Origin: Aquimarina brevivitae
GTDB taxonomy: Bacteria; Bacteroidota; Bacteroidia; Flavobacteriales; Flavobacteriaceae
DNA length: 64,000 nucleotides
Assembly: GCF_004216895.1 (NCBI RefSeq)
Contig: NZ_SGXE01000001.1
Span: 1,284,208-1,348,207, forward strand
Direction of reading: 5' to 3'
The notes under the pieces: model-generated
Seen by the model: only the letters and a program-made list of their open reading frames with translations
Databases searched by the model: none
Told to the model about the DNA's origin: nothing
Shown here: positions 1 to 64,000 of the stretch, piece by piece
Layout: every line of letters starts with the position of its first letter
How positions within the stretch are numbered: position 1 is the first letter of the stretch
Program-made: the position numbers and the translations under genes

Positions 1-130
1 GGAATACTGTTTTACCACTACCACTGGTTCCTATAATAAGATTGGTTTTACCTCGTTCAAAATTAGTAGTAATCCCTTTTAGAATTTCTTCACCATTAAA
101 ACCTTTATGTAAATCAAAAACTTCTATCAT
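1..130 (-). CDS. ABC transporter ATP-binding protein, MlaF-like (partial)
   Basis: Only the first 43 codons are in the window; the gene runs off the left edge. The N-terminus shows a Walker A motif, GTSGSGKT, at about residues 34-41, as in ABC ATPases. The start codon overlaps the stop of the upstream MlaE-like permease by one base (TAATG), which suggests translational coupling. By family knowledge the pair would be the ATPase and permease of an Mla-type system moving phospholipids between outer and inner membrane. The substrate-binding MCE protein is not visible here. Assignment rests on the Walker A motif and the neighbour. Confidence 0.88.
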   Translation of the reverse strand, partial: MIEVFDLHKGFNGEEILKGITTNFERGKTNLIIGTSGSGKTVF

Positions 131-867
131 TAGCTTAGCAGTAACTGGGTGATGATATAATTAGAAATAATAATAACTACGGTGGTCCATACAAAAGCTG
201 TGGTACTTGCTTTTCCTACTTCGAGGGCTCCTCCTTTCATATAATACCCGTGGAATGAAGGTATTGTTGCCAATAGGAAAGCAAAGAAACAGGTTTTAAT
301 AAAAGCATATACTAAATGATAAGGAATAAATTCCTCACGCAATCCAGATAAAAACTCGGTACTCGATACAAATCCGCCATAAACACCAGCCACATAAGCA
401 CCTAATATACCCATAAACATTGCGATTGCAATCACAAATGGATAGGTTAGCATCGCAATGATTTTTGGAAAAACGAGGTAGTTTAACGAATTGATACCCA
501 TTACTTCTAAGGCGTCTATTTGCTCCGTAACCCGCATAGTACCTATACTTGAGGTGATAAATGAACCTACTTTACCTGCCATGATAACGGAAATAAATGT
601 TGGAGCAAATTCTAAGATTACAGACTGTCTGGAAGCAAAAGCAATCAAATTTTTTGGTATAAGCGGACTGGTAAGATTCAAAGCAGTTTGAATCGCAACT
701 ACTGCCCCTATGAAAAAGGCCAAAAACACGGTAATCCCAAGAGAACCAATTATAAGATCATCAATTTCTTTAAAAATTAAATCTTTAAGAACCGATCGTT
801 TAGTCATACGACTAAAAACGCCTCTAAGCATTAAAACATATTTTCCAATATCATCTAGATAGAACAT
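130..867 (-). CDS. MlaE-family ABC transporter permease
   Basis: A 245-residue inner-membrane protein with about five to six hydrophobic segments. The stretch around residues 40-70 (GSLGITVFLAFFIGAVVAIQ) and the later EQIDALEVMGINSLNYLVFPK motif are typical of the MlaE/YrbE permease family (TIGR00056). In this family the permease works with an MlaF-type ATPase and an MCE-domain protein in phospholipid or hydrophobic-compound transport and outer-membrane lipid asymmetry. It is the upstream partner of the ATPase at the left edge, with a one-base stop/start overlap. Length is normal. It is transcribed divergently from the PafA phosphatase gene. Confidence 0.93.
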   Translation of the reverse strand: MFYLDDIGKYVLMLRGVFSRMTKRSVLKDLIFKEIDDLIIGSLGITVFLAFFIGAVVAIQTALNLTSPLIPKNLIAFASRQSVILEFAPTFISVIMAGKVGSFITSSIGTMRVTEQIDALEVMGINSLNYLVFPKIIAMLTYPFVIAIAMFMGILGAYVAGVYGGFVSSTEFLSGLREEFIPYHLVYAFIKTCFFAFLLATIPSFHGYYMKGGALEVGKASTTAFVWTTVVIIISNYIITQLLLS

Positions 868-935
868 AGAATACCGTTATTACGGCTAAAATAGAAAAAA
901 AAATATCTTGAGCATTTAACCTTCTATTAAAGTTT

Positions 936-943
936 TATTTTTG
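936..943 (+). promoter_or_regulatory. Candidate -7 promoter element for pafA
   Basis: TATTTTTG matches the Bacteroidota -7 consensus TAnnTTTG and lies 39 bases before the pafA start. A TTG at 908-910 is 25 bases upstream, slightly more than the usual -33/-7 spacing, so the -33 part is uncertain. Confidence 0.45.
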
Positions 944-982
944 TAAAAGTTATATACTGGCTTTTATACTTAAATAATTACC

Positions 983-2617
983 ATGAAATCTTTATTTTAT
1001 TTTACTTTTTTACTTGCAACTTTGGTTTGCTTTGGGCAGCAAAAGAATAAAATCAATCAAAATCCAAAATTGGTAGTCGGCATAGTAGTAGATCAAATGC
1101 GATACGATTACCTCACTCGCTTTTATAATCATTATGGAGATGATGGTTTTAAACGATTAATCAATGAAGGTTTCAATTGTAAAAACAATCATTTTAATTA
1201 TGTACCGACTTACACTGGTCCGGGTCACGCTTCCATATATACAGGAACCACACCATTGAATCACGGTATTATTTCTAATAATTGGTACGATAAGTTTAGT
1301 AAAAAAACGGTGTATTGCGCATACGACCCTAAAGGAAATCCTGTAGGGACAGACAATATGGGAGAAACCATGTCACCTCATCTTATGCTGACAACTACGG
1401 TAACCGACCAAAATAGATTACATACACAGTTTAGGGGAAAAACAATAGGAGTGTCTATTAAAGATAGAGGAGCTGTATTACCTGCCGGTCATACTGCGAA
1501 TGCTGCGTATTGGTTTAGAGGCAAAAACGAAGGGAATTGGATTACCAGTGATTACTATGTTAACGAACTGCCACAGTGGGTGGTTGATTTTAATAAATCT
1601 CGAATTGTAGAAAATTATGTAACTGTCTGGAACACCTTGAAACCTGTTGAAACTTATATAGAAAGCGGTGCCGATGACACCAAATTTGAGGGTGGGTTTA
1701 CTGGTAAAGAAACGCCTACATTTCCTTATGATTTAGAAGTGCTTAAGGAGGCTAATGGTGGATACGATATTATAAAGTCTTCTCCTTATGGAAATAGCTT
1801 AACTACAGATTTTGCTTTTGCTGCTATAGATGGTGAGTCTTTGGGAGCTGATGAGATAACTGATTTTTTGACGATCAGTTATTCAAGCACTGATTACATA
1901 GGTCATAATTTTGGAGTAAACTCCAAAGAGATTCAGGATACTTATATCCGTTTGGATAAGGAAATAGCTAGATTATTGGCTAAATTAGATAACACTGTAG
2001 GTAAGGGGGCGTATACAGTATTTTTAACGGCTGATCACGGAGCTGTTAATGTGCCAGCCTATTTAAAATCTGTAAAAATTCCAGCGGGGTATGTGTATAA
2101 AAACACCTTTCAAAAAAACATAAATGAGTTTTTACGGAATAAATTCAAATCAGATAGTATAATTGAAAATATTTCCAATAATCAGATATTTTTTAATTAC
2201 AAGCAACTGGAAAAAAGGAAAATCAATGCTTCTGAATTACAAAAAGTACTAGCTGACTATTTGATAAATCAAGAACAAATTGACAAGGTATATACCCGTG
2301 ATGATATGGAGTCAGTTAACTATACTCAGGGCATAGCCTCGCTAATACAAAAAGGATTTCATCAAAAACGAAGTGGGGATGTGTTTTTTGTGTTTGATCC
2401 AGCTAATATTTCGTATTCATTTACAGGTTCTACCCACGGTAGTGGAATGACCTATGATACCCATGCACCTCTTTTGTTTTTTGGTAATGGAATTAGACAA
2501 GGAAGTACGTTTAAAAAAACAAAAATTATAGATATAGCTCCTACGATCTCAGCTTTGCTTGGTATTGCTTTTCCTAATGGAGCTAGTGGAGAAGTATTGA
2601 TGGACGTATTAGAATAG
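983..2617 (+). CDS. pafA: Alkaline phosphatase, PafA type
   Basis: A 544-residue exported phosphatase of the alkaline phosphatase superfamily that hydrolyses phosphate monoesters in the periplasm. Residues 1-18 are a signal peptide ending CFGQ. The catalytic set of Flavobacterium/Elizabethkingia PafA can be placed: metal ligand D37 (VVDQM), nucleophile T78 in YTGPGHAS, substrate-binding N99, K160 and R162 (VSIKDRGA), the DYIGHNFG metal site, the TADHGA metal site and a C-terminal THGSGMTYDTHAP site. Length is normal. PafA enzymes are calcium-activated phosphatases that release phosphate from organic phosphates. It ends nine bases inside the convergent glycosyltransferase gene. Confidence 0.93.
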   Translation: MKSLFYFTFLLATLVCFGQQKNKINQNPKLVVGIVVDQMRYDYLTRFYNHYGDDGFKRLINEGFNCKNNHFNYVPTYTGPGHASIYTGTTPLNHGIISNNWYDKFSKKTVYCAYDPKGNPVGTDNMGETMSPHLMLTTTVTDQNRLHTQFRGKTIGVSIKDRGAVLPAGHTANAAYWFRGKNEGNWITSDYYVNELPQWVVDFNKSRIVENYVTVWNTLKPVETYIESGADDTKFEGGFTGKETPTFPYDLEVLKEANGGYDIIKSSPYGNSLTTDFAFAAIDGESLGADEITDFLTISYSSTDYIGHNFGVNSKEIQDTYIRLDKEIARLLAKLDNTVGKGAYTVFLTADHGAVNVPAYLKSVKIPAGYVYKNTFQKNINEFLRNKFKSDSIIENISNNQIFFNYKQLEKRKINASELQKVLADYLINQEQIDKVYTRDDMESVNYTQGIASLIQKGFHQKRSGDVFFVFDPANISYSFTGSTHGSGMTYDTHAPLLFFGNGIRQGSTFKKTKIIDIAPTISALLGIAFPNGASGEVLMDVLE

Positions 2618-3457
2618 TTTTTGTTTGATCTTTTGCCAACGAAGTTTTCGAATAAATGCACCTTCTTCTTTGGTAACTAATACATCAATTCGATTACGTT
2701 TTGCTTTCATATAACCGATAAAGTAATCAAAAAAATAAGCTGGTTTCTTTTTTAAAAAGGCAAGCTTTAGGGATGCAATCAGTGCTAGCGTTGTACCGTA
2801 TCTCAATCTATAAAAAGCTTCACCTTGCTTATACTTTGCCTGTTTGGCATAGGTTTTACCAGTTGGCTTTAGATGTTTTACGTGCAAAGTTTTATCCGTA
2901 ATGATCTTCCAACCATGGTATTGAGCCAAAAGCTCATCTGCCGTATCCCAGCCCATAGCTGCTTTTAGCCCTCCAATGGCTTTAAAGCAATCCTTTCTAT
3001 AGGCTTTTAATGCCCCCCGAATATGGTCTTTGTTGGTAAGATTTTCTAAAACCCAATTTTTTCCTTTTTGGATGTAACAAAATCCTCCAGCCATACCTGC
3101 TTTAGGGTCATTTTCAAAATGCTGATATAAAGTTGCCATATAATTTTCTGGGAAAATAAGATCAGCATCAAATTTGCAAATAATATCATATTGATCATCC
3201 AGTGCATTTAGGCCTGCATTAAACGCTTGGATAACCTTACTACCTGGAATATGCTCTTCGGATGAATTAATGGTGAGCATATCCAAAAAATCAAATTTGC
3301 TAGCACTAGCTTTTACTATTTTTTCTGTATCATCTGTAGAGTTGTCATTAACCACCAAGATTTTTTCGGGGGTTAACGATTGGTTACACAAGGAATCTAG
3401 GGTTTGCCCAATATATTTTTCTTCGTTATGCGCGGGTATGACAATGTATACTCTCAT
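2609..3457 (-). CDS. Glycosyltransferase family 2 protein
   Basis: A 282-residue GT-A fold enzyme. The N-terminal VYIVIPAHNEEKYIGQTL, the NDNSTDDT stretch near residue 38 and the metal-binding DAD at residues 97-99 (CKFDADLIFPENY) are typical of GT2. It would transfer a sugar from a nucleotide-sugar to an unknown acceptor. No transmembrane anchor is evident, so it is probably cytosolic or peripheral. It follows a SAM methyltransferase by 12 bases in the same direction, so the pair may act together in glycan or lipid modification; this is inference. The last nine bases overlap the end of the convergent pafA gene. Confidence 0.9.
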   Translation of the reverse strand: MRVYIVIPAHNEEKYIGQTLDSLCNQSLTPEKILVVNDNSTDDTEKIVKASASKFDFLDMLTINSSEEHIPGSKVIQAFNAGLNALDDQYDIICKFDADLIFPENYMATLYQHFENDPKAGMAGGFCYIQKGKNWVLENLTNKDHIRGALKAYRKDCFKAIGGLKAAMGWDTADELLAQYHGWKIITDKTLHVKHLKPTGKTYAKQAKYKQGEAFYRLRYGTTLALIASLKLAFLKKKPAYFFDYFIGYMKAKRNRIDVLVTKEEGAFIRKLRWQKIKQKLF

Positions 3458-3469
3458 ATTAACAATGCG

Positions 3470-3994
3470 TTACTTTTTCCTTTCGGCATACACAATATAG
3501 TAGCGTGGAGTAAAGAGTCTCAATAACGGTCTTAAACCAATTTTTTTTACTGGGTGTGTCCATTTATCTCTAGCCTTGATAGTCCATCCGGCTTTTTCTA
3601 ATAACCAATCAAATTGCCAATCTTCAAACTCGTGAAAGTGTCGATCCCAAGGGTCTGTTTTGCTCCGATATGCCGGAGAAAACCATAGTCGCAACGGTAT
3701 TGAGGCTACTAATTTATCCGCTTTGATGTCTTGTAAAACCGTAAAAGGTGATAATAGATGTTCAAAGATTTCAAAAGCAGTAACCACATCTGAATCTGTC
3801 GAAGTAATATTTTCAGTTTTTAGATCAAGATCTTCACCTTTGGTATTGGTTACTTGGTATCCAGATTTTTCCATATAGGGAACAAAAGGGTTCTGAACTC
3901 CAAGATCCAATATCGTAGCAGGAGGAGGTATATTTTTTAGTAAAAACTCGAGTGTTTTTTTATATCGCTTATGCGGAAATTTTCCTTCGTACAT
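3470..3994 (-). CDS. Class I SAM-dependent methyltransferase
   Basis: A 174-residue protein with a weak motif I, ATILDLGVQNPFVPYM, at about residues 26-41, followed by an acidic GEDLDL and the motif VVTAFEIFEHLLSPF, which resembles the post-II region of Rossmann-like methyltransferases (Methyltransf_11/23 type). Motif I lacks the usual GxGxG pattern, so SAM binding is probable but not certain. The substrate is unknown. It sits upstream of the GT2 gene in what looks like one transcript, with the truncated hemoglobin gene 49 bases further upstream. Confidence 0.78.
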   Translation of the reverse strand: MYEGKFPHKRYKKTLEFLLKNIPPPATILDLGVQNPFVPYMEKSGYQVTNTKGEDLDLKTENITSTDSDVVTAFEIFEHLLSPFTVLQDIKADKLVASIPLRLWFSPAYRSKTDPWDRHFHEFEDWQFDWLLEKAGWTIKARDKWTHPVKKIGLRPLLRLFTPRYYIVYAERKK

Positions 3995-4043
3995 AGATGG
4001 TAATTGAGGAGGTAAAAATAACTTTTTTCGACTTTATGCCCTA

Positions 4044-4418
4044 TTATGAAACGGATAATTTAATTTTCATAACCGTGGCAATGGACAGCGCCCTGGTTTT
4101 GATCATAGCTGCTTGCGTTCCTTGAAAGTTTTCATCAACAGTATTGTTAAAAATCATTAACCAATGATCGAAATCGGTAAGAGTGATATTTTTTAATGCA
4201 TTAAGTTGTTGATGTACTTGTAGTACATTGGTTTTGTAATTTCCTGTATGAAATAGTTGTTGTTCCCAAAAATCAACAAGTATTGGCAGGTGGGTTGATA
4301 AATCGAGTGGGACAACTTCAGTAAAGAAAATACCTATCTTCTTATCTTGAAGCAATTTAGCATAAAACTTTTCCATCAAAAGCGCTAGGTCCATTCTTGA
4401 CGTTATATCTCTCTTCAT
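4044..4418 (-). CDS. Group III truncated hemoglobin
   Basis: A 124-residue heme protein of the 2-on-2 globin family. The start was placed at the ATG giving MKRDITSRMDLALLMEKFYAK, which matches the usual N-terminus of group III proteins; a longer open frame exists but would run through a terminator. The IGIFFTEV, the FWEQQLFHTGNY motif and the VHQQL stretch carrying the probable proximal histidine fit this group. Family members bind oxygen, NO or peroxide-related ligands in the cytosol; the physiological role is usually unknown. Its ATG lies nine bases after the base of the gcvP terminator hairpin, so it either has its own promoter or depends on read-through. Confidence 0.88.
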   Translation of the reverse strand: MKRDITSRMDLALLMEKFYAKLLQDKKIGIFFTEVVPLDLSTHLPILVDFWEQQLFHTGNYKTNVLQVHQQLNALKNITLTDFDHWLMIFNNTVDENFQGTQAAMIKTRALSIATVMKIKLSVS

Positions 4419-4422
4419 AGGT

Positions 4423-4454
4423 AAAAAAAAGAGGCAACAATCTGTTGCCTCTTT
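4423..4454 (-). terminator. Intrinsic terminator of gcvP
   Basis: Arms AAAGAGGCAACA (4428-4439) and TGTTGCCTCTTT (4443-4454) form a perfect 12-bp stem with a 3-base loop. On the minus strand it is followed by eight T. It lies 19 bases after the gcvP stop codon and immediately before the truncated hemoglobin start. Confidence 0.9.
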
Positions 4455-4473
4455 GTATATATAAATGAAACTA

Positions 4474-7332
4474 TTAAGCTTCTGCTTCTTCCATATACTC
4501 CTCAATCGGAGCACAGGTACAGATTAGATTTCTGTCTCCATAAGCATCATCAACGCGTCTTACGGATGGCCAAAATTTATTGTCTGCTACATATGCAAGA
4601 GGATATGCTGCTTTTTGTCTACTATAAGGGAAATCCCATTGATCTGCAGTTAACATAGCTAAGGTATGCGGTGCATTTTTCATCACATTATTTGGGTCTT
4701 CTGCATTAACTTCATCTATTTCCTTTCTAATGGATAAAAGCGCGTCGCAGAATCGGTCTAATTCTGCTTTACTTTCACTCTCAGTAGGTTCAATCATAAT
4801 AGTACCAGCTACTGGGAAAGATACTGTTGGGGCATGAAATCCATAATCCATCAGTCGCTTCGCAATATCAGTAACCTCAATACCATTAGCCTTAAAAGGT
4901 CTACAGTCGATAATCATTTCGTGTGCAGCTCTTCCACGTTCTCCAGTGTATAAAACATCATAACCACCTTTTAAACGTTCTTTAATATAATTAGCATTGA
5001 GAATTGCAAATTCAGTAGCTTCTCGCAAGCCTTTGGTGCCTAGCATTCTTACATATCCATAAGAAATTAAGCAAGCCAGTGAAGATCCCCAAGGAGCTGC
5101 AGAAATTGCTGTTATTGCTTGTTCTCCTCCTGTTTTTATGATTGGGTTACCCGGTAAGAAAGGAACAAGTTGCTTGGCAACGCAGATTGGACCTACTCCA
5201 GGGCCACCACCTCCGTGTGGTATAGCAAATGTTTTATGTAGATTTAAATGGCATACATCAGCTCCGATGGCTCCAGGATTTGTAATCCCTACTTGAGCAT
5301 TCATATTAGCACCATCCATATATACCTGTCCACCATTATCGTGTACTATCGAAGTTACTTCTTTTATTGCTGATTCATACACACCATGAGTCGAAGGATA
5401 GGTAACCATTAGGGCAGCTAAATTATCTTTATGCTGCTCTGCTTTTTGACGTAAGTCTTCTACATCAATATTTCCTTCTTCTGTAGCTTTAGTTACTACT
5501 ACTTTCATACCAGCCATAACTGCTGATGCTGGGTTTGTACCGTGGGCAGATGATGGTATTAAACAGATGTTTCTATGGTGATCACCCCGAGACTCGTGAT
5601 AGGCTTTGATCACCATCAGTCCGGCATACTCTCCCTGAGCTCCAGAATTTGGTTGTAAAGAAGTACCAGAAAAACCAGTAATTTCAGTTAAATAATCTTC
5701 CAGGTTTTTTAATACTTTTTGATATCCTTGAGCTTGGTCTACTGGTACAAACGGATGGATATTACCCCACTGAGGATCGCTAAGCGGTAGCATTTCTGCT
5801 GCTGCGTTTAGTTTCATCGTACAAGAACCTAAGGCAATCATAGAGTGATTTAATGATAAATCCTTTCGTTCTAACTTTTTGATGTAACGCATCAATTCCG
5901 TTTCAGAATGATAGCTATTAAACACCTCATGTGTCATGTAATCAGAGCCTCTTTTTAGATTTTCTGGGATTGCAATAGCAGCGCTTAGGTTTTCAATTGT
6001 GTTTGCATTTGTCTTTTTAGCTTCCGCAAAAACAGAAACTATAGCGTTGAGATCAGCTAATGTTGCCGCTTCATTAAGCGAAATAGATACTGTATTCTCA
6101 TCTGGATAGTAGAAGTTAATCTCTTTTTGTTCGGCTATTGTTTTAATCGTTGAAGCCTCCGCGGATATACGAATCGTATCAAAATAATGAGTATTTAGTT
6201 GAGTATACCCAAGTGCTGTAATTTTTTCTGCGATTGAAACTGTTGACTGGTGCACTTTCTTGGCAATGTATTTCAGTCCTTCAGGACCGTGGTACACTGC
6301 GTACATACCGGCCATAACCGCTAGTAGTACTTGTGCAGTACAGATATTTGAAGTTGCTTTATCTCGTTTAATGTGTTGTTCTCTGGTTTGTAAGGCCATA
6401 CGTAAGGCTCTATTACCATCGATATCTTGGGTTACACCAATTATACGTCCAGGAATATTTCTTTTGTATTCTTCGCGTGTAGCAAAATAAGCCGCGTGTG
6501 GACCTCCATAACCTAGTGGAATCCCAAAGCGTTGTGTAGTACCCACTACAACATCCGCACCTAAACTCCCCGGTGATTTTAATAACACTAAACTAAGAAT
6601 ATCCGCAGCAACAGCCACTTTAATCTCTGCCTGATGCGCTTTGGTAATAAACTCACCGTAATCATAGATTTCGCCTGACTTACCAGGGTATTGTACAAGA
6701 GCTCCATAAAAGTCTTCACCAAAAGTAAATGTTCTATGGTCACCAATCACTAGCTCAATGTCTAGCGGCAAAGCTCTAGTTTCTAGTAAGGATAGTGTTT
6801 GTGGTAGCAATTCTTCAGAAACAAAGAACTTGTTAACGTTTGCCTTTTTCTGAGCTCTAGAGCGAACAGCAAACAACATTGTCATCGCCTCTGCAGCTGA
6901 GGTACTCTCATCGAGTAAAGAAGCATTAGCAAGTTCCATACCAGTAAGGTCGCTGATCATAGTTTGAAAATTCAGCAGTGCTTCTAAGCGTCCTTGTGCA
7001 ATTTCTGCCTGGTAAGGCGTATAAGCAGTATACCATCCTGGATTTTCAAGAATATTTCGTTGTATCACTGCCGGCAAACAGGATTCATGATACCCCAATC
7101 CAATGTATGATTTAAACATCTTGTTGTCGGCTGAGAGTGCATGGATATGATTGGCATATTCTTGCTCACTCATCGCCGAAGGCAGATTTAATGGGTGTTT
7201 TAATAAAATATCGTCCGGAACCGTTTCAAAAATTAATTGTTCCATGGATTCGACATTTACGGTTTTTAGCATAAGTTCTAAATCCTTTTTTGAAGGACCT
7301 ATATGTCTTAATTTAAAAGAATCTGTTTGCAT
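4474..7332 (-). CDS. gcvP: Glycine dehydrogenase (decarboxylating), P-protein
   Basis: The PLP-dependent P-protein of the glycine cleavage system. It decarboxylates glycine and passes the aminomethyl group to the lipoyl arm of the H-protein. At 952 residues it is the fused single-chain form, containing both halves of the two-subunit type. The PLP lysine is K700 in [18 protein letters not shown]. The ATG at 7332 ([14 protein letters not shown]) is preferred over one ten codons upstream because it matches the family N-terminus and because a -7 element lies between the two. gcvT and gcvH are not in the window. A strong terminator follows. Confidence 0.97.
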
Positions 7333-7359
7333 AGCAATTACAAGTTGAAATTGAAAGCG

Positions 7360-7393
7360 CAAAAATACACATTATATCCCAAAATATCAGCAA
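7360..7393 (-). promoter_or_regulatory. Candidate gcvP promoter
   Basis: On the minus strand TTG (7393-7391) is followed after 23 bases by TATTTTTG (7367-7360), matching TTG-N17-23-TAnnTTTG. Transcription would start near 7354 and give a leader of about 22 bases, downstream of the alternative gcvP start. Confidence 0.55.
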
Positions 7394-7453
7394 TTCTACC
7401 CAACAGTAAAAGGCAAGTTTTTAACTAATAGTATATCTTATCAACAATAAACT

Positions 7454-7461
7454 TATTTTTG
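7454..7461 (+). promoter_or_regulatory. Candidate -7 element for the UbiA-like gene
   Basis: TATTTTTG ends four bases before the GTG start at 7466. If used, the transcript would be leaderless or nearly so. No TTG at the right spacing is visible, so this is a half-match only. Confidence 0.35.
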
Positions 7462-7465
7462 CAGG

Positions 7466-8293
7466 GTGAAAGTTTTTGAAAGGTTTTTTAGGTTTTATAT
7501 TAACAGTAGTATACACGTTGCTATAGCGATATGTGCACTGCTAATTTTGACTGCGCTTAAATATAATTTTCACCTGAATTATTACTATTTAGGGTTTCAT
7601 TTTTTCGGTGCTATCGTAGGCTATAATTTTGTAAAGTATACTAAAGTTGCTCGTTTGTATCATCCTCAACTTACAAGGTCGATGAAGGTGATACGACTAT
7701 TTACATTACTTGCTTTACTTGCTGCTCTTGGCTTGTTTTTTTTTCTAGATCCTATAATAGTGCTGTTCTTGGCGCCTTTTGCATTGCTAACCCTGCTCTA
7801 TGTAGCTCCTGTTTTTCCAAAGACTACTAATCTTAGAAATTTAGCGGGTGTTAAAATTTTTATTATAGCTCTGGTATGGGCGGGAATCTCTGTGCTGGTT
7901 CCTGCTATGTATACCCTTTTAGATTTTACAGACGCCCTTTGGCTTGAATTTATTCAACGCTTTTTATTAGTGGTTGTTATTATGTTGCCTTTTGAGATTA
8001 GGGATTTGCCATACGACCCTAGGGAATTAAAAACGATTCCACAGCAGTTTGGGGTAAGAAAGACTAAAATAATAGGAAGTTTGCTTTTGTTGTTTTTTGT
8101 GGTATTAGATATCGTTAAAAACACTTCGGAATCTTTTGAAATTACATCTTCAATAGCAATTGCACTAGTAAGTGGTGCTTTTTTGTGGGGGGCTTCAACA
8201 ACACAGCCTAGATATTATTGTGCTTTTTGGGTGGAAAGTATACCTGTCATGTGGTTGACGTTGTATACACTTTTTGATCTTATAAAAAACTAA
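7466..8293 (+). CDS. UbiA-like integral membrane protein
   Basis: A 275-residue protein with about eight hydrophobic segments. The motif EIRDLPYD with D180 and D184, followed by KTIPQQFGVRKT, resembles the second aspartate-rich motif of UbiA prenyltransferases. The first aspartate-rich motif is not present: where it would be expected, near residues 52-58, the sequence reads GYNFVKY. A prenyl-transfer activity is therefore doubtful. The only plausible start is a GTG at 7466, since the next ATG would remove two membrane segments. The last four bases overlap the end of the convergent anti-sigma gene. Best treated as a conserved flavobacterial membrane protein of unknown function. Confidence 0.7.
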   Translation: MKVFERFFRFYINSSIHVAIAICALLILTALKYNFHLNYYYLGFHFFGAIVGYNFVKYTKVARLYHPQLTRSMKVIRLFTLLALLAALGLFFFLDPIIVLFLAPFALLTLLYVAPVFPKTTNLRNLAGVKIFIIALVWAGISVLVPAMYTLLDFTDALWLEFIQRFLLVVVIMLPFEIRDLPYDPRELKTIPQQFGVRKTKIIGSLLLLFFVVLDIVKNTSESFEITSSIAIALVSGAFLWGASTTQPRYYCAFWVESIPVMWLTLYTLFDLIKN

Positions 8294-8553
8294 TCTTTTT
8301 CGGCAAGTTTTTCTTGCACTCGCTGTTGTAGTGCTTTTTTAGTACCTGGATCCATAGTATGCACTTCGGAGTTCGATATGAGTTTGGAAAGGCGGTTGTT
8401 TTTAGAAGAGTATTTTCTACATGCTTTACAATATAGGAGATGAATGTTTAACTTAACTTTCTCCCATAAAGAAGCTTCTCTGTATTGGTTCTTATCACAG
8501 AAATGGTTTGCTTCTCCACATTTAACGATTATGTTATTCTTTTGTTCACTCAT
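8290..8553 (-). CDS. Small zinc-binding anti-sigma factor (putative)
   Basis: An 87-residue soluble protein, with no membrane segment, encoded two bases after an ECF sigma factor. It carries the zinc anti-sigma signature H-x3-C-x2-C (H38, C42, C45 in HLLYCKACRKY) and further cysteines at C12 and C19. The spacing resembles the actinobacterial redox-sensing anti-sigma factor RsrA. Position and motif suggest that it binds and holds the neighbouring sigma factor. Whether it senses oxidation is inference. The C-terminal half is lysine-rich and helical in appearance. Confidence 0.75.
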   Translation of the reverse strand: MSEQKNNIIVKCGEANHFCDKNQYREASLWEKVKLNIHLLYCKACRKYSSKNNRLSKLISNSEVHTMDPGTKKALQQRVQEKLAEKD

Positions 8554-8555
8554 CT

Positions 8556-9110
8556 TTAGTTAAACCAATTTTTTTCCAAACAATCAGCCATTGCTGTACG
8601 TGCTCTGTGGATTATAACCCAAAGGTTAGACGCAGTAATATCAAATTCATTACAAATAGCTTCTGTATCAAAACCTTCGATTGTTTTTCGCTTAAATATA
8701 AGGGCTTGTTTCTCCGGTAATTTTTCGATACAGTTAAGAATTGCTAAACCTAACTCTGTATTTTCAATTTTGGATTCTGCATTGAGATCATCTATGTCGG
8801 CTACTTGTTCTTCTAACCAATCTCCTTCTGATTCATCGGAGTTGTAATTCATTCTTACTTCAGCCTTGCCTTTTTTGCTATTGATTTTTCTATAGTAATC
8901 AATAATTTTTCGCTTTAAAATAGCAATTAACCAGGTTCTTTCGCTTGCCTCTCCTTTAAAGTTTTTAAGTGATTTGAGACCTGCAAAAAAAGTTTCTTGT
9001 ACTAAATCTTCTGCTATTTCCTTATCGTTAACTCTTACGATGGTATAATTATACAGGTAATCACTGTATTTATCTACCCAAGTATTAGGATTTAATTTGT
9101 GGTTAGCCAT
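8556..9110 (-). CDS. ECF-family RNA polymerase sigma factor
   Basis: A 184-residue sigma-70 protein with region 2 at about residues 14-80 (YNYTIVRVNDKEIAEDLVQETF, then SERTWLIAILKRKIIDYYRK) and region 4 at about residues 125-180 (LPEKQALIFKRKTIEGFDTEAICNEFDITASNLWVIIHRAR). The linker is acidic and rich in Asp, Glu and Ser. It would direct RNA polymerase to a stress or envelope regulon. The following gene, two bases downstream, is a likely cognate zinc anti-sigma factor, which fits a sigma/anti-sigma operon. The target promoters cannot be read from this window. Confidence 0.95.
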   Translation of the reverse strand: MANHKLNPNTWVDKYSDYLYNYTIVRVNDKEIAEDLVQETFFAGLKSLKNFKGEASERTWLIAILKRKIIDYYRKINSKKGKAEVRMNYNSDESEGDWLEEQVADIDDLNAESKIENTELGLAILNCIEKLPEKQALIFKRKTIEGFDTEAICNEFDITASNLWVIIHRARTAMADCLEKNWFN

Positions 9111-9161
9111 TTAGCTCGAAGATTGAATAGGTTCAAAAATAGGAGAAAAAATCAATTAATT

Positions 9162-9197
9162 TGATACTTCAACTATAAAACTATAGTTTAGGTATCA
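9162..9197 (-). terminator. Probable terminator after the SRPBCC gene
   Basis: TGATAC and AACTAT (9162-9176) pair with ATAGTT and GTATCA (9183-9197), giving a two-part stem that includes the end of the SRPBCC coding region. On the minus strand a T-rich stretch follows about 18 bases later. It probably ends the operon that begins at 12452. Confidence 0.5.
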
Positions 9198-9643
9198 GTC
9201 ATAGCTCTTTCTTTTAGCAATGTGTTTCTATGCAGTAAGAATTGAGTAAGGTGTTTTTTTATCCATAAAAAATCTATCAGCGAACCAATTTTGCCATAGG
9301 GTACTTGATAAGAAAGTATATCAGTCATATAAGTATAGGTGTGATCGGTATCAAATAGATGTTGGTGTTTAAAGTAATTGAAGTGACCGCTAACCATTTC
9401 ATCCGTAAAAGATTTGGGAAAGTCGTATTGGGTTATTAAACTTTGATGAGTTAAATATAAAACAAAGTGTTTTCCCTTCCAGGTAACTGTTTCTCCCAGT
9501 TCGATTAACCCAGTGGATCTGCCAGCGATTACTTTTTCGTTGGTTTTGCTTGCAGTTTTTATATGAAAATCAATACTTCTAGATAAATTAAACACCTTTT
9601 CAATGGGTGCTTTTATTGTGGTAGTAAGTTTTATTACTGTCAT
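9188..9643 (-). CDS. SRPBCC family protein
   Basis: A 151-residue START/Bet v1-like protein (MTVIKLTTTIKAPIEKVFNLSRSIDFH), a fold with a hydrophobic ligand cavity. The family match is from the N-terminal strand pattern and overall layout; the ligand is unknown. In many bacteria an SRPBCC gene lies beside a TIGR01777 epimerase gene, and that is the case here with a gap of three bases. It is the last gene of the operon started by the GbsR-like regulator. Confidence 0.85.
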   Translation of the reverse strand: MTVIKLTTTIKAPIEKVFNLSRSIDFHIKTASKTNEKVIAGRSTGLIELGETVTWKGKHFVLYLTHQSLITQYDFPKSFTDEMVSGHFNYFKHQHLFDTDHTYTYMTDILSYQVPYGKIGSLIDFLWIKKHLTQFLLHRNTLLKERAMTDT

Positions 9644-9646
9644 AGC

Positions 9647-10552
9647 TTATAAATTTTCTAATGCGGAAGCTACATCTGGATATTCAAATTTAAATCCGTG
9701 ATTTAAAAGTATTTCTGGATAAACAAAACGGCTTTTAAGGATTAATTCTGTTTCAGTATTGATCAATCGTGCACCGAGTTCAAGTACGGTTTTTGGCAAA
9801 GCCATTCCAAAGGGTAAGTTTAAAGAATTCCTCAGTTGTCTCATAAAATCAGTGTTCTTTATAACTTGTGGAGCAACAATATTGATTGCTCCTTTGAGGC
9901 TATTATGGTTAATAATGTAGTCGATACTTCTGCAGAAATCCAACTCGTGGATCCAACTAATCATTTGTTTACCACTTCCTTGTTTTCCACCCAATCCAAT
10001 TTGGGCAAGTTTTTTGATTGGTACGAAGGCTCCTCCTGTTTTGCCGAATACAATAGAAGTTCTTAATGCCACTTTTCGAGTCTGTGGAGTACCACAGTTA
10101 AAAAAACTGTTTTCCCATTGTTTGGCTACATTTTCAGAAAAGGTAGCCCCTAGAACACCCTTAGATTCAGTCATGGGCATTTGTTCGGAATGTTGATAAA
10201 TGGTTGCTGTAGACGAATTCAACCAAATTTTTGGAGGTACTTTACAAGCTCTTACTGCTTCACCAAGTAGGGTTGTAGGCTGAATTCTTGATTGTAAAAT
10301 GAGTTCCTTATTTTTGTCCGTATACCTACAATCCACAGATTTACCACATAAATTAATTAGTGCGTCACAATTTTCAAGCGTAGTAGTCCAATCCCCTAAG
10401 GTTGTAGCATCCCAAAGGCAATAGTTGATAGTATTACTTTTTAATGTTTTATTGCGGGTAAGTATGGTCACTTGGTAGTTTTGGTTTACAAAATAGTCGC
10501 TTAATACCTGACCTAAAAATCCTGAACCTCCTGCAATTACAATTTTTTTCAT
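9647..10552 (-). CDS. TIGR01777 family NAD(P)-dependent epimerase
   Basis: A 301-residue extended short-chain dehydrogenase of the SDR39U type. The nucleotide-binding motif is GGSGFLG at residues 8-14 (KIVIAGGSGFLGQVL), and the DALINLCGKSVDCRYT and SSTATIYQ stretches are typical of the TIGR01777 group. The active-site tyrosine pattern is atypical, as is usual in this family. The substrate is not known. Genes of this kind are often coupled to SRPBCC genes, and here the SRPBCC gene follows after three bases. It lies downstream of a methyltransferase gene in the same operon. Confidence 0.93.
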   Translation of the reverse strand: MKKIVIAGGSGFLGQVLSDYFVNQNYQVTILTRNKTLKSNTINYCLWDATTLGDWTTTLENCDALINLCGKSVDCRYTDKNKELILQSRIQPTTLLGEAVRACKVPPKIWLNSSTATIYQHSEQMPMTESKGVLGATFSENVAKQWENSFFNCGTPQTRKVALRTSIVFGKTGGAFVPIKKLAQIGLGGKQGSGKQMISWIHELDFCRSIDYIINHNSLKGAINIVAPQVIKNTDFMRQLRNSLNLPFGMALPKTVLELGARLINTETELILKSRFVYPEILLNHGFKFEYPDVASALENL

Positions 10553-10563
10553 CGTTTAATAAT

Positions 10564-11439
10564 TTATTTGGTAGCTGTAATAATGTAATATCCAAAATCT
10601 GTGAAGTGCAATCCTGAGAGCAATGCGAATAGTGATCCTTTCAGGTTGTTCCAGCTTTGTGATCTTATGGTTTCCCTTTTGACTATCTTTTTTAACAGAA
10701 AACCGATAATCGCGAAAGGAACATGTAAAACGGATGGAGCTACCTGCCAAGAAATGTTTTCTAGGGTAACTTTACGAAAACCTATGTTGTATAGCGATTG
10801 CTTTACCTCTTGTATAGAACGCAGCCCCTGAAGACTCCAGCCCATACACAATTGCTCGTAGCAGTAGTTGCTTATACTGCATAGCTCTTGAGGTTCTTTT
10901 CTTAAGAATGCATCGGCAATGACAACTGAAGCACCTGGTTTGAGTACTCTATAGACTTCAATGAAGGCTTCGTCTGAATGTCCTGCATGGCAAAAACTTT
11001 CAATGGCAAATGCTCCGTCAGCGGTATTGTTGGCTATGGGTAGGTTTCTAAAGTCAGCATTAATAATTAACCCGTTCTTGTTTGCTATTTTTTGGTTTCC
11101 TAATTCAACTTGTTTGTTGGAAATTGTAGTACCTAGTGCATTTATATAAGGATATTGCAGCAATAGCTGATGCATTGTACCTCCAATACCACATCCTAAA
11201 TCCAAGACTAAGCTTTCTTTTTTAGGAAAGGATAACCTTTTAAGTACCTGATGATTCATTTCATTTAACATAGAATCTCTTTTCAAAAACGTATTTTTAA
11301 AAGGGATGTAATAGCCAAAGTGCATGTTATGATCTTTACTCCAATGCAAATAATCTTCCGTGGCTTCATCATAAAAATCAATGATTTTTTCTTTAGTAGC
11401 TGCTTGTTTAAGTTTTTGTATTAGGGTGGAGGTATCCAT
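10564..11439 (-). CDS. SAM-dependent methyltransferase, C-methyltransferase-like
   Basis: A 291-residue class I methyltransferase. Motif I is VLDLGCGIGGTMHQLL at about residue 79 onwards. The N-terminal YDEATEDYLHWSKDHNMHFGYY and the region with AIESFCHAGHSDEAFIEVYRVLKPGASVVIAD resemble tocopherol, sterol and cyclopropane-type methyltransferases that act on small hydrophobic molecules. The C-terminal part (after about residue 230) contains a hydrophobic stretch and may associate with the membrane. The neighbours suggest a lipid or isoprenoid substrate, but this is inference. Confidence 0.9.
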   Translation of the reverse strand: MDTSTLIQKLKQAATKEKIIDFYDEATEDYLHWSKDHNMHFGYYIPFKNTFLKRDSMLNEMNHQVLKRLSFPKKESLVLDLGCGIGGTMHQLLLQYPYINALGTTISNKQVELGNQKIANKNGLIINADFRNLPIANNTADGAFAIESFCHAGHSDEAFIEVYRVLKPGASVVIADAFLRKEPQELCSISNYCYEQLCMGWSLQGLRSIQEVKQSLYNIGFRKVTLENISWQVAPSVLHVPFAIIGFLLKKIVKRETIRSQSWNNLKGSLFALLSGLHFTDFGYYIITATK

Positions 11440-11450
11440 ATTTTTAAATG

Positions 11451-11888
11451 TTAAGAGAATAAGTAATAAGAATTATGTAGGGCTAATAGGATGAAAACGA
11501 TAGCAAAAAGTAAAAACAACGCATTCATACCATAGCTTCCTACAGTAAACAAAGTAACTTTTGGGATATCATACATAGGATAGTAGGCAATTTGCGTAGC
11601 GACTTTTCCTACCCAGTACACTGCAATAAGGCTTGTTATAGCGAAAGCTAAAGCACTAGGGGTTCTGAGCTCTTCTGTTAACGTTATTGCCATCAAACCA
11701 AAGAAAAAATTAAGTCCTTGAATGTACCATCCATAGGTTTTGGCAATTTCTTGATTAAGCGGTTTTAGCTTTTCAATATCCTTATACCAGTCAAAAATCC
11801 GATGGCGGATGTAAGGATAAATCAGTGCTGTAAAAATTTGGCCAACACCGCCAATTATAATTAGCCAATTAGGAATGCTTATATTCAT
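11451..11888 (-). CDS. Small integral membrane protein, unknown function
   Basis: A 145-residue protein with four clear hydrophobic segments at about residues 8-25, 55-70, 77-97 and 115-140. I do not recognise a named family. It is the second gene of the operon led by the GbsR-like regulator and precedes the methyltransferase by 11 bases. An 18-bp palindrome lies 19 bases before its start codon and may allow separate control of this gene and those after it. Confidence 0.8.
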   Translation of the reverse strand: MNISIPNWLIIIGGVGQIFTALIYPYIRHRIFDWYKDIEKLKPLNQEIAKTYGWYIQGLNFFFGLMAITLTEELRTPSALAFAITSLIAVYWVGKVATQIAYYPMYDIPKVTLFTVGSYGMNALFLLFAIVFILLALHNSYYLFS

Positions 11889-11906
11889 TTTTATTTTGTT
11901 TTAAAG

Positions 11907-11924
11907 TTTCAGAAAATATTGAAA
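11907..11924. promoter_or_regulatory. Candidate operator palindrome, copy 1
   Basis: TTTCAGAAAATATTGAAA: arms TTTCA and TGAAA with an 8-base centre. It differs from the copy at 12482-12499 at only two of 18 positions. It lies between the regulator gene and the membrane-protein gene. Binding by the encoded GbsR-like regulator is inferred from position, symmetry and repetition. Confidence 0.6.
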
Positions 11925-11948
11925 TATATTAATAAATAAAAAACTGAC

Positions 11949-12452
11949 TTATTTCATCAGTTTTAATAAGGTTTTCGTCATCCAGTTTTGTTCTCTGTTA
12001 ACTATGGTGTTCATAAAGGTATCCAGATTACTAGCTAAATCGTGTAATGCCTTGGTTTGTGTAATGAGTTCCTTGGATTTCTTGCTGCCGTCTGTTTTGA
12101 TGCTAGAGACTTCTTTCAACACTTTTATGGTAGGTTGAAGTTCTCTACGACTTCTTTCTTTTGCAATTTGTCTGGCTAACTCTTGTACGTCTTTCTCGCT
12201 GGTAAAGTATTCTTTTCGTTCTCCTATTTTGTTTTCTTTAAATACGATTCCCCAATCGATTAGCTGTCTTAAATTCATACTGGTGTTACCACGAGAAATA
12301 TGAAGCTCTTCCATAATATCCTCCATAGATAGGGGGTCTGGTGAAATCAAGAGTAAAGCATGTATCTGTGCCATGGCCTTATTGATCCCCCATAAACTAC
12401 CGAGAGAACCCCAGGTGGTGATAAACTTATGTTTCGCTTCTTCAAATTCCAT
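11949..12452 (-). CDS. GbsR/MarR-like transcriptional regulator
   Basis: A 167-residue DNA-binding protein of the GbsR family (MarR superfamily). The N-terminal FITTWGSLGSLWGINKAMAQIHALLL is the signature of these proteins, followed by a winged helix-turn-helix at about residues 38-75 (LSMEDIMEELHISRGNTSMNLRQLIDWGIV) and a helical C-terminal dimerisation part. GbsR-type proteins of known role respond to choline or related compounds, but many flavobacterial members are uncharacterised. It is the first gene of an operon with a methyltransferase, epimerase and SRPBCC gene. Matching palindromes precede its own start and that of the next gene, which fits autoregulation. Confidence 0.92.
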   Translation of the reverse strand: MEFEEAKHKFITTWGSLGSLWGINKAMAQIHALLLISPDPLSMEDIMEELHISRGNTSMNLRQLIDWGIVFKENKIGERKEYFTSEKDVQELARQIAKERSRRELQPTIKVLKEVSSIKTDGSKKSKELITQTKALHDLASNLDTFMNTIVNREQNWMTKTLLKLMK

Positions 12453-12481
12453 AAAACAAAAGTAATTAATAAATTCTAAAC

Positions 12482-12499
12482 TTTCAAAAAAAATTGAAA
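12482..12499. promoter_or_regulatory. Candidate operator palindrome, copy 2
   Basis: TTTCAAAAAAAATTGAAA: perfect TTTCAA/TTGAAA arms with a 6-base centre, 29 bases before the regulator start. It is 16/18 identical to the copy at 11907-11924. It also lies in the gap shared with the divergent M28 peptidase gene. Confidence 0.6.
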
Positions 12500-12616
12500 T
12501 TTAATATTTAATATGCTCTTGTAACGATCTTTACAGTTGTTATATTGTGGTTTTTCCGTTTTTGTTATCCGCTGATTTTGTGTAAGTTACATATACTAAC
12601 ACAAACTCACTTAATT

Positions 12617-15130
12617 ATGAAAAATTTTAAATTGCAAACAGCAATGGTTTTGCTGTTCTTTCTTTTTCATGGGCTTTACGCCCAGAAATCACCCACTCAC
12701 TTTTATGGTACCATGCAAACTGAAGACGCCATAGATCTAAGAAGTAATCACCCTAAGGATATTCAAATTATTGAATCGATGAATGGATATAGTGCGGTGC
12801 TACTTAGTGAAAAAGCTGCGGAGGAGTTGCATCATAAGGTTTTGGTACATGGCCCCGGCTTTTTGTATGAAGACTCTAAAGAAAAAGCAATAGCTGCTAT
12901 AAAAAAGATAAATACAGCTCAAACAAAAGCAGCTCGGATATCTTATGCGATAACCCAGCAGGATTTGGTAAGACAAAGTTTGGATTTGGTAAACAATCAA
13001 AATATAGCGAATCAAATACAGCAATTAGAGGCCTATGGTACACGATATCATACAACTAATAGCGCACGTCAATCGGTATTAGATCTCAAAACTATTTGGG
13101 AAGGTTTAGCAGGTAATCGAACAGATGTTAATGTACGACTTGTCAATCACTCCAGTACCAATATGCCTTCACTGGTAATGACGGTAACCGGTACGGAAAA
13201 TCCGGATGAATTTGTAATTCTTGGTGGTCACATCGATTCTACTGCAGGGGGTTCAAATTCTGTTGCTCCTGGTGCAGATGATAATGCTTCTGGTATTGCT
13301 ACCATAACAGAAGTTGCCCGGGTTCTTTTTGATATGAATTTTAAACCTAAACGCACAATTGAGTTTATGGCTTTTGCCGCAGAAGAAGTTGGTCTAAGAG
13401 GCTCCAAAGAAATTGCGGAGTCTTACCGAAATAACAATGTCAATGTGGTTAGCTATATGCAATTGGATATGACGAATTATAAGGGATCGGTCTATGATGC
13501 CTATATTTCTACCGATAGTTATAACGATGATGATTTGAATAACTTTATGATTGCGCTTTTAAATTTTTATAATGCATCAGGAACCCATCAGATAACTTAC
13601 GGAACCTCGCGCTGTAACTATGGATGCTCTGATCATTATAGTTGGGCGCAGCAAGGCTATAATGTTACTTTTCCATTTGAGGCTAAGTTTGGGGAGCATA
13701 ATCCTAATATACATACCACCAGAGATACCTTTGATCGCTCTCCAACTCCAAATGCTACCCACGCCGCCAAATTTGCCAAGCTAGGGTTAGAGTATATGAT
13801 AGAAATTGCCAATGGAGTAGAGACAGATCCTGGTGGAGAGGAGTGCGCCACAACCATCAGTTCTTATCCATATCTTCAAAGTTTTGAAAATACCATTGGG
13901 CAATGGACCCAGGTCGCTAATGATGATCTCGATTGGTCGGTGGATGCTAATGGAACTCCCTCTAGCGGAACCGGACCCTCTTCTGCAGCGAATGGGAATT
14001 ATTATATCTATGTAGAGGCTTCAGGAAACGGCACTGGTTATCCTAATAAAAAAGCCGAGCTGTTATCACCTTGTTTTGAACTTAGCAACTTGACCAATGC
14101 TGAATTGAGTTTTAGTTATCATATGCAAGGTAGTTCGGTTGGTACACTGAACATGGATCTTAGTGAAGATGAAGGAGCAACTTGGAGCTCTGTATTTACG
14201 ATATCCGGATCTCAAGGGAGTAGTTGGCAAACAGCAACAATTGACCTTAGTGCATATACCGGAAGTGTTCAACTTCGCCTAGGTGCATTAACCGCCACCA
14301 GTTGGCAAGGTGACATCACGGTAGACCAAATTACAATAGCTGAGGCAAGTGGCGATCCAGACCCAGATCCAGATCTATGCGAGGCTTTAAATTTTAATGA
14401 GTTTAGTATGGTCTCGTTTTCTAACCAGGATTCCGATGGGACCTATACCATAGCTTCAGACGGATCAGCGCTAAGCTTAACCAACAATACCTGGAAATAC
14501 ATTGCGTATCCTTATACAGTTACTGCTTCAACCGTTGTTGAGGTAACATTATCCAGTACCTCTGAAGGTGAAATTCATGGATTTGGTTTTGAAAATGATA
14601 ATAGTTTGACCTCTAGCAGATATTTCAAATTGCACGGTACACAGAACTACGGAATCACCAATTATGATAATTATTCTGGTGGATCTAAAACCTACGTCAT
14701 CCCGGTTGGAGATTTTTATACGGGAGCTATGGATCGACTTGTTTTTATCAATGATCATGATTCAGGAAGTGGTAATACTTCAACCTTTTCTAATGTAAAG
14801 ATATATGAAGGTTCTTGCGCTAGGACGAGTAGTATAGTACAGTTTGGAACTACTGTTCCTGTCTATGGTAATGAAGAAGAGGTGACAAAAGGTGTATTGA
14901 TTTATCCAAATCCTGCACAAAACACTTTTGAAATCCTGGTGGCTAAAAACTCAGGTATTGATCAAGCAACAATTTATAGTCTATCCGGTCAGCGTATTGC
15001 AAGTTTTTCGCTTACATCAGGAAGAAATCAATTTGCTATAGCACAACTTAAGCTTTCCGCAGGCATGTATCTCGTAAAAACTACAGGGCCCGGTGGAGAG
15101 GAAATTGTCCACAAACTAAGTGTAGAATAA
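12617..15130 (+). CDS. Secreted M28 family metallopeptidase with T9SS sorting domain
   Basis: An 837-residue exported zinc aminopeptidase-like enzyme. The ATG at 12617 is chosen because it begins a standard signal peptide ending LYAQ at residue 23. An N-terminal domain is followed by the M28 domain at about residues 185-400 with H205 and D207 (LGGHIDST), D221 (GADDN), E256/E257 (AAEEVG), D284 (QLDMT) and H366 (IHTTRD), which fit the two-zinc site of the family. A MAM-like domain follows at about 425-575, then a beta-rich domain, and a C-terminal type IX sorting domain (VLIYPNPAQNTFEI to the end). It is likely to be cell-surface or extracellular and to degrade peptides for nutrition. Confidence 0.93.
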   Translation: MKNFKLQTAMVLLFFLFHGLYAQKSPTHFYGTMQTEDAIDLRSNHPKDIQIIESMNGYSAVLLSEKAAEELHHKVLVHGPGFLYEDSKEKAIAAIKKINTAQTKAARISYAITQQDLVRQSLDLVNNQNIANQIQQLEAYGTRYHTTNSARQSVLDLKTIWEGLAGNRTDVNVRLVNHSSTNMPSLVMTVTGTENPDEFVILGGHIDSTAGGSNSVAPGADDNASGIATITEVARVLFDMNFKPKRTIEFMAFAAEEVGLRGSKEIAESYRNNNVNVVSYMQLDMTNYKGSVYDAYISTDSYNDDDLNNFMIALLNFYNASGTHQITYGTSRCNYGCSDHYSWAQQGYNVTFPFEAKFGEHNPNIHTTRDTFDRSPTPNATHAAKFAKLGLEYMIEIANGVETDPGGEECATTISSYPYLQSFENTIGQWTQVANDDLDWSVDANGTPSSGTGPSSAANGNYYIYVEASGNGTGYPNKKAELLSPCFELSNLTNAELSFSYHMQGSSVGTLNMDLSEDEGATWSSVFTISGSQGSSWQTATIDLSAYTGSVQLRLGALTATSWQGDITVDQITIAEASGDPDPDPDLCEALNFNEFSMVSFSNQDSDGTYTIASDGSALSLTNNTWKYIAYPYTVTASTVVEVTLSSTSEGEIHGFGFENDNSLTSSRYFKLHGTQNYGITNYDNYSGGSKTYVIPVGDFYTGAMDRLVFINDHDSGSGNTSTFSNVKIYEGSCARTSSIVQFGTTVPVYGNEEEVTKGVLIYPNPAQNTFEILVAKNSGIDQATIYSLSGQRIASFSLTSGRNQFAIAQLKLSAGMYLVKTTGPGGEEIVHKLSVE

Positions 15131-15152
15131 AGTTTCAATGAATTGGAATTAA

Positions 15153-15185
15153 AAAGCGAGGGAGTGTGACTCCCTCGCTTTATTT
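15153..15185. terminator. Bidirectional intrinsic terminator
   Basis: AAAGCGAGGGAGT (15153-15165) and ACTCCCTCGCTTT (15169-15181) form a perfect 13-bp stem with a GTG loop, flanked by A on the left and T-rich sequence on the right. It lies between two convergent genes and can serve both. Confidence 0.92.
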
Positions 15186-15198
15186 TGTTCTTTGTTAG

Positions 15199-17220
15199 TT
15201 ATTGGATCAAACCAGCTCTTCGCAGTAATGCGTCAGGTTTGGGTTCTTGACCTCTAAACCTTTTATACAATTCCATAGGGTTTTCTGTACCTCCTTTAGA
15301 AAGTATATGTTCTTTAAAAGCGGTAGCGATTTTGGAGTTAAAGATTCCATTTTCTTTGAAAAATTCAAATGCGTCTGCGTCTAAAACTTCCGCCCACTTA
15401 TAGGAATAATACCCGGCAGCATAACCCCCTTGGAATATATGAGAAAATGCTGTGCTCATGCAGGTTTCTTCAGTCTCTGGGTATAATGCGGTATTTTTGA
15501 AGGCTTCTTTTTCATTGGTTTTTACATCAGTAATGTGGCTTGGGTCGTCAGTGTGCCAAGACAAATCTAAAAACCCAAAACTCAACTGCCTCACCGTAGC
15601 TAGACCTTCCATAAATGTCGATGATTCTTTGATTTTATGAACCAGTTCCATTGGAATCACCTCTCCGGTTTCATAGTGCTTGGCAAATAGTTCCAGAGCC
15701 TCTTGTTCATAACACCAATTTTCTAAAACCTGACTTGGTAATTCTACAAAATCCCAGTATACACTTGTTCCTGAGAGTCCGGGATAGGTCGTGTTAGCCA
15801 GCATGCCATGTAGTGCGTGACCAAACTCGTGAAATAAGGTAGTAACTTCGTTAAAAGTTAATAAAGAGGGTTTGCTGGATGTTGGTTTGGTAAAATTACA
15901 AACGATAGAAATATGAGGTCTGATATTTTTTCCACCTTTTACCATTTGAGGTTTATAGGATGTCATCCATGCGCCATTTCGTTTACCAGGTCTGGGATGA
16001 AAATCAGCATATAAAACAGCAATGAAGTTGCCCTCTTGGTCTGTGACATTGTAGGTTTTTACATCCGGGTGGTAGGTATCTATGGTTTCAGTTTTGTCAA
16101 AAGTTAATCCAAACAGTCGATGGGAAATTTCAAAAACACCTTCGATAACATTATCTAATTTGAAATAGGGTTTTAGTTTTTCGTCATCAAGATCAAAAAG
16201 TTTTTGCTTCAACTTTTCGGTATAATAAGTGCCATCCCATTTTTGAAGCTGCTTAATTCCGTCTTTTTCTTTTGCAAAGTTTTCAAGTTGCTTAAATTCT
16301 CTTTCTGCTGCAGGCTTTGCTTTGACCAGCATATCATTTAAAAAATCGTACACATTTTCTGGAGTTTCAGCCATTCGCTCTTCTAACACAAAATGAGCGT
16401 GAGATTTAAAACCAAGAAGCTGTGCTCTTTGATGTCTTAATTTAGCTATTTGTAATACGATTTTTTGATTGTCCAACTCATCGTTATGGAAACCTTTAGA
16501 CCCAAAAGCAAGGGAAAGTTTTTTGCGCAGTTCTCTGTTATCAGCATACGTCATAAAGGGAATATAACTAGGATAATCCAAGGTAATGAGCCAACCCTTC
16601 AAATCCTTTGCTTCTGCCAATGCTTTCGCAGCTTCTTTGGCTCCGTCAGGTAAACCAGAAAGATCAGATTCGTTGGTGATATGTAGTTCAAATTTATTGG
16701 TTTCGGCAAGTACATTCTCTCCAAAATTGAGACTCAACTTAGATAATTGCTTATCAATTTCGCGAAGCTTACTTTTCTTGTCCTCATTAAGATTAGCACC
16801 GTTTCTTGAAAAAGACTTGTATTTTTTGTCCAAAAGCATTTGTTGCTCCTTAGTAAGTGATAAGGATTCGCGCTGATCATAAATACGCTTTACACGTTCA
16901 AATAGCGACTTGTTTAATCTTATATCATTACTAAACTCAGATAGTAATGGAGAGATTTCTTGAGCAGTTTTTTGTATGTGTTCATTGGTCTCCGCACTAT
17001 TAAGATTAAAAAACACGCTGGTTACTCTGTCCAGGAGTTCTCCGCTATAATCTAAAGCTGCAATCGTATTATCAAAGGTTGCTGGTTCGGGATTATTCGT
17101 TATTTGATCAATTTCTTCTTTAGCTTTTTCAATTCCATTTTTTATTGCAGGCAAAAAATGCGCTGGTTCAATTTTGGAAAATGGTGCCAGATCAAAAGTA
17201 TGTAGTAATGGATTACTCAT
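15199..17220 (-). CDS. M3 family metallopeptidase (oligopeptidase A / Dcp-like)
   Basis: A 673-residue zinc peptidase of family M3. The zinc-binding motif HEFGHALHG begins at H464, with the later glutamate in the helix LPSQVLENW region. Length and layout match oligopeptidase A and peptidyl-dipeptidase Dcp, which cleave short peptides. No signal peptide is visible, so the enzyme is cytosolic, where it would finish the breakdown of peptides taken up after secreted proteases act. Between OpdA and Dcp the sequence alone does not let me choose. The gene is monocistronic between a terminator and a long non-coding gap. Confidence 0.94.
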   Translation of the reverse strand: MSNPLLHTFDLAPFSKIEPAHFLPAIKNGIEKAKEEIDQITNNPEPATFDNTIAALDYSGELLDRVTSVFFNLNSAETNEHIQKTAQEISPLLSEFSNDIRLNKSLFERVKRIYDQRESLSLTKEQQMLLDKKYKSFSRNGANLNEDKKSKLREIDKQLSKLSLNFGENVLAETNKFELHITNESDLSGLPDGAKEAAKALAEAKDLKGWLITLDYPSYIPFMTYADNRELRKKLSLAFGSKGFHNDELDNQKIVLQIAKLRHQRAQLLGFKSHAHFVLEERMAETPENVYDFLNDMLVKAKPAAEREFKQLENFAKEKDGIKQLQKWDGTYYTEKLKQKLFDLDDEKLKPYFKLDNVIEGVFEISHRLFGLTFDKTETIDTYHPDVKTYNVTDQEGNFIAVLYADFHPRPGKRNGAWMTSYKPQMVKGGKNIRPHISIVCNFTKPTSSKPSLLTFNEVTTLFHEFGHALHGMLANTTYPGLSGTSVYWDFVELPSQVLENWCYEQEALELFAKHYETGEVIPMELVHKIKESSTFMEGLATVRQLSFGFLDLSWHTDDPSHITDVKTNEKEAFKNTALYPETEETCMSTAFSHIFQGGYAAGYYSYKWAEVLDADAFEFFKENGIFNSKIATAFKEHILSKGGTENPMELYKRFRGQEPKPDALLRRAGLIQ

Positions 17221-17512
17221 TTTTAATTATTTAAGGTTTACATCTAAACGTAAAATCTAATCAGATTTTAGTAGTAGCATCACAGAAGATCAAAGATATT
17301 GAATGAGATACACTTTTAATACCACTTTTGTTTTTGATTTTTCTTCAATTTTAGCTTAGAAAAGGTGATTTTCTTGTTTGAATGTGTGTTTTTTCAAACA
17401 AATGGATAATGTATTCAGTCAAAAAAGTCGGATTTAGCTATAAATTTGTGTATTTCGTCGAAAATATTGTTAAAATTTATGTTACTTGTATGGTGTAATG
17501 AAAGTAAGGTTT

Positions 17513-17520
17513 TACCTTTG
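17513..17520 (+). promoter_or_regulatory. Candidate promoter of a small RNA
   Basis: TACCTTTG is a perfect TAnnTTTG -7 element in the long gap between the M3 peptidase and purE genes. A TTG lies at 17486-17488, 24 bases upstream. There is no coding sequence downstream on this strand, only folded sequence and a terminator. Confidence 0.5.
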
Positions 17521-17524
17521 TTAT

Positions 17525-17650
17525 AGGTTTTAAGAGTAATGGTCTTACGATAAATTTTTTTGTGTAATATATTTAAGTTGGTTAATAAATATTGTTATAT
17601 TCATTGTAAGACCTGATATTAAAAGAGTCACCATTGGTGACTCTTTTTTT
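17525..17650 (+). ncRNA. Probable small RNA, possibly 6S-like (6S-Flavo)
   Basis: About 125 bases that look like an independent RNA gene: a -7 element just upstream, a closing stem GGTCTTACGAT (17541-17551) with ATTGTAAGACC (17603-17613), an AT-rich open middle, an inner hairpin ATATTTA (17569-17575) with TAAATAT (17586-17592), and a terminator with a run of seven T at the end. A closed stem, a large internal bubble and an apical hairpin is the shape of 6S RNA, and Bacteroidota have a described 6S-Flavo family of similar size. I cannot confirm that it belongs to this family. The start of the transcript is an estimate. No reading frame is evident in it. Confidence 0.55.
17622..17650. terminator. 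Intrinsic terminator of the small RNA, possibly shared with purE
   Basis: AAAGAGTCACC (17622-17632) and GGTGACTCTTT (17636-17646) form an 11-bp stem with a 3-base loop. A run of seven T follows on the plus strand; on the minus strand four T follow, so it may also end the purK-purE transcript. Confidence 0.88.
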
Positions 17651-17673
17651 AGTATCTATATTTGAAGCTTGCT

Positions 17674-18162
17674 TTAGCTTTTATTGATTTGCTTGGCTCC
17701 TTCGATTACCTTTTGTTTAAGTCCTTCTTTGTAAACTAAAATTTTATCCAAAATACATTTGTCAGATGCACCTAAGATTTGAGCAGCCAAGATACCTGCA
17801 TTTTGTGCACCATCTAGCGCTACTGTAGCAACAGGAACTCCACCAGGCATTTGTAATATTGACAAAACCGAATCCCATCCGTCGATGGAGTTTCTTGATT
17901 TTACCGGTACGCCTATGACCGGAAGAGGAGATAAAGAGGCTACCATACCGGGTAAGTGCGCAGCTCCACCGGCACCTGCGATGATTACTTTTATACCTTT
18001 AGTGTGTGCGTTTTTGGCATAGTCGAATAATTTTTCGGGTGTGCGATGCGCTGATACGATATCAACGTCAACTTCGATATCAAAACCTTTAAGGATTTCG
18101 ATAGCTTTTTCCATAACGGGCATATCACTAGTACTGCCCATAATTACACCTACTTTACTCAT
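17674..18162 (-). CDS. purE: 5-(carboxyamino)imidazole ribonucleotide mutase
   Basis: PurE converts N5-CAIR to CAIR in purine synthesis. The 162-residue protein has the class I signatures GSTSDMPVME near the N-terminus, SAHRTP at about residue 39 with the catalytic histidine, and AGAGGAAHLPGM at about residue 62. It follows purK by four bases in the same direction, and the two enzymes act in sequence. Length is normal. It ends shortly before the terminator at 17622-17650. Confidence 0.97.
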   Translation of the reverse strand: MSKVGVIMGSTSDMPVMEKAIEILKGFDIEVDVDIVSAHRTPEKLFDYAKNAHTKGIKVIIAGAGGAAHLPGMVASLSPLPVIGVPVKSRNSIDGWDSVLSILQMPGGVPVATVALDGAQNAGILAAQILGASDKCILDKILVYKEGLKQKVIEGAKQINKS

Positions 18163-18166
18163 GCTA

Positions 18167-19342
18167 TTAAATTTTAATACGTTTTTTTTCGCTTACAACC
18201 GCTATGGTGTTTTTAACTTCTTCGGCTATTTTTCGTGCTTCAGCGATATCTTTATTTACGATGGTTACGTGCCCCATTTTTCTAAACGGTCGGGTTTGCT
18301 TTTTGCCATAAATATGGGGAGTAACCCCATCCATACTCATAATTTGAGCGATGTTTTGGTAAATGACATCGCCTTCATATCCTTCTGCTCCTACTAAATT
18401 GACCATAATACCAGCTACCTTACTTTCTGTAGCACCTAATGGAAGGTCAAGAACGGCTCTAATATGTTGTTCAAATTGATTGGTATAACTAGCTTCAATG
18501 CTGTAATGTCCACTATTATGAGGTCTAGGAGCCACTTCGTTAACCAAAATTTCGTCATCTTGGGTTTGAAACATCTCGACCGCCAATAACCCAACATGTT
18601 GATAAGCTTCTGAAACCTGCAAAGCCACGGCAATTGCTTTTTTAGCTACTTGATCATCAATCCTTGCCGGACAGATGACGTATTCAACCTGATTTGCTTC
18701 AGGATGAAATTCCATTTCTACTACCGGATAAGTTTTTACCTCTCCCTTTGGGCTACGAGCAACAATTACGGCCAATTCATTTTTAAAATCAATCATCTCC
18801 TCAGCGATACATTCCGTATCCGCAAGTTGAGCTACATCTTTACCTGATTTTATAACCGAGACTCCTTTACCATCGTATCCTCCTTCTGTACTTTTCCAAA
18901 CAAAAGGTAGTTTAACCCTATTATTGGTAATGCCTTCAGCTAGATGCGCTTTGTTAGCAAACTTTATAAATGGTGCCGTAGGGATCTTATTTTGTTGGTA
19001 AAATTCCTTTTGCTTTCCTTTGTTCCGAATTGTTTGTAGAGTACTTGCCGACGGGTATACAGTTATGCCCTCTTGTTCTAACTTATCAAGCGCATCCACA
19101 TTTACATTTTCTATTTCAATGGTAAGTACATCTACCTTTTTGCCAAAATGGTATACCGTATCAAAGTCCAGTAAATCTCCGGTTTCAAAATGGTTGCACG
19201 CTAGGCGACAAGGAGCATCAAAACTAGGGTCCAAGACATAGGTGGTAATATCGTATTTACGGGTTTCATAAAGCATCATTTTGCCTAATTGCCCTCCACC
19301 TAAGATTCCTAATTTAAAATTCGAAGAAAAATAATTTGTCAT
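18167..19342 (-). CDS. purK: 5-(carboxyamino)imidazole ribonucleotide synthase
   Basis: PurK, an ATP-grasp enzyme, makes N5-CAIR from AIR, ATP and bicarbonate, the step before PurE. The 391-residue protein opens with LGILGGGQLGKMM, has the ATP-grasp stretch PFVWKSTEGGYDGKGVSVI and the metal-binding VNEVAPRPHNSGHYSIEA. Length and gene order with purE are standard. A TATTTTTG element lies 29 bases upstream of the start. It is transcribed divergently from the hpt-adk fusion, which also belongs to purine metabolism. Confidence 0.97.
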   Translation of the reverse strand: MTNYFSSNFKLGILGGGQLGKMMLYETRKYDITTYVLDPSFDAPCRLACNHFETGDLLDFDTVYHFGKKVDVLTIEIENVNVDALDKLEQEGITVYPSASTLQTIRNKGKQKEFYQQNKIPTAPFIKFANKAHLAEGITNNRVKLPFVWKSTEGGYDGKGVSVIKSGKDVAQLADTECIAEEMIDFKNELAVIVARSPKGEVKTYPVVEMEFHPEANQVEYVICPARIDDQVAKKAIAVALQVSEAYQHVGLLAVEMFQTQDDEILVNEVAPRPHNSGHYSIEASYTNQFEQHIRAVLDLPLGATESKVAGIMVNLVGAEGYEGDVIYQNIAQIMSMDGVTPHIYGKKQTRPFRKMGHVTIVNKDIAEARKIAEEVKNTIAVVSEKKRIKI

Positions 19343-19370
19343 TTTTTAGAATTAGATTGTCTTTGGGCAA

Positions 19371-19378
19371 CAAAAATA
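19371..19378 (-). promoter_or_regulatory. Candidate -7 element for purK-purE
   Basis: On the minus strand TATTTTTG matches TAnnTTTG, 28 bases before the purK start. No -33 TTG was seen at the usual distance. Confidence 0.4.
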
Positions 19379-19456
19379 GTCGTTTTCGATAGGAAATACC
19401 ATTTAATTCTTAGGGAATTGCATTGGATAAACTTTTAATACCTAGTTTGGAATGAT

Positions 19457-19464
19457 TATCTTTG
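19457..19464 (+). promoter_or_regulatory. Candidate -7 element for hpt-adk
   Basis: TATCTTTG matches TAnnTTTG and would start a transcript near 19469, giving a 40-base leader. No well-placed TTG was seen. Confidence 0.45.
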
Positions 19465-19508
19465 CACTTTTAATTTTTGAAACAAGTTAAAAGCTTAGTT
19501 CACTGACG

Positions 19509-20615
19509 ATGATAAAATTGCAGGATTTAGCATTTGAACCCTTTATTGACCAGCAACAAATTGAGCAATCGATAACTAAGCTGTCAGCTGATCTATCTAT
19601 TCACTTTGCGGATAAGACACCTTTATTTTTAGCGGTATTAAATGGAGCTTTTATGTTTGCTTCAGAAGTAGCAAAGCGATTTGAAGGTGCGGCAGAGTTC
19701 AGTTTCATTAAAGTAGCCTCCTACTCAGGTACGGAATCGACAGAAGAGGTCAAAGAACTCATAGGATTACAGACAAAGGTTACCGATAGGAGTGTCGTAA
19801 TACTAGAGGATATCGTAGACACCGGAAATACGGTTGAGTTTGTAAACCGTTACTTACGTCAGCTAGGATGCAAGAATATTAAGATTGCTACCTTATTTTT
19901 TAAACCTGAAGCTTACAAAAAAGAAATAACAATTGATTATATAGGAATAACTATTCCTAACAGATTTATAGTTGGGTATGGCCTTGATTATAACGGTCTC
20001 GGAAGAAACCTAACAGACGTTTATCAACTAAAAACAAACAACATGACAAATTTGGTGTTATTTGGACCTCCAGGTGCAGGTAAAGGAACACAGGCAGAAG
20101 TTTTAAAAGAAACCTATGATTTAGTACATATTTCGACCGGAGATGTATTTCGATTTAATATTAAAAACGAAACAGCATTAGGAATGCTGGCTAAGTCTTA
20201 TATAGATAAAGGACAGCTAGTGCCAGATGAGGTAACGATCAAAATGTTGAATGCTGAGGTAGATAAAAATCCTGAAGCTAAAGGTTTTATATTTGATGGT
20301 TTTCCTAGAACAGAGGCTCAAGCAGATGCGTTAGCTGAACTATTGGCATCCAAAGGAACTGAAGTAAGTGCCATGGTTGCTTTAGAGGTAGATGATGAAA
20401 TTTTGGTACAGCGACTTTTAGAAAGAGGAAAAACGTCAGGCAGGGCAGATGATGCAGATGAAAAAGTGATCAGAAACCGAATAAAGGTGTATTATGATGA
20501 GACTGCTATCTTAAAAGAGTATTATCAAAAGCAAGATAAGTATCATGGGGTTGACGGTGTGGGTAGTATTGAGGAGATAACTGCTCGATTAAGTGCTGTG
20601 ATCAATAGGTTATAA
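19509..20615 (+). CDS. Fused hypoxanthine phosphoribosyltransferase and adenylate kinase
   Basis: A single 368-residue frame with two enzymes. Residues 1-175 are a type I phosphoribosyltransferase with the PRPP motif EDIVDTGNT (100-108), matching hypoxanthine phosphoribosyltransferase, which salvages hypoxanthine or guanine to IMP or GMP. Residues 179-368 are adenylate kinase with Walker A GPPGAGKGT (186-194), DGFPR (263-267) and a short LID, LLERGKTSGRADD. It makes ADP from ATP and AMP. The linker is only about four residues. An internal ATG at 20043 could yield free adenylate kinase. obg follows 56 bases later. adk is not at its usual place beside secY in this genome. Confidence 0.95.
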   Translation: MIKLQDLAFEPFIDQQQIEQSITKLSADLSIHFADKTPLFLAVLNGAFMFASEVAKRFEGAAEFSFIKVASYSGTESTEEVKELIGLQTKVTDRSVVILEDIVDTGNTVEFVNRYLRQLGCKNIKIATLFFKPEAYKKEITIDYIGITIPNRFIVGYGLDYNGLGRNLTDVYQLKTNNMTNLVLFGPPGAGKGTQAEVLKETYDLVHISTGDVFRFNIKNETALGMLAKSYIDKGQLVPDEVTIKMLNAEVDKNPEAKGFIFDGFPRTEAQADALAELLASKGTEVSAMVALEVDDEILVQRLLERGKTSGRADDADEKVIRNRIKVYYDETAILKEYYQKQDKYHGVDGVGSIEEITARLSAVINRL

Positions 20616-20671
20616 GCGTATATATTGTAAATAAATAACGTTTGGAGTATTCTCCAAATAATTAGTAGAGT

Positions 20672-21670
20672 ATGACAGAGGGAAATTTTGTGGATTACGT
20701 AAAATTGCACATTGCTTCTGGTAAGGGGGGTAGAGGTTCTGCTCACCTGCACAGAGAAAAGTATATTGCAAAAGGAGGACCAGATGGAGGAGATGGCGGA
20801 CGTGGAGGACACGTAATTATCAAAGCTAACCCTAATATGTGGACTCTTTATCATTTAAAGTTTAAAAGACATTTTAGAGCGGGTCATGGAGAAAATGGAG
20901 GATCTAGCCGAAGTACCGGTGCCGATGGAGAGGATGTTTATATTCAAGTACCTCTTGGTACTGTGATTCGTGAAACCGAAACACAAAAAATAATCAAAGA
21001 GATTACCGAGCCTGGACAAGAATATGTTGTGGCAGAAGGAGGAATGGGCGGTAGAGGTAACTGGCATTTTAAAAGTTCCACTAATCAAACACCACGATAT
21101 GCACAACCTGGTATTGAAGGGGAAGAGGCGGATATCACCTTGGAGCTTAAAATATTGGCTGATGTCGGACTCGTTGGTTTTCCTAATGCGGGAAAATCCA
21201 CCTTATTGTCGGTGGTAACTGCTGCAAAACCCAAAATTGCAGACTACGAGTTTACTACTTTAAAACCAAATCTCGGTATTGTAGAATACAGAGATTTTCA
21301 AACCTTTGTAATGGCAGACATTCCAGGAATTATTGAGGGTGCTGCCGAAGGTAAGGGGATAGGTCACCGTTTTCTTAGACACATAGAACGCAACTCTACC
21401 TTGTTGTTCTTAATCCCAGCGGATGCCCCAGATATTACAAAACAATACGAAATTTTGTTAGATGAATTGAGGAGGTATAATCCAGAGCTATTGGATAAAG
21501 AGCGTATAATCGCTATTTCCAAGAGTGATATGCTGGATGACGAGCTGCGATCCGAAATGAAAAAAGAGTTGGATGCAAAACTACCGATACCATATCTCTT
21601 TATATCTTCGGTCGCTCAACAAGGATTACAAGAGCTAAAGGATAAATTGTGGCAGATGCTAACGGATTAA
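20672..21670 (+). CDS. obg: GTPase ObgE/CgtA
   Basis: An essential GTPase acting in large ribosomal subunit assembly and stress control. Residues 1-158 are the glycine-rich Obg fold ([27 protein letters not shown]), followed by the G domain with G1 GFPNAGKS (169-176), the G3 motif DIPGIIEGA and the SKSDML-type G4. The C-terminal extension seen in some bacteria is absent, and 332 residues is the usual length in this phylum. It follows hpt-adk and probably shares its transcript. Its end overlaps the convergent GNAT gene by four bases. Confidence 0.96.
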
Positions 21671-21987
21671 ATGTTATAACCTTCTTTAAGAATATCTTTT
21701 CCCAACTCTGGATGTTTCTTTATGTATGCAGCTACAAAAGGGCATAGGGGCACCAGGCGGTAACCTTGTTCTTTTATGTAGGCTAAGCTTTTTTTGACCA
21801 ATGCGCTGCCAACTCCATTTCCTTCTAAAGCATCGGGGACTTCAGTATGTGTTAAGTAAATTACATTGTCCTTAGTTAAGATATATTCAATGAATGCGGT
21901 TTGCTCTTCTATTTTTAATTCAAATCTCTTTTTTGGACGATCAACGTTATTTTCAAACGTTGCATTCGATAGATTAAGTTTTGCCAT
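21667..21987 (-). CDS. GNAT-like N-acetyltransferase domain protein
   Basis: A 106-residue protein of the small YjdJ/COG2388-type GNAT group. The acetyl-CoA binding loop reads [20 protein letters not shown], followed by [17 protein letters not shown], which is the typical ending of this group. The acceptor is unknown. It stands alone on the minus strand, tail-to-tail with obg. Confidence 0.88.
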
Positions 21988-22230
21988 TTCTAGTTTTTTC
22001 TAAAAATAAAGGTTGTGAGCTTTATTAACTTTTAAAATTGGGTTAAACTTTTGGTTTCAATTCCAATATTTTGAAAACCATAAGCACTAAAAGACGAATA
22101 GTAGAAAATTTGCAACGAATACTCATTTACTAATTGCTGTGTACAACATTTAAAATATTTTTAACTAGATGTATATACGATTTGACCAATTGTAAAGTTC
22201 ATCATATTAAACACACAAATCACACAATCT

Positions 22231-22821
22231 ATGTCTATTAAAAAACCTTTTTTGGGGTTATTGTTCAGTATCCCATTACTCTTAATTTCCTGCAATTCTG
22301 AAAAAAAGCCTAAAGATGCTAAAGTACAAGATAATCGAATAGCACAACATTCAGAACCTACTAACACAAATCATAGTGTTGCAAAAGTGATTGCTGTTGA
22401 TAAAGGTTTTAGTACCTTTTCTAAATGGTTAAGTGCTTCTGGCTATGATAAGAAACTGGCAGCAAAGGGTCCTTATACTGTTTTTGCACCTACCAATTAT
22501 GCTTTTGAAAACTTGTATCCTGGTACTACTGAAAAATTGATGCTTCCGGAACATAGAGAGAAATTGACAGCAATTTTGGAGTATCATATTATACCCGGTT
22601 TAATTAATGAAAATGATATTTTTAAAGCTATTGATGATTATGGAGGTAGTGTAAAGCTAAAAACCTTAGGGGGTAAAAAATTAATAGCCTCACGTAAACA
22701 TGGTAATGTATATTTAATCGATGAAAAAGGAAATGGAGGCAAGCTCATTACTACTAATATAGAAGCGGATAACGGTATTATGCATACGATAGATGACATT
22801 ATGCAGCCTAAACAAAAATAA
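22231..22821 (+). CDS. Fasciclin (FAS1) domain lipoprotein
   Basis: A 196-residue secreted protein. The signal peptide ends in a lipobox LLISC with Cys21, so it is likely lipid-anchored. After a charged linker, residues 51-194 form a FAS1 domain: VAKVIAVDKGFSTFSKWL, KGPYTVFAPTNYAFENL, ILEYHIIPGL and GIMHTIDDIM are its conserved elements. FAS1 proteins take part in adhesion and carbohydrate or matrix binding; the partner is unknown. A strong terminator follows. Confidence 0.92.
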   Translation: MSIKKPFLGLLFSIPLLLISCNSEKKPKDAKVQDNRIAQHSEPTNTNHSVAKVIAVDKGFSTFSKWLSASGYDKKLAAKGPYTVFAPTNYAFENLYPGTTEKLMLPEHREKLTAILEYHIIPGLINENDIFKAIDDYGGSVKLKTLGGKKLIASRKHGNVYLIDEKGNGGKLITTNIEADNGIMHTIDDIMQPKQK

Positions 22822-22852
22822 AGAGAATACTAGTAACCACCGTTAAATCATC

Positions 22853-22887
22853 AACCGGAAATCCATATGTCGATTTTCGGTTTTTTT
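22853..22887 (+). terminator. Intrinsic terminator after the FAS1 gene
   Basis: AACCGGAAATC (22853-22863) pairs with GATTTTCGGTT (22872-22882) with one G-T pair, followed by T7. It overlaps the last two bases of the convergent TIGR02117 gene. Confidence 0.85.
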
Positions 22888-23530
22888 ATTGGTGTAAATA
22901 CAATAACCCAAAATCGAAAGGTGTCCATAAAGAGGCCTTAATTTCACTTTCTTTAAAGCCGCGATTAACCCAAGAATTACAGGTGTTAAAACAGGTATAG
23001 CTGCCCTTGGCAGTATAAAAGTTATCTTGTTTCCAATAACCGGGTTGTGGTTTTAGCATAAGGCTGCTGGTGCTGTCTATGACAAAACTGTCTTGGATAA
23101 ATTGATTTAATGATTGAAGTTGATCTTTCGATACCTTAATAGAAACCCAATGGGCTTTAAACTTTTGATACCTGCTAACGTGAATCAGGGTAGGTGTGTT
23201 TAAAAACAAGGCTTTTAACCCCACTGCTGGTGTAATATCTTTCCACGTAGGCGTGTTAGCATAAAAGTTTTTGTCGCCCCAGCCAAAAGATATATACCTT
23301 TCTTTTTCGCGGTGTTTTAAATTGTTTAGTAAAAAGGGGGATAAGTTTTTTTTAGGCATAACAATTTCTAAATGAATCCCATTTGTGCTTAAATAGATAT
23401 CATAGTTGGCATTAGTTGCTGTCTCGGTATTTACAGGAATATAACTACAGATAATAGCTATGATCAAGTATAATAAAGGAAAGCAAAGGCAGTACGCAAT
23501 AATTCTTAGAATTTTTCTAATCATTTTCAT
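22886..23530 (-). CDS. TIGR02117 / DUF2459 family protein
   Basis: A 214-residue protein with one N-terminal membrane segment (about residues 8-30) and the family stretch FGWGDKNFYANTPTW at about residue 80. A FNTCNSWVN motif near residue 190 looks like a conserved cysteine/asparagine site. The family's function is not known; its name refers to a frequent urease-region context, and no urease genes are near here. The ATG at 23530 begins directly after the T tract of the upstream gene's terminator; a second ATG is two codons downstream. Confidence 0.85.
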   Translation of the reverse strand: MKMIRKILRIIAYCLCFPLLYLIIAIICSYIPVNTETATNANYDIYLSTNGIHLEIVMPKKNLSPFLLNNLKHREKERYISFGWGDKNFYANTPTWKDITPAVGLKALFLNTPTLIHVSRYQKFKAHWVSIKVSKDQLQSLNQFIQDSFVIDSTSSLMLKPQPGYWKQDNFYTAKGSYTCFNTCNSWVNRGFKESEIKASLWTPFDFGLLYLHQ

Positions 23531-23569
23531 AAAAAAAACCTGTAATCCATAAAAGAGATCACAGGTTTT
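23531..23569 (-). terminator. Intrinsic terminator of the alpha-2-macroglobulin gene
   Basis: AAAACCTGT (23535-23543) pairs with ACAGGTTTT (23561-23569); the minus strand then has eight T that end at the start codon of the next gene. The stem is extended inward by a few pairs after one mismatch. Confidence 0.85.
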
Positions 23570-23586
23570 AAAAATATAAAAAATGT

Positions 23587-26500
23587 TTATTCTACAGAAA
23601 TTCTTACCCCTTCAGAATGGCTACTAAATTCTGGAGCATACATGCTTTGTATGGTTGAGATTCCGTTAGAAAATTGTCCCTTGTTGTTAACTCTAAGGTC
23701 ATATTCAAATACGAAGACTCCTTTAGGTAAATAGTCAAAAAAGAAATTGGTAGCCGCATCTCTGGTGCTTTCATAGTATCCCAGTCCATCTTGCCATTTG
23801 TATTGAGATATAACATTTATAGGTTCTAATCCAGATGATCTCATATCTTTCATATGTACAAATTCCATTGCTCTGTCTGTTCGTAGTTCAATACGGACAG
23901 TGATTAGATCGCCAACATTAAGAGTACTATTAGTTGTAATCTCAGTTAGTTGCTTACCAGTGGAAGAATTTTCTTTAAGAAAAAGTTTCTTTTTAAGTTG
24001 AAGCGGAGTTTTAGCTCCAGTAATTTTATCTAGATCTTCAAAATATTGCCAATACAACGCACCCCAGGCTATTCCTTTACCTTTTTTAGTCATAGTAACA
24101 GTAGCCATCTCTTGATTAATTTCTTTGCCACTCCAAGAAGTTTTAAAGTAGCCCGTGCCTGCCTCCACTTTTACATCTTCAAGCGTTGCTGGATTTATAG
24201 TTTGATTGCCAACGGTCACCTCTAACATATCCGTTACTGCCAACCAGTCACTACTCTGCAATAACAAAGCATAAACCGCCTTTGCTGTGGCTTTAGTGGT
24301 TTTCCAGCTATTGGTTTGCTTGTTTTTGAGCAACCAGACTTTTAGGTTGTCTATATTTTTTGTTCTTTGAGGTTCTGGTTGAATTTCAGAGAAGGCTTCG
24401 ATCATTAACGCTTGGGTTTCTATCGGAGCTTGGTACCAATACCAACTTGCGGTATTGGATTTCCAATACATACCTAATTCTTCGTTAGTGATACTTCGTT
24501 CTTCTAAGGAGTTCATGATTTGCATGGCTACACCGGCTTTTTGGTTACGATGTAATAGGATTGCTAGCATTCCTTCAGCGTATAATCCCTTACCTAACCA
24601 ATATTTTTTAGCTTGATTCATATAGTAAGTATATGCCTCTTCAGTGTTTTTAGGTCTTTGTATTTCCTCAAAAAAACTACGCATATAGAGATAATGAATC
24701 TGGGTATAGCTGAGATGATCTTTGGTGAGATCCAATTTATTGCGTTCAGCATTTCGTTTTAAGTCTTCATATTCTATGACAAACTCTTTATCCAAATAGC
24801 TAATAGCCCTTTTTAGCATTTGCTTAGTATCGCTATCCAAATCAGTAACCCCAAGTCTTTGTAAATGACCGAATCCGGTAACAATATACTGTGTGATATA
24901 TCGATTTTCGTATCCTCCTTTAAACCAAGGAAATCCCCCGGATCCGTATTGTAACTGTTTTAATTTCTGTATTGCAGCCTCCAATTCATTATTCATTTTG
25001 TTAAGATCGAAAAGCAAAGCAATTCTTTTCTTTTGCTCGGTTTCACTCTGCGCATCTCTTAACCACGGAGTTTCTTGAATGATCAAGGATTTTAATTCTT
25101 CATTTTTTTCTAGATTACTTACTAATGCATCTGTGTTCTTCCATTGGTTAAACACCTGTTCAATTCTTGGGTTAGTATTTGCTATATGACTTGCCAAACT
25201 GTTGGCGTAATATCTTGAAAAGGTTTGCTCAGCACACTCGTATGGATATTCCATAAGATAGGGTAATGCCTGGACCGCGTACCAAGCTGGATTGGAGGTG
25301 ACTTCCAGGCTAAGTTGGTGATGCTTTAGGGTTTTAGATTTGTTAGTCTTTAGTTTACCTAACGTAAATGCTTTGGTCTGCGCAGAACTCACCCACATTG
25401 GTAAGGTTTCGGTAACTAGCATTCTATTGGTTAAAACCGGCAATACATTTTGCTCTCCGTCGCTGTAGTTTTCAGCCCTGGCAATAACGGTATATTGAAC
25501 GGCAGAAATATTATCTGGAATAATCAGCTGCCAGGTAGCATCGGTATTACCATTTGGTTCAATAGTAAATGATTGTTTTGCGGCAGTGTTACCAAGTTTA
25601 GTATCAATCCTTGTATTGTTTAATGGATTTATGAGCTGTAATTCAACCGTTCCTGATAATTTTTTATTTGCAAGACTTGCAATTTTAGTACTCAAAGCTA
25701 TGGTGTCTCCCTGTCGTAAAAAACGTGGTGGGTTAGGCAGTACCATTAGCTCCTTTTGGGTTACAGTTTCTAAAGTGGTCGTTGCAGCATTTAATGTTTT
25801 GGTGTGCGCAAGTAGCTGTAATTTCCATTTAGTCAATGCCTCGGGGGTAGTAAATGAAAAGTTGATATTACCCTGGTTATCTGTGGTAAGCTTCGGTAAA
25901 AAGAAGGCAGTTTCTTGGAGGTTAGTTCGTACTTGTACTTGCTCCGCTTTTTTGGTTTCCTTAGAAGGAGTTTTAGCGGGTACGCTATCATTAGGAGTAT
26001 TAGTGTCGACGCTGTCATTTTCAGCAGCTTGAGCAGCGGCTATTTTGCTTTCATAAGCAACATCAGTTCGTCGTTCTGCACTTTCACGTTCTGCTTTAGC
26101 CATTTCCATACGTCTTGCTTCCTCAGGAGGTGCACTCATCATGGCTACCCCACTGGCTTTTGCTCTTAATCGTCTATAGGTATTGCCAAATTCTAATCCA
26201 AACAAGTTGAGTTCATCATAACCCTGATAGGGGTATCCGTATTGATAATTGGGTTGATTATAGGCTCTTAGCTTATTATTTTCGAAACTATACGTAGCAC
26301 TGCGTCTACCACTAACATAATAAATTGGTTTATAGATGGGGTTAAAGCGCCAGTTGTGTTCTTTAAACTGATCTAAAGACATATCATACATACTAGCCAG
26401 TAATTCTGCAGCTACTTGTTCTCCTTTGGGGCCTTTGATGGTAAAACTCCAGGTTTCTTCGCCTCCAGGTTTTAATTTGTCTCTAAAGGTGTTAGTTTCG

Positions 26501-29500
26501 ATATTTAACTCAGTACTGTCATATGGTACCGAAATAAGTAATGAACTGCTATTATGACTATTATAAATGACATAACTATAGGTGATTGCAAATCCGCCAA
26601 TATCTTCTTTAGTTACGGGTATTTTAATTTCTTTGCATTCGTTGGAAAGGTTAATGATTTTGGTGTCTATTAACTGATGATTTTTTTCGATATCCAAGGT
26701 TACAGTCATATTTTTCGCGGCTGTACCTAGCGTCAATATTACTTCATCACCAGTAGCATAAGTAGTTTTATCGGTATAAATCTCAAATAATTGATTGTCG
26801 CTGATTTGATTATCTCTGGAATTATATATTTCGAAATATTGGGCAGTTTTCACGTTTTGTCCAAACTTGTCTTGGGTTGTAAATTCAACAATATATTTAC
26901 CCAATTCCCACTTTTTAATGGAAGCAAATTCCACCTCTTTAATTGCGGTTGGAGCATCAGATTCACCGTGTGTATTTATTTCGGTATTAAGTACACTTTT
27001 ACCTTTGTCCCAGCTGCGATAATCATCTTCATTACCATATGCATCGTGCGGAAAGAGTTCCTTAAATTTTTCTTTGGGTATTTGTTGGTAGAAAGGTGCT
27101 TTCCAGGGTCTGCTTCTCAAAGGTTCAGAAGGCGCTTTTAATTTTGAAATCTTAATAGTTCCAGTTACTTCAACAGCTTCCCCGTTGAGGTTCGTTGTGT
27201 TGATAATTAGTTTGTTGTCTTTTTTGCTTTTATCGATCTTACCATTGATTTCAATAGTAGCGGTTATGGTATGATAACCTACATTTACTATAGTGGTAGC
27301 TGTTCTTGTTTCACCATTTATGTCGGTTATATCTGCAGTTATGTTATACCTAAAGATCGGTTGGTTATCTTTGGCTACAGAATTATCAGGTATTGCTTTA
27401 AAGTTAATATTAAACGCTCCTTGATCATCTGTAGTGGTTTCTCCATGAACTATCTCTTGTGGTGAATCTCCATAGCTAGGAAACCACCAACACCAAATAG
27501 GGTATTGAACTTCTCTATATACTCTATAAACTACTTTGGCATTCGTGATATTGGTACCGGCATATGCTTTGGCAATTCCTTTTACAGTTACGGAATCATT
27601 TACCCTAAATGTCTCTTTGATGGGTTTAAAGCTAGCTTCAAACTTAGGTCGTTTGTATTCTTCGACAGCTATTGAGGTGTTATAATAAAAGTTCGTCTGT
27701 ATGGTATAGTTTCCTGTTAGGCCAGTTGAGGGTACTATAAATTCACCACTGAAGGAACCATACTCATTTGTAGTAAAATCCAGTTGTTTTATTTCCTGCC
27801 CGTTTACATCAATAAGTTTGGCAAATGCTTTTTCGTTTGCCAATACTTTGTGGTCTTCATTGTTCGTTGAAGTCATCAAAATACCTTTAAAATAAATCGT
27901 TTGACCAGGTCTATAAATACTTCTATCTGTAAAAAGAAATGCCTTTTGCTTGGTATTGCCTTCCGGATTCGTATAATTTCTACTTTTATTTAGGTAAAGA
28001 TTATCAAATGTGGCTACATCATTTTGATAAGAAACCGTAGCGGTAACACTATAATAGTAAGAATTTAACTTTAGAGACGCCTGTCCTTTATTATCTGTTG
28101 TTAGGACTTCATTAAATTGGTTGCGATAGCCTCTTCCTGCATTAGTTTTTAGCTGAATTTTAGCATTTGGTATAGGAGTTCCATCTTTTCTATTTAAAAC
28201 CTGAAAAGTAAGCTCACCATTATTTTTATTTTCGACTAGGGCAAGGTTAGTGGATTGCAAATATCCATAGGAGAAAAAAGAGTTTATAGTTAATTCTTTT
28301 TCCTTCGATGCCAAAATCAGATAAGAGCCCTGTGGTAAAGCAGGTATTAGTACTTCTGTGTCGTGTTGTTGATAATCCTTTTCATCAGGAAGACTAGCTT
28401 TCCAGGAAGTAATTTCTTTGAGTTGTTTGAAAAAAGTAACTTTTTCCTCGGATTTGTACATTCCTTTTAATTTGTCTTGTTGAGCAGCATTTATTGACAA
28501 AACTTTAAAATGAAGCTGGGCGATATTTTTATACTCAATTAACATTCTACTTGCTTGTTCAACCGGGATGTAATTCTCTGTGATTATAGAAACTCTAGGA
28601 AAGAGTATTTGTTCTTTTAAAACCTTACATTTTTTTGCTCCAATTGAGTTTGGAAACGATTCAATAGTCTGATTACATAATGCTAAGGATTCTTGAATTT
28701 TCCAACGGACATCTTCCTTGATTTTAGGAGTGTATCTGCCACCTATTTGGTTATAGAGATTCGCAATTTCATAATTATATAGGGCAACTTCTTCTTGATC
28801 CCTAATAAGTTCTTTCTCATTGAGAAGTGTTGTTAAATATTGATCTTCTACAGCTGTAAAAACTGCCTCTTCTTTTACAAACTGCAATCGCTTAATATTG
28901 ACATCTGTTAGCGCTTGGATGTTATTTTTAGTTGTATGAAATTGAATGAGGTCTTGATAAATTTTTAATGCTTGAAACTGCAAGGATAAAGTGTCTTTTG
29001 TTTCAATTGGTAGTGAGATAAAGGATCGATGATCTGTTAATAATTTTGGATCATCAATCTCGAAGGCATAAGCGGGTTTGTTAATGTTGGTTTCTGATGA
29101 CCGATAAAACTTCAAGGCATTATGAGCTAAAAAATCAAATAGCGTTGGTCTATAGTTTTCGGAACCCTCTTCTTTAATCAGTAGAGGGCTAATGGTAGAA
29201 ATTGTCGTTTGCTTTGCCTGTTTTTCGTTTTCTAAACTTTTTTGATAATAAAAATGAACTTCTTTAAAAAGCGTTTCTAAATCCCAGGTTCTAAAATCTT
29301 CGGTATCTACTTTACTTACAGTGGCGGTTCTATCATAGAATTTCCACCGATTTTGTTGAAAATATTCCCAATATAAATTCGCCACCACATTTTGAAGTAT
29401 ATTCTTTTTAGGAAATTTACTTTTTTTAATTTCGGATTTAAAATCGTTGATAATCGTTAATTGGGCGTCTTCTTCGAGGGTTAAAAGGTATTTGGACTTA

Positions 29501-29709
29501 AAAAGCAATGCCTTAATAGATTGATTGATATTGTTATTACGAGTTGCTTGTTGATAGATATGCTCAACCTCTTTTAAGGCAGATTTTGGTAATCCTTTTT
29601 CTTCAAGAATTGCCACTTGTTTCCATTCTGATTCAAAAGAATCTTGACCCATAATGTAGTGTATGTTAATAATGATTAGTACGCAAAGTGAAAAATAGGT
29701 TTTCATCAT
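23587..29709 (-). CDS. Alpha-2-macroglobulin family protein
   Basis: A 2040-residue exported protein with a signal peptide of about 21 residues and no lipobox. It has a long helical N-terminal region, MG-type beta domains from about residue 500, an MG2-like domain near residue 590 (TDRSIYRPGQTIYFKG), a low-complexity, alanine- and glutamate-rich segment at about residues 1185-1260 that may act as a bait or linker region, an A2M domain (LPKLTTDNQGNINFSFTTPEALTKWKL), the thioester motif CAEQ at C1492-Q1495 and an alpha-helical thioester domain. In bacteria such proteins trap attacking proteases in the periplasm or at the outer membrane. The usual partner PBP1C is not adjacent. It is much longer than the Escherichia coli form because of the N-terminal region. 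Confidence 0.93.
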   Translation of the reverse strand: MMKTYFSLCVLIIINIHYIMGQDSFESEWKQVAILEEKGLPKSALKEVEHIYQQATRNNNINQSIKALLFKSKYLLTLEEDAQLTIINDFKSEIKKSKFPKKNILQNVVANLYWEYFQQNRWKFYDRTATVSKVDTEDFRTWDLETLFKEVHFYYQKSLENEKQAKQTTISTISPLLIKEEGSENYRPTLFDFLAHNALKFYRSSETNINKPAYAFEIDDPKLLTDHRSFISLPIETKDTLSLQFQALKIYQDLIQFHTTKNNIQALTDVNIKRLQFVKEEAVFTAVEDQYLTTLLNEKELIRDQEEVALYNYEIANLYNQIGGRYTPKIKEDVRWKIQESLALCNQTIESFPNSIGAKKCKVLKEQILFPRVSIITENYIPVEQASRMLIEYKNIAQLHFKVLSINAAQQDKLKGMYKSEEKVTFFKQLKEITSWKASLPDEKDYQQHDTEVLIPALPQGSYLILASKEKELTINSFFSYGYLQSTNLALVENKNNGELTFQVLNRKDGTPIPNAKIQLKTNAGRGYRNQFNEVLTTDNKGQASLKLNSYYYSVTATVSYQNDVATFDNLYLNKSRNYTNPEGNTKQKAFLFTDRSIYRPGQTIYFKGILMTSTNNEDHKVLANEKAFAKLIDVNGQEIKQLDFTTNEYGSFSGEFIVPSTGLTGNYTIQTNFYYNTSIAVEEYKRPKFEASFKPIKETFRVNDSVTVKGIAKAYAGTNITNAKVVYRVYREVQYPIWCWWFPSYGDSPQEIVHGETTTDDQGAFNINFKAIPDNSVAKDNQPIFRYNITADITDINGETRTATTIVNVGYHTITATIEINGKIDKSKKDNKLIINTTNLNGEAVEVTGTIKISKLKAPSEPLRSRPWKAPFYQQIPKEKFKELFPHDAYGNEDDYRSWDKGKSVLNTEINTHGESDAPTAIKEVEFASIKKWELGKYIVEFTTQDKFGQNVKTAQYFEIYNSRDNQISDNQLFEIYTDKTTYATGDEVILTLGTAAKNMTVTLDIEKNHQLIDTKIINLSNECKEIKIPVTKEDIGGFAITYSYVIYNSHNSSSLLISVPYDSTELNIETNTFRDKLKPGGEETWSFTIKGPKGEQVAAELLASMYDMSLDQFKEHNWRFNPIYKPIYYVSGRRSATYSFENNKLRAYNQPNYQYGYPYQGYDELNLFGLEFGNTYRRLRAKASGVAMMSAPPEEARRMEMAKAERESAERRTDVAYESKIAAAQAAENDSVDTNTPNDSVPAKTPSKETKKAEQVQVRTNLQETAFFLPKLTTDNQGNINFSFTTPEALTKWKLQLLAHTKTLNAATTTLETVTQKELMVLPNPPRFLRQGDTIALSTKIASLANKKLSGTVELQLINPLNNTRIDTKLGNTAAKQSFTIEPNGNTDATWQLIIPDNISAVQYTVIARAENYSDGEQNVLPVLTNRMLVTETLPMWVSSAQTKAFTLGKLKTNKSKTLKHHQLSLEVTSNPAWYAVQALPYLMEYPYECAEQTFSRYYANSLASHIANTNPRIEQVFNQWKNTDALVSNLEKNEELKSLIIQETPWLRDAQSETEQKKRIALLFDLNKMNNELEAAIQKLKQLQYGSGGFPWFKGGYENRYITQYIVTGFGHLQRLGVTDLDSDTKQMLKRAISYLDKEFVIEYEDLKRNAERNKLDLTKDHLSYTQIHYLYMRSFFEEIQRPKNTEEAYTYYMNQAKKYWLGKGLYAEGMLAILLHRNQKAGVAMQIMNSLEERSITNEELGMYWKSNTASWYWYQAPIETQALMIEAFSEIQPEPQRTKNIDNLKVWLLKNKQTNSWKTTKATAKAVYALLLQSSDWLAVTDMLEVTVGNQTINPATLEDVKVEAGTGYFKTSWSGKEINQEMATVTMTKKGKGIAWGALYWQYFEDLDKITGAKTPLQLKKKLFLKENSSTGKQLTEITTNSTLNVGDLITVRIELRTDRAMEFVHMKDMRSSGLEPINVISQYKWQDGLGYYESTRDAATNFFFDYLPKGVFVFEYDLRVNNKGQFSNGISTIQSMYAPEFSSHSEGVRISVE

Positions 29710-29938
29710 GGTGAAATTTGTTTAGGTTCTTTAAATATACAATCCTTATACCAAAATAAGAGTCAAAAGCTTTTTTGTTATTAGTAAAGTAAGGCATTAA
29801 TCCTTAGAGGATAGAGCGTAAATGAGTTAAATCAATGACTGAGTACGTAAACTGTACATATGAAGTAGTATCAATTCGTAGCTTTATTTTTTTAAAAGAT
29901 CCTCATAGTTGTATCTTTATCAAAATAATTATTTAGTA

Positions 29939-31294
29939 ATGCGAATACATTTTATAGCTATAGGGGGTAGCGCTATGCATAATCTTGCCATAGCACTTCA
30001 TAATAAAGGATATCAAGTTACGGGTAGTGATGATGTTATCTTTGATCCATCAAAGTCGCGATTAGCAGAACGAGGGTTGTTGCCAGAGCAGTTTGGTTGG
30101 TTTACGGATAAAATTACAGCAGACATCGATGCGATACTACTAGGTATGCATGCTAAACAAGATAATCCTGAATTGTTAAAAGCGCAGGAATTAGGATTGA
30201 AAATATATTCGTATCCTGAATTTTTATATGAGCAGTCTGCAAATAAAACCAGAGTGGTTATTGGTGGCTCCCACGGTAAAACCACCATAACTTCTATGAT
30301 TTTACACGTGCTAAAGTACAACGAAAAGGAAGTAGATTATATGGTAGGAGCACAGCTTGAAGGTTTTGACACCATGGTACATCTCACAGAGGAAAATGAT
30401 TTTATTGTGCTAGAAGGGGATGAGTATTTATCCTCGCCAATTGATCCTAGGCCTAAATTTCATCTGTATCAACCAAATATAGCGCTGCTTAGTGGTATAG
30501 CCTGGGATCACATTAATGTGTTTCCTACTTATGAGAATTACGTGGAGCAGTTTAAAATATTTGTCGATAGTATTGTAACTGGCGGGAGTATTAATTACAA
30601 TGCAGAAGATCCCGAGGTGGTAAAGGTAGTTGAAGGTTCTGAAAATCAAATCAGAAAAATTCCATATACCACTCCTGAGTATAGGGTAGAAGATGGCGAA
30701 ACACTACTGCATACCCCAGATGGTGAGATGCCTATTGAGATTTTTGGGGCACATAATCTAAATAATCTTGCAGGAGCGAAATGGATTTGCCAGCATATGG
30801 GTATCGATGAAGATGAGTTCTATGAAGCTATAGCCACTTTTACGGGAGCTTCTAAGCGTTTGGAAAAAATCGCGGAGAATACTAAAACAGTAGTTTATAA
30901 GGATTTTGCTCATAGCCCATCAAAAGTAGCAGCTACCACCAATGCTGTGAAGGAGCAGTATAGCGATAGAAAATTAATAGCTTGTTTGGAGCTGCATACC
31001 TATAGTAGTTTAAATGCAGATTTTTTAAAGTTATATGAAGGTGCTTTGGATCAAGCTGATGAGGCTGTTGTTTTTTATTCGCCAGATGCGGTTAAAATTA
31101 AACAACTAGAAGCAATAACTGCAGATCAAATCTTGGCTGCTTTTAATCGCAAGGATCTGGTGGTGTATACCAACCCTAAGGAATTTCAGGATTATCTGAA
31201 GAAAAAGGATTTTGATAGTAGTACATTACTATTAATGAGTAGTGGTAACTATGGAGGTTTGGATTTTGATGCTATTAAAAAATGGATAGATTAA
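29939..31294 (+). CDS. mpl: UDP-N-acetylmuramate:L-Ala-gamma-D-Glu-meso-DAP ligase
   Basis: A 451-residue Mur-ligase family enzyme that joins recycled tripeptide to UDP-MurNAc in cell-wall recycling. Start at the second ATG gives MRIHFIAIGGSAMHNLA, the family's N-terminus; an upstream in-frame start would add ten unrelated residues. The ATP loop GGSHGKTT is at residues 109-116, and EGDEYLSS and the AWDHINVFPTYENY stretch match Mpl. AGDE-type variation distinguishes it from MurC, which lacks this form. Alone on the plus strand, it is followed by a convergent gene ten bases later. Confidence 0.93.
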   Translation: MRIHFIAIGGSAMHNLAIALHNKGYQVTGSDDVIFDPSKSRLAERGLLPEQFGWFTDKITADIDAILLGMHAKQDNPELLKAQELGLKIYSYPEFLYEQSANKTRVVIGGSHGKTTITSMILHVLKYNEKEVDYMVGAQLEGFDTMVHLTEENDFIVLEGDEYLSSPIDPRPKFHLYQPNIALLSGIAWDHINVFPTYENYVEQFKIFVDSIVTGGSINYNAEDPEVVKVVEGSENQIRKIPYTTPEYRVEDGETLLHTPDGEMPIEIFGAHNLNNLAGAKWICQHMGIDEDEFYEAIATFTGASKRLEKIAENTKTVVYKDFAHSPSKVAATTNAVKEQYSDRKLIACLELHTYSSLNADFLKLYEGALDQADEAVVFYSPDAVKIKQLEAITADQILAAFNRKDLVVYTNPKEFQDYLKKKDFDSSTLLLMSSGNYGGLDFDAIKKWID

Positions 31295-31304
31295 GTTTTT
31301 ACCT

Positions 31305-31919
31305 TTAATGGCTAAAATGTGCTGCGAATAGCGAATCGATAAAATCTTTTATTGATGCCTGGTTGCTTTTAATCAATTGCTGCTTAGCATTATCAATATC
31401 TTGTATAGATTTGTCTTGACTGATTTTAAACTTGCCTTCCCATCGTTGTATGTTAAGTTCAAAGCAATGGATGTAGGGAACTAAACGATCCATCCGCGGG
31501 TCTTCAAGATCTAAAACAAATTTTGGAGTAGTGCCTTCCATATATTCGGTCATTGTTACCAAAGACTTTTTAATGGCTAAAGGATCAGTGATTGCAGTCA
31601 CCAAACCATATCCATGAGCAATCAGATAATTCCAGGTTGGTAGTTGTTTTGTAGTATATACAGATGGTGAGATATAGGATTGTGGTCCATTAAAAATAGC
31701 TACTGCTTTGTTATTGTTTTTAAGCAATGATACGTGCGGATTTGAAGCATCAATATGACCGATTAGTTTGTTGTTTTCTAATATTAGTGGTGCGTGAGTA
31801 ATATAGGGTTCATCACTATTAGCTGAAACTAAGGTAGCAAAAGGATACTGCAATGCGACTTGTTGGATGAGTTCAGAATTGTATTCCTGATGGTGCTTGG
31901 GTGGATAGCTATTAGACAT
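31305..31919 (-). CDS. FMN-binding negative transcriptional regulator, PaiB family
   Basis: A 204-residue flavin-reductase-like split-barrel protein of the PaiB family (FMN_bind_2). Recognised by FATLVSANSDEPYITHAPL, HVSLLKNNNKAVAIFNGPQSYISPS and the PTWNYLIAHGYG motif. In Bacillus subtilis PaiB is a repressor of sporulation and protease genes; in this organism it is more likely an FMN-binding protein of unknown role. It overlaps the upstream DUF1569 gene by eight bases, so both are probably translated from one mRNA. Confidence 0.92.
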   Translation of the reverse strand: MSNSYPPKHHQEYNSELIQQVALQYPFATLVSANSDEPYITHAPLILENNKLIGHIDASNPHVSLLKNNNKAVAIFNGPQSYISPSVYTTKQLPTWNYLIAHGYGLVTAITDPLAIKKSLVTMTEYMEGTTPKFVLDLEDPRMDRLVPYIHCFELNIQRWEGKFKISQDKSIQDIDNAKQQLIKSNQASIKDFIDSLFAAHFSH

Positions 31920-32355
31920 TAAACTGTTTTAAGTGATGGTCCAAATGCTTGTATTGCATTTGTCCCCATTGTTGAGCTGTAAATTTACCAAAAACAGGAT
32001 GAGGTTGCCATTCAGTGACATCCTTTTTTATAAGAAATTCGTCTATAAGGTGTATTAGATTATCTTTTTCTTCTTCAAAATTTTTCTCCTCACTAACTCT
32101 AAATGAAGGAACCGTTGGTAGGTTTTTGCTCCAGGGTCTGTCATTATACATCGCTTTTTTAAAGAGCAATTTTGCTAAGAAATTCGGTTTTACTGGTGGA
32201 TGCTCCTTTTGAAGCGCTATTTGTAGCGGAAACTTACAATGATGTAGCATTTGTGCTACGGTCATCTTACCCCATTGTGGAGAATCATCTTTGGTTAGTT
32301 TTTCAATTCGATCTTTTACTATTTTTGCAACTTCATCATTTAATAGGGATTCCAT
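31912..32355 (-). CDS. DUF1569 (DinB-like) protein
   Basis: A 147-residue four-helix protein. The pattern MTVAQMLHHCKFPLQIAL, then FGKFTAQQWGQMQYKHLDHHLKQF, is that of DUF1569 in the DinB/YfiT-like superfamily, in which histidines on the bundle (here H38/H39 and H137, H140, H141) bind a metal. These proteins often act as thiol-dependent transferases, but the activity is not known here. The gene overlaps the PaiB-family gene by eight bases. Confidence 0.85.
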   Translation of the reverse strand: MESLLNDEVAKIVKDRIEKLTKDDSPQWGKMTVAQMLHHCKFPLQIALQKEHPPVKPNFLAKLLFKKAMYNDRPWSKNLPTVPSFRVSEEKNFEEEKDNLIHLIDEFLIKKDVTEWQPHPVFGKFTAQQWGQMQYKHLDHHLKQFNV

Positions 32356-32404
32356 ACCTAATATATTTAATGACCTACAAGATACTTAAAAGAACTGCAC
32401 ATAA

Positions 32405-32436
32405 TAAAAAATGCCTGGTCAAATATGATCAGGCAT
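32405..32436 (-). terminator. Intrinsic terminator after the small secreted-protein gene
   Basis: ATGCCTGGTC (32411-32420) pairs with GATCAGGCAT (32427-32436) with one G-T pair; on the minus strand six T follow. Confidence 0.8.
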
Positions 32437-32464
32437 CCTAATTTAAATTAAAATTCTTCAAGTT

Positions 32465-32908
32465 TTAACCTACCTCGTCAAAGAATAATTTTAAGAACAT
32501 GTCTAAATCATCTTTTGATTTAATATCTTCAGGTGTTCCTAAATTAATCATTAGAGGCTGGTCCTTAATTTTTCCTTTGAGGAAAAATTGATATGTTGAT
32601 CCTATTTTAAATTTATAACCTGTTAGCTCAGCGCCAAAAGATTTAAAGGTAATAGGTGTTTTAGATCCGTTACTTTCTTCAAATGTGGATATAGTGGCAT
32701 CAAAAACTGCTGAAAGCATGTCGTCACTATAGTAATCCCATTTAATTGAAGTTCCATTGCAAGCTTGCAATTCGTACTCTGATTTAGCTTCACAGCCCTT
32801 TGGGACTTGTATGTGGTTTCCTACTAAATCTAAAAAGGTTACTTTACTGCTCTGACCATAAAAACTAAATGCAGACAGTACAAAAACTAGGGTAAAAATT
32901 TTCTTCAT
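32465..32908 (-). CDS. Secreted protein of unknown function
   Basis: A 147-residue protein with a clear signal peptide (MKKIFTLVFVLSAFSFYGQ, cleavage near residue 19). The mature part has two cysteines close to each other in sequence (KGCEAKSEYELQACNG) that may form a disulfide. I do not recognise a domain. It is monocistronic with its own terminator. A gap of 227 bases separates it from radC on the other strand. Confidence 0.75.
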   Translation of the reverse strand: MKKIFTLVFVLSAFSFYGQSSKVTFLDLVGNHIQVPKGCEAKSEYELQACNGTSIKWDYYSDDMLSAVFDATISTFEESNGSKTPITFKSFGAELTGYKFKIGSTYQFFLKGKIKDQPLMINLGTPEDIKSKDDLDMFLKLFFDEVG

Positions 32909-33135
32909 AAATAGGTTAATTTGAAGTTTTTAATTCAACGATTTTGGGCATATTGGCGGTAAATATAGTAAAAGTTTCATTTTCAAACAAATATATTCTT
33001 TTAAAAGCTTGCTATTTTGATAATTTTTGGCAGCTTTTTTTTAGTTTTTTTTAAGAATAATAGGCTGTAATATAGATAAATAGTTTATACTTATAATTGA
33101 AGTAATTTTTTATAAATTTTGAAAAAATAGTACTC

Positions 33136-33834
33136 ATGAAAGATTCTTTTGTGTCGTTTTCTATTAAGAAATGGAGCGAGGATGATCGCCCAAGAGAAAA
33201 ATTAATCGCCAAAGGGAAAAGTGCTCTTACTGATGCAGAGTTGGCAGCTATTTTAATTGGATCTGGCAATAGAGAAGAGAGTGCGGTGGATTTAAGCAAA
33301 AGAATTCTTGCCAGTGTAAATCACGATTTAAACAATCTAGGTAAATTATCGCTCAAGGAATTGATGACATTCAAAGGTATAGGAGAGGCGAAAGCAATAG
33401 CCATTATGGCAGCATTAGAGTTGGGTAGAAGAAGAAAGGATAGTGAGCAACCTATATTGCCAAAAATTAGCTGCAGTAGTGATGTATTTCAGTTGATGCG
33501 CCCCATAATTGGAGATCTTGAGCAAGAGGCATTTTGGGTATTATATCTTAATAATGCCAATCATGTAATCAGTAAGAAACAAATAAGTTTAGGTGGTAAA
33601 ACCAGCACTTTAGTGGATACTCGAATTGTTTTTAAACATGCAATAGATTTAGGTGCCGTTGCTGTTATTTTAGCACACAATCACCCCAGTGGTACAATTA
33701 AACCCAGTACCGCAGATAAACGCCTTACGGAAAAGATAAAAAATGGTGGAGAAATCTTAGAAGTGAAATTACTCGATCACCTCATTATCACCGAAAATAA
33801 GTATTTTAGCTTTGCAGACGAATCTTTGCTATAA
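33136..33834 (+). CDS. radC: RadC family JAMM domain protein
   Basis: A 232-residue protein with an N-terminal helix-hairpin-helix region (MTFKGIGEAKAIAI, about residues 77-90) and a C-terminal JAB/JAMM metalloprotease-like domain with H181, H183, S185 and D194 in HNHPSGTIKPSTAD. Despite the name, a DNA-repair role is not established for this family; the JAMM site is intact here. Length is normal. It is followed by the deacetylase-like gene after 12 bases and may be cotranscribed with it and the HAD phosphatase. Confidence 0.95.
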   Translation: MKDSFVSFSIKKWSEDDRPREKLIAKGKSALTDAELAAILIGSGNREESAVDLSKRILASVNHDLNNLGKLSLKELMTFKGIGEAKAIAIMAALELGRRRKDSEQPILPKISCSSDVFQLMRPIIGDLEQEAFWVLYLNNANHVISKKQISLGGKTSTLVDTRIVFKHAIDLGAVAVILAHNHPSGTIKPSTADKRLTEKIKNGGEILEVKLLDHLIITENKYFSFADESLL

Positions 33835-33846
33835 GAAAGAGATTAT

Positions 33847-35148
33847 ATGATTTTGATATATGTACCCAAGACCAGCTCTAGAGTTGTGTATACGTTTAGA
33901 CATATTTGCAAGAGGATTTTGGGCTTGGAGGTGGATTTTACTTCAAAAATAGAAAGTTTTATAGCCCACGAGGGCCCTAAGTTTTCTTACGGTAAACAAC
34001 AATTAGGTAAAGAACTTTATTTTCAAAGTGTTGAGCTTTTGTTTGAACAAGGGTTAAATGACGTTGTGCCAACGGTACAAGAATGGGATGATACTAAAGG
34101 GTTTTTTGCAGTAAAAAATGAAGCATCGGCTTTACCTTTTGATATTTTTGCAGCTTCCTTTTTCTTGTTAAGTCGGTATGAAGAATATTTACCACACGTT
34201 AAAGATGATAAGGGAAGGTATGTTGCGTCAGAAAGTTTGGCTTATAAGAATAAGTTTTTGCAAGATCCAGTCGTCGATATATGGGCGCTTAAGTTTTTAA
34301 AAATCATTAAAGATAAATTTCCTGAAGTTAAAACAACATCTAAAAACTTTTCCATCGCTCCCGTGGTGGTGGTATCCCAAACATTTGCGTATAATCAAAA
34401 AGGTATTATACGCTCCTTAGGAGGTGTTTTTAGAGATTTATGGTTTTTTAACCTCAAAGAGGTTTCAGACCGGATTAAGGTAATTCTTAACCTTAGGAAG
34501 GACCCATATAACACCTTCGACTATTTGATCGATTTGCAAAGAAAAAAGAAAAGAGATTTGCGTGTTATGATTGGTCTTGGTGATTATACCACTTATGAAA
34601 AAAATATCAGTTATAATAATCCAGTACATCAAAGACTTATTAAGCATATCGCTGATTATATCAAGGTAGGCTTAAAATTATCCTATGATGCGATAGCAGA
34701 TATGACAAAGTTGAAAAAAGAAAAAGCGCGGATAGAATTGATTTTAAACCGGCAATTGCAGTATTCTTTTTGCTCCTTTAACAAAATAAAATTACCGGTC
34801 GCGTACCGCAATTTAATTGAGCTAGAGGTTAAGGAAGACTACTCCCTTGGCTATGCAGATTTTGCAGGTTTCAGGGCAGGAACCTGTCACCCGTTTCTTT
34901 TTTATGATTTAGATTATGAGGTGCAAACTCCATTAATGGTGCATCCAATAAGTATATCATACCAGAGCTTCGTTACAGGAGTTGATTTAGAGACTGTAAA
35001 AAATAGAATGCTGTCTATTATTGATAAAGTGAAGTCAGTTAATGGAATTTTCATTCCTATTTTTAGTAATGGTTTGTTTAGTGAGTTGAGCGATCAACAA
35101 AAGTGGAAGGAAGTTTTTGAATTAATATGGAATTTTGATGAAGGATAG
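33847..35148 (+). CDS. Polysaccharide-deacetylase-like protein, catalytic site apparently lost
   Basis: A 433-residue protein with no signal peptide. It resembles DUF7033/polysaccharide deacetylase proteins of Bacteroidota: the segment AYNQKGIIRSLGGVFRDLWF at about 181-200 and the region GYADFAGFRAGTCHPFLFYDL at about 339-360 are recognisable parts. Where members usually have an aspartate pair before the AY motif, this sequence reads VVVVSQTFAYN (about 173-183) and has no aspartate. Metal-dependent deacetylation is therefore doubtful, and it may be a pseudoenzyme. The stop lies 11 bases into the HAD gene. The family assignment is from memory. Confidence 0.65.
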   Translation: MILIYVPKTSSRVVYTFRHICKRILGLEVDFTSKIESFIAHEGPKFSYGKQQLGKELYFQSVELLFEQGLNDVVPTVQEWDDTKGFFAVKNEASALPFDIFAASFFLLSRYEEYLPHVKDDKGRYVASESLAYKNKFLQDPVVDIWALKFLKIIKDKFPEVKTTSKNFSIAPVVVVSQTFAYNQKGIIRSLGGVFRDLWFFNLKEVSDRIKVILNLRKDPYNTFDYLIDLQRKKKRDLRVMIGLGDYTTYEKNISYNNPVHQRLIKHIADYIKVGLKLSYDAIADMTKLKKEKARIELILNRQLQYSFCSFNKIKLPVAYRNLIELEVKEDYSLGYADFAGFRAGTCHPFLFYDLDYEVQTPLMVHPISISYQSFVTGVDLETVKNRMLSIIDKVKSVNGIFIPIFSNGLFSELSDQQKWKEVFELIWNFDEG

Positions 35149-35824
35149 AATAGCACATATTTTTTTTGATTTGGATCACACCTTGTGGGATTTTGATAGA
35201 AATTCCATGTTGGCATTTGAAAAGATTTTCAAGAAGTTTAAAATCAACGTTACAGTTGAAGACTTTTTAAAAGTTTATCAGCCCGTTAACCTGAAGTATT
35301 GGAAATTGTATAGAGAAGATCAGGTAAGCAAAAAAGAAATGAGAAGAAGAAGGCTTCAAGAAACTTTCGAACCCATGAAGATAAAGCTCTCCTTGGCCAG
35401 TATTGATGAGATAGCAGAAGATTACATAACATTTTTACCGGATAATAATTATTTAATCGAAGGAACCGAAGAAGTATTAGCCTTTTTAAATCCATCGTAT
35501 CAAATGCATATTATCACTAACGGTTTTAAAGAAGTGCAATATCAAAAACTAGAGAGATCTGGGATCCGGAAATATTTTAAAACAATAACCAATAGTGAGG
35601 AGGCTGGATTTAAAAAGCCTCATCCTATAATTTTTGAAACCGCTATTGAAGAATCCGGTGCAGATCCTGCAGAAAGTCTAATGATAGGGGATAACTATGA
35701 AGCTGATATCCTTGGTGCAGACCAAATGGGGTGGCACACAATCTGCTTTAATTATCATAACGAGAAAATACCTGCAAACTACTTGCAAATCAATAAGCTC
35801 GTAGAATTAAAAAAATATCTATAG
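35138..35824 (+). CDS. HAD-family phosphatase, YjjG-like
   Basis: A 228-residue haloacid dehalogenase-type hydrolase. Motif I is FFDLDHTLWDF (residues 9-19), followed by a helical cap, motif II ITNG, motif III lysine in KKPHPIIF and motif IV GDNYEADILGA. This pattern fits the YjjG noncanonical pyrimidine nucleotidase group, which removes phosphate from nucleoside monophosphates, though other phosphate esters are possible. The ATG at 35138 is preferred to the adjacent TTG. It overlaps the upstream gene by 11 bases, so the two are probably translationally coupled. Confidence 0.93.
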   Translation: MKDRIAHIFFDLDHTLWDFDRNSMLAFEKIFKKFKINVTVEDFLKVYQPVNLKYWKLYREDQVSKKEMRRRRLQETFEPMKIKLSLASIDEIAEDYITFLPDNNYLIEGTEEVLAFLNPSYQMHIITNGFKEVQYQKLERSGIRKYFKTITNSEEAGFKKPHPIIFETAIEESGADPAESLMIGDNYEADILGADQMGWHTICFNYHNEKIPANYLQINKLVELKKYL

Positions 35825-36152
35825 ACCTATCGTTATTTTGGTTTCAATAGATTGAGACTATATTGCTTCGTAAGCAGATTTTGAAAATGAATTCAGTTAT
35901 TTGATATTTAACCACTGGGTCTTTCCAAATAATAATTTAGAATAAGCATAACAAGGAGGCGCAACTATATTCTCATTCCTCGCTTTGAATAGTAGCTAAT
36001 TTGTTAGCATTAAAAATACTGAGTTAGGTAATCTTGCTTCATTGATAAAATAAATTTCTATATTTCGGACAATTATTTAGTTGACTATTCAAATAGAGGT
36101 AAGGCCTTAGTGCTTTAGTAACATTTGAATCCAATATTATACCAATAGTTTT
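35825..36152. other. Intergenic gap without a recognised element
   Basis: A 328-base AT-rich gap between two plus-strand genes. I see no open frame, no terminator with a T tract and no clear promoter in it. Confidence 0.5.
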
Positions 36153-36962
36153 ATGACCCGATTCATCTTAGTATTCGTTTTAGTATTCTGTTTCTTCCCT
36201 TTGTCAGCACAAAAGAAGGTAAATGATTACAAATATATTTTAGTACCGGAGCAGTATGGATTTCTTAACGAAGCTAATCAGTATCAGCTTAATGCTTTAA
36301 CAAAGTTTTTGTTTAAAAAGTATGGGTTTACCGCCTATATCGAAGGAGAGGAAGTTCCAAAGGACTTACAAGATAATGGTTGTTTGGCATTGCAAGCAGA
36401 TTTGATGCGAGATTCAGGATTGTTTTTGACAAAGTTAAAAGTAGTGCTCAAAAATTGTAGTGGATCTGTTGTTTATACTTCTATGGAAGGTACAAGTAAA
36501 GAAAAAGAATATAAAAGAGCGTATCAGGAAGCACTCAGAGAGGCTTTTAAAAGCATGGAACAATTGAACTATAATTATCAACCTGGAAATGAAAGTAGCC
36601 CTAACACTGGTATAACAAAAAAAGAAACTAGCACCACTAAAAAAAATGATGCTCCAGAAGAGGTTGTTGTACAAGCGGTCCCCTCTATCCCAACGAATGA
36701 AGCTTTGTTAAAGGAGTATAGCTTTAATGGTGATACATTTAAGATTGTTCCAAAACCGTTTGGTTATAGTATGGTAATCTTAAAAGAAAAAAATACAAAT
36801 GAAATTGCAAAACTTTATCAAACCTCTCGAGAAAATGACTTTTTAGTGATAGGAGAGGAGTATACGGGTAGTGGCTTTTTTGATACCTATGGAAATTTTA
36901 TTCTTCATCGTATAAATCCTGTCACACAAAAACTCATTACGGATACTTTTGGCAGACAATAA
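36153..36962 (+). CDS. Secreted protein of unknown function
   Basis: A 269-residue protein with a signal peptide (MTRFILVFVLVFCFFPLSAQ). The mature part opens with a region that reads DYKYILVPEQYGFLNEANQYQLNALTKFLFKKYGF, a pattern seen in conserved flavobacterial exported proteins of unknown role, then a Ser/Thr/Lys-rich linker at about residues 155-175 and a second beta-rich part. No enzyme motif is recognised. It ends eight bases before the convergent rarA stop. Confidence 0.75.
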   Translation: MTRFILVFVLVFCFFPLSAQKKVNDYKYILVPEQYGFLNEANQYQLNALTKFLFKKYGFTAYIEGEEVPKDLQDNGCLALQADLMRDSGLFLTKLKVVLKNCSGSVVYTSMEGTSKEKEYKRAYQEALREAFKSMEQLNYNYQPGNESSPNTGITKKETSTTKKNDAPEEVVVQAVPSIPTNEALLKEYSFNGDTFKIVPKPFGYSMVILKEKNTNEIAKLYQTSRENDFLVIGEEYTGSGFFDTYGNFILHRINPVTQKLITDTFGRQ

Positions 36963-36970
36963 AAGAAAAG

Positions 36971-38251
36971 TTAATAGTTATATTTAGAGCCCCATAGTTT
37001 TTTCAAAAACACCCTTAAACTATTTTCTCTTTGATTGTTTTTTGGTTCGTATAGTTTGGTGTTTTGTATTTCATCTGGCATAAACTCTTGGTGGATAAAT
37101 CCACCCTCATAATCGTGTGCATATTTATAATCTTGTCCATATCCCAATTCTTTCATAAGCGTCGTAGGAGCATTGCGTAAGTATAAAGGAATTGATAAGT
37201 CTCCAGTTTGTTTGACAAGTTGTTGAGCTTTATTGATGGCTAAGTAAGAAGCATTGCTTTTTGGTGAAGTGGCTAAGTAAATAACACACTGACTTAAAAT
37301 AATGCGGGCTTCAGGATAACCAATCGTTGTAACCGCCTGAAACGTATTATTGGCTATTACCAAAGCTGTTGGATTTGCATTTCCGATATCTTCTGAAGCT
37401 AGAATTATTAATCTCCGGGCGATAAACTTAACATCTTCGCCTCCTTCTATCATTCTAGCAAGCCAATATACTGCAGCATTAGGATCACTTCCTCTAATGG
37501 ATTTGATAAAAGCCGAGATGATATCATAATGTTGTTCCCCTGTTTTGTCATACCGAACGACATTTTGCTGTACCAAGCCGGTCACTAAATCATTGGTAAT
37601 GGTTATAGTTGATTGCGATTCTTGATTATTGACTACAAGCTCAAATATATTCAAAAGTTTCCTGGCGTCCCCTCCGCTAAGTTGAAGTAAAGCTTCGGTT
37701 TCTTTTAATTCAATTGATCTCTTTTGGAGTTGCTGATCCGTTTCTAGTGCTCTTATTAGTAGTTGGTTGAGTTCTTTTTTGCCAAAGGGGTTTAAAACAT
37801 AGACTTGACACCTCGATAATAGTGCTGGTATGACTTCAAAGCTGGGGTTTTCCGTTGTTGCGCCTACCAAAGTGACCCAGCCCTTTTCTACAGCTCCTAG
37901 CAGGGAATCTTGCTGAGATTTGCTAAAACGATGAATTTCATCAATAAACAAAATTGGGTTCTTTGTAGTGAAAAGACCACCACTATTTTTTGCTTTTTCA
38001 ATGACCTCTCTAACATCTTTAACTCCGCTACTGATAGCACTAAGTGTGTAAAATGGGCGATTGGATTCGTTGGCAATAATAGTAGCTAAGGTGGTTTTAC
38101 CCACCCCTGGTGGGCCCCATAATATTAGGGAGGGAATTATACCTTTTTTAATTTGACGTGTTAATGATCCTTTGTCACCCACAAGATGATCTTGACTTAG
38201 GTACTCTTCTAAGTTTTTTGGTCGTATGCGTTCTGCTAATGGTTCACTCAT
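36971..38251 (-). CDS. rarA: Replication-associated recombination protein A
   Basis: A 426-residue AAA+ ATPase of the RarA/MgsA/WRNIP1 family, related to clamp-loader subunits, which acts at stalled replication forks. The Walker A motif is GPPGVGKTT (46-54) and Walker B is LFIDEIHRF with D104 and E105. A C-terminal helical and tetramerisation part follows (GSDPNAAVYWLARMIEGGED). Length and domain order are normal. It is convergent with the preceding secreted-protein gene. Confidence 0.96.
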   Translation of the reverse strand: MSEPLAERIRPKNLEEYLSQDHLVGDKGSLTRQIKKGIIPSLILWGPPGVGKTTLATIIANESNRPFYTLSAISSGVKDVREVIEKAKNSGGLFTTKNPILFIDEIHRFSKSQQDSLLGAVEKGWVTLVGATTENPSFEVIPALLSRCQVYVLNPFGKKELNQLLIRALETDQQLQKRSIELKETEALLQLSGGDARKLLNIFELVVNNQESQSTITITNDLVTGLVQQNVVRYDKTGEQHYDIISAFIKSIRGSDPNAAVYWLARMIEGGEDVKFIARRLIILASEDIGNANPTALVIANNTFQAVTTIGYPEARIILSQCVIYLATSPKSNASYLAINKAQQLVKQTGDLSIPLYLRNAPTTLMKELGYGQDYKYAHDYEGGFIHQEFMPDEIQNTKLYEPKNNQRENSLRVFLKKLWGSKYNY

Positions 38252-38361
38252 ATTGGCAAAAGTAAGATTTAATAATTATACCTCCCTATCAACTGTTAAT
38301 TACTCAAATTTAATGACTCCTGACAATATTACTGAATTAAATTTTTGGTAACCTTTTTGAT

Positions 38362-38369
38362 TATTTTTG
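38362..38369 (+). promoter_or_regulatory. Candidate -7 element for the rhomboid gene
   Basis: TATTTTTG ends three bases before the ATG at 38373, so the transcript would start at or very near the start codon. No well-placed -33 TTG is seen. Confidence 0.35.
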
Positions 38370-38372
38370 ATT

Positions 38373-39116
38373 ATGGGAAAAAATACAGATTTTCAATTCA
38401 AAACTGGGGTTATAGGTTTTCCTATACTATTTGTATTAATCATATGGGTTGTTTTTTGGTTTGAAATTAGGTTTAATGTTGATTTAAATACTTTTGGTAT
38501 CAGACCAAGAGATATTGTAGGGCTAAGGGGGATATTATTTTCTCCGTTTATACATTCAGATATTACCCATTTATGGCATAATACCTTGCCGCTTTTTATA
38601 CTTTCATCCGCACTCTTCTTTTTTTACTGGCAACGCGCATGGAATATATTGGTTTTTGGACTTTTATGTACTGGGATTTTAACTTGGATAATGGGTAGAA
38701 ACGCTTATCACATAGGTGCTAGTGGTCTAATCTATATGTTATTTGGATTTTTGTTTCTTAAAGGTATATTAGCCAAGCATATTAGGTTAATTGCTTTGTC
38801 TTTTGCTACCGTATTTGTTTATGGTAGTATGGTATGGTACATTTTACCTGTGGATCCTCAAATTTCTTGGGAAGGACATCTTTCGGGGCTGCTTGTAGGT
38901 ATTTTATTAGCCATTGTATTTAGAAAAAAAATTGCAAAGCCTAAGCTGTATGATTGGCAGCGACCCGATTATAATCCTGAGGAAGATGAGTTTTTGCAGC
39001 ATTTTGATGAAGACGGTAATTTTATTGAAAATATACCTGAAGATGAGGATCAACAAGATATTCAAGTTATATACGAGTATAAGGAACATAATGGCAATAA
39101 GAAAACCGACGATTAG
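38373..39116 (+). CDS. Rhomboid family intramembrane serine protease
   Basis: A 247-residue inner-membrane protease. The ATG at 38373 is preferred over a TTG two codons upstream. Six membrane segments are suggested between about residues 12 and 180. The catalytic serine is S117 in GASG, and the histidine is H169 in EGHLSG; the HxxxN-type motif near residues 66-70 (HLWHN) is present too. A hydrophilic acidic C-terminal tail of about 60 residues follows. Substrates are unknown. It is convergent with rlmB, five bases apart. Confidence 0.94.
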   Translation: MGKNTDFQFKTGVIGFPILFVLIIWVVFWFEIRFNVDLNTFGIRPRDIVGLRGILFSPFIHSDITHLWHNTLPLFILSSALFFFYWQRAWNILVFGLLCTGILTWIMGRNAYHIGASGLIYMLFGFLFLKGILAKHIRLIALSFATVFVYGSMVWYILPVDPQISWEGHLSGLLVGILLAIVFRKKIAKPKLYDWQRPDYNPEEDEFLQHFDEDGNFIENIPEDEDQQDIQVIYEYKEHNGNKKTDD

Positions 39117-39121
39117 TTTAA

Positions 39122-39856
39122 TTATAAGCGTTGTCTCGTTATTTCGTATAAAAAAGCACCACAGGCAACAGAAACGTTTAGAGAGCCAATCTCTCCTTTC
39201 ATAGGTATCTTAGCTAAGTGGTCAACAGTTTTTAGTACCGAAGGAGAAACACCTTTTCCTTCGCTACCCATAACAATCGCTGTGGGTACTGATAAATCAA
39301 TGTCATACAATAGCTCAGAGGCTTTTTCGGTTGCCGCCACCACTTGTACTCCTGACCCTTGAAGATAGAATATAGCGTCCTTGATATGATCCACCTTGCA
39401 TATTGGGATATTGTATACCGCACCAGCAGATGTTTTTATGGTATCGGCGTTAACCGGAGCACCACCCTTTTTTTGTATTATAATACCATCGACTCCTGTA
39501 CATTCGGCAGTTCTGATAATAGCTCCAAAATTTCTTACATCAGATAATTGATCCAAAATTAAAAATAGAGGGTTCTTGCCGGATTCAATGGTTTGAATCA
39601 CAAGATTTTCGAAATCTGCAAATGTTATTGGCGAAATTAAAGCAACAACTCCTTGATGATTCTTTGAAGAAAATCGATTCAGTCGTTCTACAGGTACATA
39701 AGCTACAGTGTTATTATTTTTTTTGGCTAATGCAATAAGCTCTTTAGCCAAGCTGCCTTGTAAATCTTTTTGAATAAAAATCTTATCAATTTCTTTTCCA
39801 GATTTAATGGCTTCAATAACCGATCGTATCCCAAATATTTCAGTTTCTTTCTTCAT
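39122..39856 (-). CDS. rlmB: 23S rRNA 2'-O-methyltransferase of the SpoU/TrmH family (RlmB-like)
   Basis: A 244-residue SPOUT enzyme with an N-terminal L30e-like substrate domain (MKKETEIFGIRSVIEAIKSG) and a C-terminal knotted domain. The motifs DQLSDVRNFGAIIRTAECTGVDGII, IVMGSEGKGVSPSV and IPMKGEIGSLNVSVACGAFLYE match RlmB, which methylates G2251 of 23S rRNA in Escherichia coli. Other TrmH-type specificities are possible. The ATG at 39856 is preferred over a TTG three codons upstream. It lies close after the preceding operon's terminator. Confidence 0.9.
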   Translation of the reverse strand: MKKETEIFGIRSVIEAIKSGKEIDKIFIQKDLQGSLAKELIALAKKNNNTVAYVPVERLNRFSSKNHQGVVALISPITFADFENLVIQTIESGKNPLFLILDQLSDVRNFGAIIRTAECTGVDGIIIQKKGGAPVNADTIKTSAGAVYNIPICKVDHIKDAIFYLQGSGVQVVAATEKASELLYDIDLSVPTAIVMGSEGKGVSPSVLKTVDHLAKIPMKGEIGSLNVSVACGAFLYEITRQRL

Positions 39857-39862
39857 ATCGTG

Positions 39863-39900
39863 CAAAAATAAACAACCCTCGATAAAAATCGAGGGTTGTT
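39863..39900 (-). terminator. Intrinsic terminator of the SusCD operon
   Basis: AACAACCCTCGAT (39871-39883) and ATCGAGGGTTGTT (39888-39900) form a perfect 13-bp stem with an A4 loop. On the minus strand TTTATTTTTG follows, which also contains a -7-like element, and the rlmB start comes 14 bases after the hairpin. Confidence 0.9.
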
Positions 39901-39930
39901 GTTATAAATATAATAAATGTTGTGTGTTTA

Positions 39931-40794
39931 TTATAAGGCACCTACATTGATGTAAGATACTACTCCAGTATCTACGTTAGTCGATTTTTCAAACGTAGCA
40001 ACTGGGATTCTAACTCCAACCGGAGTGCTTTCTGGCAGTGTTCCGTTCACAGCAACTAATCTTCCGTCAGGAAGTGTAAAAAGTACATTGTAATCGGTAC
40101 CTCCAGCAGCTACTGGCGTAAATGCGATAACATATACATCATAGATTCCATCTGCTCTTCCTGTGTTTTCGAAAAGATCTTCTTCAAAACGATCTCCAGA
40201 AGCAGCATTTTCAAAAATAGCGGTAAAACCTCTATCAATTACCTGCATATCTATGTCGATACCAGGAGCGCCATTCCAATCTAAAAGAATGTTGATACCT
40301 CCTGCAGCAGATAAAGTTTTAGGATAAATTCCTAAACTTAATTCATTAGAAGAAATAGTATAGGTAGTACCTGGTACTAACTCATCTAATAAAATTGCAG
40401 TTAATTCAATAGTTAAAGCATCTGAAGCCCCTTCTATAGTTTCTCCATCGATTACGCTATCGTCTGGAGATATAGTCACGGTTCCTGCTCCAGTTGTAGC
40501 TCCAGCTGCGATTTCTGCAGTACCTGTAGTTACACCGCCATTATCCATTCTTGCAGTTGCAGTAACTGTTACATCCGTAGAGAATGCTTGCGGAAGTGTT
40601 ACAGTAAAATCAACTACATTTCCTTCTCCAGTAACAGTGACGTCACTAGCTATAGTAGCATCAATGTTAATAATTTCTTTATCTAGGGGATCACCAATAC
40701 CAGCAGTCACTGGGTTGTCATCCTCGCAAGACGTCAGGATTAGTCCAAATAATCCAACAAATGCGATATATTTTAATCTATATATGTTTTTCAT
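39931..40794 (-). CDS. Lipoprotein of unknown function (SusCD operon, last gene)
   Basis: A 287-residue protein with a signal peptide ending in the lipobox LTSC at Cys23. The mature part is beta-rich with many Val, Thr, Asp and Gly residues, including a Ca-beta-like stretch (DVTVTGEGNVVDFTVTLPQAF) of immunoglobulin-like appearance and a later part with GIDIDMQVIDRG. It is the last of four genes downstream of SusC. By position it may be a surface-exposed glycan-binding or enzyme-supporting lipoprotein; no enzyme motif is visible. Confidence 0.8.
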   Translation of the reverse strand: MKNIYRLKYIAFVGLFGLILTSCEDDNPVTAGIGDPLDKEIINIDATIASDVTVTGEGNVVDFTVTLPQAFSTDVTVTATARMDNGGVTTGTAEIAAGATTGAGTVTISPDDSVIDGETIEGASDALTIELTAILLDELVPGTTYTISSNELSLGIYPKTLSAAGGINILLDWNGAPGIDIDMQVIDRGFTAIFENAASGDRFEEDLFENTGRADGIYDVYVIAFTPVAAGGTDYNVLFTLPDGRLVAVNGTLPESTPVGVRIPVATFEKSTNVDTGVVSYINVGAL

Positions 40795-40808
40795 AATTTT
40801 CTAGAATT

Positions 40809-41702
40809 TTAAAGTTTCTGCGCTTGAAAGATTAATGGACCAAATGTAAATCTAGCTCCATCTGAGAGTCTTTCTAAAGTTGTATCCATTGTAGTGGTTA
40901 CAACACCAACACAAGAGAAAAAGAATCCAACTTCGGTTGAAACTGATGTCGGGCTAAATCCAGGACAACAAGCATCACCAGTGTCAAAAGCTTCTTGATT
41001 AGCGATAGTAATCTCTCCACTATTTGGATCTACCTGTATAGTAACTTCAAAATCTTCTCCTGTGTCAGGATCATCAGAGTTATAAGGGTCTATCATTACA
41101 ATAGTGTTAGGCTCTTCTCCTGCTACCATTTCAAATGTATGACCGTTACAAAGACTTCCTAAATCACATTCAACCACTTGATACGTACCTATAGCCTCCT
41201 CTATAGAGAAAGGGCATGATACAAACGTTTGTAGTCTATAGGCTTGTCTTTGACCAACCTCACCCAGTAAATCAGCATTTAGGTTGCTTTCATACACTAC
41301 AGATCCATCAGTTCCAGTAGTTTTACCAACAAAATCAAATCGATCTCCAGGTAGAATTTCTGAAACATCTATACCTAAAGCGGTAGCGATATCTCCGGCT
41401 CCAATTTGGAAATCAGCCGGGAAAGTAGTTGTAGAATAAATAGGTACAAACTCAGAAGCTATACCGCCACTTACACGACGTACTTCAAATTCATGACTTG
41501 CCACATTATCTACGGGAGCTCTTAGCGTTCCACCATAGGTAGAAGTCGTAATCGCAGTTACATCGATAACTGGGCTCTCTATATCGATCAATACGTAGGC
41601 TCCATTAACCTGCTCGGCTAGGGGAGACTTTTCATTGTCTTCACAGTTTGTTAAGCTTATCGCTAGAAAACAAACAAAAAGTGTTTTAAATATATTTTTC
41701 AT
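40809..41702 (-). CDS. Lipoprotein of unknown function (SusCD operon)
   Basis: A 297-residue protein with a signal peptide and lipobox SLTNC at Cys20. It contains several cysteines in the mature part (FVSCPFSIEEAIGTYQVVEC, GSLCNGHTF, GDACCPGFSP), which suggests disulfides or metal binding. I recognise no named domain. It lies 13 bases after the SusD gene and before another lipoprotein, and is probably part of the same outer-membrane uptake locus. Confidence 0.8.
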   Translation of the reverse strand: MKNIFKTLFVCFLAISLTNCEDNEKSPLAEQVNGAYVLIDIESPVIDVTAITTSTYGGTLRAPVDNVASHEFEVRRVSGGIASEFVPIYSTTTFPADFQIGAGDIATALGIDVSEILPGDRFDFVGKTTGTDGSVVYESNLNADLLGEVGQRQAYRLQTFVSCPFSIEEAIGTYQVVECDLGSLCNGHTFEMVAGEEPNTIVMIDPYNSDDPDTGEDFEVTIQVDPNSGEITIANQEAFDTGDACCPGFSPTSVSTEVGFFFSCVGVVTTTMDTTLERLSDGARFTFGPLIFQAQKL

Positions 41703-41715
41703 TTATTCTTTTTTT

Positions 41716-43437
41716 TTAGTTAATAAACCCGTCATCAGGATTCTTATCCCAGAAGATTTTCTCTGTACGTTCTTTCTGAGTTGCATTACTATTATTATTA
41801 ATATAGTTAGCAGGATATAACGCACTTCTGTAGTAGTCACCAGGATTCGGATCTAATGTAGGTTGGAAGTTGCTAGGTAGCCCAGTTCTTCTATAACCAT
41901 TATAGGTCTCTAATCCATTACCAAAAGAAGCAATAAAGTATTCTTTCATTACGATATCTAAACGATCATTTGGACCTGCAGCATCGTATGCATCTAAGAC
42001 AACTGTAACATAAGCGTTAACATTTGTAGCTGTAGCTGCAAATGGGCTAGAAGCCGTGGCTGGATCAAAATTTAGCACTTTGTCCATTGATGCTCTTATA
42101 CCTGCCTCCAAGGAAGCTCTTGCATCACCAGTTGCTCCAGCAGTTAATTGAGCCTCGGCTTTAAGGAAGTGAACGTAAGAACTTAAAATGATTGGAGTGA
42201 TACCAGCTCCTAAACCGCCGTCTTCTCCTTCATTTTGAATACTACCGGCATCATCAATATCAAATGATCCTCCTACTGGATAAACGCCATATACTGTTCT
42301 TTTTTCATCGTCTGGTGGGATACCACCATTATCTCCGTGGTCTCTACCCCAGTATCCTCTACCAGCATCAGCTACACAGAAAGGCATTCCAATAGAGTTG
42401 TCATAAATTGAACTTTCATTACCGTAATGACCTGGTGCAGATTGAACAATACATCCTAACGTAAAGATATCTTCGTTGTTGGCATTGCTATCCTGGCGAT
42501 AAAAGTAATAACGTAATCTTGGATCGTCACCAGCGCCTTTCTCATCAATCATAGCCCACATTAAGTAATTAGACATATATCCTGTAGCAGCTGCTTCATA
42601 ATATCTGTTATAACCTGGGTGTCTTGAGTTAGGGTTAACGCGGTTAGTACCATAATTGAATTGCCAATCCTCAGATGGCGTGTCAATTAAATCATTTTCA
42701 GCTAAAAGTGAATTGATTTCAGCAGTGATATTTACTCCTAATTCAGTTCCTGCATCTTTAGCTTGTGTATATATACGTAACTTTAGCGTTTTTGCTGCAG
42801 TAATCCAATTGTCTTGTAATTCAACTTCAACGCTTCCTCCATTGTTCAATGCAAAGTATAAATCATCACTTGGTAATGAGGTAGACTCTACACCTAAAAT
42901 TGAAATAGCTTCATCTAATTCATCAAGAGCCGCCTGATAGATGGATACCTGATCATCTGCACCTGGGTTAAGATTACCATTTCCTTGTAATGCTTCAGAA
43001 TATGGAACATCTCCGAATAGATCAACTAAAGTAACTAATACATAAGCTCTCATTACCTTAGAAGCTCCTAACTGATACGTTAATCCTTGCTCTTCGGCTA
43101 CCGGTTCTAAAGTCTGAATATCATTTAAAACTCCAGCATAAGCAGCGGACCAAATACCGTTAAAACTGATAGGTGCAAAAGCATTTGCATATTGGTTACC
43201 ACCAGTCATAGCAAAGGATCTGGTTACCTGAGCAGAAAACGAAGCATCTCCTGCAGTGGCTTGAACGAATCCGTTAAAACCTAATTGAATGTTATTAAAC
43301 AACTGATCAGGATCTAACTGATCAATAGTCACGTCCGTAGGATCTTGTAATTGATCAAGATCAGTAGTTTCACAGGCGGTAAAGCCTATTCCTACTAATA
43401 AGGACAGTATAATTAATTTTATATGTTTGTTTTTCAT
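41716..43437 (-). CDS. SusD/RagB family nutrient-binding lipoprotein
   Basis: A 573-residue outer-membrane lipoprotein with the lipobox FTAC at Cys22. The N-terminal LDPDQLFNNIQLGFNGFVQATAGDASFSAQVTRSF and the C-terminal GLETYNGYRRTGLP motif are typical of SusD_2-type proteins. It forms a lid on the SusC porin and captures glycans or peptides for import. The SusC gene is directly upstream. No glycoside hydrolase, peptidase or sigma/anti-sigma pair accompanies the pair, so the substrate cannot be told. Confidence 0.93.
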   Translation of the reverse strand: MKNKHIKLIILSLLVGIGFTACETTDLDQLQDPTDVTIDQLDPDQLFNNIQLGFNGFVQATAGDASFSAQVTRSFAMTGGNQYANAFAPISFNGIWSAAYAGVLNDIQTLEPVAEEQGLTYQLGASKVMRAYVLVTLVDLFGDVPYSEALQGNGNLNPGADDQVSIYQAALDELDEAISILGVESTSLPSDDLYFALNNGGSVEVELQDNWITAAKTLKLRIYTQAKDAGTELGVNITAEINSLLAENDLIDTPSEDWQFNYGTNRVNPNSRHPGYNRYYEAAATGYMSNYLMWAMIDEKGAGDDPRLRYYFYRQDSNANNEDIFTLGCIVQSAPGHYGNESSIYDNSIGMPFCVADAGRGYWGRDHGDNGGIPPDDEKRTVYGVYPVGGSFDIDDAGSIQNEGEDGGLGAGITPIILSSYVHFLKAEAQLTAGATGDARASLEAGIRASMDKVLNFDPATASSPFAATATNVNAYVTVVLDAYDAAGPNDRLDIVMKEYFIASFGNGLETYNGYRRTGLPSNFQPTLDPNPGDYYRSALYPANYINNNSNATQKERTEKIFWDKNPDDGFIN

Positions 43438-43451
43438 AATCTATCTTTTTT

Positions 43452-46400
43452 TTAGAATGTTAGATTTAAGCTAAATCCATATCTCTTTGCTGTTGGACCA
43501 GTTAAGTAATCAAACCCTTGTCCATTACCAACTCCTAAACTTGTAACCTCAGGATCAAAATTTAATCCTTCTGGGAAGTTAATGGCTTTGTACCACATGT
43601 TCTGTCCTATAAGTCTAATAGATACAGCACCAAAAGGAGTTTTGTCTAAAAATCTTTTTGGGAAATCATAAGATAATGAAATTTCACGTAATCTAATTGT
43701 TGTTGCATCATATACCGCTTGCTCATCGATAAAGAAACCAGAGTTTACAAAACCTAAGTCTGTAGCTGCGATTTGAATATCATTTGGAGAACCATCCGCT
43801 TTAACACCTGGTAAAATGAACGTTTGTGTTCTATCGTAAGCTGTGTCAGTCGTTAAACCTCTTGATAATAATGCAGAAGCTGTAGTAGAGTAGATATCAC
43901 CTCCGTGAGTGTACTCAATCTGAGCAGCTAAAGAGAAGTTTTTATAAGAGAACTCATTGATTATAGTTGTTCTCCAATCAGCATTAGGATCACCAATTAC
44001 TTTAAGGTCGTTATCTACTAGGTAGTTACCATCTGAACCAACGATGAAATTTCCGTTAGCATCTCTTGCTATAGAAGAACCTACAATCACACCATATGCT
44101 TCTCCAGTGATAGCAGCGTTACCTTGGTTACCAAATCCAGCAAATAAAGTAATACTTCCTGGAGCATCTCCGTTATCTTCTACAATGTTTTCATTGATCG
44201 TATATTGACCAGATACGTCCCATCTAAATCCTTCTGGATCTTTTGGACGGATTGGGTTGATGTTAAATCCAATTTCAAGACCTTCGTTAGATACCTCTCC
44301 TAAGTTATCAGCAGTAAGTGTGTAACCTGTTGAAGGATCTAACTGTTTCGCTTGAAGAATTAAGTCTTCAGAAACCTTACGGTAAACGGATAAATCAAAC
44401 CCAACTCTATTGTCAAATAATCTTGTTTCAACACCAGCTTCAATTTCTGTAATTAATTCTGGTTTTAGGTTTGGATTACCAAGTGTGTTAGAAATACCAA
44501 GTATGTTAGTAGTTCCAGCAGTTGGACTTTGGAATACATTAGTACCACTTGCTAAACCTACAACAGTAGAATATGCCTGTGGGAAACCTGCAGATGATCC
44601 ATAACCTAAACGTAATTTTAAGTAGTTGATCGCTTTACTTGCTTTTAAGCTTTCAATCGCTGCTGTTGGAATAAATGATAATGATGCAGATGGATAGAAA
44701 ATTGATCTGTTTTCTCTTGGTAATGAGGAGAACCAGTCATTTCTACCTTGAACGTTTAAGAATAAATAGTTGTCATATCCAAAAGTAGCACTAGCATACG
44801 CACCCATAATATTAAACTGTCCAAATCCTGTAGTACCTACAGACTCTTCATAGTTTTGATGAGTTTGTAATCCGTAAATGTTTTGCTGCGTACTGTTAAT
44901 GATATTAAACTCTGTTCTTTGAAGTCTAGGGTTTAAACCAATAGTACCATTAAGATTTATCTTGTCAGTAACATCTTTATCAAAATTTAAACTCAACGTG
45001 TGATCCCAAACTGTGCTTTCAATGTTAGTGGTGATAAGTTGACCACCTACTACTTGCTGACCACCTTTGTTTGCTCTACGTTCGTTTAACTGGTTATATC
45101 CATCAACAGTTACCCTGTAGGATAAATTTAACCAATCGTTAACCTCGTAGTTTGTTGTGATGTTTCCAAAGAAACGTCTAATCTTTTCTTCGTCAATAAT
45201 GTTGTTCAAAGTCCAAAGTGGGTTTTGAATATCGTTACCTCCTCTATAGTAAATAGATTCGTTTGTTAGCGGGTTTTCAAATGGTAAACCAAATAAATCA
45301 ACACTTCTTGGCGTATATAATACGTTAGCAAACAATGAAGCTCCAGAAGGGTTACTACCAAATCCAACAGCGGTTGGTGGTACTAAACGGTCTGTTCTTA
45401 CATAGTTCATCGAAGTGTTAATACTTAGTTTATTAGAAAGATTCATAGATCCCCCTAAACTGAAGTTAACCCTTTTGTATTCGTTTGTTGGTACGAAACC
45501 TTCGTCATCAGTATGACCAAAAGAAACATTTATATTTCCTTTTTCGCTAGAAGAAGAAGCGTTTACAGAAGTCGTCATTACAGACCCCGTTTTAAAGAAA
45601 TTCTCTACACTGTCATAAGGTCTGTACTCATAACGTGCTCCTTGGAATTGTGGAAATACACTAGCCAAAGACTCTCTGTCATATGGGTGAGGTACAGTAC
45701 CATCTGCGGCAACACCTTGCTGACCTCTTACGTTAAAGTTTGGTCCCCAGTTACTAAATGCCTGAGAGTAGTTTTGATAAAAACCATTACCATAAGTGTC
45801 TTGGTAATCAGGTAAATTGGCAATTTGGTTAGCAAAGTAAGAATGATTTACGGAAACCTCAAATTTCTTATTAGCATCAGCATCAGATCCAGTTTTTGTT
45901 GTAATTAAAACAACCCCGTTTCTACCTGCTTGTCCATAAAGAGTAGTTGCACTTAAACCTTTAAGTACAGAAATTTCTTTAATGTTATTAGGGTCGATAT
46001 CCAAAAAACGGCTCGATGCCGCAGCTCCCCCTTGTACGAAACTTCTATCACTATTGGTGTCAGAGTTAAATGGAATACCATCAACTACGAATAGTGGTTG
46101 GTTACTTCCGTTAATGGAAGAATAACCACGAATAATAATGTTTGTACCAGAACCTGATAAACCTGAAGTCTGTTGAATGTTTACCCCAGGAGCTTTTCCT
46201 GTTAGGGCTCTAACTACGTCAGTTTGAGGTTTAGAAGCAATATCATCGGATGCTATAGTAGCAACCGCATAACCTAATGCTTTCTTTTCTCTTCTAATAC
46301 CCTGAGCAGTTACAACAACCTCCTCTAGTTGAGCAGTGTCTTCAGCCAAAGTAATATTGATACTATTGCTGTCTCCTACTACAACTTCTTGTGTTGCAAA

Positions 46401-46631
46401 ACCTAAATAACTGAATGTAAGTACAGCTCCCTTGTTAGCTTTGATGTTGTAATTTCCATCAAAGTCTGTTTGAGTACCTGTACTAGTACCTTTAATAACG
46501 ATGTTTACCCCAGGCAAAGGTAGTCCCGATTGATCGGTAACTGTACCTGAGATCGTCTTTTCTTGCGCAAATGTTAGCTGCACAACAAACGCCAGTAATA
46601 GCGTTAGAATTCCACTAAACTTTGTTCTCAT
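43452..46631 (-). CDS. SusC/RagA family TonB-linked outer-membrane protein
   Basis: A 1059-residue TonB-dependent transporter. After a 22-residue signal peptide comes a carboxypeptidase-like regulatory domain at about residues 25-105 (ISGTVTDQSGLPLPGVNIVIKGTSTGTQTDFDGNYNI), the plug at about 115-230 with EEVVVTAQGIRREKKALGYA, and a beta-barrel ending in KRYGFSLNLTF with the usual C-terminal aromatic residue. It imports a ligand delivered by the SusD partner using TonB energy. It is the first gene of a four-gene operon. Confidence 0.95.
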   Translation of the reverse strand: MRTKFSGILTLLLAFVVQLTFAQEKTISGTVTDQSGLPLPGVNIVIKGTSTGTQTDFDGNYNIKANKGAVLTFSYLGFATQEVVVGDSNSINITLAEDTAQLEEVVVTAQGIRREKKALGYAVATIASDDIASKPQTDVVRALTGKAPGVNIQQTSGLSGSGTNIIIRGYSSINGSNQPLFVVDGIPFNSDTNSDRSFVQGGAAASSRFLDIDPNNIKEISVLKGLSATTLYGQAGRNGVVLITTKTGSDADANKKFEVSVNHSYFANQIANLPDYQDTYGNGFYQNYSQAFSNWGPNFNVRGQQGVAADGTVPHPYDRESLASVFPQFQGARYEYRPYDSVENFFKTGSVMTTSVNASSSSEKGNINVSFGHTDDEGFVPTNEYKRVNFSLGGSMNLSNKLSINTSMNYVRTDRLVPPTAVGFGSNPSGASLFANVLYTPRSVDLFGLPFENPLTNESIYYRGGNDIQNPLWTLNNIIDEEKIRRFFGNITTNYEVNDWLNLSYRVTVDGYNQLNERRANKGGQQVVGGQLITTNIESTVWDHTLSLNFDKDVTDKINLNGTIGLNPRLQRTEFNIINSTQQNIYGLQTHQNYEESVGTTGFGQFNIMGAYASATFGYDNYLFLNVQGRNDWFSSLPRENRSIFYPSASLSFIPTAAIESLKASKAINYLKLRLGYGSSAGFPQAYSTVVGLASGTNVFQSPTAGTTNILGISNTLGNPNLKPELITEIEAGVETRLFDNRVGFDLSVYRKVSEDLILQAKQLDPSTGYTLTADNLGEVSNEGLEIGFNINPIRPKDPEGFRWDVSGQYTINENIVEDNGDAPGSITLFAGFGNQGNAAITGEAYGVIVGSSIARDANGNFIVGSDGNYLVDNDLKVIGDPNADWRTTIINEFSYKNFSLAAQIEYTHGGDIYSTTASALLSRGLTTDTAYDRTQTFILPGVKADGSPNDIQIAATDLGFVNSGFFIDEQAVYDATTIRLREISLSYDFPKRFLDKTPFGAVSIRLIGQNMWYKAINFPEGLNFDPEVTSLGVGNGQGFDYLTGPTAKRYGFSLNLTF

Positions 46632-46750
46632 TTTATAATTTATTTGAATTAGCCAATGCCAAAAATCAAAATAATATCTGTATTAAACAACTTTTTGTTA
46701 TTAAAATTTTAATTATTCTGTTAATGTCTTTACAGATCTGATAATTCTCA

Positions 46751-46822
46751 CTATAACGTTATAGTACTTGAAAAGACGTGTTAATGGAGCAGGTTTTTGA
46801 ATAATTTTTGAACCTTTTTGAA
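46751..46822. promoter_or_regulatory. Phased repeats and palindrome upstream of susC
   Basis: The gap of 252 bases before susC has a perfect 14-bp palindrome CTATAACGTTATAG (46751-46764) and three copies of TTTTTGAA at 46794, 46805 and 46815, spaced 11 and 10 bases, one helical turn. A regulator site is possible. No matching regulator gene is adjacent. Confidence 0.4.
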
Positions 46823-46883
46823 GTATCTGTTTTTTTAACAGAAAATATTAAGGATTTCATAATTACTGACATCGATCTTTTAT

Positions 46884-48575
46884 TTAAAAATTTGCCAGTA
46901 AAGAGATGTGAACTTTTGTGTTATTGAATTCAAAAGACTGACCGCTTCGTTTTCCATTAGCAAATATTAAACGTAATAAGCCTGATCTATTTCGAATTCC
47001 TAAGCCAATACCTATACTGTTTAAATTTTCAATGACATCGGTGATGTTATTTTCTACGTAGCCAAAATCAATTACACTATGGGCAAATATATTAGGAGAA
47101 AGAATGTACCGGTACTCCGTAGTTAGTAGGCTGTACAAGGAGGCAAAAATTGAATTTTCTTCAAATCCTCTTATAGACTGTAATCCTCCTGTCCTATATA
47201 GTTCATTAGTCAGATAGTTGTCAGCGTGTAATATAGAGGTATTGCTGCCTAGGGTTATATAGTTTCTAGAATTCAATCGAATGGTTCGGAGTAGGGATAA
47301 GGTTCCTTTGACTTGAGTGGTGCGGTTGGAGTTGGTCTCTCTATTGCCATAAGCAATATTGAGTGAATAGTTGGTTTTTGGTTCTGTAAACAAGGCTATG
47401 TCGACTGGGGTAGTGTATTCAATTGACGCGTTGATGAAACGTGCCTTGTAGTCGTTAATGTTGGCAATGGATTGGTCAAGTAAATTACTAGAGTTGATGG
47501 TTTGGTATCCAACCGAGGTATTTATCTTTTCTCCAATGATATAGTTAGCACTTAAGGATTGTTCTGTATTTAAAAACGTGGAATCTTGTTTAAAGATTTT
47601 TAAATCCGCTTCAATTCCAAAAGGACTGCTGAATATGTAAGGAATGGAAATGCTAGTGTTGAACCTTTGCTGGTCCTCCCCGTCATTTTTGTAAATAATT
47701 GTAAGTCTTTCCCCTATATTGAGGTTATTGATTAAAGAGAGGTTTACATATCCGTTTAACTCCAGGTTTCCGCTTTGTTCATTGGTTGAGAATCCTAAAA
47801 AACCATCGAAGCTGTTGGCGCTTTTCTTTTTTAGGTATAAGAAAACTTTTGTAGAATCTGAAGTAAAAAGTACCTCAGGAGGTTTAAGAGATTCAACAAA
47901 ACTCAAATTGTTTAATCGGCTTTCTTTATTCAGAAGGGATTCCTTGTTAAAAATATTTTTGATTTTAAGTTTGCTGTAATAGCGTAAATAACTTTTCGGG
48001 AATTTTTCATATCCCTTAATTATAATGGTGTCGATCGTTCTTTTGTCCTGTAGGTTGGATACGTGAAGGTTAGCAATTATAGTGTTGTCAACTTTTTGGA
48101 GATTGACCAACTTAATTTTATTAAAAGAAGCCCCTTGATTTGAAAATTTAAGATTGAGTTGATTCATAAAAGCTTCAATATTCTCGTATGGTATAATGAT
48201 CTCATTGTTGTCATTAATAAAAGATTCGATCAGATAATCTGCTTCAAAAGCCTTTGGGTCGTAACGAACAATAACGCTGTCTATCTTAGTGCTTAAAATA
48301 TAATTGGCGTTGTATAGGGTGTCGTTCACCCTTTTAACTCTTTTCAATGCTACGTCAATGTATCCAGATTTTATTAATTCTTTAGTAATGTTGGATGTGA
48401 TTTCCTTCAAGTCTTTGTAGGTTTTAAAGGAATTGGCTTTGAGGTAATTGTTAAGCACGACGGTTTCTGTGCTATCTTTTCCTTGAACAATAAGATGTAA
48501 TTGTTTTTTCTGGGCAATAAGTAAATTGCTTATTAAAAAATAGATACAAAAAAGATGTGTTCTGCTCAATTGCAA
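46884..48575 (-). CDS. Omp85-like outer-membrane protein
   Basis: A 563-residue exported protein. The N-terminal part has POTRA-like elements (IDTIIIKGYEKFPKSYLRYYSKLK), the C-terminal part is a barrel with LQSIRGFEENSIFASLYSLLTTEYRY, in which RGF is the Omp85 lid-lock-like motif, and the protein ends with a phenylalanine. It resembles BamA/TamA-type proteins that assemble or export outer-membrane proteins, but is shorter than BamA. There is no ATG near the signal peptide; a TTG at 48575 is the likely start. It is divergent from rpsL. Confidence 0.78.
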   Translation of the reverse strand: MQLSRTHLFCIYFLISNLLIAQKKQLHLIVQGKDSTETVVLNNYLKANSFKTYKDLKEITSNITKELIKSGYIDVALKRVKRVNDTLYNANYILSTKIDSVIVRYDPKAFEADYLIESFINDNNEIIIPYENIEAFMNQLNLKFSNQGASFNKIKLVNLQKVDNTIIANLHVSNLQDKRTIDTIIIKGYEKFPKSYLRYYSKLKIKNIFNKESLLNKESRLNNLSFVESLKPPEVLFTSDSTKVFLYLKKKSANSFDGFLGFSTNEQSGNLELNGYVNLSLINNLNIGERLTIIYKNDGEDQQRFNTSISIPYIFSSPFGIEADLKIFKQDSTFLNTEQSLSANYIIGEKINTSVGYQTINSSNLLDQSIANINDYKARFINASIEYTTPVDIALFTEPKTNYSLNIAYGNRETNSNRTTQVKGTLSLLRTIRLNSRNYITLGSNTSILHADNYLTNELYRTGGLQSIRGFEENSIFASLYSLLTTEYRYILSPNIFAHSVIDFGYVENNITDVIENLNSIGIGLGIRNRSGLLRLIFANGKRSGQSFEFNNTKVHISLLANF

Positions 48576-48672
48576 AGGGTTTAAAACAGTTCTTTCTAAG
48601 TGAGTAAAATAAAGCTCTTTTTTTAAGTTAAGGACATTAAATTAAAACTATTTCAAAATTAATGAATTAGGA

Positions 48673-48703
48673 TTTGATTTGCTGGAAAATATTTCTACCT
48701 TTG
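48673..48703 (+). promoter_or_regulatory. Promoter of the rpsL-rpsG-fusA-rpsJ operon
   Basis: TTTG (48673-48676), 19 bases, then TACCTTTG (48696-48703) fits the Bacteroidota promoter pattern exactly. The start would be near 48708, giving a leader of about 50 bases before rpsL with a small CCTC/GAGG hairpin. Confidence 0.75.
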
Positions 48704-48757
48704 CAGCCCTCATAAAAGAGGTATTGAAAAATATTAATATTTAGTGTAAAGCAAATT

Positions 48758-49132
48758 ATGCCAACAATTTCACAATTAGTACGAAAAGGTAGAGCCAAAA
48801 TAACTAAGAAGAGTAAATCGGCTGCTTTGGATTCGTGCCCGCAACGTCGCGGTGTGTGTACACGTGTTTATACTACTACGCCTAAAAAGCCTAACTCAGC
48901 AATGAGAAAGGTGGCGCGTGTTAGGTTAACTAACGGAAAGGAAGTAAACGCATACATCGGCGGAGAAGGACATAACCTCCAAGAGCACTCGATAGTATTA
49001 GTTAGAGGTGGAAGGGTAAAAGACTTACCGGGAGTTAGATATCACATCGTTCGTGGTGCTCTTGACACAGCAGGTGTTGAGGGAAGAACACAGCGTAGAT
49101 CTAAATACGGAGCTAAACGCCCTAAAAAGTAA
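48758..49132 (+). CDS. rpsL: Ribosomal protein S12
   Basis: Small-subunit protein of the decoding centre, 124 residues. It opens with [20 protein letters not shown] and contains [18 protein letters not shown]. The lysines that confer streptomycin resistance when changed are unaltered: K43 in PKKPNS and K88 in [10 protein letters not shown]. It begins the str operon and is followed by rpsG after 23 bases. A good promoter lies just upstream. Confidence 0.98.
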
Positions 49133-49155
49133 TTAAAAACTTTTAAGAAGAAGAC

Positions 49156-49632
49156 ATGAGAAAAAGAAAGGCTAAAAAAAGACCTATTTTACCAGATCCA
49201 CGTTTTAACGATCAGTTGGTGACTCGTTTTGTAAACATGATGATGTGGGATGGTAAAAAATCGGTAGCTTTTAAAATTTTCTACGATGCAATGGATATTG
49301 TAGAAGAGAAGAAACAAAACGATGAGAAGTCAGCATTAGAAATCTGGAAAGATGCATTGTCAAATGTAATGCCTCACGTAGAAGTAAGAAGTAGAAGAGT
49401 GGGTGGAGCTACTTTTCAAATTCCTAATCCAATCAGACCCGACCGTAAGATATCTACAGCAATGAAGTGGTTGATTCTTTATGCTCGTAAGAGAAATGAA
49501 AAATCAATGGCGCTTAGATTAGCTTCAGAGGTTATAGCGGCGGAGAAAGAAGAAGGAGCAGCTGTTAAGAAACGTGTAGATACGCATAAAATGGCTGAAG
49601 CAAACAAAGCATTCTCACACTTTAGATTTTAA
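49156..49632 (+). CDS. rpsG: Ribosomal protein S7
   Basis: Head-domain protein of the small subunit, 158 residues, binding 16S rRNA near the exit site. The motif [24 protein letters not shown] and [14 protein letters not shown] are typical. It precedes fusA by three bases. In Escherichia coli it regulates its own operon by binding the rpsL-rpsG gap; here that gap is only 23 bases. Confidence 0.98.
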
Positions 49633-49635
49633 AAA

Positions 49636-51765
49636 ATGGCACAAAGAGATTTAAAATTTACAAGAAATATCGGAATTGCTGCGCACATTGACGCAGGAAA
49701 AACAACTACTACAGAGCGTATTTTATACTATACTGGAGTTAGTCATAAGATTGGTGAGGTGCACGATGGTGCTGCAACCATGGACTGGATGGAGCAAGAG
49801 CAGGAAAGAGGTATTACCATTACATCTGCTGCAACAACTTGTACGTGGAAATTTCCTATGGAAAATGCACAGCCATTACCAGAAACTAAAGATTATAACT
49901 TTAATATCATTGATACTCCGGGTCACGTTGACTTTACGGTAGAGGTAAACCGTTCTTTACGAGTGTTGGATGGTTTAGTTTTCTTATTTAGTGCTGTTGA
50001 TGGTGTTGAGCCTCAATCAGAAACGAACTGGAGACTTGCAGACAACTATAAAGTACCACGTATTGGTTTTGTAAACAAAATGGACCGTCAGGGATCTAAC
50101 TTTATGGCAGTATGTCAACAAGTTAAGGACATGCTTGGTTCTAACGCAGTGCCAATCGTAATGAATATCGGTGATGAAGCAGATTTTAAAGGAATTGTAG
50201 ACTTAGTTAAAAACCGTGCAGTTATTTGGCACGATGAAACTCAAGGTGCAACTTTTGATGTTGTTGATATACCAGAAGAATTGAAAGCAGAAGCTGCTGA
50301 ATTAAGAGGAAAGCTTATCGAAGAAGTTGCTGCTTATGACGAGAATTTGCTAGAAAAATATATGGAAGATGAAAACTCTATTACAGAAGATGAAGTGCAT
50401 GCTGCACTTAGAGCTGCTGTAATGGATATGTCTATCATTCCTATGATTTGTGGTTCTGCATTTAAAAACAAGGGGGTTCAATTCCTTTTAGATGCAGTAT
50501 GTCGTTACTTACCTTCTCCAGTAGATAAGGAAGGTATTGTAGGGATAAACCCTGATACAGAAAAGGAAGAAATACGTAAACCTGATGTTAGTGAACCATT
50601 CGCTGCTTTAGCTTTTAAAATTGCTACCGATCCTTTCGTTGGGCGTTTAGCATTCTTTAGAGCGTACTCAGGAAGATTAGATGCTGGATCTTACATTTTA
50701 AATAACAGATCTGGTAAAAAAGAGCGTATCTCTCGTATATACCAAATGCACTCTAATAAACAAAATGCAATCGATTTTATCGAAGCTGGTGATATTGGAG
50801 CAGCGGTTGGATTTAAAGATATCAAAACTGGTGACACGATGACTGACGAAAAGCATCCACTTGTTTTGGAATCTATGGATTTCCCTGATCCGGTAATTGG
50901 TATAGCGGTAGAACCAAAAACAAAAGCTGACGTTGATAAATTAGGTATGGCTTTGGCAAAACTTGCTGAAGAAGATCCAACATTTACTGCAAGAACAGAT
51001 GAAGCTTCAGGTCAGACTATTATTTCTGGAATGGGAGAGCTTCACTTAGATATTATTGTAGACCGTCTTAAGCGTGAGTTTAAGGTAGAGGTAAACCAAG
51101 GTCAGCCTCAGGTAGAATATAAAGAAGCGATTACTGCTAAGGCAGAACATAGAGAAGTTTACAAAAAACAATCTGGTGGTCGTGGTAAATTCGCAGATAT
51201 TGTATTCACTATGGAACCAGCTGAAGAAGGTAAACAAGGACTTGAATTCGTATCTGAAATTAAAGGTGGTAACGTTCCTAAGGAATTTATCCCTTCAGTA
51301 GAAAAAGGATTTAAAGAAGCTATGAAAAATGGTCCTTTAGCAGGATATGAGATGGACGCTATGAAAGTAACTCTTACAGATGGTTCGTACCACGATGTGG
51401 ATTCTGACCAATTATCGTTCGAGTTAGCGGCAAAAATGGGTTATAAAGCTGCGGCTAAAGCTGCAAGAGCCGTTATCATGGAACCAATGATGAAATTAGA
51501 AGTATTAACTCCCGAAGAAAATATGGGGGATATAGTAGGAGACCTTAACAGAAGAAGAGGACAGGTTAACGATATGAGTGACCGCTCTGGTTCTAAGGTT
51601 GTAAAAGCTATAGTGCCTTTATCAGAAATGTTTGGATACGTTACGGCGTTAAGAACATTATCCTCAGGTAGAGCTACTTCAACAATGGAATTTTCTCACT
51701 ATGCAGAGACTCCTTCAAATATAGCTGAAGAAGTAATTGCTGCTGCAAAAGGAGTTAACGCTTAA
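49636..51765 (+). CDS. fusA: Elongation factor G
   Basis: Translocation GTPase, 709 residues. The G1 motif is AHIDAGKT (residues 16-23), G3 is DTPGHVDF, and NKMD follows. The extra insert [18 protein letters not shown]-like region after the G2 motif (about residues 75-90) is common in Bacteroidota EF-G. It is followed by rpsJ and not by tuf, so EF-Tu is encoded elsewhere. Confidence 0.98.
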
Positions 51766-51778
51766 TTATTTACAGAAA

Positions 51779-52084
51779 ATGAGTCAAAAAATCAGAATAA
51801 AACTAAAGTCTTACGATCATAACCTAGTAGATAAATCTGCAGAGAAAATCGTAAAGACGGTAAAAAGTACAGGTGCTGTAGTAACAGGACCGATACCATT
51901 ACCAACTCATAAAAAGATTTTTACAGTTCTTAGATCACCACACGTAAACAAAAAGTCTAGAGAGCAATTTCAATTAAGCTCTTACAAAAGACTTTTGGAT
52001 ATCTACAGTTCTTCGTCAAAAACAATTGATGCTTTGATGAAGCTGGAATTACCAAGTGGGGTAGAAGTAGAGATCAAAGTATAA
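51779..52084 (+). CDS. rpsJ: Ribosomal protein S10
   Basis: Small-subunit head protein, 101 residues, and part of the NusB transcription antitermination system. The ATG at 51779 gives [21 protein letters not shown], the family N-terminus; a 14-residue upstream extension overlapping fusA is not real. It is the last gene of the str cluster here, separated from rplC by a 171-base structured gap. Confidence 0.98.
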
Positions 52085-52255
52085 AAGGGTTTATTTAGGG
52101 GTGGTGATCAAACATCATCCCTAATAACACATGTCCCAAGCTGCGTGCAAGGGAAAAACGGCAAAAATACATTCAGGGTTGAAGGTGTTTTGACCCTATT
52201 TTTTTGCAAAGAAATGAGTTGTTAAAAAGAGAATAAATTTAAATAATTAATAAAT
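52085..52255 (+). promoter_or_regulatory. Structured leader before rplC with terminator-like hairpin
   Basis: Three hairpins occur between rpsJ and rplC: TTAGGG/CCCTAA with inner GTGAT/ATCAT (52095-52124); TCCC/GGGA (52134-52154); and AGGGTT (52175-52180) with GACCCT (52192-52197) followed by seven T at 52199-52205. The last one looks like an intrinsic terminator 50 bases before rplC. It may end the str operon or act as an attenuator of the S10 operon; AGGGT at 52086-52090 could compete for its 3' arm. A TATTTTTTTG stretch at the hairpin end may also be a promoter variant. Confidence 0.5.
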
Positions 52256-52873
52256 ATGTCTGGGTTAATAGGAAAAAAGATCGGTATGACCAGCATTTTC
52301 GACGAAAATGGAAAGAACATTCCATGTACAGTAATCGAAGCTGGCCCATGTATCGTTACCCAAGTCAGAACCAATGAAACTGATGGCTATGACGCTGTAC
52401 AGTTAGGTTTCGATGACAAAGCAGACAAAAACGCTACTAAAGCTGAGTTAGGTCACTTTAAGAAAGCTGGTACTGCTGCAAAACGTCAAGTAATCGAATT
52501 CAAAGGTTTTGAGGAGGAGTACAAGTTAGGTGATACAATTACAGTTGAGCACTTCACTGAAGGTGAGTTTGTAGATGTATCCGGAGTCTCTAAAGGAAAA
52601 GGATTCCAAGGAGTTGTTAAAAGACACGGTTTTGGTGGAGTAGGACAAGCTACTCACGGTCAACATAACCGTTTAAGAGCACCTGGTTCTATTGGAGCAG
52701 CTTCTTATCCAGCAAGGGTATTCAAAGGAATGCGAATGGCCGGCCGTATGGGAGGAGATAAAGTAAAAGTTGAAAATCTAAGAGTGTTAAAGGTAGTGCC
52801 TGAAAAGAATCTACTTGTGGTTAAGGGATGTGTTCCTGGGCACAAAAACGCTTACGTAACTATTCAGAAGTAA
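52256..52873 (+). CDS. rplC: Ribosomal protein L3
   Basis: Large-subunit protein near the peptidyl transferase centre, 205 residues. [21 protein letters not shown] at the start and [18 protein letters not shown] with the glutamine that is methylated in some bacteria identify it. It begins the S10 operon in this genome. Its stop overlaps the rplD start by one base (TAATG). Confidence 0.98.
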
Positions 52874-53502
52874 TGAAAGTAGCAGTAGTTGATATCAAAG
52901 GAAAAGAAACCGGTAGAGAAGTAAGCTTGTCTACTGATGTTTTCGGTATAGAGCCAAACAATCATGCTGTTTACTTAGATGTTAAGCAGTATTTGGCGAA
53001 CCAACGTCAAGGTACGCACAAGTCTAAAGAAAGAGCAGAGATTGTAGGTAGTACAAGAAAGATAAAAAAGCAAAAAGGAACCGGTACTGCCAGAGCAGGT
53101 AGTATTAAGTCACCTATCTTTAAAGGTGGAGGTAGAATTTTTGGTCCTAGACCAAGAAATTACGCTTTTAAATTAAATAAAAACCTAAAGAGGTTAGCAC
53201 GTAAATCTGCTTTAAGTATTAAAGCAAATGACAAGGCTATTACCGTTATTGAGGACTTTAATTTCGATACTATTAAGACAAAGAATTTTGTGGAAGTAGT
53301 TAAGGCATTGGGACTTGAAGGTAAAAAATCTTTGTTTGTGTTGGGAGAGTCAAATAAAAATGTATATTTGTCGTCTCGTAATTTAAAAGATTCAGAAGTT
53401 GTAACTTCCTCAGATTTAAGTACTTACAAAATACTTAACGCAAACAAGGTAGTGCTTCTGGAAGGTTCTTTGAAAGGAATAGAAACGAATTTAAGTAAAT
53501 AA
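52873..53502 (+). CDS. rplD: Ribosomal protein L4
   Basis: Large-subunit protein lining the exit tunnel, 209 residues; in Escherichia coli it also controls the S10 operon. The ATG at 52873 overlaps the rplC stop and starts [19 protein letters not shown]; a longer frame that starts inside rplC is not used. The tunnel loop is the stretch [16 protein letters not shown] and [14 protein letters not shown]. Confidence 0.98.
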
Positions 53503-53507
53503 TCGTC

Positions 53508-53798
53508 ATGAGTATCTTAGTAAAACCTATTATTACGGAAAAAGCTACAAGTGATAGTGAATTGTTAAATCGCTATGCTTTTGTAGTAAAGAAAAATGCG
53601 AATAAGGTAGAAATTAAGAAAGCTGTTGAGGCTACTTATGGTGTATCTGTTGAAAAAGTTCGCACAATAAATGTCCGTCCGGATCGCAAGGTTCGCTATA
53701 CCAAAACTGGTATGGTCACTGGTAAAACAGCTGCTTATAAAAAAGCAATTGTACAGGTGGCGGAAGGTGAAGTAATTGATTTATATAGTAATCTTTAA
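53508..53798 (+). CDS. rplW: Ribosomal protein L23
   Basis: Large-subunit protein at the tunnel exit, 96 residues, docking site for trigger factor and SRP. MSILVKPIITEKATSDSELLNRYAF and the ATYGVSVEKVRTINV segment are diagnostic. It follows rplD after five bases and precedes rplB. Confidence 0.98.
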   Translation: MSILVKPIITEKATSDSELLNRYAFVVKKNANKVEIKKAVEATYGVSVEKVRTINVRPDRKVRYTKTGMVTGKTAAYKKAIVQVAEGEVIDLYSNL

Positions 53799-53807
53799 GA
53801 CTAGAAG

Positions 53808-54632
53808 ATGTCAGTAAGAAAATTAAAACCAATTACCCCAGGTCAGCGTTTTAGAGTAGTTAATGGATTTGACGCAATAACTACTGATAAGCCGGAGAAA
53901 AGTTTATTAGCTCCGAAAAAAAGAACTGGTGGTAGAAACAGTCAAGGTAAGATGACCATACGCTACGTAGGTGGAGGTCACAAAAAGAGATATCGTATTA
54001 TCGATTTCAAACGCGACAAGCAGGGTGTTCCTGCAACTGTTGCAAGTATCGAATACGATCCAAACAGAACTGCTTTTATAGCGCTTGTTAATTACCAGGA
54101 TGGTGAGAAGCGTTATGTTATCGCTCAAAACGGTTTGCAAGTAGGTCAAAATATCGTATCAGGAAGCAATGTTGCTCCTGAGATCGGTAATGCAATGCCA
54201 TTAAGCGATATTCCTCTAGGAACAATCATATCTTGTATAGAACTTCGTCCGGGTCAGGGTGCTGTAATGGCGCGTAGTGCTGGGTCTTTTGCTCAGTTAA
54301 TGGCACGCGATGGAAAGTTTGCAACAGTGAAGTTACCTTCAGGTGAAGTAAGAATGATTCTAGCAACTTGTATGGCTACTATAGGAGCTGTATCTAACAG
54401 TGATCATCAGTTAATAGTTGGTGGTAAAGCTGGTAGAACAAGATGGCTGGGTCGTCGTCCAAGAACAAGACCGGTAGCAATGAACCCGGTGGATCACCCA
54501 ATGGGTGGTGGTGAAGGACGTTCTTCTGGAGGTCATCCACGTTCTAGAAAAGGGTTGCCTGCTAAAGGTTATAGAACCCGTTCTAAGACAAAATCGAGTA
54601 ATAAGTATATTGTAGAACGTAGAAAGAAATAA
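53808..54632 (+). CDS. rplB: Ribosomal protein L2
   Basis: Large-subunit protein essential for subunit joining and peptidyl transfer, 274 residues. It contains the RNA-binding beta-barrel and the C-terminal [28 protein letters not shown] motif with the conserved histidine. Length is normal. Confidence 0.98.
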
Positions 54633-54638
54633 TAAGAT

Positions 54639-54917
54639 ATGGCACGTTCATTAAAGAAAGGACCTTACGTTCACTATAAGTTAGAGAGAAAAGTAGCTGC
54701 TAATGTAGAGGCAAATAAAAAGACTGTTATCAAAACATGGTCAAGAGCTTCTATGATTACTCCTGACTTTGTAGGGCAAACAATTGCAGTTCACAATGGT
54801 CGCCAATTCGTACCTGTTTATGTAACAGAGAATATGGTAGGTCATAAATTAGGAGAATTTTCGCCAACCCGTTCGTTTAGAGGACACGCTGGTGCTAAAA
54901 ATAAAGGTAAAAAATAA
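54639..54917 (+). CDS. rpsS: Ribosomal protein S19
   Basis: Small-subunit head protein, 92 residues, forming a complex with S13. [19 protein letters not shown] and [18 protein letters not shown] identify it. It follows rplB by six bases. Confidence 0.98.
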
Positions 54918-54925
54918 TTTAAGCT

Positions 54926-55333
54926 ATGGGAGTTCGTAAAAGAGAAATGGCAGAAAGAATTAAGGAAGAGAAAAAGCAAGTTGCTTTTGCTAAGCTTAAT
55001 AACTGCCCTACGTCACCAAGAAAAATGCGTTTAGTTGCTGACTTGGTACGTGGTCAAAAAATTGAAAGAGCGCTTCATATTCTTAGATTTAGCCAAAAAG
55101 AAGCAGCACGTCGTTTAGAAAAACTGTTGCTTTCTGCAATTGCAAACTGGCAGGCGAAAAATGAAGACGCTAGCATTGAAGATGCTGATTTATTTATTAA
55201 GGAGATCCGTGTTGATGGAGGAAGTATGTTAAAAAGACTTCGTCCTGCACCACAAGGTCGAGCACATAGAATTAGAAAACGCTCTAACCACGTTACAATC
55301 GTATTAGGAGCAAACAATAATACACAAAGCTAA
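54926..55333 (+). CDS. rplV: Ribosomal protein L22
   Basis: Large-subunit protein of the exit tunnel, 135 residues. [20 protein letters not shown] and the C-terminal tunnel hairpin [21 protein letters not shown] identify it. A charged N-terminal extension of about 24 residues, as is common in Flavobacteriaceae, comes before the core. A later start is possible. Confidence 0.97.
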
Positions 55334-55343
55334 TATAGACAGT

Positions 55344-56063
55344 ATGGGACAGAAGACAAATCCAATCGGAAATCGCCTTGGTATTATCAGAGGATGGGAA
55401 TCTAACTGGTACGGAGGTAATGACTACGGTGATAAGCTTGCCGAAGACGATAAGATTAGAAAGTACGTACACGCTCGTTTATCTAAAGCTAGTGTATCGA
55501 GAGTAATCATTGAGCGTACGCTTAAACTTGTAACCGTTACTATCACCACCGCAAGACCTGGTATTATTATCGGAAAAGGCGGTCAGGAGGTAGACAAGTT
55601 AAAAGAAGAGCTTAAAAAGATTACAGATAAGGAAGTTCAGATCAATATTTTTGAGATCAAAAGACCAGAACTAGATGCACATCTTGTAGCTTCAAGTGTT
55701 GCTCGTCAGATAGAAAATCGTATTTCTTACAGAAGAGCAATTAAAATGGCTATTGCAGCTGCAATGAGAATGAATGCAGAAGGTATCAAAATTCAGATCT
55801 CAGGACGTCTTAACGGTGCTGAAATGGCACGTTCAGAGTCTTACAAAGAAGGTAGAATTCCTTTATCAACATTTAGAGCTGACATCGATTATGCTTTAGT
55901 TGAAGCACACACTACTTATGGTAGATTAGGTGTTAAAGTATGGATCATGAAAGGCGAAGTATATGGTAAAAGAGAGCTTTCTCCTTTAGTAGGTCTTTCT
56001 AAGAAACAAGGGAAAGGCGACAAAGCAGGTAGAGGTGATAAGAAATCACGTCGTAGAAAGTAA
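55344..56063 (+). CDS. rpsC: Ribosomal protein S3
   Basis: Small-subunit protein at the mRNA entry, 239 residues. [22 protein letters not shown] opens the protein and the KH domain with [14 protein letters not shown] follows at about residues 71-85. The tail is lysine-rich. Confidence 0.98.
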
Positions 56064-56083
56064 TTTTTTTAAAGTAAAGAACA

Positions 56084-56503
56084 ATGTTACAGCCTAAAAG
56101 AACAAAATTCCGTAAGCAACAAAAAGGACGTATGAAAGGGATCTCTCAAAGAGGGCATCAACTTTCTAACGGGACTTTCGGAATCAAATCGCTAGAATCA
56201 AATTTTGTTACTGCTAGACAGATAGAAGCAGCACGTATTGCCGCTACTCGTTATATGAAAAGAGAGGGATCTCTGTGGATTAAAATTTTCCCAGACAAGC
56301 CGATCACTAAAAAGCCTCTTGAAGTACGTATGGGTAAAGGTAAAGGTAATGTGGAATACTGGGCAGCGGTAGTAAAACCGGGTAGAATCTTATTTGAAAT
56401 AGGAGGTGTCTCTTTAGACATTGCAAGAGAAGCTTTACGTTTAGCTGCTCAAAAACTACCTGTAAAAACTAAGTTTATCGTAGCTAGAGATTATCAAGCT
56501 TAA
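56084..56503 (+). CDS. rplP: Ribosomal protein L16
   Basis: Large-subunit protein that helps position the A-site tRNA, 139 residues. [19 protein letters not shown] and [24 protein letters not shown] are diagnostic. It precedes rpmC by 13 bases. Confidence 0.98.
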
Positions 56504-56516
56504 ATTCAAAGAAATT

Positions 56517-56711
56517 ATGAAGCAATCAGAAGTAAAAGAAATATCTACAGCTGAATTACAAGAAGAACTTAGTAAAGCAAGAAAAGCGTATTCAGATTTA
56601 AGAATGGCGCATGCTATGTCTCCATTAGAAAATCCTTTACAATTACGTAAAGTAAGACGATCTATAGCGAGAATGGCCACTGAGCTGACAAAAAGAGAAT
56701 TAAACGGTTAA
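56517..56711 (+). CDS. rpmC: Ribosomal protein L29
   Basis: A 64-residue helical hairpin protein near the tunnel exit. Motifs ISTAELQEELSKARKAYSDLRMA and NPLQLRKVRRSIARMATEL fit L29. It lies between rplP and rpsQ as usual. Confidence 0.97.
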   Translation: MKQSEVKEISTAELQEELSKARKAYSDLRMAHAMSPLENPLQLRKVRRSIARMATELTKRELNG

Positions 56712-56723
56712 TTCTGCTGAAAG

Positions 56724-56981
56724 ATGGAAAAAAGAAACTTAAGAAAAGAACGTATAGGTGTAGTTACCAGTAATAAAATGCAGAAATCTATTGTGGTTTC
56801 TGAAGTTAAACGAGTAAAACACCCGATGTACGGAAAGTTCGTGTTAAAAACGAAAAAATACGTTGCACACGACGAGAAAAACGACTGCAATATTGGTGAT
56901 ACTGTAAAGATCATGGAAACAAGACCTATGAGTAAAACCAAGTGCTGGAGATTAGTTGAAGTAATTGAAAGAGCGAAGTAA
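56724..56981 (+). CDS. rpsQ: Ribosomal protein S17
   Basis: An 85-residue OB-fold protein of the small subunit. It contains [42 protein letters not shown] and the [14 protein letters not shown] ending. It is the last gene of the S10 group. Confidence 0.98.
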
Positions 56982-56983
56982 TT

Positions 56984-57352
56984 ATGGTACAACAAGAATC
57001 TAGATTAAAAGTAGCCGATAATACCGGAGCTAAAGAAGTATTAGTGATCCGTGTTTTAGGTGGTACAGGAAGAAGATACGCCTCTGTAGGTGACAAAATA
57101 GTTGTCAGTGTAAAAGAAGCTACTCCAAACGGAAACGTTAAAAAAGGAGCAGTATCTACTGCAGTTGTAGTTCGTACTAAGAAAGAAGTGCGCAGACCGG
57201 ATGGTTCTTACATTCGTTTCGATGATAACGCTTGTGTTCTATTGAACGCAACCGGAGAAATGAGAGGAACACGTGTATTTGGTCCTGTAGCAAGAGAGCT
57301 TCGTGATAAGCAATTCATGAAGATTGTTTCACTAGCGCCAGAAGTGCTTTAA
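56984..57352 (+). CDS. rplN: Ribosomal protein L14
   Basis: A 122-residue large-subunit protein at the subunit interface. [27 protein letters not shown] and [26 protein letters not shown] are diagnostic. It starts the spc group; only two bases separate it from rpsQ, so there is no visible promoter between S10 and spc. Confidence 0.98.
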
Positions 57353-57363
57353 AATCGTATACA

Positions 57364-57675
57364 ATGACAAAGCTAAAAATAAAATCAGGAGATACCGTAA
57401 AGGTTATTGCCGGTGACAATAAAGGTCAAGAAGGTAAGGTAATCAAGGTATTGAAAGATACTAACAAAGCGATTGTTGAGGGTATCAATATGGTGTCTAA
57501 GCATAAGAAGCCTAGTGCTACTAGTCCTCAAGGAGGAATCGTTAAACAAGAAGCGCCTATTCATATCTCTAACTTAGCATTGCTTACCGCTAAAGGTGAG
57601 ACAACAAGAGTTGGATATCGAATGGAAGGAGATAAGAAAGTAAGATTTTCTAAAAAATCTAATGAAGTAATATAG
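57364..57675 (+). CDS. rplX: Ribosomal protein L24
   Basis: A 103-residue assembly-initiating protein with an N-terminal KOW motif, [36 protein letters not shown] matches the family. It is followed by rplE after two bases. Confidence 0.98.
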
Positions 57676-57677
57676 TT

Positions 57678-58229
57678 ATGGCTTATATCCCAAGATTAAA
57701 ACAAGAGTATAAAGAAAGAGTAATTTCTGCTCTTACAGAAGAATATAGCTACGAAAACACAATGCAAGTACCAAAACTTAAGAAAATTGTTCTTAGTAGA
57801 GGTATCGGTGCTGCTGTAGCTGATAAAAAACTTATTGATCACGCGGTAGATGAGTTGACTAAAATTACAGGTCAAAAAGCTGTACCAACCATCTCTAAAA
57901 AGGATGTGGCAACATTTAAACTTCGTAAGGGAATGCCTATCGGAGCTAAAGTTACCCTTAGAGGAGAGAGAATGTACGAATTTTTAGACCGTTTAATTAC
58001 TTCAGCATTACCACGTGTAAGAGATTTTAATGGAATCAAAGCAACAGGTTTTGATGGTAGAGGTAACTATTCTATGGGAATTACTGAACAAATTATTTTC
58101 CCAGAAATAGATATCGATAAAGTAAATAAAATTTCAGGAATGAATATTACTTTTGAAACTTCTGCTAACACTGATAAAGAAGCAAAATCGTTGTTAACAG
58201 AATTAGGTTTACCTTTTAAAAAGAATTAA
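57678..58229 (+). CDS. rplE: Ribosomal protein L5
   Basis: A 183-residue protein that binds 5S r[52 protein letters not shown] and [20 protein letters not shown] identify it. Length is normal. Confidence 0.98.
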
Positions 58230-58232
58230 AAT

Positions 58233-58502
58233 ATGGCTAAGGAATCAATGAAAGCCCGTGAGGTTAAGAGAGCTAAAATGGTAGAAAAGTATGCTGAGAA
58301 GCGCAAAGCTTTAAAAGAAGCTGGCGATTATGAAGCGCTACAAAAATTACCAAAAAATGCGTCTCCTATCCGTAAGCACAATAGATGTAAACTAACCGGA
58401 AGACCAAAAGGTTATATGAGACAATTTGGTATCTCCCGTGTTATGTTTAGAGAAATGGCAAACAATGGATTAATTCCGGGAGTGACAAAAGCTAGCTGGT
58501 AA
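58233..58502 (+). CDS. rpsN: Ribosomal protein S14, zinc-free form
   Basis: An 89-residue head-domain protein. The core [30 protein letters not shown] has a single cysteine and no CxxC pairs, so this is the long form that lacks the zinc ribbon. It is followed by a 73-base gap with a strong hairpin and then rpsH. Confidence 0.97.
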
Positions 58503-58518
58503 AAAAAATTAAATTAAT

Positions 58519-58562
58519 TGATATAAGGTTCGGTCTTTCAACAAAGCCGAAAACCAATATCA
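58519..58562 (+). promoter_or_regulatory. Candidate S8-type regulatory hairpin before rpsH
   Basis: TGATAT (58519-58524) pairs with ATATCA (58557-58562); inside, GGTT/AACC, CGG/CCG and CTTT/AAAG pair around a CAAC loop, with small bulges. This is a compact bulged helix placed 13 bases before the rpsH start in an otherwise tightly packed operon. In Escherichia coli S8 represses the spc operon by binding an mRNA helix; a similar role is inference. Confidence 0.55.
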
Positions 58563-58575
58563 TAAATACATAAGA

Positions 58576-58974
58576 ATGAATACAGATCCTATTGCAGATT
58601 TTTTAACAAGAATAAGAAACGCCAACAGCGCTAAGCATAGAGTTGTTGAAATTCCAGCTTCTAAAGTTAAAAAAGAGATCACTAAAATATTATTCGATCA
58701 AGGATATATTTTAAGTTATAAATTTGAAGATAACACAGCTCAAGGAACGATCAAGATCGCATTAAAATACGATAAGATGACTAAAGAGCCTGTGATTAAA
58801 GACTTACAAAGAATCAGTAAGCCAGGTCTACGTAAGTATGCGGGAGCTAATGAAATCCCAAGAATACTTAACGGATTAGGTGTAGCGATTGTATCTACTT
58901 CTCACGGTGTAATGACGGGTAAGAAAGCCCAACAAGAGAATGTAGGTGGAGAAGTACTTTGTTACGTTTATTAA
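58576..58974 (+). CDS. rpsH: Ribosomal protein S8
   Basis: A 132-residue primary 16S rRNA binding protein and, in Escherichia coli, the repressor of the spc operon. [21 protein letters not shown] at the start and the C-terminal [26 protein letters not shown] identify it. It is preceded by a distinct hairpin. Confidence 0.98.
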
Positions 58975-58995
58975 CAGTATTAAAAGACAAAAGAA

Positions 58996-59538
58996 ATGTC
59001 AAGAATAGGAAAAAATCCAGTAACTATTCCGTCTGGTGTCACTGTAGAAGTGAAAGGTAATGTTGTTACTGTTAAAGGAAAATTAGGAGAACTTACGCAA
59101 ACTATTGACGATGTTGACGTCAAAGTTGAAGAAGGCCAGGTAATTGTTGAAAGACCAAGCGAAGCCAAAGATCATAAAGCTAAACACGGATTGTATAGAG
59201 CGTTGATCCAAAATATGGTACTTGGTGTTTCTGAAGGATTTACGAAACAATTAGAGCTTGTAGGGGTAGGATATAGAGCTACTAATCAAGGACAAAAACT
59301 TGATTTAGCACTAGGTTTTTCTCATAATATAGTAATCGATCTTGCTCCAGAAGTTAAGGTAGAGACTATATCAGAAAAAGGAAAGAACCCTATCGTAAAA
59401 CTAACTTCGCACGATAAGCAGTTAGTAGGTCAGGTAGCCGCTAAGATTAGAGGCTTCCGTAAACCAGAACCTTACAAAGGAAAAGGAATTAAATTCGTAG
59501 GAGAACAATTAAGAAGAAAAGCAGGTAAGTCTGCATAA
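58996..59538 (+). CDS. rplF: Ribosomal protein L6
   Basis: A 180-residue large-subunit protein near the factor-binding site. [21 protein letters not shown] and [29 protein letters not shown] are diagnostic. Confidence 0.98.
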
Positions 59539-59549
59539 TAAGAAACGAC

Positions 59550-59906
59550 ATGGCATTCTCAAAAGAATCAAGAAGATTAAAAATAAGAAAGCGTATCCGC
59601 GGTAGAGTAAGCGGTACAGAACAACGTCCTAGATTGTCTGTTTATAGAAGCAATAATGAAATCTATGCACAACTTATAGATGATGTGTCAGGTAAAACCA
59701 TGGCAGCTGCTTCTTCAAGAGACAAAGACATTGCTTCAGCATCTGGAAATAAAGTTGAAATAGCAAACTTGGTTGGTAAATCACTTGCTGAAAAAGCTAA
59801 AAAAGCTGGTGTTGAAACAGTATCTTTCGATAGAGGAGGATATTTGTATCACGGAAGAGTAAAATCATTAGCTGAAGGAGCTAGAGAAGCAGGACTAAAA
59901 TTCTAA
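59550..59906 (+). CDS. rplR: Ribosomal protein L18
   Basis: A 118-residue 5S rRNA-binding protein. [38 protein letters not shown] and [24 protein letters not shown] match. It precedes rpsE by six bases. Confidence 0.98.
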
Positions 59907-59912
59907 GAAATT

Positions 59913-60437
59913 ATGTATCAAAAATATAAAAACGCAGAATTAGTAAAACCAAGTGGACTAGAGCTTAAAGATCGTTTAGTTGGGGTACAACGTGTAACCA
60001 AAGTAACTAAAGGTGGTCGAGCATTCGGATTTTCTGCAATTGTAGTTGTAGGGGATGAAAACGGAGTCGTAGGACACGGATTAGGTAAATCTAAAGAAGT
60101 ATCTGAAGCGATCGCTAAAGCGGTAGAAGATGCTAAGAAAAATTTAGTAAGAATACCATTGCACAAGGGTACTATCCCACACGAGCAAAAAGGTAAATAC
60201 GGTGGAGCTAGAGTATTATTAATGCCAGCTGCAACGGGTACCGGGGTAATCGCTGGTGGAGCTATACGTGCCGTACTAGAATCAGTAGGTGTACACGATG
60301 TATTATCGAAAAATCAAGGATCGTCTAACCCACACAATGTCGTGAAAGCAACGTTTGATGCATTATTACAATTACGTAGTGCAGAGCAGGTAGCTGCTCA
60401 ACGTGGTATTTCACTAGAGAAAGTGTTTAAAGGATAA
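59913..60437 (+). CDS. rpsE: Ribosomal protein S5
   Basis: A 174-residue protein important for decoding accuracy. [36 protein letters not shown] is the conserved N-terminal domain, and the C-terminal [26 protein letters not shown] is also typical. Confidence 0.98.
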
Positions 60438-60450
60438 AATATTAGGAACG

Positions 60451-60630
60451 ATGGCAAAGATTAAAGTAAAAAAAGTAAAAAGTGCGATCAATCGTACTCA
60501 GAGCCAAAAGAGAACATTAGAAGCTCTTGGTTTAAAGAAGATCGGCCAGGTTGTGGAGCATGATGATACTCCTAATATCCTTGGAATGGTAAATAAAGTT
60601 AAACATTTAGTTTCGGTAGAAACAAAATAA
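60451..60630 (+). CDS. rpmD: Ribosomal protein L30
   Basis: A 59-residue protein read directly from the sequence: it begins MAKIKVKKVKSAINRTQSQK and ends KHLVSVETK. TLEALGLKKIGQVVEHDDTP is the L30 core. It fits between rpsE and rplO as in other bacteria. Confidence 0.97.
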   Translation: MAKIKVKKVKSAINRTQSQKRTLEALGLKKIGQVVEHDDTPNILGMVNKVKHLVSVETK

Positions 60631-60639
60631 TATAAGCAC

Positions 60640-61092
60640 ATGGATTTAAGTAACTTAAAACCTGCTGCAGGTTCAGTAAAAAATAACGGTAAGCGAGTAG
60701 GTCGTGGTCAGGGTTCCGGTAAAGGTGGAACTGCTACCAGAGGACACAAAGGAGCTAAATCTCGTTCTGGATATTCTAAGAAAATTGGTTTCGAAGGTGG
60801 TCAAATGCCACTACAAAGACGTGTGCCAAAGTTTGGTTTCAACAACAGAAACAGAAAGGAATATCAAGGTATTAATTTAGATACCCTTCAGCGATTAGTT
60901 GACGAAGGTAAAATTAAAGATACCGTAGATTTAGGCGTTATAACTGCTACTCGTCTTGCAGGAAAGAATGATTTGGTAAAAATACTGGGAAGAGGTGAGT
61001 TAAAGGCAAAATTAAAAGTTTCCGCTCACAAATTTACAGCTACCGCAAAAGCAGCTATCGAAGCAGCCGGTGGTGAAGCAGTAACCATATAA
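60640..61092 (+). CDS. rplO: Ribosomal protein L15
   Basis: A 150-residue assembly protein. The glycine-rich start (GKRVGRGQGSGKGGTATRGHKGAKSRSGY) and GFEGGQMPLQRRVPKFGF are characteristic. It is followed by secY after 11 bases. Confidence 0.98.
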   Translation: MDLSNLKPAAGSVKNNGKRVGRGQGSGKGGTATRGHKGAKSRSGYSKKIGFEGGQMPLQRRVPKFGFNNRNRKEYQGINLDTLQRLVDEGKIKDTVDLGVITATRLAGKNDLVKILGRGELKAKLKVSAHKFTATAKAAIEAAGGEAVTI

Positions 61093-61103
61093 TATCATTT
61101 CTT

Positions 61104-62459
61104 ATGAAATTTATTGATACAATAAAAAACGTTTGGAAAATAGAAGAGCTAAAGAACAGAATCCTGGTAACACTAGGACTGCTCTTAGTATATCGTTTTG
61201 GAGCTCAGGTGGTTTTACCAGGAGTAGATGCAGCACAGCTGGCTAATCTGGGTACACAAACTCAAGACGGTTTATTAGGTTTACTAAACGCTTTTACAGG
61301 TGGTGCCTTTGCTAACGCTTCGGTATTTGCATTAGGAATTATGCCATATATCTCGGCTTCTATTGTGGTACAGTTAATGGGAATTGCAATTCCTTATTTA
61401 CAAAAACTACAAAAAGAGGGTGAAAGTGGTAGAAGAAAAATAAATCAAATTACAAGATGGCTTACCATAGCGATTACCTTAGTACAAGGACCTGGTTATA
61501 TATATAACCTTGGTAGCACCTTACCTTCTGAGGCATTCGTGCTTGGAGAAGGTGGTGGTATAACAACCTTATTTGTTGTATCTTCCGTAATTATTTTAAC
61601 AACAGGGTGTATTTTTGCCATGTGGTTAGGAGAAAAGATTACGGATAAAGGAATCGGAAATGGTATTTCCTTATTAATTATGGTGGGTATCATCGCTACT
61701 TTACCGCAGTCTTTTGTTCAGAATTTTATTTCAAGAACATCTGGATCAGAAGGTGGTGGCCTAATTATGGTACTTATTGAATTGGTAATTTGGTTTGTGA
61801 TCATTTTAGCTTCTGTGTTGCTAGTAATGGCGGTGAGACAAGTGCCAGTGCAGTACGCAAGACGAAGTGCTTCTGGCGGATATGAGAAAAATGTTCAGGG
61901 ATCACGTCAGTATATACCCTTAAAATTAAATGCATCAGGGGTAATGCCAATCATTTTTGCACAAGCAATTATGTTTATTCCAGGGCTTGTTTCCGGGCAG
62001 ATGTCCGAGTCAGAAACAGCCCAAGGTGTTACAGCAGCATTTAGTGATATATTTGGATTTTGGTATAATTTAGTATTTGCATTACTCATAATTGTATTTA
62101 CATACTTTTATACAGCAATTACAGTACCAACCAATAAAATGGCAGATGACCTTAAAAGAAGCGGTGGTTTCATTCCGGGCATTAGACCAGGTTCTGAGAC
62201 AGCAGAATATCTAGATAGGATTATGTCACAAATTACCTTACCCGGTTCTGTATTCTTAGCGGTTATAGCAATTTTTCCTGCTATAGCAGTAAAGTTATTA
62301 AGTGTACAGCAAGGATGGGCACTGTTCTTTGGCGGAACGTCGTTGTTGATTATGGTAGGAGTTGCAATAGATACCATGCAGCAAGTAAATTCTTACTTGT
62401 TGAATAGACATTACGATGGACTAATGAAAACTGGTAAAAACAGAAAAGCAGTAGCATAA
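61104..62459 (+). CDS. secY: Preprotein translocase subunit SecY
   Basis: The central channel of the Sec translocon in the inner membrane, 451 residues with ten membrane segments. [27 protein letters not shown], the plug region near residues 55-65 and the [32 protein letters not shown] cytosolic loop are typical. Its stop overlaps the infA start by one base (TAATG). adk and map, which often come next in other bacteria, are absent. Confidence 0.98.
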
Positions 62460-62674
62460 TGGCAAAACAACCAGCAATAGAACAAGATGGTAGTATTATT
62501 GAAGCATTATCCAATGCAATGTTTCGTGTAGAACTTGAAAATGGGCACGTTGTAACGGCACACATCTCAGGGAAAATGCGAATGCATTATATCAAATTAC
62601 TACCTGGAGACAAGGTAAAATTAGAAATGAGTCCTTATGATTTAACCAAGGCTCGTATAACGTATAGATACTAA
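62459..62674 (+). CDS. infA: Translation initiation factor IF-1
   Basis: A 71-residue OB-fold protein that binds the ribosomal A site in initiation. [30 protein letters not shown] and [32 protein letters not shown] identify it. It is translationally coupled to secY. Confidence 0.98.
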
Positions 62675-62708
62675 TCACAGAATAATTAGATAATTAAGAT
62701 TTTTTTCT

Positions 62709-62716
62709 TACTTTTG
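62709..62716 (+). promoter_or_regulatory. Candidate promoter of the alpha operon
   Basis: TACTTTTG matches TAnnTTTG and lies 76 bases before rpmJ in the 110-base infA-rpmJ gap. There is no TTG at the usual spacing upstream. Confidence 0.4.
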
Positions 62717-62784
62717 CAGGCTGAAAAAAACTTGTTATCGATTCTTCCTGGAGGATTTATCCAAAGGGTAAAAAAAATAGAAAG

Positions 62785-62901
62785 ATGAAAGTAAGAGCAT
62801 CAATAAAAAAGAGAAGTGCCGAGTGCAAAATTGTGCGTCGAAAAGGCCGACTTTACGTAATTAATAAAAAGAATCCTAGATTTAAACAAAGACAAGGGTA
62901 A
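62785..62901 (+). CDS. rpmJ: Ribosomal protein L36, zinc-free form
   Basis: A 38-residue protein read directly: it begins [20 protein letters not shown] and ends NPRFKQRQG. Only one of the three cysteines and none of the histidine of the zinc-binding form is present, so it is the zinc-independent variant. It begins the alpha group and is followed by rpsM after two bases. Confidence 0.97.
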
Positions 62902-62903
62902 TT

Positions 62904-63278
62904 ATGGCTAGAATTGCAGGGGTAGATATACCTAAAAATAAACGTGGAGTTATAGCATTGACCTATATCTTCGGAATTGGAAAGAGTAGAGCTAAAGATA
63001 TTTTAGCAACTGCTAAAGTAGACGAAGACATTAAAGTATCTGATTGGGATGATGATCAGATCGGTAAAATTCGTGAAGCTGTAGGAGAATTCACTATAGA
63101 AGGTGAATTACGTTCTGAAGTTTCATTGAGTATCAAGCGTCTAATGGATATTGGATGTTACAGAGGTATTCGTCACAGAGCTGGATTACCATTAAGAGGT
63201 CAACGTACTAAGAACAACTCTAGGACACGTAAAGGAAGAAGAAAAACAGTTGCTAACAAGAAAAAAGCAACTAAATAA
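62904..63278 (+). CDS. rpsM: Ribosomal protein S13
   Basis: A 124-residue head-domain protein contacting the P-site t[29 protein letters not shown], then [25 protein letters not shown] are diagnostic. It is followed by rpsK after eight bases. Confidence 0.98.
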
Positions 63279-63286
63279 TAAGTAGT

Positions 63287-63670
63287 ATGGCAAAGTCAAC
63301 TTCAAAAAAACGTAAAGTAATTGTTGAGTCAGTAGGAGAAGCACACGTAACCGCTTCTTTTAACAACATTATTATTTCGTTAACGAATAAAAAAGGAGAT
63401 GTTATATCTTGGTCTTCAGCTGGTAAAATGGGATTCAGAGGTTCTAAAAAGAACACTCCGTATGCTGCACAATTAGCTGCTGAGGATGCTGCTGCAGTGG
63501 CTTCAGAAGCAGGTCTTAAAAAAGTAAAAGTTTACGTAAAAGGACCTGGTAATGGAAGAGAGTCAGCAATTAGAACAATTCACAATGCAGGTATTGAGGT
63601 TACAGAAATTATCGATGTAACTCCATTACCACATAATGGATGTCGTCCTCCTAAAAGACGTAGAGTATAA
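63287..63670 (+). CDS. rpsK: Ribosomal protein S11
   Basis: A 127-residue platform protein. [40 protein letters not shown] and [22 protein letters not shown] with the [18 protein letters not shown] tail are diagnostic. It is followed by a 128-base gap with two hairpins before rpsD. Confidence 0.98.
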
Positions 63671-63678
63671 TAAAATAT

Positions 63679-63779
63679 ATCCCGGATCTCACGTTCGGGA
63701 TCTTTTAATATCTAAAGTAATCTAATAACAGAGGGTTAACGATTATCGAAGGAAAGTGACCTTAATTCATAATCACCTC
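63679..63779 (+). promoter_or_regulatory. Candidate S4 leader between rpsK and rpsD
   Basis: Two hairpins. The first is ATCCCG (63679-63684) with CGGGAT (63696-63701), followed by CTTTTAATA, terminator-like. The second is a three-tier stem: GAGG (63731) with CCTC (63776), GATTAT (63741) with ATAATC (63769), and AAGG (63749) with CCTT (63760). It ends 19 bases before rpsD. In other bacteria S4 represses its own operon by binding an mRNA leader; this position fits that, but no homology was checked. Confidence 0.5.
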
Positions 63780-63798
63780 TACAATTTAATTTAAAGAA

Positions 63799-64000
63799 AT
63801 GGCAAGATATACTGGTCCAAAGACAAAAATCGCTCGTAAGTTTGGAGAAGCGATTTTCGGAGACGATAAGTCTTTCGAAAAAAGAAATTACCCTCCTGGT
63901 CAACACGGAAACAACAGAAGGAGAGGAAAAAAGAGTGAATACGCTATCCAGTTAATGGAAAAGCAAAAAGCTAAATATACCTATGGTATACTAGAGCGTC
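63799..64000 (+). CDS. rpsD: Ribosomal protein S4, zinc-free form (partial)
   Basis: The first 67 codons are present; the gene is cut by the right edge. [20 protein letters not shown] and [33 protein letters not shown] match S4. The N-terminal zinc cysteines are missing, so it is the zinc-free form. S4 starts 30S assembly. Confidence 0.97.

What the first reader, a model, noticed from the sequence alone, without database searches (positions are those of the whole stretch)
17513..17650. Unannotated small RNA gene beside purE, with 6S-like architecture
The 453-base gap between the M3 peptidase and purE genes carries, on the plus strand, a perfect TAnnTTTG element (17513), a long-range stem GGTCTTACGAT/ATTGTAAGACC (17541-17551 with 17603-17613), an inner hairpin, and a strong terminator with seven T (17622-17650). 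No reading frame explains this. Closing stem, bubble and apical hairpin resemble 6S RNA, and the Bacteroidota 6S-Flavo family has similar size.
Basis: partly seen in the sequence, partly recalled or inferred. Interest (0 to 1): 0.75.

Follow-up and report, generated by a model that had tools for sequence, protein, structure and literature searches.

The report
Aquimarina small RNA predicted to control curli
A small regulatory RNA gene, missing from the RNA family database searched, sits beside the purine gene purE in marine Aquimarina bacteria; it is not 6S RNA, and its nearly unchanging core is complementary to the translation start of genes for sticky amyloid (curli) fibres, so it probably controls surface adhesion.

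Summary
In detail: promoter box, long-range stem, inner hairpin and terminator are at the stated places, and the fold is far better than chance (z -6.3). The 6S interpretation is not: no RF01685 match in the gap, while the genome's 6S-Flavo lies on another contig (109.4 bits). The RNA (17525-17650, +) is genuine: 56 of 66 genus genomes hold a strong match and 12 of 18 modelled pairs show two-sided change. Its apical core is almost invariant and complementary to ribosome-binding sites. In 57 genomes, 8 of 14 near-complements outside the sRNA gene abut a start codon, four of them curlin genes; the reversed pattern gives 0. Of 27 distinct curlin leaders, 23 pair strongly, against 21 of 645 control leaders. 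The own curlin gene heads a csg gene cluster. I propose a trans-acting antisense sRNA that blocks curli translation. This is a prediction; no RNA or phenotype data were available. A tandem sRNA with another loop is present in 40 of 57 genus genomes, and other genera have sRNA-like genes in the same gap.

The parts
17506..17518 (.). AAGG-TTTTA-CCTT inverted repeat overlapping the -7 box; operator candidate
   Evidence: AAGG(N4-6)CCTT in 45 of 52 distinct upstream sequences of the genus
17513..17520 (+). TACCTTTG, Bacteroidota -7 promoter box (TAnnTTTG; consensus recalled)
   Evidence: TAnnTTTG in 48 of 52 distinct upstream sequences, TTG 19-21 nt further up in 43 of 52. The window itself reads TGG at the -33 place
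17525..17650 (+). the small RNA (type A), about 126 nt; 5' end inferred from promoter spacing and the start of the conserved AGGTTTTAAGAG
   Evidence: fold z -6.3; model R1 finds it in 59 of 66 genus genomes, 56 of them at 79 bits or more
17525..17538 (+). conserved 5' leader AGGTTTTAAGAGTA, unpaired in the fold
   Evidence: AGGTTTTAAGAGT in 45 of 49 rows of A1; the agarilytica-type rows L031, L033, L063, L070 differ
17541..17551 (+). 5' arm of the closing stem
   Evidence: pairs with 17603-17613; 6 of 9 modelled pairs have two-sided changes in 49 distinct sequences
17562..17585 (+). almost invariant core GTGTAATATATTTAAGTTGGTTAA, the predicted mRNA-pairing region (loop 17576-17585)
   Evidence: A1 (the 49 rows were collected through an exact 24-nt stretch overlapping this core, so that stretch is identical by selection; variants are seen in G348, G346, G359). 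Complementary to start-codon regions
17586..17600 (+). 3' arm of the inner hairpin
17603..17613 (+). 3' arm of the closing stem
17621..17650 (+). intrinsic terminator, 12-bp stem and T7
   Evidence: 6 of 9 modelled terminator pairs have two-sided changes
15199..17220 (-). peptidase family M3 gene, left neighbour
   Evidence: PF01432; found in 30 of 30 genus loci L002-L031
17674..18162 (-). purE, right neighbour, convergent with the sRNA
   Evidence: PF00731; found in 28 of 30 genus loci L002-L031

Best explanation
It is a stand-alone small RNA with its own Bacteroidota-type promoter and terminator. A variable closing stem holds up a nearly invariant AU-rich arm and a 10-nt loop (AGUUGGUUAA). 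Shown by computation: the RNA is conserved as a structure, and its core is complementary to the last 25-30 nt before the start codon of curlin (csgA-like) genes, including, with mismatches, the first gene of the csg cluster in the window's own genome. Inferred: the loop pairs first with UUAAYCA in the curlin leader, the pairing runs into the arm and covers the ribosome-binding site, and translation of the curli operon falls. Conditions that switch on the sRNA promoter would thus lower production of adhesive amyloid fibres. A few other secreted or surface proteins have similar sites in one to three species each and may be further targets.
For: Real RNA: z -6.3; 56 of 66 genus genomes strong; 12 of 18 pairs with two-sided change, 97.3% of cells paired, shuffles as high 0 of 500 on four measures and 1 of 500 on the fifth, slid structures 39-54% paired. 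Antisense core: the 24-nt complement with up to 3 mismatches in 57 genomes gives 14 sites outside the sRNA gene; 8 lie within 3 nt of an ATG or overlap it, 6 are one orthologous coding-internal site; the reversed pattern gives 0. Four of the 8 precede curlin-repeat proteins (PF07012). In G348 the sRNA core reads AAATTGG instead of AAGTTGG; all three of its curlin sites read CCAATTT and two match its sRNA at 24 of 24. Genus test: 23 of 27 distinct curlin leaders at -14 kcal/mol or better against 21 of 645 control leaders; TTAAYCA in 21 of 28 against 18 of 645; 0 of 300 dinucleotide-shuffled cores reach the observed mean. Leaving out G348 and G008, by which curlin was noticed, 21 of 25 remain. 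Own genome: the curlin leader ranks 4th of 356 genes (z -3.3; 4 of 1000 mononucleotide-shuffled cores do as well), and csgB-like, CsgE, CsgF and CsgG genes follow it.
Against: No transcript, TSS or phenotype was available. The own curlin site is imperfect (-17.7 to -18.5 kcal/mol) and three sampled genes score better. Four of 28 curlin leaders (G350, G339, G011, G019) pair poorly. An exact 11-nt seed within 24 nt of an ATG is not enriched: 124 matches against 145 for the reversed pattern in 57 genomes. 14 of 57 genomes have no detected curlin repeat, among them G003, G005 and G007, which carry the sRNA. In G195, of another genus and without an R1 match, an exact 18-nt complement lies 10 nt before the start of an unrelated ORF, so such a site can arise without the sRNA. 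The curlin leaders are related by descent and are not independent tests. Repression rather than activation is assumed from the site's position.
Confidence: 0.67

Rival explanations
1. A trans-acting antisense sRNA whose main targets are species-specific secreted proteins and peptides rather than curli; the curlin leader resembles the site for another reason.
For: Near-complementary sites also abut the starts of a T9SS-tailed 1049-aa protein (G005), two lipoproteins judged by eye (G333, G020) and Cys-rich peptides (G335; weaker in G025, G017); genomes without detected curlin keep the sRNA; the best own-genome pairing found is a dCache/HAMP membrane protein.
Against: Only curlin was seen to recur across clades (23 of 27 distinct leaders); the others were seen in one to three species.
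Confidence: 0.15
2. A protein-binding (titrating or RNA-polymerase-binding) RNA: the invariant arm is a protein site, and complementarity to leaders is a by-product of AU-rich start regions.
For: An invariant stem-loop on a variable stem is also typical of protein-binding RNAs (recalled); the exact short seed is not enriched; an exact 18-nt complement also occurs before a start in G195, which has no R1 match.
Against: 0 of 300 dinucleotide-shuffled cores pair with curlin leaders to the observed mean; the reversed 24-nt pattern gives 0 sites in 57 genomes; sRNA and target agree in a variant base in G348.
Confidence: 0.12
3. A second or divergent 6S RNA.
For: Size, a closing stem and an apical hairpin.
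Against: No RF01685 hit in the gap up to E 10; the 6S-Flavo is elsewhere in the genome, 109.4 bits; the most conserved element is the apical arm and loop.
Confidence: 0.02
4. Only a shared terminator and promoter debris between convergent genes, without a functional RNA.
For: The terminator lies just beyond the purE stop and could serve purE on the other strand.
Against: Conserved core, covarying closing stem and conserved promoter box.
Confidence: 0.02

Closest known systems
6S-Flavo RNA (Rfam RF01685)
   Same: Size near 110-130 nt, closing stem with apical hairpin, same phylum
   Different: No covariance-model match in the gap; the genome's 6S-Flavo is on another contig
Rfp18 of Flavobacterium psychrophilum (Guerin et al. 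2021, PMC9723704; abstract, the section on small RNAs and passages read)
   Same: Flavobacterial stand-alone sRNA, conserved in its genus, strongly folded, affecting mRNAs of secreted proteins
   Different: Its deletion lowered two metalloprotease mRNAs, and the predicted pairing region is its third stem-loop. R1 gave no true relative among the other 295 sampled genomes of the order; whether F. psychrophilum was among them is unknown
Enterobacterial sRNAs that act on curli through csgD mRNA (RprA, McaS, GcvB: passages of PMC5745457; OmrA/B: recalled, only a listing seen)
   Same: Small RNA control of curli
   Different: Those act on the regulator csgD; here the predicted site is the leader of the csgA-like structural gene. 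Sequences were not compared
FopS paralogous sRNAs of Bacteroidetes (Rfam RF04319)
   Same: Bacteroidota sRNAs occurring as paralogues (family description)
   Different: 16.2 bits against a cut-off of 56

Membership tests
6S-Flavo RNA (RF01685) | Covariance-model score above the gathering score of 85 bits | tested here: not met
   No match in 17300-17850 at E up to 10; the genome's 6S-Flavo is G000:C8:23069-23177, 109.4 bits
6S-Flavo RNA (RF01685) | Binds RNA polymerase and templates a short product RNA | not testable with these tools
   needs biochemistry
Trans-acting base-pairing sRNA | Own promoter and intrinsic terminator | tested here: met
   TAnnTTTG in 48 of 52; terminator with covariation; transcription itself not shown
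Trans-acting base-pairing sRNA | Conserved secondary structure with compensatory changes | tested here: met
   12 of 18 pairs, 0 of 500 shuffles reach it
Trans-acting base-pairing sRNA | Conserved core with a loop complementary to mRNA start regions at other loci | tested here: met
   8 of 14 off-locus sites abut a start codon; curlin leaders 23 of 27 against 21 of 645 controls. Null: exact 11-mer seed 124 against 145 reversed
Trans-acting base-pairing sRNA | Changes target expression | not testable with these tools
   needs a mutant or reporter
Rfp18 | Sequence homology with F. psychrophilum Rfp18 | not testable with these tools
   no supplement look-ups were available; the section and passages read give no sequence or neighbouring genes
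Any other Rfam 15 family | Score above the family's gathering score | tested here: not met
   The only match in the window is an S4 leader at 63741; 20 related loci give only a tRNA

The most novel reading that the evidence does not exclude
The purE-M3 gap is an ancient small-RNA locus of the Flavobacteriaceae. One scaffold has given rise to different RNAs (types A and B in Aquimarina, type A relatives and perhaps type C in other genera) whose loops were swapped to aim at different mRNAs, and in Aquimarina type A switches the curli amyloid operon by covering the csgA start.
Probability: 0.35. Interest if true: 0.8.

Novelty: new member of a known kind. Interest (0 to 1): 0.62.

Why it matters
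Few Bacteroidota sRNAs outside Bacteroides have a plausible target (recalled; my searches showed one, Rfp18). This one comes with a site, a covarying partner and a simple phenotype (curli, Congo red), so sRNA control of amyloid adhesion in marine surface-dwelling bacteria becomes directly testable. The same gap holds sRNA-like genes in other genera, which offers a handle on how sRNA seeds change over long times. It also shows that the 6S label would have been wrong although the shape looked right.

Tried and rejected
6S membership: rejected. Other Rfam families: six weak matches (best E 0.42), five of which reach into the terminator; rejected. R1 in 296 genomes of the order: own genome and two weak hits, G241 and G037, which lie at terminators after coding sequence; rejected. 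Exact 18-mer core in 397 family genomes: 4 hits, three of this genus and one (G195) that is no sRNA but an antisense site 10 nt before an ORF start. Exact 11-mer seed near ATG: 124 matches against 145 for the reversed pattern. Own-genome 17-mer with 2 mismatches: 7 hits, one the sRNA itself; of the other 6 none abuts the start of an ORF of 45 aa or more, but one (L165) stands 2 nt before an ATG that opens a 27-aa frame. Sense-orientation matches in G027 and G030 upstream of an ABC transporter: not targets. Coding-internal site in six genomes (G001, G002, G004, G024, G027, G030): not counted as a target. G357's 36.7-bit R1 hit lacks the core; rejected. Type B loop against curlin leaders: CCCC in 11 of 19 full-length leaders against 48 of 645 controls, but nearly all from one clade, and the energies are mixed; inconclusive. 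Homology of type C with type A by R1: not significant (E 0.55 and 0.78 at the right place in 2 of the 14 loci). Dropped rows: curlin loci L196 (G002) and L197 (G004), whose ORF ran off the locus; L192 (G019) is also open to the locus edge but was kept and counts as a miss. L277 was dropped from the type C set because it has no M3 neighbour.

Full report
OBSERVATION. The strand 17527-17652 folds at -34.8 kcal/mol, z -6.3 against 200 dinucleotide shuffles. The gap lies between a family M3 peptidase and purE, both on the minus strand. The sRNA is on the plus strand, so it runs towards purE.

NO SIGN OF 6S. Rfam finds nothing in the gap at gathering scores and nothing of the 6S family at E up to 10. 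One 6S-Flavo was found in the genome, on contig C8, at 109.4 bits against a cut-off of 85.

THE RNA IS REAL. By DNA search 31 of 33 genomes of the genus, the own genome included, have a match; the two misses are 55% and 89% complete. A scan of named genomes for a 24-nt part of the core gave 51 stretches: 49 titled Aquimarina, one uncultured Flavobacteriaceae bacterium, one Bacteroidia MAG. Model R1 was built from 49 distinct sequences; they were collected through that exact 24-mer, so its identity in A1 is by selection. With R1, 59 of 66 genus genomes match. 56 reach 79 bits or more. G346 and G359 have 43 and 42.7 bits on another contig than purE, with a slightly changed core. G357 is not convincing. 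In 30 of 30 loci examined (L002-L031) the M3 gene is present and in 28 purE is too. The closing stem and the terminator covary: 12 of 18 modelled pairs changed on both sides, 97.3% of cells paired, shuffles as high 0 of 500 on four of five measures and 1 of 500 on the fifth, slid structures paired in 39-54% of cells. The inner arm and loop hardly vary; RNAalifold left the inner hairpin out of the consensus and it has no covariation support. The promoter box is kept in 48 of 52 distinct upstream sequences, the TTG 19-21 nt further up in 43 of 52 (not in the window, which has TGG), and an AAGG-CCTT repeat over the box in 45 of 52.

WHY THE CORE IS KEPT. Several short matches to the core elsewhere in the genomes are antisense to translation starts. 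I therefore searched 57 genus genomes for the 24-nt complement with up to 3 mismatches. Fourteen sites lie outside the sRNA gene; the reversed pattern has none. Six of the 14 are one coding-internal site in six genomes. The other eight lie within 3 nt of an ATG or overlap it: three curlin-repeat genes in G348 and one in G008 (PF07012), a T9SS-tailed protein in G005, lipoproteins (judged by eye) in G333 and G020, and a Cys-rich peptide in G335. Weaker sites (4-5 mismatches) precede sister peptides in G025 and G017. In G348 the sRNA has one changed base in the core; all three curlin sites agree with it at that base and two match at 24 of 24. In G008 the same curlin sequence would use a G-U pair.

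CURLIN ACROSS THE GENUS. Curlin repeats are found in 43 of 57 genus genomes. I took the 30 loci the tool returned, one per genome, and dropped two (G002, G004) whose ORF ran off the locus; three of the remaining leaders are cut at 30 nt by the locus end. Of 28 leaders (27 distinct), 23 of 27 pair with the core at -14 kcal/mol or better, against 21 of 645 leaders of other predicted genes from the own genome and the genus. TTAAYCA is in 21 of 28 against 18 of 645. 0 of 300 dinucleotide-shuffled cores reach the observed mean (first form). Without G348 and G008, 21 of 25. Misses: G350, G339, G011, G019. The leaders are related by descent, so this is not 27 independent tests. In the own genome the curlin gene lies at G000:C1:1,443,272-1,444,786 (L198:13273-14787), followed by a second curlin-repeat gene, CsgE, CsgF and CsgG. 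Its leader ranks 4th of 356 genes, each gene being allowed several start codons; 4 of 1000 mononucleotide-shuffled cores pair with it as well. The best scorer is a dCache/HAMP protein with CTAACCAACTTATATTACC directly before its ATG, a further candidate.

NULLS AND RESULTS AGAINST. The exact 11-nt seed within 24 nt of an ATG is not enriched: 124 matches against 145 for the reversed pattern in 57 genomes, so there is no sign of a large regulon with a rigid seed. In the own genome none of 6 looser 17-nt sites abuts an ORF of 45 aa or more; one stands 2 nt before an ATG with a 27-aa frame. 14 of 57 genomes have no detected curlin repeat, and some of these, such as G003, G005 and G007, carry the sRNA, so curli cannot be its only use everywhere. 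In G195, of another genus, an exact 18-nt complement lies 10 nt before an ORF start although R1 found no sRNA there.

MECHANISM. Shown: a conserved structured RNA gene with promoter box and terminator, and complementarity of its core to curlin ribosome-binding sites. Inferred: loop-first pairing, block of translation, lower curli. Not shown: transcription, direction of the effect, need for a chaperone.

THE LOCUS IS LARGER THAN THE WINDOW SHOWS. In many relatives a second sRNA (type B) lies upstream in the same gap, mostly about 300 nt away, with a similar leader (AGGTTTATTAG), a short closing stem, a terminator and a different loop (GGGGUAUG); 7 of 14 modelled pairs have two-sided changes. 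The rows were collected through GGGGTAT. Model R2 reports 43 of 57 genomes; in G000, G331 and G348 the only hit is type A itself, leaving 40 of 57. No type B was found in the window's own genome. [quoted passage not shown] Two of the 29 (L274, L258) carry type A relatives in that gap (45.5 and 40.4 bits). Fourteen carry a sRNA-like gene of about 85 nt (type C): TTAATAGC, by which I picked them, then a terminator with two-sided changes in 5 of 11 pairs; 12 of 14 have the promoter box. Homology of type C to type A rests on place and a similar TTGRTTAATA in part of the rows; R1 does not support it. Of these loci 17, with two Aquimarina gaps and the csg locus, were scanned with Rfam: only a tRNA.

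LITERATURE. Guerin et al. 2021 (PMC9723704; abstract, small-RNA section and passages read) is the one report of a flavobacterial sRNA with a tested effect among my searches. Searches for Aquimarina with sRNA, curli with sRNA and Flavobacteri, Aquimarina with curli, and Flavobacteriaceae with small regulatory RNA listed no report that I could recognise of this RNA; I judged them from listings and the starts of abstracts, plus passages of PMC5745457 and PMC9331221. They cover open-licence PMC papers only.

VERDICT. A real sRNA without an Rfam family; 6S not supported; most likely an antisense regulator of curli. New member of a known kind, with an unusually testable target. On checking I lowered the main reading from 0.68 to 0.67 (G195 site) and the bold reading from 0.40 to 0.35 (type C motif was a selection criterion).

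Noticed in passing
L003:1230-1350, L020:1224-1343, L016:1256-1377 and others; not found in window 17221-17500: Tandem type B sRNA upstream of type A in 40 of 57 genus genomes, similar scaffold, loop GGGGUAUG; not found in the window's genome.
   Followed up: partly
L253, L256, L257, L260, L262, L263, L265, L266, L269-L271, L273, L275, L276 (purE-M3 gap): Other Flavobacteriaceae genera have an ~85-nt sRNA-like gene (type C) in the same gap, with TTAATAGC (the selection criterion) and a covarying terminator.
   Followed up: partly
window 17506-17518: Inverted repeat AAGG-TTTTA-CCTT over the -7 box, kept in 45 of 52 distinct promoters: possible operator.
   Followed up: partly
L213:4490-4511 (G000:C1 about 1,624,489-1,624,510): Leader of a dCache/HAMP membrane protein carries CTAACCAACTTATATTACC directly before its ATG, the best pairing with the sRNA among 356 sampled own-genome genes.
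   Followed up: partly
L152:1549-1707, L085:1576-1764, L087 (minus strand, start near 1510): Short Cys-rich peptides with sRNA complementarity at the start codon; no Pfam family. L084 holds a relative without an ATG at that place.
   Followed up: no
L014 / L041 (EG16N_Bin3): Two tandem copies of the type A sRNA in one genome.
   Followed up: no
L098 (G007:C15:43121-43222): A second, diverged type A-like copy with another closing stem, 39.1 bits.
   Followed up: no
window 63741-63774: S4-Flavobacteria ribosomal protein leader, 46.7 bits.
   Followed up: no
window 17453-17464; upstream of the sRNA in L003, L008, L011, L020 and others: TTTCGTCGAAAA / TTTATCGAT-type short repeats recur upstream of the sRNA across the genus.
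   Followed up: no
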